DNA from: Candidatus Omnitrophota bacterium
GTDB taxonomy: Bacteria > Omnitrophota > Gorgyraeia > Gorgyraeales > Gorgyraeaceae
Reading direction: 5' to 3'
Length of the DNA stretch: 37,486 nt
Assembly: GCA_018824725.1 (NCBI GenBank)
Contig: JAHJGB010000126.1
Span: forward strand, 1-37,486
The position numbers and the translations under genes are program-made. Shown here piece after piece: positions 1-37,486 of the stretch (positions are counted from its first letter, which is position 1; the number at the start of each line of letters is the position of its first letter). The notes under the pieces were generated by a model. It did not search any database. It was not told the origin of the DNA and saw only the letters and a list, made by a program, of their open reading frames with translations.

Positions 1-1
1 A

Positions 2-682
2 GGAGAGGCTATAAGAGCGCTTTCTATGGACGATAGATTCGCTATGTGCAATATGGCAATAGAAGCAGGCGGAAAATCAGGCATTATTGAGCCGGATGAG
101 ATTACTCGTAGATATATTGTTAGCCACAAGCCACAAGCCACAAGCCACAAGCTGAAGAGAATATTTTATAAGAGCGATGAGGGAGCGAAATATCATAAGG
201 CAATAGAATATGATGTGAATAAAATTGAACCGCAGGTTTCTAGCCCTCATCTGCCGAGTAATTCCGGGCCTGTAAGTAAATTCAAAAAAATAAATATAGA
301 CCAGTCGATTATTGGTTCTTGCACAAACGGAAGGATTTCTGACTTAAGAATTGCCGCCAAGATTTTAAAAGGCAAAAAAGTGAATTCAAGAGTGAGGCTG
401 GTGATTATCCCTGCTACTCAAAAGATTTATTCCCAGGCGATTAAAGAAGGCCTGGTTGGTATATTTCTAAATGCAGGAGGGGTTTTTTCAACTCCAAGCT
501 GCGGGCCGTGTCTGGGCGGACATCTGGGGATACTGGCGAGTGGAGAAAAAGCTATTGCTACCACGAACAGGAATTTCAGAGGCAGGATGGGCCATCCAGA
601 CAGCGAGGTATATCTGTCAAATCCTGCAGTGGCTGCGGCAAGCGCAATAAAAGGCAGGATCGCGCATCCGGAAGAGATTTAA
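2..682 (+). CDS. leuC: 3-isopropylmalate dehydratase large subunit (C-terminal part; 5' truncated by window edge)
   Basis: Frame is open from base 2 (GEAIRALSMDDRFAMCNMAIEAGGKSGIIEPDE...), before the first ATG at 26. LeuC/aconitase motifs IGSCTNGR and CGPCLGGHLGILASGE; followed by leuD and leuB. Confidence 0.93.
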   Translation, partial: GEAIRALSMDDRFAMCNMAIEAGGKSGIIEPDEITRRYIVSHKPQATSHKLKRIFYKSDEGAKYHKAIEYDVNKIEPQVSSPHLPSNSGPVSKFKKINIDQSIIGSCTNGRISDLRIAAKILKGKKVNSRVRLVIIPATQKIYSQAIKEGLVGIFLNAGGVFSTPSCGPCLGGHLGILASGEKAIATTNRNFRGRMGHPDSEVYLSNPAVAAASAIKGRIAHPEEI

Positions 683-697
683 AGGCAAAGGCCGTAA

Positions 698-816
698 AAT
701 CGCGGAACCACGCGGAAGCTGTTCCCCGTTTTGCTCGGAACAGACGCAGAAAAACGCGGAAGTTGACATTCAACTTCAGCGTAGTTCTGCGTTAAGTTCC
801 GCGTAGTTTAGCGATT
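698..816. repeat. Structured intergenic repeat, predicted three-way junction (outer stem plus two inner hairpins), between leuC and leuD
   Basis: Outer arms aatcgcggaaccacgcggaa (698-717) and ttccgcgtagtttagcgatt (797-816) pair at 17/20. Inner hairpin CTGTTCC...GGAACAG (719-743). Inner hairpin ACGCAGAAAAACGCGGAAGTTGA / TCAACTTCAGCGTAGTTCTGCGT (744-766/770-792) pairs at 20/23. Confidence 0.8.
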
Positions 817-831
817 AACAAGGTGGCTAAG

Positions 832-1341
832 ATGTATATGAAGTTTAAGGGCAAGGTTTGGAAATTCAAGGACGATGTAAATACAGATGAAATCATTCCT
901 GCGAGGTATTTGAATACAACCGATCCAAAGGAATTAGGCGCTCATTGCATGGAGGATATTGACCCTGAATTTTCAAAAAAGATATCCAGGGACGACATAA
1001 TAGTGGCTGGAAAGAATTTCGGATGCGGCTCTTCAAGGGAACACGCGCAGATTTCAATAAAAGGCGCTGGCATATCCTGCGTGATTGCGCAAAGTTTTGC
1101 CAGGATATTCCTGAGAAACTCAATAAATATGGGCCTGCCTATATTGGAAATCAAGGATATAAGCGGGATAAAGGAAGGGGATTATTTAGAGGTGGATTTA
1201 ACGAGCGGTTCAGTTTCAAATCTTACGGAGCATAAAGAATATAAAGCAAAACCGCTTCCGAAGTTCATACAGGATATCATAAAATCAGGCGGGCTTTTAA
1301 AATGGATTGGAAAGAGAGGAACTAAGCAATGTACAAGATAG
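832..1341 (+). CDS. leuD: 3-isopropylmalate dehydratase small subunit
   Basis: [20 protein letters not shown] and [14 protein letters not shown] are LeuD swivel-domain motifs. ATG at 832 is preceded by AAGGTGG; the GTG at 823 used by the ORF track is less likely. Confidence 0.93.
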
Positions 1342-2378
1342 CAGTAATAGGTGGAGATGGAACAGGGCCTGAAGTTGTCAGGGAAGGGTTGAAGGTATTA
1401 GCTGCTGTGAGTAAAAAGGCAGGTTTTAAATATGAAACAGTAGATTATGATTTGGGCGGAGAAAGATATTTAAAAACAAAGGAGCTTGTGTCTAAATCTG
1501 TTTTAAAGGAATTGTCAAAGGTGGACGCTATATTCCTGGGGGCAATAGGCCATCCTGATGTGAAGCCCGGAATATTGGAACAGGGCATTCTTTTAAAACT
1601 GAGATTTTCATTAGACCAGTATATTAATCTCAGGCCTGTGAAACTTTACAATGCTGATTTTTGCCCGCTGAAAGATAAAAAACCAGAGGATATTGATTTT
1701 GTAGTTGTTAGGGAAAATTCAGAAGGGCTTTATAAGGGCTTGGGAGAGTTTCAGAAAAAAGGCACTAAAGAAGAGGTCGCGATACAGATTTCCCATAATA
1801 CCAGAAAAGGCGTTGAGCGCTGCCTCAGGTATGCGTTTGAATATACTAGAAAAAGAAATAAGGATAAGAAATTAACTCTTTGCGGAAAAACCAATGTGCT
1901 TACGTTTGCATGGGATCTCTGGCAGAGGACATTTAATGAAGTGGCTAGCGAATACAAGGATATAATCACTGACTACGCTCACGTGGATGCCACTACAATG
2001 TGGTTTGTAAAAAATCCGGAATGGTTTGATGTGATTGTGACAGACAATATGTTTGGAGATATTATCACTGATCTGGGCGCGATGATACAGGGCGGCATGG
2101 GCATAGCAGCCGGCGGCAATATAAACCCGGAAGGCGTTTCCATGTTTGAACCCATAGGAGGTTCAGCGCCTAAATATACGGGTAAAAATGTTATCAATCC
2201 TCTTGCTGCAATATGCGCAGTGGGCATGCTGCTTGAAAATTTAGGGGAAGAAAAGGCAGCAAGGCAGGTAGAGGATGCGGTTATAAAAATAGTTAAGACA
2301 AAATTAAAATCACTGGCAGCCGGGAAAATGGGGTATTCTACGACTGAAATCGGGGACCTGGTTGTAAAAAATCTGTAA
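1329..2378 (+). CDS. leuB: 3-isopropylmalate dehydrogenase (isocitrate/isopropylmalate dehydrogenase family)
   Basis: [17 protein letters not shown] start, TDNMFGDIITDLGAMIQGGMG, FEPIGGSAPKYTGKNVINPLAAI; overlaps the leuD end. Confidence 0.9.
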   Translation: MYKIAVIGGDGTGPEVVREGLKVLAAVSKKAGFKYETVDYDLGGERYLKTKELVSKSVLKELSKVDAIFLGAIGHPDVKPGILEQGILLKLRFSLDQYINLRPVKLYNADFCPLKDKKPEDIDFVVVRENSEGLYKGLGEFQKKGTKEEVAIQISHNTRKGVERCLRYAFEYTRKRNKDKKLTLCGKTNVLTFAWDLWQRTFNEVASEYKDIITDYAHVDATTMWFVKNPEWFDVIVTDNMFGDIITDLGAMIQGGMGIAAGGNINPEGVSMFEPIGGSAPKYTGKNVINPLAAICAVGMLLENLGEEKAARQVEDAVIKIVKTKLKSLAAGKMGYSTTEIGDLVVKNL

Positions 2379-2388
2379 GGAAAGCAAA

Positions 2389-3411
2389 ATGAGTAAAAAA
2401 TATAATGTTGCAGTCGTAGGCGTAGGAGTTGTCGGGGTAGAGATGTTGAGGGTTTTAAAAGAAAGGCATTTTCCTGTAGGCAGGCTGAGTGTTTTGGCCA
2501 GATCAGCCAGGAATATAAATGTGGACGGTGTTACATATCCTGTGCAGGCTATTTCTAACGAAGCGTTTGAAGGCGTAGACATTGCTTTATTTGCAGGAAC
2601 AGAAGGAGAAAAAGGCGCAGCCACTACTTATGCCAGCGAGGCGGTAAAAAGAGGCGCGGTGGTGATTGATAATGGCGCTGATTTCAGGATGGACCCGAAA
2701 GTGCCGCTTGTAGTGCCGGAGGTTAATGCCAGGGATGTGAAAAAACATAAAGGCATAATAGCAAACCCGAATTGTTCCACCATACAGATGGTCGTGGCTT
2801 TATGGCCTATTTATAAAAAGGCGGGAATAAAAAGAGTAGTTGTGACCACGCTTCAGGCTTCTTCTGGCGCGGGCAAATCAGCTGTTGAGCAATTAAAAGA
2901 AGAAAATTCAAAGATTGCCCAAAGCGGGTATGTCAGCGTGCAGGCGGATGTGGAAAATAAATCAATGCCTCAGCAGCTGGCATATAATGTATTTCCTCAT
3001 ATAGGGGGATTCAGCGATTCTGATTATACAAGCGAAGAATGGAAACTAGTCAAAGAAACCCATAAGGTTATGCATGATGACAAAATAAATATCTCCGCTA
3101 CCACTGTCAGGGTTCCTGTCAGGACAGGGCATTCCGAGGCTGTTTATATAGAGACAGATAAATTTATTTCTTCGGAAGAAGTTAAAGGTATCCTCTCTAA
3201 ATCTAGCGGCATAATTCTGGTTGACGATCCGAAAAATAGCCTTTACCCTATGCCGAAAGATGCAGAAGGCAGGGATGAGGTTTTCGTAGGCCGCGTCAGA
3301 AAAGACCCGTTTGTGAAAAATGGGCTGTGGCTCTGGGTGGTGGCTGATAACCTGCGCAAAGGCGCTGCTACTAACGCTGTGCAGATCGCAGAATGCGTAA
3401 TATCAAACTGA
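2389..3411 (+). CDS. asd: Aspartate-semialdehyde dehydrogenase
   Basis: VAVVGVGVVGVEMLRVLKER, ANPNCSTIQMVVAL catalytic Cys motif, VRVPVRTGHSEAVYIE. Confidence 0.94.
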   Translation: MSKKYNVAVVGVGVVGVEMLRVLKERHFPVGRLSVLARSARNINVDGVTYPVQAISNEAFEGVDIALFAGTEGEKGAATTYASEAVKRGAVVIDNGADFRMDPKVPLVVPEVNARDVKKHKGIIANPNCSTIQMVVALWPIYKKAGIKRVVVTTLQASSGAGKSAVEQLKEENSKIAQSGYVSVQADVENKSMPQQLAYNVFPHIGGFSDSDYTSEEWKLVKETHKVMHDDKINISATTVRVPVRTGHSEAVYIETDKFISSEEVKGILSKSSGIILVDDPKNSLYPMPKDAEGRDEVFVGRVRKDPFVKNGLWLWVVADNLRKGAATNAVQIAECVISN

Positions 3412-4163
3412 TAATTGAATACGACGGCTCTGGGTTTAACGGCTGGCAGGCGCAAGAGCGCACAAGGGCACAAGGGCACAAGGGCACAAGTAAAAGATTA
3501 AAAACCGTGCAAGGGGAAATAGAAAAGGCTGCAAAAAAGCTTTTTGGTAAATATATCTCTCTTATAGGCTCATCCAGGACAGATGCAGGCGTTCACGCAA
3601 AAGCCCAGGCTGCAAATTTCAGGATAGATTCAAACTTCCCGCTAAATAAAATCAAAAATGGCCTAAACAGTTTTTTAACGCGCCGGATTTCAATAATCTC
3701 CGCGGAAGAGGTTTCTCTGAGATTTCATTCCAGGTTTGATTCCAAAGGAAAATTATATAAATATACGATACTTAACAGAAGGACTCGGTCGCCGCTCCTT
3801 GAAAAATATGCCGTATTCGTGCCGTATGACCTGGATATAATTGCGATGAAGAAGGCAGCCGGTTATCTGATCGGAAAGAAAGATTTTAAATCGTTTCAAA
3901 CCAGCGATAAAAAAGAAAAAGACTCTGTGAGGGTCATTAAAAAGATAGAAATAATTTCAAGGCCGCCTGTGGTAGAGATATGTATTCAGGCAAACGGATT
4001 TTTATATAATATGGCCAGGGCAATAGCAGGCACCCTGATCGAAGTCGGAAGAGGCAGATTTAAGCCTGAAAAAGTAAAAGAAATCCTGAAAGAAAAACAC
4101 AGGCCTTCGGCAGGCCAGACTGCGCCTGCAAAAGGTTTGTGCCTTGAAGAGGTATTTTATTGA
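3393..4163 (+). CDS. truA: tRNA pseudouridine synthase A
   Basis: IEYDGSGFNGWQAQ, SSRTDAGVHAKAQAANF, NGFLYNMARAIAGTLIEVGRG. Contains an in-frame tandem-repeat insert at 3461-3490. Confidence 0.94.
   Translation: MRNIKLIIEYDGSGFNGWQAQERTRAQGHKGTSKRLKTVQGEIEKAAKKLFGKYISLIGSSRTDAGVHAKAQAANFRIDSNFPLNKIKNGLNSFLTRRISIISAEEVSLRFHSRFDSKGKLYKYTILNRRTRSPLLEKYAVFVPYDLDIIAMKKAAGYLIGKKDFKSFQTSDKKEKDSVRVIKKIEIISRPPVVEICIQANGFLYNMARAIAGTLIEVGRGRFKPEKVKEILKEKHRPSAGQTAPAKGLCLEEVFY
3461..3503 (+). repeat. In-frame coding insert in truA: (cacaaggg)x3 + cacaag, followed by taaaagatta
   Basis: 8-nt unit cacaaggg starts at 3461, 3469 and 3477, with a final partial unit at 3485. Flank taaaagatt is shared with the dapF insert. 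Confidence 0.85.
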
Positions 4164-4792
4164 TGGGGTATGAAGCTGCTTTAAAAAAAGCATGGGATGC
4201 AGTACAGGATGCCGGAGTAAAGCAGCAGTACCTTAAATTCCTGAACGATGAGTACGAAATAGATTATGCAGAGAAGAATATTATACATTCGTCCGCCATA
4301 AAAACCAATGGCGGGCTCAGTATTCCGCCCAAGGAACCCCGGGCTTCAGCCCGGGTGGGCTCCATTTCCATGTCATGCAATATCCCTGCCAAGGATTTTT
4401 ACAAACTACTGATGCTTCATTATATTGCAAACGAAAATAGGGTATTGAGGATAAGGCGCGATGAATGGATATCGTTCAAAGACCTGGACGGCGGAGAGGC
4501 ATATTTTTCGGCGTTTAAAAAAAGGGCAATAGACCCAATCCTGAGAAAATACGGAGATAATCCTAGCAATATATTTGAACGGGCCAGGTTTTTAAGCGCA
4601 GATAAAATAGATACAGGCACAGCCGGCGTATCGATAAATGCTTTTCCGAAAATAAAAGTAGCTGTTATTCTCTGGGCAAAGGATGATGAGTTTCCGGCAG
4701 ACTGCAATATGCTGTTTAATCCGGAGATAAAAGACATTTTTCCAACCGAAGATGTGGCGGTTCTCGGCGGGATAACAGCAGCCTTACTTTAA
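4160..4792 (+). CDS. DUF3786-like protein carrying a palindromic coding insert
   Basis: The ORF overlaps the truA stop (TGATG). C-terminal pattern WAKDDEFPADCNMLFNPEIKDIFPTEDVAVLGG and FYKLLMLHYI...EWISFKDLDGG...YFSAF resemble DUF3786 as I recall it; no search was run. Confidence 0.6.
   Translation: MMGYEAALKKAWDAVQDAGVKQQYLKFLNDEYEIDYAEKNIIHSSAIKTNGGLSIPPKEPRASARVGSISMSCNIPAKDFYKLLMLHYIANENRVLRIRRDEWISFKDLDGGEAYFSAFKKRAIDPILRKYGDNPSNIFERARFLSADKIDTGTAGVSINAFPKIKVAVILWAKDDEFPADCNMLFNPEIKDIFPTEDVAVLGGITAALL
4291..4367 (+). repeat. Element A copy 1 (two-hairpin palindromic element, in-frame in DUF3786-like gene)
   Basis: gtCCGCCAtaaaaaccaaTGGCGGgctcagtattccGCCCAaggaaCCCCGGGCttcaGCCCGGGTGGGCtccattt. 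About 77 nt; reverse complement matches the uvrA copy at 34897-34973. Confidence 0.85.
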
Positions 4793-4801
4793 CTAACCTA
4801 C

Positions 4802-4832
4802 TTCACTGTGGGAGTCGGACTCCCACAGTGAA
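4802..4832. repeat. Palindrome family C copy 1
   Basis: TTCACTGTGGGAGTC G GACTCCCACAGTGAA, perfect 31-nt palindrome (15-bp arms). Confidence 0.9.
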
Positions 4833-5772
4833 CAACTATAAAAACGACAATGTTGAAATGAAAGAGACAAAGGTTTTTTATGAAGCGGATCCGTTTAACA
4901 GGCTTATTGCGGGAAATCTGCCCGGTGAGGGCAGGCGTTCCAGGGTAAAAAAGTTCAGACGGGTGATTAGCGGGCAATTCAGGACGGACGGGAGCAATAA
5001 TCTTTTTTACGAGGTAAATGAATCCCAGGGATTAGATATACCCCAGAAGATAAAATTTTCAGGCAGATATTCTTTAGATAAAGATCATAACCTGGTTTTT
5101 ACCCTGAATAAATGGAACAATCAGTGCGAAGGCAATAGGCTCACCCTGAAGGCTAAATTAATAGACGCAAAAAGTAATGAAATCGCATTTTTGATAAATT
5201 CAAAAGCAGGGGAGAATAAAAGCCTGGGCTATATAATGAAACTTTATGGCTCCTGGCAGGCTGATCAGCATAACAGGCTTACATTCGGCATTGAGCGGGA
5301 CAGAGATGATGCGGATAGCCTTGTCTTATCAGGCGCGTGGGAGATAAATAAGAATAACGAAATAGTATACAGGTACGGGAGAGAGCCTCAGGCGGTTACT
5401 TTCAGAGGTTCCTGGGATATTTCAGAGAGACACCGAATCAATTATAAGCTGGATAAAAATATTAACTCAGGGTTTAATTTCAGGTCTTCTTTGGGTACTT
5501 TAGTTTCAAAAGGCAAAGAAAAATCTTTGGCATTTGATATAGGTATAGGAATATCTAAAGCTAAAAAACTGAAAAGAAGGATTATTTTGTCCGGCAGGTG
5601 GAAAATAGCCAGAGATAAAGAACTAATCCTGGAAACATCTGATATTGAAGAAGGCGGAGTAAGATTGAAACTTACAAAAGAAATGTTTGACAGGCAGGGC
5701 ATAGCTTATATAGAATCTATAATTAGGGATAAGGAGAACTATATAGGAGGCGGAATTGCCTTTAAATGGTAA
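4828..5772 (+). CDS. Uncharacterised beta-rich repeat protein (repeating G-x-W/Y segments)
   Basis: Repeats such as SGRYSLDKDHNLVFTL, YGSWQADQHNRLTFGI, SGAWEINKNNEIVYRY, RGSWDISERHRINYKL, SGRWKIARDKELILET. Start is uncertain: GTG 4828 lies in the palindrome; ATG 4858 is an alternative. Confidence 0.7.
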   Translation: MNNYKNDNVEMKETKVFYEADPFNRLIAGNLPGEGRRSRVKKFRRVISGQFRTDGSNNLFYEVNESQGLDIPQKIKFSGRYSLDKDHNLVFTLNKWNNQCEGNRLTLKAKLIDAKSNEIAFLINSKAGENKSLGYIMKLYGSWQADQHNRLTFGIERDRDDADSLVLSGAWEINKNNEIVYRYGREPQAVTFRGSWDISERHRINYKLDKNINSGFNFRSSLGTLVSKGKEKSLAFDIGIGISKAKKLKRRIILSGRWKIARDKELILETSDIEEGGVRLKLTKEMFDRQGIAYIESIIRDKENYIGGGIAFKW

Positions 5773-5782
5773 AGGAGGAAGC

Positions 5783-6421
5783 ATGAAAAGGATTTTTATA
5801 GTGGCTGTTAGCTTGTTTTTCCTGGTAAGCGTAGCAGAAGCTGGTCAAAAGGATGCAAAATTTAAACATGCAGACAAGAACAAAGACGGCGCGATAGATA
5901 AAAAAGAAATGCATATGGAAAAAGACTGGGAGACTAAGAAGAAGGAAAAGGCAAAAAAGATTTTTAAAGAAGCGGATGCAAATAAGGACGGCGTGGTTGG
6001 TGAGGATGAAATAAATAACTGGAAACCTTCTAAAAAAGCTAATTCATGGTGGAAGAAAAAAGCGGATACAAATAACGACGGAGTAGTGAGCGAAGAAGAA
6101 ACAGCGGTATGGAAAAAACTCTGCAATGAAAAGATGGATTTGAACGGAGACGGAAAGATTGACGAAAAAGAAAAAAGAAAATGCTGGCGCCATGCAAAGA
6201 GCAAGGTCAATATAGAAATTGAAAAACAATATGACGCGAATGGAGACGGCTGGCTGGATGAATCAGAAGTAAAAGCTATGCTTAAGGCCAAGCATGAGCT
6301 GATAAAGACAAAAGGCAAAGCAAAAGTGGATACTGAGATAGAAAAAGAATACGACTCTAATAAGGACGGCGTGATAGATTCGGAAGAAGCTAAAACAATG
6401 AAAGAAGATGTCGAAAAATAA
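5783..6421 (+). CDS. Secreted EF-hand calcium-binding protein (six DxDxDG loops)
   Basis: AGGAGG at 5773-5778 and ATG at 5783 start MKRIFIVAVSLFFLVSVAEAG (signal peptide). Loops: DKNKDGAIDKKE, DANKDGVVGEDE, DTNNDGVVSEEE, DLNGDGKIDEKE, DANGDGWLDESE, DSNKDGVIDSEE. Confidence 0.9.
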   Translation: MKRIFIVAVSLFFLVSVAEAGQKDAKFKHADKNKDGAIDKKEMHMEKDWETKKKEKAKKIFKEADANKDGVVGEDEINNWKPSKKANSWWKKKADTNNDGVVSEEETAVWKKLCNEKMDLNGDGKIDEKEKRKCWRHAKSKVNIEIEKQYDANGDGWLDESEVKAMLKAKHELIKTKGKAKVDTEIEKEYDSNKDGVIDSEEAKTMKEDVEK

Positions 6422-6459
6422 GCTGTTTAAAAAATACAAATCCGGGTTTACCTTTAGAT

Positions 6460-8586
6460 ATGAAAAACTTTTTTAAGAGTTCGGATTTTCATATAGTTAT
6501 ATTAAGCATATGGATGTTATTCTTGGAATTATTTCTTGTTCGCTGGATTTCCACAGAAATAAGGATATTTGCTTATGTAAGTAATTTAGTCTTGCTCGCT
6601 TGTTTTATAGGCATGGGAGCAGGGTGTTATTTTTCTCATAAGAAGATAAATGTATTATTTAGTTTTTTAATGTTAACCATCAGTATTCTTGCAGTAAAAT
6701 CAATTCCTTTTTTAAGAATAACTGATTTACTGTCTGGATTTAGTGATTCTGTAATTTGGTCTCAGGATTTAATCTCTAATAATCTCATCCCCGCTCTAAA
6801 AGGAATAACCCTCACATTATTTATGTTTGGCATGGTTGCTTCGATATTCTTTCCTCTGGGCCAGGTTTTAGGAAGTATGTTCAAAGCTCATAATAAAATA
6901 ATTGTCGCTTACTCTTTTAATATCTTAGGAAGCATTGTAGGTATATGGCTATTCAGCCTGCTTTCTTTTATTTATACACCGCCACTGATTTGGCTTATTC
7001 TTGCAATGGTATGCGGATTGTTGTTTATAGAAAAAAAGCGCTGGAACCTGCAACTTTTTTTATTATTTCTCTTATCTTCATCTATAATAATTACAATTCC
7101 TATTAGCCGCACAGCACTTACCTTATGGTCCCCCTATCAAAAATTGGATGTTTACAATATCAGTGTAGGCGGTGTTGATATGGGTTATACGGTCAATGTC
7201 AATAATGCAAATTATATGGAGCTTCTTAATATATCACCGGATTTTATTAATTCTCATCACGAAATATTCGGTCCTTATAATATAAGCGATTTTTCCAGAT
7301 TCAGCCAGTATGAAATCCCTTATATGTTCAAGGATGGTATCGAAGATGTCCTTATCGTTGGCTCTGGAGGGGGCAATGATGTAGCTGGGGCGCTAAGAAG
7401 GAATATAAAAAATATAGATGCCGTAGAGATAGACCCCGGTATATATAAACTGGGTTTAATGTTTCATCCTGAGCATCCTTATGAAGATAATAAAGCGCAT
7501 ATTTATATAGATGATGCTCGTTCATTCTTTAAGAAAGCCAAAAAAAAATACGATCTCATAAGCTTTGGTTTGTTGGATTCTCATACTGTTTCTTCGAGTT
7601 ACAATAATATTCGCCTGGATCATTATATGTATACAATCGAAAGTTTTAAAGAAGCAAAAGCCCTTCTTAAAGATGATGGAGTTATGGCACTTGCATTCGC
7701 CGCCACAAAGCCATGGATTGCAGAGAGGCTGAATAAGCTTATTAAACAGGCATTTGGAGAAGAGCCGCTTTGCTTTGCCATCAGCCCTTATGGGAATGGC
7801 GTGTTTAATAGAGGCTGGATCATGTATGTTATTGGCAACAACATGGAACTGCTTAGAGAGAAAGTAGATTCACAGGCTCAATTAAGGGAGTATATCAAAA
7901 AACAAAAGATTAATTTAGCCATCGGAAATGTGAAATTAACAACAGATGATTGGCCATATCTTTATGTGGAAAAACCAGTTATACCAAAGATGTATTTATG
8001 TATTATTATGAGCCTTTTAATCCTGCTTACTTTAGCAGGTAAGGTTTTATTTTCAGAAGGTAAAAAATTAAATTTTCATTTTTTATTTTTAGGGGCTGCT
8101 TTTTTACTGCTTGAATTTCAAAATATCAGCAAAGCCTCTTTACTATTTGGGGCAACTTGGCTTGTAAATGCCTATATGATAACAGCTATTTTAGTACTTA
8201 TTCTTCTTGCCAATCTTTTTGTGTATTATTTTAAAATAACAAATATGAGGCCGTTTTACTATTTGCTTTGGATTTCCGTATTGATTATATATATTACTCC
8301 TTTGCATAATTTTAATGTCTATAATTATTATCTAAAGGCAACTATTATTGCGATATTCCTTAATATACCTATATTTTTTGCGGGAATAATTTTTATAAAT
8401 TCTTTTAAGAGGTTTCCCTATAAAGATATAGCGCTTGGGTCAAACCTATTAGGGGCAACTCTAGGAGGCCTTTTAGAGTCGTTTTCTTTTATAGTTGGCA
8501 TAAAGGCATTACTTATTTTGGTATTTGCACTTTATTTTTTCGCATATCTATTTGGAAGAGAGTTGATATTTGCAAAAGATAGCTAA
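6460..8586 (+). CDS. Multi-pass membrane protein with central spermidine-synthase-like methyltransferase-fold domain
   Basis: Hydrophobic N- and C-terminal segments flank DVLIVGSGGGNDVAGALRRNIKNIDAVEIDPGIY...IYIDDARSFFKKAKKKYDLISFGLLDSH. Confidence 0.8.
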   Translation: MKNFFKSSDFHIVILSIWMLFLELFLVRWISTEIRIFAYVSNLVLLACFIGMGAGCYFSHKKINVLFSFLMLTISILAVKSIPFLRITDLLSGFSDSVIWSQDLISNNLIPALKGITLTLFMFGMVASIFFPLGQVLGSMFKAHNKIIVAYSFNILGSIVGIWLFSLLSFIYTPPLIWLILAMVCGLLFIEKKRWNLQLFLLFLLSSSIIITIPISRTALTLWSPYQKLDVYNISVGGVDMGYTVNVNNANYMELLNISPDFINSHHEIFGPYNISDFSRFSQYEIPYMFKDGIEDVLIVGSGGGNDVAGALRRNIKNIDAVEIDPGIYKLGLMFHPEHPYEDNKAHIYIDDARSFFKKAKKKYDLISFGLLDSHTVSSSYNNIRLDHYMYTIESFKEAKALLKDDGVMALAFAATKPWIAERLNKLIKQAFGEEPLCFAISPYGNGVFNRGWIMYVIGNNMELLREKVDSQAQLREYIKKQKINLAIGNVKLTTDDWPYLYVEKPVIPKMYLCIIMSLLILLTLAGKVLFSEGKKLNFHFLFLGAAFLLLEFQNISKASLLFGATWLVNAYMITAILVLILLANLFVYYFKITNMRPFYYLLWISVLIIYITPLHNFNVYNYYLKATIIAIFLNIPIFFAGIIFINSFKRFPYKDIALGSNLLGATLGGLLESFSFIVGIKALLILVFALYFFAYLFGRELIFAKDS

Positions 8587-8611
8587 ACGTAAAATCAGTG
8601 ATATGTGCGTC

Positions 8612-8640
8612 TTGATTATGTTTTGTACTTATGATAAAAT
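8612..8640 (+). promoter_or_regulatory. Sigma70-like promoter TTGATT-17-TAAAAT upstream of the dehydrogenase
   Basis: TTGATT 8612-8617, 17-nt spacer, TAAAAT 8635-8640; ATG begins at 8650. Confidence 0.6.
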
Positions 8641-8649
8641 TACGCCATT

Positions 8650-9687
8650 ATGCATATAGGAATGTATTATAGCAATAACGATGTGCGGGTTGAAGAGAAA
8701 CCTAAGCCAAAGATAGTGCCTGGAGAACTTCTTGTCAAAGTAATGGCGAGTGGTATATGCGGCACAGATGTGGTAGAGTGGTACCGCAAAGATAGAGTGC
8801 CGCTTGTTTTAGGCCATGAGATAGCAGGAGAAATTGTAGAAGCAGGTAAAGGCGCTAAAGGTTATAAGATAGGTGATAGGATTTCCGCATCGCACCATGT
8901 GCCATGCGGGGAATGCCATTATTGCATTAGCGATCACCATAGCGCGTGCGAGACCCTGCGCAAGACAAGTTTTGATCCGGGCGGTTTTGCGGAATTTTTA
9001 AGGATACCTGCTATAAATCTGGAAAAGGGCGGGGTGTATAAATTACCGGCTAGCGTATCTTACGAGGAAGCGACTTTTGTAGAACCGCTTGCCTGCGCAA
9101 TACGGGGCCAGAGAATGTCCTGGCAAAGGCCGGGCAAGGGACAAGCTGTTGTTATAATAGGAAGCGGTATATCAGGTATTCTTCATATCCAGTTAGCAAG
9201 GGCTAAAGGGTTTAGTAAAATAATCGCTACTGACATAAATGATTACAGGCTCAAAGAGGCGCTTAAGTTTGGAGCAGACCATGTTATTAACGCAAAAGAA
9301 GATGTGCCTCAGAAAGTAAAGGAGCTGAATAACGGCTGCCTGGCTGATTTTGTTATCCTGTGCGCTGGAGCAAGGCCTGCGGTTGAGCAGGCTATTGAAT
9401 CTCTGGACAGGGGCGGCGTGATTTTAGTATTTGCCTCTGCAGATGAAGGCTTTAATTTATCTTTAGCGATGAATGATTTTTTCTGGAGGAGCGAAAGGTC
9501 TATTATATCCAGTTATGCGGCAAATCCGGATGAACATCGAGAGGCGCTTAGATTGATTAAAAGCAGGAAGATTAATGTAAAAGACATGATCACGCATAGA
9601 TTTCCTTTGGCTGAAATCCAGAAGGGTTTTAAACTTGTCAGCGACGCAAGAGAATCTATGAAAGTAATCATAGAACCGAATAAATAA
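8650..9687 (+). CDS. Zn-dependent medium-chain alcohol/threonine-dehydrogenase-like protein
   Basis: GICGTDVVEWY, GHEIAGEIVEAG, CGECHYCISDHHSAC structural Zn site, VVIIGSGISGILHIQLA. Confidence 0.88.
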   Translation: MHIGMYYSNNDVRVEEKPKPKIVPGELLVKVMASGICGTDVVEWYRKDRVPLVLGHEIAGEIVEAGKGAKGYKIGDRISASHHVPCGECHYCISDHHSACETLRKTSFDPGGFAEFLRIPAINLEKGGVYKLPASVSYEEATFVEPLACAIRGQRMSWQRPGKGQAVVIIGSGISGILHIQLARAKGFSKIIATDINDYRLKEALKFGADHVINAKEDVPQKVKELNNGCLADFVILCAGARPAVEQAIESLDRGGVILVFASADEGFNLSLAMNDFFWRSERSIISSYAANPDEHREALRLIKSRKINVKDMITHRFPLAEIQKGFKLVSDARESMKVIIEPNK

Positions 9688-9697
9688 GGAGGGTAAT

Positions 9698-10471
9698 ATG
9701 GATTGGGGTATGAAAAACAGGATCTCGCGGATAATAAAACCTGAAATAGGCAGGACTGTCATGCTTGCAGTTGACCATGGTTATTTTTTAGGGCCTACTA
9801 CAGGGCTTGAAGAGCCCAGTAAGATTATAGCTGAGCTAGTGCCGCATGCTGATTCGCTTATGCTCACCAGAGGTATATTACGCACATCAGTGATTCCGGA
9901 ATCCAGCGTGCCTATTGTGCTTAGGGTATCAGGCGGGAACAGTATTATAGGCGATGATCTTTCAAATGAGACAATAACTGTTTCTGTGGAGGATGCAATA
10001 CGGCTTAACGTGAGCGCTGTTGCGCTTTCCATATATGTGGGCGGCAAATACGAGCACCAGACTCTGAAAAACCTTACTAGCCTTATAAACGAGTGCGAAA
10101 AATATGGCATTCCGGTTCTCGCTGTTACTGCGGTCGGCAAAGAAATGGCAAGAGATGCTAAATATTTAAGCCTTGCCTGCAGAATCGCAGCTGAGCTCGG
10201 CGCTCATATGGTAAAGACATATTATTGTGAGGATTTTGAAAAGGTGGTAAAGACCTGCCCTGTGCCTGTGGTGATTGCAGGCGGCAAGAAAATATCTGAA
10301 AAAGATGCCCTGGAGCTAGCCTATAATGCGATTAAGCGCGGCGCAGTCGGGGTTGATATGGGCAGGAATATATTCCAATCCTCTGACCCGGTAGGCATGA
10401 TAAAAGCAGTCAGAAGCATTGTTCATGAGAATGCGAGCGTAGAGAAGGCCTACAAGACCTTAAAACTTTAG
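9698..10471 (+). CDS. Class I (DeoC/LacD-type) aldolase, close in pattern to LsrF 3-hydroxy-5-phosphonooxypentane-2,4-dione thiolase
   Basis: MLAVDHGYFLGPTTGLE, DSLMLTRGILR, KYEHQTLKNL, MVKTYYCEDFEKVV, CPVPVVIAGGKK, GVDMGRNIFQSSDPVGMIKAV. Confidence 0.82.
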   Translation: MDWGMKNRISRIIKPEIGRTVMLAVDHGYFLGPTTGLEEPSKIIAELVPHADSLMLTRGILRTSVIPESSVPIVLRVSGGNSIIGDDLSNETITVSVEDAIRLNVSAVALSIYVGGKYEHQTLKNLTSLINECEKYGIPVLAVTAVGKEMARDAKYLSLACRIAAELGAHMVKTYYCEDFEKVVKTCPVPVVIAGGKKISEKDALELAYNAIKRGAVGVDMGRNIFQSSDPVGMIKAVRSIVHENASVEKAYKTLKL

Positions 10472-10494
10472 CTTAGTTTAACGCACTATGGGAG

Positions 10495-10549
10495 ATGATG
10501 GGAGTCCGGCTTCCATCATACTTCATGATGGAAGCCGGACTCCCATCAT
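10495..10549. repeat. Palindrome family C copy 2 (long form)
   Basis: ATGATGGGAGTCCGGCTTCCATCAT acttc ATGATGGAAGCCGGACTCCCATCAT, perfect 25-bp arms, followed by gaattttt. Confidence 0.92.
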
Positions 10550-10559
10550 GAATTTTTAC

Positions 10560-10588
10560 TTGACGCAGAGCTGTGAATAGCTTATAAT
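10560..10588 (+). promoter_or_regulatory. Consensus sigma70-like promoter TTGACG-17-TATAAT
   Basis: TTGACG 10560-10565, spacer 10566-10582, TATAAT 10583-10588. Confidence 0.8.
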
Positions 10589-10620
10589 ATATTAACTATT
10601 TAGCTTATAAGAAAATTTAA

Positions 10621-10644
10621 AGGCCATGGAGACATGGCCTTTTT
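10621..10644 (+). terminator. Short intrinsic terminator-like hairpin in the leader of the radical SAM gene
   Basis: AGGCCATG GAGA CATGGCCT TTTT: 8-bp stem, tetraloop, T-tract; lies ~30 nt downstream of the expected start site. Confidence 0.65.
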
Positions 10645-12942
10645 ATGTCTATGGATATGAACTACTTTTTAAAAAACTTTAATATGAAAAAGATAAATAA
10701 AAATATTAACATAGCCTTGATATTTATGCTAATAGGGGTGTTTTTGTTCTCAGACGTGTCATATGCCCTTAGGGTGCCTGTGGGTATTGGACAGGAAAGA
10801 ATGCTAACCTTATTAAATCATGAACAGGGCTCAAAAAATAACCTAAAAGCTGAATTTTCCTATTATACCAGGGATGAAAACGGGAATCTTCTTAAAGAAC
10901 CATGCGGGTTTCCCGGGTACTGGACAGTAGAGCTGAAAATTCCAATAGAAGAGCATGCAAATGCCAGCGTGCAAAGAATGGTAAAATCTTTCTCTTTATC
11001 CATGTATACTGCCGGGAGAAAAGATATAAAAAGAGCTAAATTTACAGTAGTAGATACCTTGTCCGAAGAGCAGGAAGGCGTTTTAGTAAGAGAAAATGAT
11101 TTTTATATAAAAAGTTCCGATAAATTCGGAATAGAGGTAATTGTAACAGCATCTTTTTTAAAAAATGGCATAGTTAACCAGCGCGCTATATTTTCAAAAA
11201 TCGCAGGAGAAATGCCTAAACAAGAAGATATTATTGCGCCTAAAAAAAATGCTAAAACTAGCAGAAAGATACAAAAAGTACTTATAGTAAATTCACCCCT
11301 TGACGGAATAAATAACCGGGGATTAGCAACGATTAATTCCACATCGCTTGCGCTGGCCAGCCTTCTAAAGGAAGCAGGTTATGATGTCGGCATAACGGAT
11401 ATTTCGGGAGAAGACAGCGCAGGTAAAATGAAAAAAGAACTGGAAGGCGTAGATATTGTTTGCATATCCGTATATAACAAGAAACTTTCTTATATCAAAT
11501 CATTTACCGGTTCTTTAAAAAAAGTAAATCAAAATATAATAATCGCAGTCGGCGGGCCTTCGCTGACTATAAGCCCTGAACATGTGTTTTCGCATTTACC
11601 GAACGCAGACATTTTTTACAGGGGAGAGGCTGAGGCTGGATTCGTAGAAGCGCTGGATGATTTAGGAGATTTGAATTTTGAATTACCATTATCTACTCGC
11701 GGCATAGCAATTCGCAAAAGTAATGCCTATTACTTCAATGATTTCATCTCAGCAAACAGGATGACCGCAGAGCAGCTAAATAACAGACCCTTTGACTTTT
11801 CTTTTCTCAATCAGCATAATGTATTTGGAATATTTAGCCTTGTGACCAGTCTGGGCTGTCCATATAACTGTATATTCTGTGCTACAGGAGGAGGCAAGGT
11901 ACACAGGGCAATGACTCCTGAAAAGGTTATAGAAATTGCGGCCAGATATCAAGAGCGCCTGGAAAGGCTTCAAGCCGAAGGCGTAACTATACGGCCTGAT
12001 GCATGGAAAGTCGCGTTTAATGACGATGATTTTTTAAGAGACCCGGAAAGGGCTGTTAAAATACTAAAGTTATGGAAAGAGGCAGGTCTTAAATTAAGAA
12101 TCTATACTTTCGAATCTACATTGCAATCTTTTCTTGAAAAGAAGCCAAACGGGAAAATCGGAACGAATATTGATTTAATCGACAGGATAGCGTCTTTTAG
12201 AGATATTTTTAGCGAAGATTTTAAGATTGAAATAGGCACGGACGCAGTTATAGACCCGGAAATAAGACGATTAAATAAAGGGCCGTATAACGAAGCGCTG
12301 ATCGAAGAGGTTATGGCAGAATTAAACAAGAGAAATATTTTTAATTTACATTTCTTGGTTTTAACGAATGCGGACACTAGTTTAGAGGATTTAATGAGAA
12401 CGCTTTTAAAGGTATCTATTTTTGAGATAAAATATCCGTGCACATTTTTTTGTGCCAATGCTGCAATAGGCGCCAATATAGGAACTTTTGCAGTAAATAA
12501 GCTTGTTGAAGATTCCAGGGAGTCGTTGGTAGCGGAGGGACAGATTATGAGACTACCTGATTTTAAAGAATACGATTTTTATGCAGAATATTGCATGATC
12601 AATCCTGAAAATATACCTTCTGATATTTTTGATGGCCTGGGGATGTTTCTTGAAGAGAGTCGTTTTAGTTTGCATTTAAGGCACTTAATGCTGGAATGCC
12701 TGAGCGTATTATTAAAAGATATGAGTCAAAAGACAGATGTGTCTTCGCAACTTTTATTACTTCCATTAGAAAGAAGCGGGGTGCTTACAGATGGTTTAAG
12801 AGAATTAGGAATACTTCTAGGTAATGTAAAGCCGTCTTTTAAAAATATGGCTTGGGAAGTAGAGCATAACTTGAAACTTCTAAATAGCAGATTGCAAACA
12901 CCTGCAGAGCCGAATTACAGAACAACAAATTCCAGCTTATAG
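10645..12942 (+). CDS. B12-binding-domain radical SAM protein with N-terminal hydrophobic/signal segment
   Basis: TSLGCPYNCIFCATGGG (CX3CX2C), upstream Rossmann-like B12-type domain (KKVLIVNSPL...AGYDVGITDIS...IIIAVGGPSLT...YRGEAE), N-terminus NINIALIFMLIGVFLFSDVSYALRVP. Start uncertain (10645-10684). Confidence 0.83.
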   Translation: MSMDMNYFLKNFNMKKINKNINIALIFMLIGVFLFSDVSYALRVPVGIGQERMLTLLNHEQGSKNNLKAEFSYYTRDENGNLLKEPCGFPGYWTVELKIPIEEHANASVQRMVKSFSLSMYTAGRKDIKRAKFTVVDTLSEEQEGVLVRENDFYIKSSDKFGIEVIVTASFLKNGIVNQRAIFSKIAGEMPKQEDIIAPKKNAKTSRKIQKVLIVNSPLDGINNRGLATINSTSLALASLLKEAGYDVGITDISGEDSAGKMKKELEGVDIVCISVYNKKLSYIKSFTGSLKKVNQNIIIAVGGPSLTISPEHVFSHLPNADIFYRGEAEAGFVEALDDLGDLNFELPLSTRGIAIRKSNAYYFNDFISANRMTAEQLNNRPFDFSFLNQHNVFGIFSLVTSLGCPYNCIFCATGGGKVHRAMTPEKVIEIAARYQERLERLQAEGVTIRPDAWKVAFNDDDFLRDPERAVKILKLWKEAGLKLRIYTFESTLQSFLEKKPNGKIGTNIDLIDRIASFRDIFSEDFKIEIGTDAVIDPEIRRLNKGPYNEALIEEVMAELNKRNIFNLHFLVLTNADTSLEDLMRTLLKVSIFEIKYPCTFFCANAAIGANIGTFAVNKLVEDSRESLVAEGQIMRLPDFKEYDFYAEYCMINPENIPSDIFDGLGMFLEESRFSLHLRHLMLECLSVLLKDMSQKTDVSSQLLLLPLERSGVLTDGLRELGILLGNVKPSFKNMAWEVEHNLKLLNSRLQTPAEPNYRTTNSSL

Positions 12943-12971
12943 AAATCAAATTCATAATACTTTGTGAGATG

Positions 12972-13014
12972 ATGGAAGCCGACTCCCAAAGTTACTATGG
13001 GAGTCGGCTTCCAT
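12972..13014. repeat. Palindrome family C copy 3
   Basis: ATGGAAGCCGACTCCCA ... TGGGAGTCGGCTTCCAT, perfect 17-bp arms, followed by agtgaatttttacttgac. Confidence 0.9.
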
Positions 13015-13027
13015 AGTGAATTTTTAC

Positions 13028-13055
13028 TTGACATTAGCAGGTTTTGTGGTAAAAT
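13028..13055 (+). promoter_or_regulatory. Promoter TTGACA-16-TAAAAT for rplM-rpsI
   Basis: TTGACA 13028-13033, TAAAAT 13050-13055; rplM ATG at 13083. Confidence 0.72.
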
Positions 13056-13082
13056 TTAAACTTCTATTAATCGGGGTAAAAT

Positions 13083-13508
13083 ATGAAAACCAGCCTTGTT
13101 AACAAAAAAGATATAGACAGGAAACACTATCTTATGGATGCCGAGAACCAGATTCTAGGCAGGCTTGCGGTAAAAGCAGCTTTACTTTTAAGCGGAAAAC
13201 GCAAGATAGACTATACCTCTAATGTGGATAACGGGGATTTTGTAGTCGTTGTGAACGCGGTCAAGATAGCTGTGACAGGGGATAAACTCCAGGCAAAGAC
13301 CTATACGAGTTTTTCAGGTTATCCCGGAGGATTAAAGATAAAGACCCTGGAGCGCGTTTTAAAGACCCGGCCTACTGAGGTTATAAGGCATGCTGTTAAG
13401 GGCATGCTCCCTAAGAATAAATTAGGTTCCAGGATGATTACGAGACTAAAAATTTACGCAGGGCCTGAGCATCCTCATGTTGCTCAAAACCCTGTAAAGA
13501 TAACATAA
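13083..13508 (+). CDS. rplM: 50S ribosomal protein L13
   Basis: DAENQILGRLAVKAALLLSGK, GDFVVVVNAVKIAVTGDKL, AVKGMLPKNKLG, YAGPEHPHVAQNP. Confidence 0.97.
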   Translation: MKTSLVNKKDIDRKHYLMDAENQILGRLAVKAALLLSGKRKIDYTSNVDNGDFVVVVNAVKIAVTGDKLQAKTYTSFSGYPGGLKIKTLERVLKTRPTEVIRHAVKGMLPKNKLGSRMITRLKIYAGPEHPHVAQNPVKIT

Positions 13509-13520
13509 AGGACAGATAAA

Positions 13521-13916
13521 ATGACAGCGCAGAATACAATTTGGGCCACAGGCAGGCGAAAGCGGGCAATAGCGCGCGTCCGGTTATTGACCGGGAACGG
13601 CGAGATAGAGATCAATAAAAAGCCTCTGGAAGAATACTTTGAAAGGCCCACTCTTAAGATGATTGTTATGCAGCCTATACAGGCAGCAAACGTCGGGAAT
13701 AAATTTAATATAATCGCAACTGTCAAAGGCGGAGGCAAGTCAGGCCAGGCAGGCGCGCTCAGGCACGGGATTTCCAGGGCCCTGGCGCTTACGAACGAAG
13801 AACTGAGGGTTTTATTGAGGAAGAAAGGTTTTCTCACAAGAGACCCCAGAAAAAGAGAGAGAAAGAAATACGGCCAGAAAGGAGCCCGTAAGAGATTCCA
13901 GTGGACTAAGAGGTAA
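13521..13916 (+). CDS. rpsI: 30S ribosomal protein S9
   Basis: ATGRRKRAIARVRL, VKGGGKSGQAGALRHGISRAL, DPRKRERKKYGQKGARKRFQWTKR. Confidence 0.97.
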   Translation: MTAQNTIWATGRRKRAIARVRLLTGNGEIEINKKPLEEYFERPTLKMIVMQPIQAANVGNKFNIIATVKGGGKSGQAGALRHGISRALALTNEELRVLLRKKGFLTRDPRKRERKKYGQKGARKRFQWTKR

Positions 13917-13955
13917 TTTTGTAGGGGGCTTAGTTTTATTGAAAATTTTATAGAC

Positions 13956-14008
13956 GCCTATCCGGTCATTTTCCGACGAGAAATAAATTGACAGGATAGG
14001 CATTTTTG
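13956..14008 (+). terminator. Candidate rpsI terminator hairpin with T-rich tail, overlapping the argC promoter -35
   Basis: GCCTATCCGGTCA (13956-13968) / TGACAGGATAGGC (13989-14001), 12/13 pairs, followed by attttt. Confidence 0.6.
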
Positions 14009-14016
14009 TTTATTAT
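13988..14016 (+). promoter_or_regulatory. Promoter TTGACA-17-TATTAT for the arg cluster
   Basis: TTGACA 13988-13993, spacer 13994-14010, TATTAT 14011-14016. Confidence 0.72.
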
Positions 14017-14027
14017 ACTATGTACCG

Positions 14028-14075
14028 TGTCCACCTGCCAGGTGAGCCAATTCTGGCTCACCTGGCAGGTGGACA
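14028..14075 (+). repeat. Perfect 22-bp stem-loop at the predicted 5' end of the argC mRNA
   Basis: TGTCCACCTGCCAGGTGAGCCA attc TGGCTCACCTGGCAGGTGGACA. Confidence 0.9.
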
Positions 14076-14091
14076 ATACTGGAGGATTAAT

Positions 14092-15111
14092 ATGTTAAAG
14101 GTCGGCATAATGGGCGCAAGCGGATTTGCGGGAGAAGAGCTTATAAAGATATTGCTCGGTCATCCAGAGGTTAAAATCACAGCCCTTGCGGCAAAGATTG
14201 AAAAGATGCACGTGTCTAAAATGTATCCATGGGCAAAGGCCATGCTTGACCTGGATTGTTTTGATATGAGCGCAGAGGATGTGGCTAAGATTTCAGACGC
14301 GGTATTTTTGGCGCTTCCTCACAAGATATCAATGGATTTTGCGCCCGCGCTCTTAAAAAAAGGCAAAAAGGTAATAGACCTGAGCGCTGATTTCAGGATA
14401 AAGGACAAGAGCGTATATGAGAAATGGTATGAGATAAAGCACGAATGCCCTGAATATTTAAAAAAGGCGGTGTACGGGCTTCCTGAGTTATACAGGAAAG
14501 ATATAAAGGCAGCGGATTTAATCGCGAATCCGGGATGTTATCCCACAAGCATTATATTAGGCTGTGCGCCGTTATTGAAAAAGAAAATAGTTGATACGGA
14601 TTGCATTATCTGTGATTCCAAATCAGGCGTGAGTGGCGCAGGCAGGACTCCGACCCAGGCTTTGATGTTTACCGAGGTAGTTACTAATAGTTTCAGGCCT
14701 TATAAGGTAAATTTTCACAGGCACATGCCTGAGATAGATCAGGAATTAAGCAGCCTGGCAGGCGCAAAGATAGAGGTGAATTTTATTCCGCACCTTGTGC
14801 CTATGGAAAGGGGAATATTGAGCACGATTTATCTGAAGCTTAATAAAAAGATAAATACAAAAGAGGCCCTTAGTATGTACAAGGATTTCTATAAAGGCGA
14901 ATATTTTGTAAGAGTTCTAGATGAAGGCATTTTACCTGATACGAAAAATGTAGTGAGGTCAAATTTCTGCGACATAGGCATAAAGGCTTTTCCGGGAAAG
15001 TCATTGGTTGTGGTTATGACTGCTATTGATAATCTTGTGAAAGGCGCCAGCGGCCAGGCAGTGCAGAATATGAATATAATGTACGGATTTAACGAGAAAC
15101 TGGGGCTGTAA
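14092..15111 (+). CDS. argC: N-acetyl-gamma-glutamyl-phosphate reductase
   Basis: MLKVGIMGASGFAGEELIKILLGHPEV, NPGCYPTSIILG; GGAGG at 14081-14085. The ORF-track start 14020 runs through the hairpin and is probably wrong. Confidence 0.95.
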   Translation: MLKVGIMGASGFAGEELIKILLGHPEVKITALAAKIEKMHVSKMYPWAKAMLDLDCFDMSAEDVAKISDAVFLALPHKISMDFAPALLKKGKKVIDLSADFRIKDKSVYEKWYEIKHECPEYLKKAVYGLPELYRKDIKAADLIANPGCYPTSIILGCAPLLKKKIVDTDCIICDSKSGVSGAGRTPTQALMFTEVVTNSFRPYKVNFHRHMPEIDQELSSLAGAKIEVNFIPHLVPMERGILSTIYLKLNKKINTKEALSMYKDFYKGEYFVRVLDEGILPDTKNVVRSNFCDIGIKAFPGKSLVVVMTAIDNLVKGASGQAVQNMNIMYGFNEKLGL

Positions 15112-15112
15112 T

Positions 15113-16315
15113 ATGAAGATAATTAAAGGCGGGGTAACTGCGCCAAAAGGTTTTTTAGCAGGGTCAACAAGTTGCGGGATAAAAAAGAGCGGCAAGGCTG
15201 ACCTGGCATTGTTATTTTCTACAACGCCATGCGTTAGTGCAGCTACATTTACCACAAACAGGGTAAAATCAGGCTCTGTTGTATTATGTATGCAGCGCAT
15301 AGCCAGGGGTGTCAGCCAGGGGGTTATTGTAAATAGCGGGAATGCAAACTGCTGTGTGGGTAAAAAAGAAATAAAAGATGCCATGGAGATAACAGATGCC
15401 GTAAGCGCAAGGCTGGATATCAAAAAAGACCTTATGCTCATGGCTTCAACAGGTATTATAGGAAGGCCTTTGCCTTTGGAGAAGATTAAAAGCGGGTTAA
15501 GCGCTCTTGTAAAAGATTTGTCGGGCTCAAACGGCACAAGTTTCGCAAAAGCCATAATGACCACTGATACTGTTCACAAGGAAATAGCTGTCCAAATAAA
15601 TATTAAAGGCAAGGCAGTGAGGCTGGCAGGCGCTGTCAAAGGAGCTGGTATGATATGCCCTAATATGGCAACTATGCTCGCATTTTTTACCACAGACGCC
15701 GCCATAGAAAAAGAAGCCTTGAAGCAGGCTTTTAAAGAGTCTATTTATGATTCTTTTAATAAGATTACTGTTGACGGCGATATGAGCACAAATGACTCTG
15801 CTATGATATTTGCCAATGGCCGGGCAGAAAACAGCGTCATAAAGAAGAAGGCAAAGGATTATTTTATTTTTCTAGAGGCTGTTAAATTTGCGGCAAAGGA
15901 ACTTTCAAGAAAGATTATACTGGACGGGGAAGGCGGCACAAGGTTTGTAGAAATTATTGTAAAAGGCGCAAAGAGAGAATTGAGCGCGGAACTTGCAGCC
16001 AGGCGCATAGCTAATTCAAACCTTGTAAAGACTATGATAGCTGGAGGAGATCCGAACTGGGGCCGCATAGCAGCAGCCGCAGGTTCAAGCGGAGCAGATA
16101 TAAACCCATGGCGGATGGATATTTATTTCGGGAAGGTTTTAGTGATGAAAAATGGAGCAGGCACTGATGCGTCAAGGCCTTTGCTTTTGGATATATTCAA
16201 GAAAAAAGAAATAGAAGTTGTTGTTGATTTGAAATCCGGCAATAAATCCAGCAGGGTCTGGACGTGCGATTTTACTGAAGAGTACGTAAGAATCAATGCA
16301 GAATACGAAACTTAA
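15113..16315 (+). CDS. argJ: Bifunctional ornithine acetyltransferase / N-acetylglutamate synthase
   Basis: GVTAPKGFLAG, NSGNANCCVG, GAGMICPNMATMLAFFTTDA, GGDPNWGRI. Confidence 0.95.
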   Translation: MKIIKGGVTAPKGFLAGSTSCGIKKSGKADLALLFSTTPCVSAATFTTNRVKSGSVVLCMQRIARGVSQGVIVNSGNANCCVGKKEIKDAMEITDAVSARLDIKKDLMLMASTGIIGRPLPLEKIKSGLSALVKDLSGSNGTSFAKAIMTTDTVHKEIAVQINIKGKAVRLAGAVKGAGMICPNMATMLAFFTTDAAIEKEALKQAFKESIYDSFNKITVDGDMSTNDSAMIFANGRAENSVIKKKAKDYFIFLEAVKFAAKELSRKIILDGEGGTRFVEIIVKGAKRELSAELAARRIANSNLVKTMIAGGDPNWGRIAAAAGSSGADINPWRMDIYFGKVLVMKNGAGTDASRPLLLDIFKKKEIEVVVDLKSGNKSSRVWTCDFTEEYVRINAEYET

Positions 16316-16333
16316 ATAAATCACGAGTTCCTT

Positions 16334-17203
16334 ATGGAAAAAGCGATTAAAAAAGCTGATGTGTTGATAGAGGCATTACCGTATATAAAATCTTACAGCG
16401 GAAAGATTTTTGTAATAAAGTACGGCGGAAGCGCGCTTATAAACCCTGAGATTAAAAAAGGCGTGCTGCAGGATATTGTTTTTATGAGTTATGTAGGCAT
16501 AAGGCCTATACTGGTTCACGGCGGCGGGCCTTTTATAAACGAGGAATTCAGGAAGCTGGGCAAAAAGGTAGAATTTACAGAAGGCCTCAGGGTCACGACC
16601 AAAGAAGAGGCGCAGATAGTAGATAAAGTCCTTTCCAGGGTGAATGAAAATATAGTATCTGATATAAAGTCATTGGGCGGCAGGGCTGTCAGCATGAATA
16701 CTTTAAAGAAGAACGTGATAGTTGCAAGGCCACACAAAGAATCAGAGAGGCTTGGTTTTGTCGGAGAGATAGATAAGGTAAATAGCGATACAATAAGGAA
16801 TGCTGTCAGGCCCAGGGCAATACCTGTTATTTCTCCTGTAAGCATGGGAATAGATAAAGAGCTTTACAATATCAATGCAGATGATGCTGCTTCAGAGATA
16901 GCAATGGCTGTAAAGGCAGTCAAACTGGTGTTACTTACAGATGTAAAAGGCATAATGAGGCAGAAAGGCGACGAGAGTTCGCTTATTTCTACTCTTGCGA
17001 TGAAAGATGCGGATACGCTTATAGGCAGGAAGATTATCCAGGGCGGCATGATCCCAAAGGTAAGGGCATGTATGAATGCTTTGCGCTCAGGCGTATCAAA
17101 GACGCATATTATAGACGGAAGGATTCCGCATAGCTTATTGCTGGAAATTTTTACAGACAAGGGTATAGGGACGGAGATAATTAAAGGCAAAGGCCGAGAA
17201 TAG
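16334..17203 (+). CDS. argB: Acetylglutamate kinase (C-terminus encoded by a repeat element)
   Basis: FVIKYGGSALINPEIKKGVLQDIVFMSYVGIRPILVHGGGPFINE, LTDVKGIM, IQGGMIPKV; ends IIKGKGRE* inside element D. Confidence 0.96.
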   Translation: MEKAIKKADVLIEALPYIKSYSGKIFVIKYGGSALINPEIKKGVLQDIVFMSYVGIRPILVHGGGPFINEEFRKLGKKVEFTEGLRVTTKEEAQIVDKVLSRVNENIVSDIKSLGGRAVSMNTLKKNVIVARPHKESERLGFVGEIDKVNSDTIRNAVRPRAIPVISPVSMGIDKELYNINADDAASEIAMAVKAVKLVLLTDVKGIMRQKGDESSLISTLAMKDADTLIGRKIIQGGMIPKVRACMNALRSGVSKTHIIDGRIPHSLLLEIFTDKGIGTEIIKGKGRE

Positions 17204-17270
17204 GCAGGTTTCAACCTGCCTATTTATGAAGGCCTTTGCGACAATATTGTAGGGCACACTTTAGTGTGCC
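17186..17270. repeat. Element D copy 1 (nested hairpin + GTAGGG hairpin) at argB 3' end
   Basis: GCAAAGGCC...GGCCTTTGC outer arms (17187-17195/17231-17239), TAGGCAGGTT tc AACCTGCCTA inner arms, then GGCACACT tt AGTGTGCC. Confidence 0.9.
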
Positions 17271-17286
17271 AATCTAAGGGAATGAT

Positions 17287-18465
17287 ATGAATACGAAAGA
17301 AGTGATAGCGCAGCATGACAAATATGTGATGTGTACTTACACTAGGATTCCGACAGTAATAGTTAAAGGCAAAGGCCTTAAGGTATGGGACCTGGACGGG
17401 AATGAGTATCTGGATTTTTTCCCTGGATGGGCGGTTACAGGACTGGGCCATTGCCATCCAAAAGTGATAAGCGCTGTAAGAAATCATCTTAAAAAAATAA
17501 TTCACGTGTCCAATAACTATTACAACGTGCTTCAGGCTAAGCTGGCCCAGAAAATAATAGAAAATTCTTTTGAAGGAAAGGTTTTTTTCTGCAATAGCGG
17601 AGCAGAGGCAAACGAAGGCGCGATAAAATTGGCGAGGGCTTACGGTAATGCCAGGGGCGGCAGGAATGAAATAATTACAATGGAAAATTCTTTCCACGGA
17701 AGGACACTGGCTACAATAACAGCCACTGCGCAGCCGAAATACCAGAAAGGGTTTGAGCCATTGCCGCTCGGGTTTAAATACGTTGCTTTTAATGACCTTA
17801 AGGCAATCGAAAATGCTATTACAGATAAGACAATAGCTATAATGCTGGAACCTATTCAGGGAGAAGGCGGAATAAATGTGGCCGGAGAGAGTTATATAAA
17901 ATCTCTCCGGGAACTTTGCGACAAAAAAGACTTGGTTTTGATTTTTGACGAGGTTCAAACAGGCGTGGGCAGGACAGGCAAGATGTTTTGTTTTGAGCAT
18001 TATGGCATAACGCCTGATGTTATGACCCTTGCCAAAGCCCTGGGCGGAGGATTGCCCATAGGCGCGATGGTTGCAGGCAAGAAATTTGCAGATATACTGA
18101 AACCCGGCATGCACGCGTCTACGTTCGGAGGAAGCCCTATTGCCTGTAGCGCCGCTTTAGCTGTTTTTGAAGCTATCCAAAAAGAAAAACTTCTTTCGAA
18201 TACAGTTAAGATGGGCGGATATTTATCGGAGAAGCTCGATGAATTAAAAAAGAAGAAGCCTATCATGAAGGAAATAAGGGGCAAAGGCCTTATGCTGGGG
18301 ATAGAGCTTACTATCCCCGGAAAAGAGATTGTGGAAAAATGTTTCAAAGAACGCCTTTTGATAAATTGCACGCATGATAAGGTTTTAAGGATAATGCCGG
18401 GCATGATAGTGACGAAGAAACAGATTGATAAAGCAGTAGAAATTTTAGACAAGGTGATGACATGA
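17287..18465 (+). CDS. argD: Acetylornithine aminotransferase
   Basis: LWDLDGNEYLDFFPGWAVTGLGHCHP-type motif, FCNSGAEANEGAIKLAR, LIFDEVQTGVGRTG, STFGGSPIACSAAL. Confidence 0.92.
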   Translation: MNTKEVIAQHDKYVMCTYTRIPTVIVKGKGLKVWDLDGNEYLDFFPGWAVTGLGHCHPKVISAVRNHLKKIIHVSNNYYNVLQAKLAQKIIENSFEGKVFFCNSGAEANEGAIKLARAYGNARGGRNEIITMENSFHGRTLATITATAQPKYQKGFEPLPLGFKYVAFNDLKAIENAITDKTIAIMLEPIQGEGGINVAGESYIKSLRELCDKKDLVLIFDEVQTGVGRTGKMFCFEHYGITPDVMTLAKALGGGLPIGAMVAGKKFADILKPGMHASTFGGSPIACSAALAVFEAIQKEKLLSNTVKMGGYLSEKLDELKKKKPIMKEIRGKGLMLGIELTIPGKEIVEKCFKERLLINCTHDKVLRIMPGMIVTKKQIDKAVEILDKVMT

Positions 18466-19352
18466 AAAAGGATTTATTGACGATCAATGATCTAAGCGCT
18501 AACGAAATAAACGAGATATTCAAACTTGCAGGCGAATTAAAGGAAAAAAGGCAGGGTTTCGGAGAGCCGCTTAAAGGAAAGACCCTCGGGCTTATATTTG
18601 AAAAACCGTCCAACAGGACCAGGGTTTCTTTTGAAGTGGGGATAACAGAGCTCGGAGGCCACGCAATATATCTCGGGTCATATGAGATAGACCTTGGCAA
18701 ACGCGAATCTCCGAAGGATGTGGCAAAAGTGCTTTCCAGGTATTTGAATGGCATTATCGCAAGGACGTTTTCGCATAAGACAGTGGTGGAGCTTGCAAAA
18801 TATTCTTCGATACCTGTAATAAACGGGCTTACTGATTATCAGCATCCTTGCCAGGCGCTGAGCGATTTATTCACTATAAAGGAGAAAAAGGGCCTGGAGG
18901 GCATTACAGTGGCATTTATCGGAGACGGGAATAATGTCCTGAACTCGCTTTTATATATCTGTCATAAGATGGGAATAAAGATCAATGCTGCGTGTCCTAA
19001 AGGATATGAGCCGGATAAGGATGTATTAAAAGACGTGGCTGGTACTGCAAAAATATTTAATGTGCCTAGTGATGCTGTGAAAGGCGCAGACGTTATTTAC
19101 ACAGACGTATGGACCAGCATGGGACAGGAAAAAGAATACAGGAAAAGGCTCAAGGTATTTAAAAAATATCAGATAAATTCAGAACTTGTGAAGTTTGCAA
19201 ATAAAGACGCCATAGTGCTGCATTGCCTACCTGCGCACAGGGGCCAGGAGATTACAGATGATGTTATGGACGGGCCTCAGTCTATGGTACTGGACCAGGC
19301 AGAAAACAGGCTTCATGTGCAGAAAGCGATACTTGTAAAACTTTTAAAATAA
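18462..19352 (+). CDS. argF: Ornithine carbamoyltransferase
   Basis: FEKPSNRTRVSFEVGITELGGHAIYL, HPCQALSDLFTI, VLHCLPAHRGQEITDDV; ATGA overlap with argD. Confidence 0.96.
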   Translation: MKKDLLTINDLSANEINEIFKLAGELKEKRQGFGEPLKGKTLGLIFEKPSNRTRVSFEVGITELGGHAIYLGSYEIDLGKRESPKDVAKVLSRYLNGIIARTFSHKTVVELAKYSSIPVINGLTDYQHPCQALSDLFTIKEKKGLEGITVAFIGDGNNVLNSLLYICHKMGIKINAACPKGYEPDKDVLKDVAGTAKIFNVPSDAVKGADVIYTDVWTSMGQEKEYRKRLKVFKKYQINSELVKFANKDAIVLHCLPAHRGQEITDDVMDGPQSMVLDQAENRLHVQKAILVKLLK

Positions 19353-19363
19353 AGGGGTTTAAA

Positions 19364-20536
19364 ATGAATAAGAAAGTTGTTCTTGCATATTCAGGCGGGC
19401 TGGATACATCTGTCGCAGTGGCTTGGCTTAGCGATAAAGGTTATGATGTGATTGCCTATATGGCTGATGTGGGCCAGGGAGGCGATTACGAAAAACTAAA
19501 GAAAAGGGCGCTCGCGGCAGGCGCTAAAAAGGTTATTATCGAAGACCTTAAAGAAGAATTCGCAAAGGATTTTGTATTTATGTCTTTAAAATCAGGCGCT
19601 GTTTATGAATCAAAATACCTTCTTGCGACTGCGCTTTCCAGGCCTATTATCGCAAAAGGCCTTGTAGAGGCTGCGAAGAAGGAAAAAGCTGATTCTGTTG
19701 CTCACGGCTGCACAGGAAAAGGCAATGACCAGGTCAGGTTTGAGGTTACAGTTATGGCGCTTGCGCCTGAATTGAAGATAATAGCGCCTCTGAGGGAGTG
19801 GCATATGTACTCCAGGGAAGAAGAGATAGAATATGCCAAGGAAAATAATATACAAATTGATACCACGAAGGAGAGCCCTTACAGCCTGGATAAAAATATC
19901 TGGGGGATGTCTATAGAATGCGGCATTTTGGAAGATCCATGGAACGAGCCGCCTGAAGACGCCTACCAGATGACGATTGATCCGAATAAAGCGCCTTCGA
20001 AGCCGGCGTATGTAGAAATTGAATTCGAGAAAGGCGTTCCTGTAAAACTCAACGCTAAAAAATACAAGCCAGTTGAACTGGTATTGAAATTAAACGAGAT
20101 GGGCGGCAAAAACGGGATCGGAAGGACTGACCTGGTGGAAAACAGGCTCGTGGGAATAAAATCAAGGGAGATTTACGAAGCGCCTGGCGCATGGATTCTA
20201 TATCACGCCCATAAAGACCTGGAAAGCCTTGTGCTGGACAGGGAACTCCTGCATTTTAAAGAAATAATCGCTTTAAAATACGCAGAGCTTATTTATTACG
20301 GTTTATGGTTCACGCCTTTAAAAAAGGCATTGGACGCATTTATAAACGATACCCAAAAATATGTCGCAGGTACTGTAAAAGTGAAATTATTAAAAGGCGT
20401 TGCAAGCGTTGTTTCAAGGAAATCGCCGTATTCATTATATAAGAGTGAAATGGCTACGTACGAAAAGGGCGATAAGTTTGACAGGTCCATAGCTGAAGGA
20501 TTTATAAAAGTGTGGGGCATGCCTTATAAGAAATAA
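19364..20536 (+). CDS. argG: Argininosuccinate synthase
   Basis: VVLAYSGGLDTSVAVAWL, HGCTGKGNDQVRFE, GRTDLVENRLVGIKSREIYEAPGAWIL. Confidence 0.97.
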   Translation: MNKKVVLAYSGGLDTSVAVAWLSDKGYDVIAYMADVGQGGDYEKLKKRALAAGAKKVIIEDLKEEFAKDFVFMSLKSGAVYESKYLLATALSRPIIAKGLVEAAKKEKADSVAHGCTGKGNDQVRFEVTVMALAPELKIIAPLREWHMYSREEEIEYAKENNIQIDTTKESPYSLDKNIWGMSIECGILEDPWNEPPEDAYQMTIDPNKAPSKPAYVEIEFEKGVPVKLNAKKYKPVELVLKLNEMGGKNGIGRTDLVENRLVGIKSREIYEAPGAWILYHAHKDLESLVLDRELLHFKEIIALKYAELIYYGLWFTPLKKALDAFINDTQKYVAGTVKVKLLKGVASVVSRKSPYSLYKSEMATYEKGDKFDRSIAEGFIKVWGMPYKK

Positions 20537-20549
20537 AGACAAATGCTGC

Positions 20550-20578
20550 GTAGGAGAGGGTTTAAAACCCTCCCCTAC
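20550..20578. repeat. GTAGG...CCTAC hairpin between argG and argH
   Basis: GTAGGAGAGGGTTT a AAACCCTCCCCTAC, one mismatch in 14 pairs. Confidence 0.8.
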
Positions 20579-20598
20579 AATATGCCAAAAGGATATTT

Positions 20599-21960
20599 AT
20601 GAAAAATAAATTATGGGGCGGAAGGTTTAATAAAAAGACAAATCCTTTGGTCGAAGAATTCACTAAGTCAATTCAGTTTGATAAAAAATTAGCTGAATAT
20701 GACTGCCTGGGTAGCATTGCGCACGCTAAAATGCTTGGCAAGTGCAATATTATACCGAAAAAAGATGCGGCTAAAATTGTTTCAGGTTTGAATTTTATTT
20801 TAAGCCAGATTGAAAAAGGTTTGTTCAAAATAGACTCAAACGCTGAGGACATCCATACCGTGATACAGAATGCGTTGGATAAAAAAATAGGCAAGCCTGC
20901 CGGGATGTTGCATACCGCAAGGAGCAGGAATGACCAGGTGTCTTTAGGCACAAGGATGTATTGCAAGAAAGAAATAGATTCTATAGCCGCGCTTTTAAAA
21001 GGGTTAAAGGATTCTATAAAGAGTTTTGCAAAAAAGAATATAGATGTAGTCGTGCCTGGCTTCACGCATCTTCAAAATGCCCAGCCGGTACTATTGAGCC
21101 ATCAGATGATGGCTTATTGCGAGATGCTCGGAAGGGATATGGACAGGCTTAGCGATTGCAAAAAAAGGCTGGATGTTTTGCCTCTTGGTTCATGCGCGAT
21201 AAGCGGCACAAGTTTAGCCATAGACAGGAATTTTACGGCTAAAGAGCTGGGATTTTCAAAGGTTTCATCGAACAGCATGGATGCTGTGAGCGACAGGGAC
21301 TTTGTTATAGAAATTATATCCGTCCTGGCAATCTTGGGGATGCACCTTTCCAGGATGTCCGAGGATTTTATTATACTGAATTCACAGGGCTTCGGCATTC
21401 TGGATATAGGCGATGAATTCTGCACCGGTTCCAGCATGATGCCGCAGAAGAAAAATCCTGATGTGCTGGAACTCGTAAGGGGTAAATGTGGCGTGCTTTA
21501 CGGAAGCCTGGTAGAGGTCGCGACTATTATGAAAGGCCTTCCGCTTACATACAATAGGGACATGCAGCTGGACAAAGAGCCCTTGTTCAAGTCGATAGAA
21601 ACCATAGAAAGCTCTCTCGAAGTTTTAACAGCCCTGTTTAAGAGCTTAAAGGTCAATAAAGACAGGGCAGGCGAGCTTTTACAGGATGAGTCTATTTATG
21701 CTACAGACATAATGGAATATCTTGTAAAAAAGGGAATACCGCTTAAGGAAAGCCATGATATCGCAGGCAAGATTGTGGCGTACGCTCTTCAAAGGAAATT
21801 GAAATTATCGGAGATTTCATTGAGAGAGCTCAGGTTTTTCAGTTCAAAATTTAATAAAGATGTTTACAGGCTTTTAGACGCTGGAGAGTCAGTCAGTTTG
21901 AAAAACTCTTTCGGCGGCACAAGCCAAAAACAGGTAAAGAAACAATTAAAACATGCATGA
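20599..21960 (+). CDS. argH: Argininosuccinate lyase
   Basis: LWGGRFNKKTNPLVEEFTKSI, TARSRNDQVSLGTRMY, GSSMMPQKKNPDVLELVRGK. Confidence 0.97.
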   Translation: MKNKLWGGRFNKKTNPLVEEFTKSIQFDKKLAEYDCLGSIAHAKMLGKCNIIPKKDAAKIVSGLNFILSQIEKGLFKIDSNAEDIHTVIQNALDKKIGKPAGMLHTARSRNDQVSLGTRMYCKKEIDSIAALLKGLKDSIKSFAKKNIDVVVPGFTHLQNAQPVLLSHQMMAYCEMLGRDMDRLSDCKKRLDVLPLGSCAISGTSLAIDRNFTAKELGFSKVSSNSMDAVSDRDFVIEIISVLAILGMHLSRMSEDFIILNSQGFGILDIGDEFCTGSSMMPQKKNPDVLELVRGKCGVLYGSLVEVATIMKGLPLTYNRDMQLDKEPLFKSIETIESSLEVLTALFKSLKVNKDRAGELLQDESIYATDIMEYLVKKGIPLKESHDIAGKIVAYALQRKLKLSEISLRELRFFSSKFNKDVYRLLDAGESVSLKNSFGGTSQKQVKKQLKHA

Positions 21961-23203
21961 CTTTAATTACAAACATAATAATCTTTATTGCGAGTCTGTA
22001 AGCATAGAAGAGCTGGCCGGAAAATACGGTACGCCGCTTTATGTCTATAGCCGCAATACCCTGATAAGCCATTACAGAAAAATAAAAGAGGCCTTTAGCG
22101 CGATTAATCCTCTGATATGTTTTTCAATGAAGGCTAATTCAAACTTCAGTATCTGTAAAGCCCTTGTAAAAGAAGGCGCAGGGCTGGATATTGTCTCAGG
22201 AGGAGAACTTTACAGGGCGTTAAAAACAGGAGTAGCTTCTAAAAAAATAGTATACGCCGGAGTCGGTAAAACAGAAAAAGAGATAGAAATAGCCATAAGG
22301 CATCATATATTTTTCTTTAATGTCGAGTCGATTCCTGAGCTTGAGTTAATAAATAAAGTTGCAGCCAGGCTTGGGATACAGCAGAAAGTGGCTATCCGAA
22401 TCAATCCTGACGTAAAAGCCAGCACACATAAATATATCACAACAGGCCATGGAGAGAATAAATTCGGGATTGATTTTGAAACTGCCAGGAAAATATTTCT
22501 GGAAAGAAACAGATATAAAAATCTTAGCATATCCGGCATCCATATGCATATCGGTTCGCAGATAGTAGAAGCCGGGCCTTTTATCAGGGCTATGGAAAGG
22601 GTGGTGGATTTCATAAGAGACCTGGAAAGCCATGGAGCAGGCGTCAGGTGGCTTAATATAGGCGGCGGGCTTGGTATAATATATTCCGAGGAGCGTCCGC
22701 AAACCGCCAAAGAATATGCAAAAGCTGTTTTACCCGTACTTAAAAAAGCCAAGGCCAATATTATTATGGAACCTGGCAGGTTTATCGCGGGAAACGCAGG
22801 CGTTCTTGTAACAAAAGTTCAGTATATAAAAGAAACGCCCAGAAAAAAATTCGCGATTGTTGATGCCGGGATGAACGACCTCATAAGGCCGAACCTTTAT
22901 GGCGCGTATCATGAGATATTGCCGGTAAAATCCTGCTCTTATTCAAATTCCGAAGAGATTAAAATTTTTGATGTGGTCGGGCCCATATGCGAAAGCGGAG
23001 ATTTTTTAGGCAAAGATAGAAAATTTATAGGCCTTAAAGAAGGAGATTTATTAAGCGTCATGGGAGCCGGGGCGTATGGATTTAGCATGTCCAGCAATTA
23101 CAATTCAAGGCCCAGGGTTAGTGAGGTTATGGTAGATGGCTCTAAGGTAAAACTTATAAGAAGCAGAGAAACATACGAAGACTTGATTCGCACCGAACTA
23201 TAA
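21953..23203 (+). CDS. lysA: Diaminopimelate decarboxylase
   Basis: GTPLYVYSRNTLISHYR, FSMKANSNFSICKAL, GSQIVEAGPF, EPGRFIAGNAGVLVT, GPICESGDFL; overlaps argH. Confidence 0.96.
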   Translation: MHDFNYKHNNLYCESVSIEELAGKYGTPLYVYSRNTLISHYRKIKEAFSAINPLICFSMKANSNFSICKALVKEGAGLDIVSGGELYRALKTGVASKKIVYAGVGKTEKEIEIAIRHHIFFFNVESIPELELINKVAARLGIQQKVAIRINPDVKASTHKYITTGHGENKFGIDFETARKIFLERNRYKNLSISGIHMHIGSQIVEAGPFIRAMERVVDFIRDLESHGAGVRWLNIGGGLGIIYSEERPQTAKEYAKAVLPVLKKAKANIIMEPGRFIAGNAGVLVTKVQYIKETPRKKFAIVDAGMNDLIRPNLYGAYHEILPVKSCSYSNSEEIKIFDVVGPICESGDFLGKDRKFIGLKEGDLLSVMGAGAYGFSMSSNYNSRPRVSEVMVDGSKVKLIRSRETYEDLIRTEL

Positions 23204-23236
23204 TTTCAACATTGCGGAGTATCCGGGAGATAGTAG

Positions 23237-24097
23237 ATGGTAAAAGTGAATTTTACAAAAATGGTTGGGGCTGGGAATGATTTTGCGGTAATTGACTCCG
23301 GACTCAAAGGCCTGAATGCGCTTGCAAAAAGATTGTGCGATAGAAAGACCGGAATCGGCGCTGACGGGATGCTTGTACTGGAGAAATCAAAGATAGCTGA
23401 TTTCAGGATGTGCATATTCAACGCAAACGGCAGCGAGGCAGAGATGTGCGGCAATGGATTGCGATGCGCAATATTATATGTAAAAACATATGGGCGCGTA
23501 AGCGCACAAGCGCATAAGGGCATAAGTAAAAGATTTAAGGTGGAAACAAAAGCCGGGTTATACGATGGCGAGATAACTGCCAAAGATAGGGTTAAAATAA
23601 AGATGGAAGAGCCCAGGGATTTAAAATTAGATTTTCCTATCAATGTGAACGGCAGAGAAATAAAAGCGAATTTTATAAATACAGGCGTGCCTCATACAGT
23701 AGTTTTTGTAGAAGGGCTGGATAAGATAAACGTGGATTCCATAGGTTCGCAGATAAGGTATCATGATGAATTTAAGCCAAAAGGGTCTAATGTAAATTTT
23801 GTAGAGACAATAGATAACAGCAATATAAAGATACGTACTTATGAGAGAGGTGTGGAGGGAGAGACCCTTGCGTGCGGAACAGGGTCTGTGGCGTCGGCAA
23901 TAATTAGCAGGGTAAAAGGTGAAGCTCCGAACCACTTACTTCGTTCGGGTACGGGGCATGGGTTAAGGGTAAAGGTAAATGTGCATACAAAAGGCGGGGT
24001 TCTAAAAGTGGAATTTGATAATATAAAGAATAAAATTAAGAATGTTTATCTGGAAGGCGAAGCTAAAATCGTATTCCAAGGGGGTATTTATGTTTGA
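23237..24097 (+). CDS. dapF: Diaminopimelate epimerase (with two apparent insertions)
   Basis: FTKMVGAGNDFAVID, NANGSEAEMCGNGLRCA, NTGVPHTVVFVE, ERGVEGETLACGTGSVASA. Confidence 0.95.
   Translation: MVKVNFTKMVGAGNDFAVIDSGLKGLNALAKRLCDRKTGIGADGMLVLEKSKIADFRMCIFNANGSEAEMCGNGLRCAILYVKTYGRVSAQAHKGISKRFKVETKAGLYDGEITAKDRVKIKMEEPRDLKLDFPINVNGREIKANFINTGVPHTVVFVEGLDKINVDSIGSQIRYHDEFKPKGSNVNFVETIDNSNIKIRTYERGVEGETLACGTGSVASAIISRVKGEAPNHLLRSGTGHGLRVKVNVHTKGGVLKVEFDNIKNKIKNVYLEGEAKIVFQGGIYV
23502..23536 (+). repeat. In-frame coding insert in dapF: gcgcacaagcgcataagggcataag-taaaagattt
   Basis: Nearly matches the truA insert: AQAHKGISKRFK (dapF) versus AQGHKGTSKRLK (truA). Confidence 0.8.
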
Positions 24098-24962
24098 AGG
24101 CGCAATGGTTGCATTGGTAACGCCTTTTAAAAAAGGCAAAGTAGATGAAAAAAAATTAGCAGAACTTGTGGAATTCCATATAAAAAACGGGACAAGCGGC
24201 ATTGTGCCATGCGGCACAACGGGCGAATCCGCAACGCTTTCTTATGAAGAGCACGACAGGGTCATAGAAATTGTCATAGGAGCCGCTAATAAAAAGATAA
24301 AAGTTATTGCGGGGACAGGCTCAAACAGCACCGCGGAAGCTTTGATGCTTACAGAGCACGCAAAAAAAGCAGGCGCAGATGCATCGCTGCAAGTCTCTCC
24401 TTATTACAACAAACCAACGCAGGAGGGGCTTTATCTGCATTTTAAGGCAATAGCGGAAGAAGTCGATCTTCCCATGATTGTTTATAATATTGCTTCAAGG
24501 ACAGGCGTGAATATAGAGCCTGAGACAATGGCCAGGATAAGCAAAGTAAAAAATATAGTCGGAGTGAAAGAATCAAGCGGAAATCTGGAACAGATGGCCA
24601 GGATACGTTATTTATGCGGAGAGAAATTTGACCTCATATCAGGGGATGATGGGCTCACTCTGCCTTTAATGGCAATAGGCGGGACAGGCGTTATATCGGT
24701 TGTAAATAATATCGTGCCCAAAGATGTGGCAGATATGGTGGCGAAATTCAAAAAAGGGGATCTGGAAGGCGCAAGAAAATTGCATTATAAGCTTTTGCCT
24801 TTGGTAAAAGCGGTATTCTTGGAAACCAATCCAATACCTGTTAAGACGGCAATGAGCCTTATGGGCATGATAGAGCCTGGATTAAGGCTGCCTTTATGCT
24901 CGATGGCTGAAGCAAATTTAGAAAAACTTAAAAAAGCGCTCGAGGATTACGGCCTGCTCTAA
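24090..24962 (+). CDS. dapA: 4-hydroxy-tetrahydrodipicolinate synthase
   Basis: MFEGAMVALVTPFKKGKVDEKKL, GTTGESATLSYEEH, SPYYNKPTQEGLYLHF, YNIASRTGVNI, GVKESSGNLEQ. ATG 24090 overlaps the dapF stop; the ORF-track start 24042 is too early. Confidence 0.96.
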   Translation: MFEGAMVALVTPFKKGKVDEKKLAELVEFHIKNGTSGIVPCGTTGESATLSYEEHDRVIEIVIGAANKKIKVIAGTGSNSTAEALMLTEHAKKAGADASLQVSPYYNKPTQEGLYLHFKAIAEEVDLPMIVYNIASRTGVNIEPETMARISKVKNIVGVKESSGNLEQMARIRYLCGEKFDLISGDDGLTLPLMAIGGTGVISVVNNIVPKDVADMVAKFKKGDLEGARKLHYKLLPLVKAVFLETNPIPVKTAMSLMGMIEPGLRLPLCSMAEANLEKLKKALEDYGLL

Positions 24963-24969
24963 ACAAGTA

Positions 24970-25002
24970 GGGAGCCCGACTCCCGATGGGAGTCGGGCTC
25001 CC
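24970..25002. repeat. Palindrome family C copy 4
   Basis: GGGAGCCCGACTCCC gat GGGAGTCGGGCTCCC, perfect 15-bp arms. Confidence 0.9.
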
Positions 25003-25051
25003 ATAGTGAATAAACGACTTTGTTGAATTTCTTTTAAAAGGAGAAGAGATA

Positions 25052-25795
25052 ATGGTGAGGATTATTATAAGCGGGATATCGGGCAGGATGGGGGCCAGGA
25101 TCGGGGCGCTTGCCAGCCAGGATAAAAATTTTGAAATAGCAGGAGCTGTTGAGGCTTCTTCCAGTCCGGCGGTGGGGAAAGACATAGGAGAGATCATTTC
25201 TGCCGGGAAAATAGGCAAAAAGGTGGAATCTGATTTTAATAAAATCGCTGGGACTTGCGATGTTTTGATAGAATTTACAGCGCCCCTAGCTACCTTGGAA
25301 CACCTGGAAACAGCGGTTAAGAATAAAAAAGCCATGGTCATAGGGACTACGGGATTTTCCAAAGACGAAGTAGAAAAGATTAAAGATGCTTCCAAAAAAA
25401 TGCCAGTTGTTTTTTCTCCGAATATGAGCGTAGGCGCTAATCTGATGTTTAAAATCACAGAAGAAGTTGCCAGGGCTCTGGGAGAGGATTACGAGATAGA
25501 GATAGTGGAAGCCCATCATAATCAGAAAAAAGATGCTCCGAGCGGGACAGCTAAACGGTTGGGTGAGGCTGTTTCTAAAGCAAAAGGCAAAACGCCTCCC
25601 ATTCATTCTATAAGGCTGGGAGATATAGTAGGAGACCATACTGTTATATTCGCAGGCAAGGCAGAAAGAATAGAATTGACGCACAGGGCTCATTCCAGGG
25701 ATGCGTTTGCAAAAGGCTCGCTGGATGCGGCAAAGTTTTTAGCAGGCAAAAAGCCCGGGCTTTATACTATGGCAGATGTTATAGAGATAAAGTAA
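25052..25795 (+). CDS. dapB: 4-hydroxy-tetrahydrodipicolinate reductase
   Basis: RIIISGISGRMGARIGALAS, GTTGFSKDEVEKI, PNMSVGANLMFKI, EAHHNQKKDAPSGTAKRLGE. Confidence 0.96.
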   Translation: MVRIIISGISGRMGARIGALASQDKNFEIAGAVEASSSPAVGKDIGEIISAGKIGKKVESDFNKIAGTCDVLIEFTAPLATLEHLETAVKNKKAMVIGTTGFSKDEVEKIKDASKKMPVVFSPNMSVGANLMFKITEEVARALGEDYEIEIVEAHHNQKKDAPSGTAKRLGEAVSKAKGKTPPIHSIRLGDIVGDHTVIFAGKAERIELTHRAHSRDAFAKGSLDAAKFLAGKKPGLYTMADVIEIK

Positions 25796-25917
25796 AAAGT
25801 CAAAAGTAAAAAGGTAAAACCAAAACTCAAAAGTTAAAATTAAAGAATAGAAAGCCAGCAAAGAGAATAAAATTTTTAATTGTGGTTTTGACTTTTTCAT
25901 TTTTACTTTTGAGTTAA
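25794..25917. repeat. AT-rich MITE-like element E copy 1 (upstream of dapL)
   Basis: Left end aaagtcaaaagtaaaaaggtaaaaccaaaactcaaaagttaaaatta; right end aatttttaattgtggttttgactttttcatttttacttttgagtt, roughly its inverted complement; repeated at 27114-27232. Confidence 0.82.
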
Positions 25918-25933
25918 TAGAGGGTGAAGAGAA

Positions 25934-27100
25934 ATGGAGTTTAAGCTTAGCGATAGATTAAATCTATTACCGCCTTATTTATTTGTTGAGATAGACAAGG
26001 CAAAAAGAATTGCGACCGCTGAAGGCCACGACATTATTGACCTTGGCATAGGAGATCCTGATGAACCTACGCCAAGAGAGATAGTAGACTCTCTTTATAA
26101 AGCAGCCCAGGATTCAAAAAATCATCATTATCCCCTGGACCAGGGAAGCTCTATCTTCAGGGAGAGGATTGCCGGGTGGTACAGGGAAAGATTCGGAGTT
26201 ATCCTTGATCCTGAAAAAGAAATCCTCCCTCTTATAGGCTCAAAAGAAGGCATAAGCCATCTGCCGCTCGCATTTATAAATCCGGGAGACGTATCATTGG
26301 TTCCTGACCCGTGTTATCCTCCGTATAAAGGCGGCACTATCCTGGCGGGAGGTACGCCCTATTTAATGCCTTTAATAGAGGAGAATAATTTTCTGCCGGA
26401 TTTAAAAAGAATAGAAAAGCAAGCTCTTAAAAAAGCGAAAATAATTTATATAAACTATCCGAATAATCCCACGGCTAGTGTCTGCGAAAAAGGTTTTTTC
26501 GAAGACGTGGCTATTTTTGCGAAAAAATATAATCTTATCGTAGCCAGCGACGCCGCATATTCTGAAGTATCGTTTGACAACTACAGGCCTGCCAGTTTTC
26601 TAAAAGTAGAGGGCGGTAAAGAGATGGGAGCGGAATTTCACTCCCTTTCAAAAACATGCAACATGACAGGGTGGCGGGTGGGGTTTGCGTGCGGCAATGA
26701 AAAAATCATAGCAGGCCTGGCAAAAGTAAAATCCAATATAGACTCGGGCGTATTTAATGCGGTTCAGATGGCCGGGGTGACCGCGCTGGATATAGCAGAT
26801 AAACATCTCGGGAGGATGAATAAAGTATATCAGGAAAGAAGAGATGCCCTGGTGGATGGGTTAAATAAACTCGGCTGGGTTATAACTAAACCAAAAGCCA
26901 CGTTTTATGTATGGGCAAGGCTTCCGAAGAAACATAAATCTTCTATTGATTTCGCAGGGATGGTCCTTGATAAAGCGGATATTATAATAACCCCAGGCGT
27001 AGGATTCGGAGAAAGCGGAGAAGGTTATGTAAGGTTTGCGCTTACTGTTTCCAAAGAGAGGATCATCGAGGCAGTTAACAGGTTGAAGAAGGTAATCTAA
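25934..27100 (+). CDS. dapL: LL-diaminopimelate aminotransferase
   Basis: LNLLPPYLFVEIDKAKR, DLGIGDPDEPTPREIVDSL, YPLDQGSSIFRERIAGWY, INYPNNPTASV, FHSLSKTCNMTGWRVGFACGN. Confidence 0.93.
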   Translation: MEFKLSDRLNLLPPYLFVEIDKAKRIATAEGHDIIDLGIGDPDEPTPREIVDSLYKAAQDSKNHHYPLDQGSSIFRERIAGWYRERFGVILDPEKEILPLIGSKEGISHLPLAFINPGDVSLVPDPCYPPYKGGTILAGGTPYLMPLIEENNFLPDLKRIEKQALKKAKIIYINYPNNPTASVCEKGFFEDVAIFAKKYNLIVASDAAYSEVSFDNYRPASFLKVEGGKEMGAEFHSLSKTCNMTGWRVGFACGNEKIIAGLAKVKSNIDSGVFNAVQMAGVTALDIADKHLGRMNKVYQERRDALVDGLNKLGWVITKPKATFYVWARLPKKHKSSIDFAGMVLDKADIIITPGVGFGESGEGYVRFALTVSKERIIEAVNRLKKVI

Positions 27101-27113
27101 CAAAAGCTTTAAG

Positions 27114-27232
27114 GTAAAAGTCAAAAGTAAAAAGGTAAAACCAAAACTTAAAAGTTAAAATTAAAAAAACAGGCATTGAAAATTTTGAATTTTTAATTGC
27201 GGTTTTGACTTTTTCGTTTTTACTTTTGAGTT
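27114..27232. repeat. AT-rich MITE-like element E copy 2 (downstream of dapL)
   Basis: Same ends as copy 1 in direct orientation; only the central 20-30 nt differ clearly. Confidence 0.82.
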
Positions 27233-27246
27233 ATAAAATATTGTTT

Positions 27247-27651
27247 ATGCTTTGTTATATAGGTATAGGCTCTAATTTAGGGGACAGGGAAAAATATATA
27301 GAAAGCGCGATTAAGAAATTAAAGTCGATAAAAGGTATAGAGGTAAAAAGAGCTTCCAGCATTTATGAAACAGATCCTGTGGGAGGGCCAAGGCAGGGTA
27401 AATATCTTAACGGGGCTTTAGAACTAGAAACAGAGCTTGAACCAAGAGAACTGCTAGCAAAATTACAGGCAATAGAAAATGAATTGGGCCGCAAGAGGCT
27501 GGTTAAAAACGCTGCGCGCACAATAGACTTAGACATACTTTTATACGGGGATAAAGAGATAGATGAACCTGGTTTAAAGATTCCTCATTCCAGGATGCGT
27601 GACCGGGAATTTGTAATGAAACCTTTAAAAGAGATATATGCAGGTATATAG
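27247..27651 (+). CDS. folK: 2-amino-4-hydroxy-6-hydroxymethyldihydropteridine pyrophosphokinase
   Basis: CYIGIGSNLGDREKYIESAI, YETDPVGGPRQGKYLNGALELET, RTIDLDILLYG, IPHSRMRDREFVMKPL. ORF-track start 27205 lies in element E; ATG 27247 is preferred. Confidence 0.93.
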   Translation: MLCYIGIGSNLGDREKYIESAIKKLKSIKGIEVKRASSIYETDPVGGPRQGKYLNGALELETELEPRELLAKLQAIENELGRKRLVKNAARTIDLDILLYGDKEIDEPGLKIPHSRMRDREFVMKPLKEIYAGI

Positions 27652-28504
27652 AAGCGTAAGATCTTTGGCAAAAAAAGTTTCTGAAATAAAGAAGCGCAAT
27701 AAGACAATAGGCCTTGTGCCCACTATGGGGTTTTTGCACGAAGGCCATGCAAGCCTCGTAAGAAAAGCTAAAAAGGACACAGATTGTGTTATTGTCAGTA
27801 TTTTTGTAAATCCAGCCCAGTTCGGGCCCAAGGAAGATTTTAAAAAATACCCAAGAGACCTGAAAAGAGATCTGGATATCTGCAAAAAAGAAGACGCTGA
27901 TATAATTTTTGTCCCGGAAGCTAAAGATATGTATCCGGACGATTATTCTACCCATGTAAGCGTGGAAGGAATTACTGAAAAATTATGCGGGGCCTCCAGG
28001 CCAGGCCATTTTCGCGGAGTAACCACAGTGGTTACAAAACTTTTTAATATCGCAATGCCTGATATTGCATATTTCGGACAAAAAGACGCCCAGCAGGCAA
28101 TCGTGATCAAAAAAATGGCAGAAGACCTTAATATGGATGTGGATATAAAGGTAATGCCTATTGTCCGGGAAAAAGACGGATTGGCCATGAGCTCAAGAAA
28201 TGTTTATCTTAGTAGCTCAGAGCGGGTTCAGGCCGCCTCGCTTTATAAGGCTTTAAGGCTTGCAAAAAGATTATTTGATCAGGGAGAAAAAAATTCCGGA
28301 AAGATAATCAGCAAAATGAAAGAGGTTATAGGTAAAGAACCCGACGCTAAAATAGATTATATATTTATAGTTGACATAAAGGAACTGAAGGCTATTAAAA
28401 AAATTTCCGGCATGGCATTGGCTGCAGTAGCTGCGCGGGTCGGAAATACGAGATTGATAGATAATATAATATTAAGGCAAAGGCCGAGAATAGGCAGGTT
28501 TTAA
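27638..28504 (+). CDS. panC: Pantothenate synthetase (C-terminus encoded by a repeat element)
   Basis: GLVPTMGFLHEGHASLVRKA, VSIFVNPAQFGPKEDFKKYPRDL, FRGVTTVVTKLFNI, FGQKDAQQ, MSSRNVYLSSSER; ends RQRPRIGRF* inside element D. Confidence 0.95.
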   Translation: MQVYRSVRSLAKKVSEIKKRNKTIGLVPTMGFLHEGHASLVRKAKKDTDCVIVSIFVNPAQFGPKEDFKKYPRDLKRDLDICKKEDADIIFVPEAKDMYPDDYSTHVSVEGITEKLCGASRPGHFRGVTTVVTKLFNIAMPDIAYFGQKDAQQAIVIKKMAEDLNMDVDIKVMPIVREKDGLAMSSRNVYLSSSERVQAASLYKALRLAKRLFDQGEKNSGKIISKMKEVIGKEPDAKIDYIFIVDIKELKAIKKISGMALAAVAARVGNTRLIDNIILRQRPRIGRF

Positions 28505-28562
28505 CCTGCCTATTTATGAAGGCCCTTGCGGCAGCTTTGTGTAGGGCAGGCTTTAGCCTGCC
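28476..28562. repeat. Element D copy 2 at panC 3' end
   Basis: ggcaaaggccgagaataggcaggttttaacctgcctatttatgaaggcccttgcggca is near-identical to 17186-17243; followed by GGCAGGCT tt AGCCTGCC. Confidence 0.9.
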
Positions 28563-28583
28563 ATTCAAATAGGAGGATAAAAT

Positions 28584-28943
28584 ATGATGCTCAGGACTGT
28601 TTACAAATCAAAGATACAGGGAGCGATAGTCACAGAGGCCAATCTGGAATACGTGGGCAGTATTACAATAGACGAGGATCTTCTGGATGCAGCGGATATA
28701 ATCCCGAATGAGCGCGTGCAGGTAGTAAATCTGAATAACGGAAGTCGGCTGGAGACTTATGTGATACCCGCTAAGAAAGGGTCAGGAGTTATCTGCATGA
28801 ACGGAGGGACGGCGCGCTGGGCAGTGGTGGGAGACAGGATTCTGGTGATATCTTATGCCATGATGGAGGCAAAGGACGCTGTTGTGTTTAAGCCGAAGGT
28901 TATTTTTGTAAACGATAAGAATAAAATAACGGGTAAGAAATGA
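28584..28943 (+). CDS. panD: Aspartate 1-decarboxylase (pyruvoyl-dependent)
   Basis: [29 protein letters not shown] (Gly-Ser processing site), [40 protein letters not shown]. Confidence 0.95.
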
Positions 28944-28967
28944 CCCTTAACCGACTAAAGGATCTCT

Positions 28968-29951
28968 ATGACACCTCATCCTTATAAGAAAGAAGACGAT
29001 CTGAAGTATAAAGAAAATCTTAAGAAAAAGATCCTGAAGCTTAAGAAAGAAAAGCACGCTGTAATAATAGTGCACAATTATCAGCGCGACGAAGTTCAGG
29101 ATATAGCGGATATAAGCGGTGATTCTCTGGCGCTCAGCCAGGCTGCGGTCAAAGCGGACGCAAAGGTTATTGTTTTCTGCGGCGTGGATTTTATGGCAGA
29201 AAGCGCATCCATACTGAATCCTGACAAGATAGTGCTCCTGCCCGTGAAAGAGGCGGGTTGCCCTATGGCAGATATGGTCACTGTTGAGCGGTTAAGAGAA
29301 AAAAGAAATGAATATCCTGACGCTGCAGTTGTATGCTATGTCAATTCTTCCGCTCAAATAAAGGCTGAGAGCGACATATGCTGCACGTCTTCAAATGCCA
29401 TCCAGATAGTCCAATCCCTTAAAGACTACAAAGAAGTTATATTCGTGCCTGATAAAAACCTGGGAAGATATGTCCAGCAAAATGTGCCGGATAAAAAGAT
29501 AATCCTGTGGGAAGGATTCTGCCCTACGCATATAAGGGTTTCAAAAGAAGAGATTTTTAAGGCCAAGGCAGATCATCCTGAAGCAGAAGTGGTGGCGCAT
29601 CCGGAATGTAATCCTGACGTATTGAGCGTAAGCGATCACATATGCTCTACCGGCGGGATGTTTAAGTATGTCAATGCCTCTAAATCAAAAGAGTTTATTA
29701 TAGCCACTGAGTCAGGCATGCTTTACAGATTGAAAAAAGACAATCCGGAGAAGATTTTCTACATGTCCACAGACAGATTGGTATGCCCCACAATGAAATT
29801 GACCACACTTGGATGGGTTGCTCATTCTCTTGAGGCAATGGAACACGAGATCAGGATAAGCGGCGATATAAGGGATAAGGCTTATAAAGCCCTGGAACGC
29901 ATGTTAAATGTTTCCGGAGAAAAACCAGGGGCCAGCCTGGCCGGGTATTAG
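28968..29951 (+). CDS. nadA: Quinolinate synthase
   Basis: IIVHNYQRDEVQDIADISGDSLALSQAA, CGVDFMAESASILNPDKIVLLP, AGCPMADM, CYVNSSAQIKAESDICCTSSNA, HPECNPDV, ATESGMLYRLK. Confidence 0.95.
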   Translation: MTPHPYKKEDDLKYKENLKKKILKLKKEKHAVIIVHNYQRDEVQDIADISGDSLALSQAAVKADAKVIVFCGVDFMAESASILNPDKIVLLPVKEAGCPMADMVTVERLREKRNEYPDAAVVCYVNSSAQIKAESDICCTSSNAIQIVQSLKDYKEVIFVPDKNLGRYVQQNVPDKKIILWEGFCPTHIRVSKEEIFKAKADHPEAEVVAHPECNPDVLSVSDHICSTGGMFKYVNASKSKEFIIATESGMLYRLKKDNPEKIFYMSTDRLVCPTMKLTTLGWVAHSLEAMEHEIRISGDIRDKAYKALERMLNVSGEKPGASLAGY

Positions 29952-29956
29952 TTACT

Positions 29957-29993
29957 ATGGGAGTCCGACTCCCATAGGGAGTCGGACTCCCAT
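29957..29993. repeat. Palindrome family C copy 5, overlapping nadX start
   Basis: ATGGGAGTCCGACTCCC ata GGGAGTCGGACTCCCAT, perfect 17-bp arms. Confidence 0.9.
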
Positions 29994-30792
29994 GAGTTAT
30001 ATGAAACTTAAAAAAATAGGCATAATAGGCTGCGGGGCAATGGGTTCCGAGATAGCGGATTACATATCCAGGAATCTAGGCGATAAATTAAAGATAATAG
30101 CTGTCGCTGATATTGATTTCAGGAAAGCAGAAGGGCTTTCCAACAGAATAAAGCCGAAGCCGTTGATAGCATCTATAGAAGAGATAATTAATAAATCCGA
30201 TATTATAATAGAAGCGGCATCCGGGGAGATCTCTGGAGATATAGCTGAAAAGGCAAATGCTTTAAAAAAAGACGCGCTTATTATGAGCACAGGCGGACTT
30301 TTAAGGAAACCGCAGCTTATTGAAAAAATAAATTCAGGCCATTCGAGCATACATATCCCTAGCGGCGCCATATGCGGGCTGGATGGATTAAAATCAGCAA
30401 TGACAGGCGCAGTTAAAAGTGTGACCCTTACTACCAGGAAGCCATTGAAAGGCCTTGCAGGCTCTCCGCATTTAAAAGAAAAAAATATCAATATAGAAAA
30501 AATAGATAAAGAGACTCTGATATATTCCGGCACAGCCAGGGATGCGATAAAATATTTTCCTCAGAATATAAACGTGGCTGTTACATTGAGTATATGCGGA
30601 ATCGGAGCAGACAAAACAAACGTAAAGATATTCACTTCCCCTGATTACACAAAAAATACCCATGAGATAGAAATAGAAGGCGAGTTTGGAAGGTTATGGA
30701 CAAAGACAGAAAATCTGCCTTCCAAAAATAATCCTAAGACCAGTCAATTGGCAATTTTTTCAGCGATCGCCAAGCTTAAAGAAATAATTTGA
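29992..30792 (+). CDS. nadX: L-aspartate dehydrogenase
   Basis: KLKKIGIIGCGAMGSEIADYI, IIIEAASGE, STGGLLR, IPSGAICGLDGLKSA, NINVAVTLSICGIGADKT. Start 29992 or 30001. Confidence 0.87.
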   Translation: MSYMKLKKIGIIGCGAMGSEIADYISRNLGDKLKIIAVADIDFRKAEGLSNRIKPKPLIASIEEIINKSDIIIEAASGEISGDIAEKANALKKDALIMSTGGLLRKPQLIEKINSGHSSIHIPSGAICGLDGLKSAMTGAVKSVTLTTRKPLKGLAGSPHLKEKNINIEKIDKETLIYSGTARDAIKYFPQNINVAVTLSICGIGADKTNVKIFTSPDYTKNTHEIEIEGEFGRLWTKTENLPSKNNPKTSQLAIFSAIAKLKEII

Positions 30793-30826
30793 TATAAAAT
30801 CATAAAGAGGGAGGGGGTGATTAAGG

Positions 30827-30949
30827 ATGGAAAAAGTAATGAAATGCGGAATAAAGAAGCAGAAGGGATATCTTTATTTTATCGATAAACACGGAGATAT
30901 CTCCAGAGCTAAGATGGCTCGCGGCGGAAAGAAAAAGAAAAAAAGATAA
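30827..30949 (+). CDS. Uncharacterised 40-aa basic protein (missed by the ORF track)
   Basis: Manual translation MEKVMKCGIKKQKGYLYFIDKHGDISRAKMARGGKKKKKR*; AGGGAGGGGG upstream of the ATG. Confidence 0.72.
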   Translation: MEKVMKCGIKKQKGYLYFIDKHGDISRAKMARGGKKKKKR

Positions 30950-30964
30950 AAGTTTTTAATTCGC

Positions 30965-30996
30965 GTCCCGCACCTTTTTAAAAAAAGGTGCGGGAC
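30965..30996. repeat. Perfect intergenic palindrome
   Basis: GTCCCGCACCTTTTT aa AAAAAGGTGCGGGAC (15-bp arms). Confidence 0.9.
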
Positions 30997-31018
30997 TCCG
31001 AAATTCAGAATTCAATCA

Positions 31019-33016
31019 ATGCGTCTTCTAGTTTTAATCCTGCTTTTTACGCTTCTTTTTATCTCTCAGATAAACACCATAGTTGACTCTGATTTATGGT
31101 GCCACTTTAAAACAGGCGAATATATTTTAAAAAATTTTAATATCCCGCAAACGGATATTTTTTCTTATACGTTGGAAAACCAGCCATGGGTAGACCATGA
31201 ATGGCTTTCTCAGATTATATTTTATATTATTTTTGCTAAATTCGGCTGGCTGGGCGTAAATATGCTCAAGGCAGTTGTCGTATCTTTATGTTTTCTTATC
31301 TTGCTGTTTTTCATAGTTTCCAAATATAAAAAACTTGTTTATGCACTCTTTTTTATAGTACTCTCTGTTTTTGCCTTTGGTTACAGGTCATTTGCAAGGC
31401 CCGAGATTTTTTCATATTTATTTTTATGCCTGTTTTTTTATGTGCTTGAAAGCGAAGAAAAATTTTATCTGCTCCCCATTCTTCAAATATTATGGGTAAA
31501 TCTGCACGGTTATTTCATATTAGGCCCTGTGTTGATATTTTTATATTGCATCGGGAGCCTTGCTTTAAGGGATTTTAAAAAAGTTAAAAGATTAGGATTG
31601 ATATTGGGTTTCACCTGTCTTGCGTGTTGCATCAATCCATATTTTTATAAAGGCGCTGTTTATCCTATAAAAATATTAATAGGGATTTTTAATCAGCAAA
31701 AAGCCTACATGCAGGATGTGCATGAATTAATGATGCCTATCAATGCCAGCTTTGGGAGGTATGTTTTTTTCTGGGTATTAGCTATTCTGTCCAGCATAAC
31801 ATTTTTAATAAATCTAAAGAAGGCCAGGATACAGCATGTTTTAATTTTTCTGGGTTCGTTTGCAGCTTCTTACGCGGCAGTAAGAAATATGCCTGTCTTT
31901 ATATTTATGGCTATGCCGCTGGCCGTTATTAATTTAAACGAGGCAGGGGTTGCTAAAAATATAGTTGATAAAAAATATTATGGAGCGGTCCTGTTGGTTA
32001 TTCTAGCAGGGATATATTTTTTTATTTCAAATAAATATTATGAGTTTACAAAACAGTCTGCGTTCAGAAAGACAGGATCCGGGATGATAGGGCTTTTGAC
32101 GCCTAAAAAGGCTTGCGATTTTTTAGAGCGCGAGAACATAAAAGGCCGAATTTTTAACAGCATTGATTTCGGGCATTATATAGCGTATAGATTTTATCCT
32201 GAGAAAAGGGTATTCATAGACGTAAGGACAGAGTTATATAAAAATGATTTTTATCAACTATATAAGAGGGCTCAAAATTATCCTGATGAATGGGAGAGCC
32301 TTCAGGAAAAATATCATTTTAATATCGCGCTTATCAGGCATTTATTCAGCGGCACAGAGCGGTTATTGAGATTTTTACATAAAGATAAAGGGTGGGCCCT
32401 GGTGCATTACGATGAAACCTCCGCAGTATTTTTACATGATGTGCCGGAAAATAAAAAGGCGATAGAAGAATTCAGGATAGATTTTAGCAAAAAGAAAATA
32501 GAAAAATCTGATGAATGTTTGAGCATAGCTGGTTTTTTCGAAAAGATAGGAGAGGCTAAGCCGGCGGAAGAGGTTTATATAAAACTCATAGAGGCAAATC
32601 CTGAATTTTTAGAAGCAGGTAATAATCTTGCTGCTATTTATATTAATGCCGGACGGCACGAAAACGCCCTTGATATCATAGACAGGTTCTTAAAATATTA
32701 TCCTGAATCAGCAGAGCTTTATTGCAATAAGGGTACGGCTTATTTGCGCATGGGTAAAAAAGAAGAAGGGATTAGTGCGCTTGAAAAATCAGCTGGGCTG
32801 AATCCTTACTTGAGACAGGCTTCTTATATGCTAGGGCTTGTGTATTATGAAAAAGGCTACATAGAAAAATCTATGCGGCAATTTATAAAATATCTGGCTT
32901 TGGACCCTTATAATGCAGGCGCGCATAGAATGCTTGGCAATATCTATAAGCATAAAGGGCTTTTAAAAAAGGCTGAGTCGGAATATAATGAAGCGGATAA
33001 GCTGGAGGGGAAATAG
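31019..33016 (+). CDS. Multi-pass membrane protein (GT-C-like) with C-terminal TPR repeats
   Basis: Many hydrophobic helices; C-terminal repeats AEEVYIKLIEANPEFLEAGNNLAAIYINAGRHENALDIIDRFLKYYPESAELYCNKGTAYLRMGKKEEGISALEKS. Confidence 0.75.
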   Translation: MRLLVLILLFTLLFISQINTIVDSDLWCHFKTGEYILKNFNIPQTDIFSYTLENQPWVDHEWLSQIIFYIIFAKFGWLGVNMLKAVVVSLCFLILLFFIVSKYKKLVYALFFIVLSVFAFGYRSFARPEIFSYLFLCLFFYVLESEEKFYLLPILQILWVNLHGYFILGPVLIFLYCIGSLALRDFKKVKRLGLILGFTCLACCINPYFYKGAVYPIKILIGIFNQQKAYMQDVHELMMPINASFGRYVFFWVLAILSSITFLINLKKARIQHVLIFLGSFAASYAAVRNMPVFIFMAMPLAVINLNEAGVAKNIVDKKYYGAVLLVILAGIYFFISNKYYEFTKQSAFRKTGSGMIGLLTPKKACDFLERENIKGRIFNSIDFGHYIAYRFYPEKRVFIDVRTELYKNDFYQLYKRAQNYPDEWESLQEKYHFNIALIRHLFSGTERLLRFLHKDKGWALVHYDETSAVFLHDVPENKKAIEEFRIDFSKKKIEKSDECLSIAGFFEKIGEAKPAEEVYIKLIEANPEFLEAGNNLAAIYINAGRHENALDIIDRFLKYYPESAELYCNKGTAYLRMGKKEEGISALEKSAGLNPYLRQASYMLGLVYYEKGYIEKSMRQFIKYLALDPYNAGAHRMLGNIYKHKGLLKKAESEYNEADKLEGK

Positions 33017-33018
33017 AA

Positions 33019-34260
33019 ATGCTCAAGAGCGTAGAAACCAGGCTAAAAGATTATTTTAAAAAAAATAAGAGATATGCGATTAATCTTGTTTCAAAATTAA
33101 TAGAAATTCCTACAGTGAATCCGCCCGGTAAAAACTATGAAGAGATGGTGTGTTTTCTTGAAAAGGAGTGCAGGAAACTGAGGTTGTCTACAAAAAAATA
33201 TGTTACGCCGAAAAATGTGTTAAATAAATTCGGCGTAAGATATGGCTCTAAAAGAGTGAGTTTGGTAGCTGATCTGGATACAGGGGCGGAAAAAACATTC
33301 CACATAAATTCTCATTACGATGTGGTGCCTGCTACTGATAAATGGAAAACGGATCCTTTCGTGGCAGTAATAAAAGGCGCGAAGATTTATGGCCGCGGCT
33401 CAGAAGATATGAAAGGAAATATTGCAAGCGTATTGTTCGCAATAAGGGCATTAAAGAAGTGCGGCATAAAGCCCAAAATAAATATACAGCTTTCTTTTAC
33501 GCCTGACGAAGAGATAGGCGGAAGGACAGGCCTTGGTTACCTGGTCGGGATGGGCTTTGTAAAAGCTGATTATGCGATGAGCGAAGGGTGCTCGGGAAAT
33601 TATGTTTCGATGGGGAATAAAGGCGTTTTATGGGCTGAGGTAGAGATCCTAGGCAAATCAGCTCACGGTTCTATGCCTCACAAAGGCGTCAATTCCTTTG
33701 AAAGAATGAACATGCTTGTGAATGAATTTGGAAAACTTAAAAAGAAAATCTCTAAAAGAAAAACCCGGCATAGCATGCGGGATGCTGTTTCTAAAAGCGC
33801 GACTTTTGTGATGGGAGGGTTTTTAGAGGGAGGGGTAAAAATAAATGTGGTTCCTGGGGCTGTAAAATTCAGTATAGACAGGCGGCTTATACCGGAAGAA
33901 AGTATAGGTGCCGCGAAAAAAGAAATAGAGGCTGTTATTAAAAAGTTTGATGCCGGGTACAAAGATTCAAAGGTTAATATAAGATTTATTTCGCAAGAAG
34001 GGCCTGCAATATCCGGAAAAGATGATGTATTTTTTAAAGTAGTTTCTGATGCCGTAAAGATTACAACAGGCAAATATGCGAATTTCAGCGTGATGCCCGG
34101 CGCAACTGATATGCGGTATTTCATGTGGAAGGGCATACCCACTCTTGGTTACAGCGCAAGCGGCGGGGGAAAATGGCATAGCGATGATGAATTTGTTTGC
34201 ATAAGCAGTCTTGTGAAAACAGCAAATGTCTATGCATTGGTTATGAAAGACCTGACTTAA
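33019..34260 (+). CDS. M20-family metallopeptidase / deacylase (ArgE/DapE type)
   Basis: HINSHYDVVPATDKWKTDPF, YGRGSEDMKGNIASVL, FTPDEEIGGRTGLGYL, GKSAHGSMPHKGVNSFERM, MPGATDMRYF. Confidence 0.88.
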   Translation: MLKSVETRLKDYFKKNKRYAINLVSKLIEIPTVNPPGKNYEEMVCFLEKECRKLRLSTKKYVTPKNVLNKFGVRYGSKRVSLVADLDTGAEKTFHINSHYDVVPATDKWKTDPFVAVIKGAKIYGRGSEDMKGNIASVLFAIRALKKCGIKPKINIQLSFTPDEEIGGRTGLGYLVGMGFVKADYAMSEGCSGNYVSMGNKGVLWAEVEILGKSAHGSMPHKGVNSFERMNMLVNEFGKLKKKISKRKTRHSMRDAVSKSATFVMGGFLEGGVKINVVPGAVKFSIDRRLIPEESIGAAKKEIEAVIKKFDAGYKDSKVNIRFISQEGPAISGKDDVFFKVVSDAVKITTGKYANFSVMPGATDMRYFMWKGIPTLGYSASGGGKWHSDDEFVCISSLVKTANVYALVMKDLT

Positions 34261-34269
34261 CTAGAGTGG

Positions 34270-34312
34270 ACTATCGAAGCCCGACTCCCTATGGGAGTCG
34301 GGCTTCGATAGT
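34270..34312. repeat. Palindrome family C copy 6
   Basis: ACTATCGAAGCCCGACTCCC tat GGGAGTCGGGCTTCGATAGT, perfect 20-bp arms. Confidence 0.92.
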
Positions 34313-34324
34313 AAAGAGATATCT

Positions 34325-37258
34325 ATGGAAGATAAGTTTATAAAAATATTTGGGGCGAAAGAGCATAATCTTAAGAATATAAATCTCGAGATTCCCAGTA
34401 ACAAGCTGGTGGTGATTACAGGGCTTAGCGGCTCAGGAAAATCCTCCCTTGCGTTTGATACGATATACGCAGAAGGCCAGCGCAGATATGTAGAGAGCCT
34501 GTCTAGCTACGCGAGACAGTTCCTGGAACAGCTTGAAAAGCCTGACGTGGAACGCATAGAAGGCCTGTCCCCAGCTATTTCTATTGAACAGAGAAAGGCA
34601 GGCGGGAACCCGCGCTCTACAGTAGGTACCACTACAGAGATATATGATTATCTAAGGCTTCTCTTCGCCCGCATAGGAAAGCCTTATTGCTACAAATGCG
34701 GGCGGGAAATAAAACAGCAAAGCCAGGATGAAATAGTAGACAGGATTTTAAAATATCCGGACGGGACAGCTGTTATTATACTTGCTCCTATTGTGAGGGG
34801 CAGGAAAGGCGAGTACCACAGCCTTTTCAGCGAATTAAAAAAACAAGGATTTGTGAGAATAAAGTTAGACGGCAGCATGGTTTCTCTGGATGAGAAAATG
34901 GAGCCCACTTTGGCTAAAGCCCGGGGTTCCTGTGGGCGGAATACTAAGCCCGCCATTGTTTCTGTGGCGGGCGAATGTATAAAATTGGATAAATTTAAGA
35001 AGCATGATATAGAGGTCGTGGTAGACAGGATTGTGATTGAAAAAGGAATAAGAGAAAGGCTCGCGGATTCTGTAGAAACAGCTTTAAAGGTGGGCAAGGG
35101 GCTGTTGTTGGTTAATAAAGCTGATAAGGAAGATGAACTTTTCAGCGAATTATACTCGTGCCCTGAATGTGGGGTGAATTATGAAGAAATAGAACCCAGG
35201 ATGTTTTCCTTTAACAGCCCTTATGGCGCCTGCAGTTCATGCGATGGCCTGGGCACTATAATGGATATAGATCCGGATCTCGTCATACCTGATAAAACAA
35301 AATCTTTAAGAGAGGCAATAAGGCCATGGCGGGTAGGCGGAATGAGAATAGTGCTTCACTACAGAAGGCTTTTAAGAAAGCTTGGGCAGGAATACGGTTT
35401 TGGTATAGATACTCCCTTTGATAAAATCCCTAAAAAAATAAGAGATGTTATCTTATATGGTTCAAAAAGAGCAGAATGGGGTGTTTATACATTCGCCCCG
35501 ATAAAATCGGGGCTCAGTATTCCGCCTACAGGAACCCTGGGTGGGCTCCATTTTGAGGGGGTTGTACCTAATCTATTGAGGAGATTAAAAGACACAGACA
35601 GCGAATTCATGAGAGCTGAAATAAATAAATACACAACTATCTCTACTTGCCTTGAATGTAAAGGCAAGAGATTAAAGCCTGAAGCGCTTTCAATAAAGAT
35701 AAATGACATATCCATCAGCGATATTTCTGGTTTTTCAATCAGAGACGCAAAAAAATTCTTTTTGGATATAAAACTCACCCAAACGCAGGAGACAATTGCC
35801 CGCCAGATTTTAAAAGAAATACGCGAGAGGCTTAGTTTTATGACTAATGTCGGACTTGATTATCTTACGCTTGATAGAATCAGTTCCACTCTTTCCGGAG
35901 GAGAGGCGCAAAGGATAAGGCTGGCAACTCAGATAGGGGCGGGACTAGTAGGTGTTCTTTATGTGCTGGACGAGCCAAGCATAGGCCTTCATCAAAAAGA
36001 TAATGCAAAACTTCTTGATACGCTGAAGGCATTGAGAGATTTAGGAAACACGCTGATAGTTGTTGAGCACGATGAAGCTACGATAAGGAATGCGGATTAT
36101 ATTATAGATCTTGGCCCTGGCGCAGGCAAACACGGCGGATATGTGGTAGCAAAAGGTTCTATTGACGACATTATAAATTCAAAAGAATCTCTGACAGGCA
36201 GTTATATGCGCGGAGAATTAAAGATAGATGCGCCTGAGAAAAGGCGCAAGGCAATAAAAAACAGGTCTATTGTGATCAGGAACGCAAGAGAGCATAATCT
36301 TAAAAATATAGACGTCCAGATACCGCTTGGCCTTTTTGTGTGCATAACAGGGGTGTCCGGTTCAGGCAAAAGTACGATGGTGGATGATATTTTATATAAA
36401 GCTCTGGCGAAAAAACTTTACGGGTCTAAGGAAAAACCCGGAGCGCATGATGAGATTGAAGGCGTGGATCAGGTGGATAAGGTTATTGTTGTTGACCAAT
36501 CGCCCATAGGCAGGACCCCGCGTTCAAACCCGGTCACGTATACAGGAGTATTTTCTTTTATAAGGGATATATTCGCAAAACTTCCTGAATCCAGGATGAG
36601 GGGGTATAAACCCGGCCGGTTCAGTTTCAATGTTAAAGGCGGCAGATGCGAGGCGTGCCAGGGAGATGGCATCAAGCAGATAGAAATGCATTTCCTGCCT
36701 GATGTTTATGTGACTTGCGAAGTTTGTGACGGCAGGCGGTATAATCACGAGACCCTGCAGGTTCTTTATAAAGGAAAATCAATTGCCGATGTCCTGGAAA
36801 TGACAGTTGAAGACGGGATGGAACTTTTTAAAAATATCCCGCATATTCATCAGAAGCTTAAAACGCTTTGCGAGGTAGGGCTTGGGTATATTGAGTTAGG
36901 GCAATCTGCGACAACGCTTTCAGGAGGAGAAGCGCAAAGGATAAAACTTGCCGCAGAGCTGAGCAAGATAGGGACAGGTAAAACCCTTTATATACTGGAT
37001 GAGCCTACCACAGGCCTGCATTTTGCAGACATAGACAGGCTGCTCAAGGTATTGCATGCTCTAGTAGAGGGAGGGAACAGCGTTTTGATAATAGAACATA
37101 ATCTGGATGTCATAAAATCAGCAGATTATGTCATAGACCTGGGGCCTGGAGGAGGAGATGAAGGCGGAAATATAGTAACCTGCGGCACACCTGAAGAAAT
37201 AGCCAAAGCTTCATCTTCATATACCGGACAATACTTGAAAACATACCTAAAGCCATAA
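34325..37258 (+). CDS. uvrA: Excinuclease ABC subunit A (with two palindromic coding inserts)
   Basis: [104 protein letters not shown]. Confidence 0.98.
34897..34973 (-). repeat. Element A copy 2 (reverse orientation, in-frame in uvrA)
   Basis: aatggagcccactttggctaaagcccggggttcctgtgggcggaatactaagcccgccattgtttctgtggcgggc; GCCCGCCA (34948-34955)/TGGCGGGC (34965-34972). By-eye match of roughly 85-90% to the reverse complement of 4291-4367. Confidence 0.85.
35495..35554 (+). repeat. Element A copy 3 (forward, diverged/shortened, in-frame in uvrA)
   Basis: gCCCCGATaaaATCGGGGctcagtattccgcctacaggaaccctgggtgggctccatttt; shares ggctcagtattccgcc and gggtgggctccattt with copy 1. Confidence 0.8.
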
Positions 37259-37260
37259 GT

Positions 37261-37486
37261 AGTCCGCTCGCTCAGGTGAAAATTTACCCCTTGCAACACT
37301 TGCTAGCCCTGGCAGGCTTTCGAAAAGACGCTCGGACGCCCCAGCGAGGTGTCCTTCGCTCCGCGCCGATTCTCGCCCTTCGTCGCGGAGTTTACCCTGA
37401 GCATAGGCGAAGGGCTCCTCAGGACCAGGTCGAGACTTAACGAAACGTCTGGGCTCACCCTGTCAGGCAGGTCTGAGGCACATTAG
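37261..37486. other. GC-rich non-coding tail with inverted repeats
   Basis: Marked composition shift after uvrA; GCCCTTCG (37375-37382)/CGAAGGGC (37408-37415); no supported ORF. Confidence 0.45.

Follow-up and report, generated by a model that had tools for sequence, protein, structure and literature searches.

The uvrA locus and its insertions

The window analysed here, the whole stretch of 37,486 nucleotides from a Candidatus Omnitrophota bacterium, carries a uvrA gene whose product displays the Pfam domains UvrA_inter, UvrA_DNA-bind and ABC_tran, and which is interrupted by two copies of a short palindromic repeat, so-called element A (Table 1). A further copy occupies a gene of the DUF3786 family; the three copies of the window all lie within genes and are all in frame.

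Table 1. Features of uvrA and of the element copies, numbered from the first letter of the window; a caret marks an insertion point here and in the text.
Feature	Position	Strand	Description	Basis
uvrA	34325-37258	+	977-aa ORF, hosts two element copies	PDB UvrA matches at E = 0
Element copy 2	34900-34980	+, uvrA orientation	81 nt	Empty sites in same-genus uvrA; frame table
Target flank of copy 2	34895-34899	+	AAAAT, insertion after T	28 filled/empty comparisons
Hairpin 1 of copy 2	34903-34937	+	Outer stem GCCCAC/GTGGGC, inner hairpin within	DNA fold, z = -2.95
Linker of copy 2	34941-34948	+	ATACTAAG; family consensus ATACTGAG	Sequence and family alignment
Hairpin 2 of copy 2	34948-34972	+	GCCCGCCA...TGGCGGGC	Folds; stem test on 59 distinct hp2 sequences
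3' tail of copy 2	34973-34980	+	GAATGTAT, element end	Family alignment; RNA fold of consensus copies
Element copy 3	35487-35549	-, opposite to uvrA	63 nt, 21 aa, about residues 388-408	Open in host frame
Element copy 1	4283-4363	-, opposite to host gene	81 nt	Empty sites in six same-genus loci (e.g. L136, L128)
Host of copy 1	4160-4792		ORF, DUF3786 gene	Pfam PF12654

Copy 2 contributes 27 extra codons to uvrA (about residues 192-218), preceded by SLDEK and followed by IKLDKFKKH, and the reading frame of the gene runs through it without interruption. A phmmer search against the PDB aligned residues 3-190 and 217-975 with the best UvrA structure, 9gxk from Clostridium thermocellum, and none of the residues between, and the segment is missing from the solved UvrA structures as well as from most UvrA orthologues of the same genus and the same family. 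The bounds of the copy derive from the comparison of filled and empty uvrA sites, the empty site of the genus reading GATGARAARAT^AAAATTGG and the filled site comprising (i) the left flank GATGAGAAAAT, (ii) the element, GGAGCC...GAATGTAT, and (iii) the right flank AAAATTGG. Copies 1 and 2 form inverted pairs at 4303-4343/34921-34961 (83% complementary) and 4332-4367/34896-34931 (89%), in agreement with the original prediction, which had recognized in uvrA a reversed counterpart of copy 1; the limits proposed there, 34897-34973, give way to 34900-34980. The same prediction held that copy 2 stays open and in frame despite its orientation opposite to copy 1 and that some 27 residues are extra in comparison with E. 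coli UvrA, and both statements are borne out, the alignment of orthologues that it had recommended disclosing a segment that is not a normal conserved part of the protein.

The uvrA gene of genome G009 contains copy 2 as well, has changes in common with it (CCCACTTTGGCTAAAG) and has lost 12 nt of it without loss of frame, and the same loop accommodates a different insert in G004, G005 and G008. The motif ...CGCCAGTCGGCATTTTT... of a separate repeat, element B (GCCGCAAAAGTCTTTGCGGCATCAAGCAAAAAATAACCGCCAGTCGGCATTTTTTGC), is found in frame in that loop of G005 (L075) and in the partial gene of G008 (L079); elsewhere, element A has been inserted into element B several times, at the same target (L022, L038, L144, L158). 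Copy 3, the second element of uvrA, is located 0.5 kb downstream of copy 2 and is missing from all UvrA orthologues aligned, its empty site reading TTCGAAAT^AAACACC on the element strand.

Architecture of the element

The consensus of the family is AAAT^hp1-ATACTGAG-hp2-CGAATGTAT^A, in which hairpin 1 (hp1) comprises an outer stem, GCCCAC/GTGGGC in element A, enclosing an inner hairpin. Consensus-like copies fold markedly better than their shuffled counterparts, with z-scores of -4.2 to -5.1 as RNA and -4.4 to -4.6 as DNA. The tail of copy 2 ends in GTAT, able to pair with the ATAC of its linker; across the family, where nearly all copies end in GTAT, this pairing is seen mainly as invariance, and one double change, ATCC/GGAT (L033), retains it.

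The sequence of the hairpins is free to vary while their pairing is preserved. A set of 59 distinct hp2 sequences displays a mean end stem of 6.1 bp, compared with 0.76 in shuffles, and about 25 distinct stem ends, and hp1 sequences are sometimes unrelated to each other (CAATTTCTC..GAGAAATTG, CCAATTTTAGGC..GCCTAAAATTGG). The pattern TACTGAG-N12-42-CGAATGTA occurs 48 times in 12 genomes of the same genus and a stricter pattern in 15 of 285 sampled genomes of the phylum, representing 12 genera, again with unrelated hairpins; the reversed control of the former and the control of the latter returned no match. The hp2 module recurs in further families of the class. Species that share an insertion site can differ in hp2, as seen at three orthologous sites (L008/L047/L208; L027/L212/L175; L214/L216/L232/L070), so either the hairpins have been swapped in place or the site has been reused. 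From these observations a broader picture may be drawn, although we regard it as a tentative and rather doubtful one, of a class-wide type of element whose identity lies in a fold and in a pair of short feet (ATACTGAG-any hairpin-CGAATGTAT) and not in its sequence, with modules replaced in place, moved by an enzyme of some kind and adapted to translated genes in many frames. Two copies (L050 and L070, G008) contain an extra small insert (AAAGTCCTGAGC..GAAGGGC) within the element core.

Genome-wide family, empty sites and target

The genome, a metagenome assembly of 1.66 Mb in 181 contigs, as are metagenome assemblies all the genomes compared with it, contains 41 matches to a 91-nt element query at E <= 1, so that the resemblance of copy 2 to copy 1 is not due to chance. 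Pattern searches add at least eleven further copies with other hairpins, for an approximate total of 50. Exact matches to the element core in GTDB genomes are confined to records titled Omnitrophica or Omnitrophota, and the core pattern has no match in viral contigs.

The joined flanks of 38 copies were searched against 12 genomes of the genus, and an orthologous empty site, with no gap at the insertion point, was found for 28 of them. Insertion takes place directly after (A)AAT: the empty sites show T at position -1 and A at position -2 in 27 of 28 cases each, and A at positions +1 to +3 in 21-24 of 28. Filled sites read AT^element...GT^AT, a configuration compatible with a 2-bp AT duplication or with none, the two being indistinguishable because the element's own end is AT. 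At position -6 the 28 filled sites show G 24 times and the 28 empty sites 13 times, the filled flank being shifted to GAAAAT; filled and empty sites differ at this position in 11 of 28 cases against a background of 11.3% (binomial p = 1.3e-4, for one position picked from several), and a few bases of the left flank may be carried in along with the element. In valS the codon at which the element is inserted is shared by G000, G002 and G005; all three copies are in frame, and that of G005 has a different hp2. Such orthologous insertions, common to independent assemblies, make an assembly artefact unlikely, and some of them may be old, with hairpins changed by gene conversion and not by new jumps. 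Taken as a whole, the copies constitute a mobile family with precise insertion and a target preference.

Other repeats of different kinds are dispersed in the window. A second short repeat (GCGCACAAGGGCACAAG...TAAAAGATTAAA), at 3442-3510 and 23494-23546, is in frame in truA and dapF, which display 11 extra residues compared with PDB 1vs3 and 7 compared with 8qzy, respectively; another family of coding inserts may therefore exist. The LeuC-like ORF at 26-682 includes a SHKPQATSHKLK stretch that looks like an inserted simple repeat. REP-like palindromes around GAAGCCCGACTCCC/GGGAGTCGGGCTTC are located directly upstream of uvrA (34270-34310), near 4795, 10515 and 24973, and at 29944-29999, where the palindrome overlaps an ORF start. 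A 67-nt repeat, 91% identical between 17184-17250 and 28474-28540, covers the 3' ends of two biosynthesis genes, the argB-like and panC-like ORFs, and paired A-rich/T-rich repeats (AAGTCAAAAGTAAAAAGG.. and TTTTGACTTTTTC..), 72-76% complementary at each place, lie between genes at 25776-25916 and 27111-27235.

Reading frame and translation

Nineteen copies are genic, that is, within reading frames and at least four codons from either end. In 15 of them the empty locus of a relative also has a spanning frame; the other four (L004, L016, L020, L029), which have no spanning empty locus, are genic by reading frame and Pfam, with L020 lacking a Pfam match. Their hosts, assigned by Pfam and NCBIfam, include (i) HolB, ValS, NAD synthase (NadE), TilS, MurF, MurB, QueE and UvrA, and (ii) an Elp3-like radical SAM protein and a SurA-like PPIase. 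Every one of the 19 genic copies spans a multiple of three nucleotides (63, 72, 75, 78, 81, 93, 102 or 126) and is free of stops when read in the frame of its host. Among the 19 remaining copies, ten have lengths that are multiples of three (Fisher p = 0.0011), and a non-genic copy placed in random phase and orientation has a mean probability of 0.15 of being in frame and open.

Five of the six frames are used by genic copies. Among the 14 on the host strand, ten are read in frame MEPTRAKARGSLGG and four in NGAHPGSSPGFLGRN, the five on the reverse strand use all three reverse frames, and no genic copy is read in the remaining forward frame, in which the core gives TAC-TGA. In one subfamily the gain of one nucleotide at CCTGTGGG is offset by the loss of one in hp2, leaving the total of 81 unchanged. 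Five copies lie within the last 3-12 codons of genes and terminate them, and the copy at L031 closes both of the frames left open when its flanks are joined. Since genic copies are in frame and stop-free, and about half of the others are not divisible by three, the conservation of frame argues that the insert would be translated into the mature protein, without splicing or bypass.

Genic copies have 2.42 open frames each, compared with 1.74 in dinucleotide shuffles (a value reached by none of 200), and non-genic copies 1.84, compared with 1.48 (reached by 9 of 200); GC-rich hairpins are stop-poor in any case. The excess in genic copies is what selection on inserted copies would yield, and that in non-genic copies is slight, so most of the pattern can be put down to such filtering once a copy has landed. 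The openness of the element on both strands had been taken in the original prediction as a strong sign of selection for coding neutrality, a claim that has to be divided: selection clearly acts on the copies within genes, and the figures for non-genic copies hint, weakly, at an adaptation of the element itself.

Predicted structure of UvrA

An AlphaFold model of UvrA, built from an alignment of 25 sequences (mean pLDDT 79.6), matches UvrA structures along its full length in Foldseek. The pLDDT falls below 50 in four segments only, comprising the two inserts (192-217 and 382-408) and two short stretches. Strands 184-187 and 226-237 flank the first insert, which is placed at the UvrB-interaction domain; the second is flanked by helices 370-378 and 413-423 and falls inside the DNA-binding domain match (316-435). 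Both are thus modelled as low-confidence loops, consistent with the expectation that copy 2 sits in a permissive loop of UvrA. The insert loops are probably disordered, although their low pLDDT may reflect, in part, missing homologues rather than real disorder, and we infer that they are near-neutral for their hosts.

Mobility and alternative explanations

Element A probably represents mobile DNA of a short, non-autonomous type that is moved by an enzyme acting in trans and is kept in genes as a translated, tolerated loop. This enzyme would read the folded single-strand shape of the element, which would insert after the A-rich target (A)AAT^A; insertions that keep the frame of a gene would be translated and retained as an extra, probably disordered loop, gene-breaking insertions would be lost, and the element would thereby owe its survival in genes to being translated and tolerated. 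Recognition as a folded single strand, suggested by the conservation of pairing in hairpins of free sequence, and the class of the enzyme are speculative, with a Y1-type enzyme as a first guess because a hairpin is combined with a complementary guide/end pair and no clear duplication.

The fate of the insert could be different. That it is removed from the RNA as a self-splicing intron, or bypassed by the ribosome, leaving a normal UvrA, would suit strong conserved hairpins in RNA and has a parallel in the hairpin bypass elements of yeast mitochondria (PMC6649704), but neither process would need the frame that all genic copies keep. Moreover, in genic copies on the host strand the base N of GCTNAA accords with the frame that is read, being A (or G) in the first frame and C or T in the second, and the use of five reading frames argues against a single coded signal for bypass or removal. 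Since Rfam gave no match for the element at gathering or permissive thresholds, and the genome has no reverse transcriptase domain, a group II or other self-splicing intron was rejected, and removal or bypass appears very unlikely. Scarcely more credible, and if anything less so, is a recruitment of the peptide to the benefit of UvrA or other hosts: the uvrA copy does persist in G000 and G009, and the same loop holds another insert in three relatives, but most orthologues are without the copy, the sequence decays with an in-frame deletion, and the same peptide, in different frames, turns up in hosts unrelated to each other.

As to the enzyme, one account would make the element a palindrome-associated MITE that belongs to an IS200/IS605 (Y1, HUH) transposon and leaves and enters DNA in single-stranded form, a plausible proposal to which we give well under an even chance. 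The two subterminal hairpins, the insertion 3' of a short target with no clear duplication, the right-end ATAC located 5' of a hairpin and complementary to the terminal GTAT, a complementarity that the double change ATCC/GGAT keeps, and the four Y1_Tnp (PF01797) genes of the genome all agree with it. No left-end guide was found, however, none of the four Y1 genes adjoins the element core or ends, so that none was recognized as a related autonomous copy with tnpA, and one has a palindrome of its own; PF01797 genes occur throughout the 12 genomes of the genus, even in G010, where element A has no match. Likewise, no transposase was found among the ORFs near right-end modules without a standard hp1 (L204, L223). 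A REP/RAYT origin was rejected, nearly all copies of the element ending in GTAT and not in a GTAG-tagged palindrome, and no Y1 locus carrying it, as was a classical MITE defined by terminal inverted repeats, the ends GGAGCC... and ...GAATGTAT not being inverted repeats. A folded recombination site for a tyrosine recombinase, comparable to integron attC, is an unlikely candidate: hp2 does have a foot that pairs (ATAC/GTAT), a spacer that stays unpaired (TGA/GAAT) and a stem whose sequence is free, and the left flank shifted to GAAAAT is what a carried-in overlap would produce, but the core of the foot is TAC/GTA and not the AAC/GTT of attC, there are no cassette genes, and the integron integrase model TIGR02249 stays below its cut-off in the genome. 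The two Xer recombinases were rejected as movers, since they resemble ordinary xerC/xerD and, located near elements, have nevertheless ordinary gene contexts.

Relation to known elements

Palindromic elements of this behaviour, the Rickettsia palindromic elements (RPEs), were reportedly described by Ogata et al. in 2000 and 2002. RPEs and their Wolbachia equivalents are short palindromic repeats of about 100-150 bp, in frame and translated in many unrelated core genes and with no known mobiliser, and for the RPE in guanylate kinase both translation and enzymatic activity have been shown (PMC2229807, PMC3767692, PMC10969869). The Omnitrophota element resembles them as a dispersed repeat with strong internal pairing, in frame and stop-free in unrelated conserved genes (19 of 19 genic copies), and the occurrence of different RPE groups at nearby sites of one gene compares with that of elements A and B in uvrA. 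The differences comprise (i) the phylum, (ii) the organization, with two side-by-side hairpins of free sequence on the fixed feet ATACTGAG and CGAATGTAT, whereas RPEs have terminal inverted repeats, and (iii) the exact empty sites and target consensus at hand for the Omnitrophota element. By kind, the element probably belongs with the protein-coding palindromic elements; it is likened to RPEs by behaviour, not by homology.

The palindrome-associated MITEs of IS200/IS605 (PATEs) and REP/RAYT systems share with the element structure-based ends, small size and the lack of a clear target duplication, and PATEs also share the subterminal hairpins and the insertion 3' of a short target. In contrast, the Omnitrophota element, for which neither a cognate Y1 gene nor a left guide has been located, often lies in genes, REPs being extragenic. 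The byps of Magnusiomyces mitochondria are likewise palindromes in essential genes; they are untranslated, whereas here the frame and the avoidance of stops are kept. ERIC, Correia and YPAL/RU-2 MITEs also combine small size with reading frames that are fused to genes (PMC2229807), but the majority bear terminal inverted repeats as well as target duplications and are mainly intergenic. A literature search, with most subscription journals outside its scope, found no report of palindromic elements in Omnitrophota.

So far, palindromic elements inserted in frame and translated have been regarded as peculiar to Rickettsia and Wolbachia. Here a different element, apparently of the same habit, is found in a free-living candidate phylum, and its clean empty sites disclose its target, its boundaries and the selection on frame. 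The comparison of many genomes within one genus offers a system for finding the mobiliser of such elements, and the element itself would represent a route for mobile DNA to add loops of 20-40 residues to core proteins such as UvrA, HolB, ValS, TilS and MurF.
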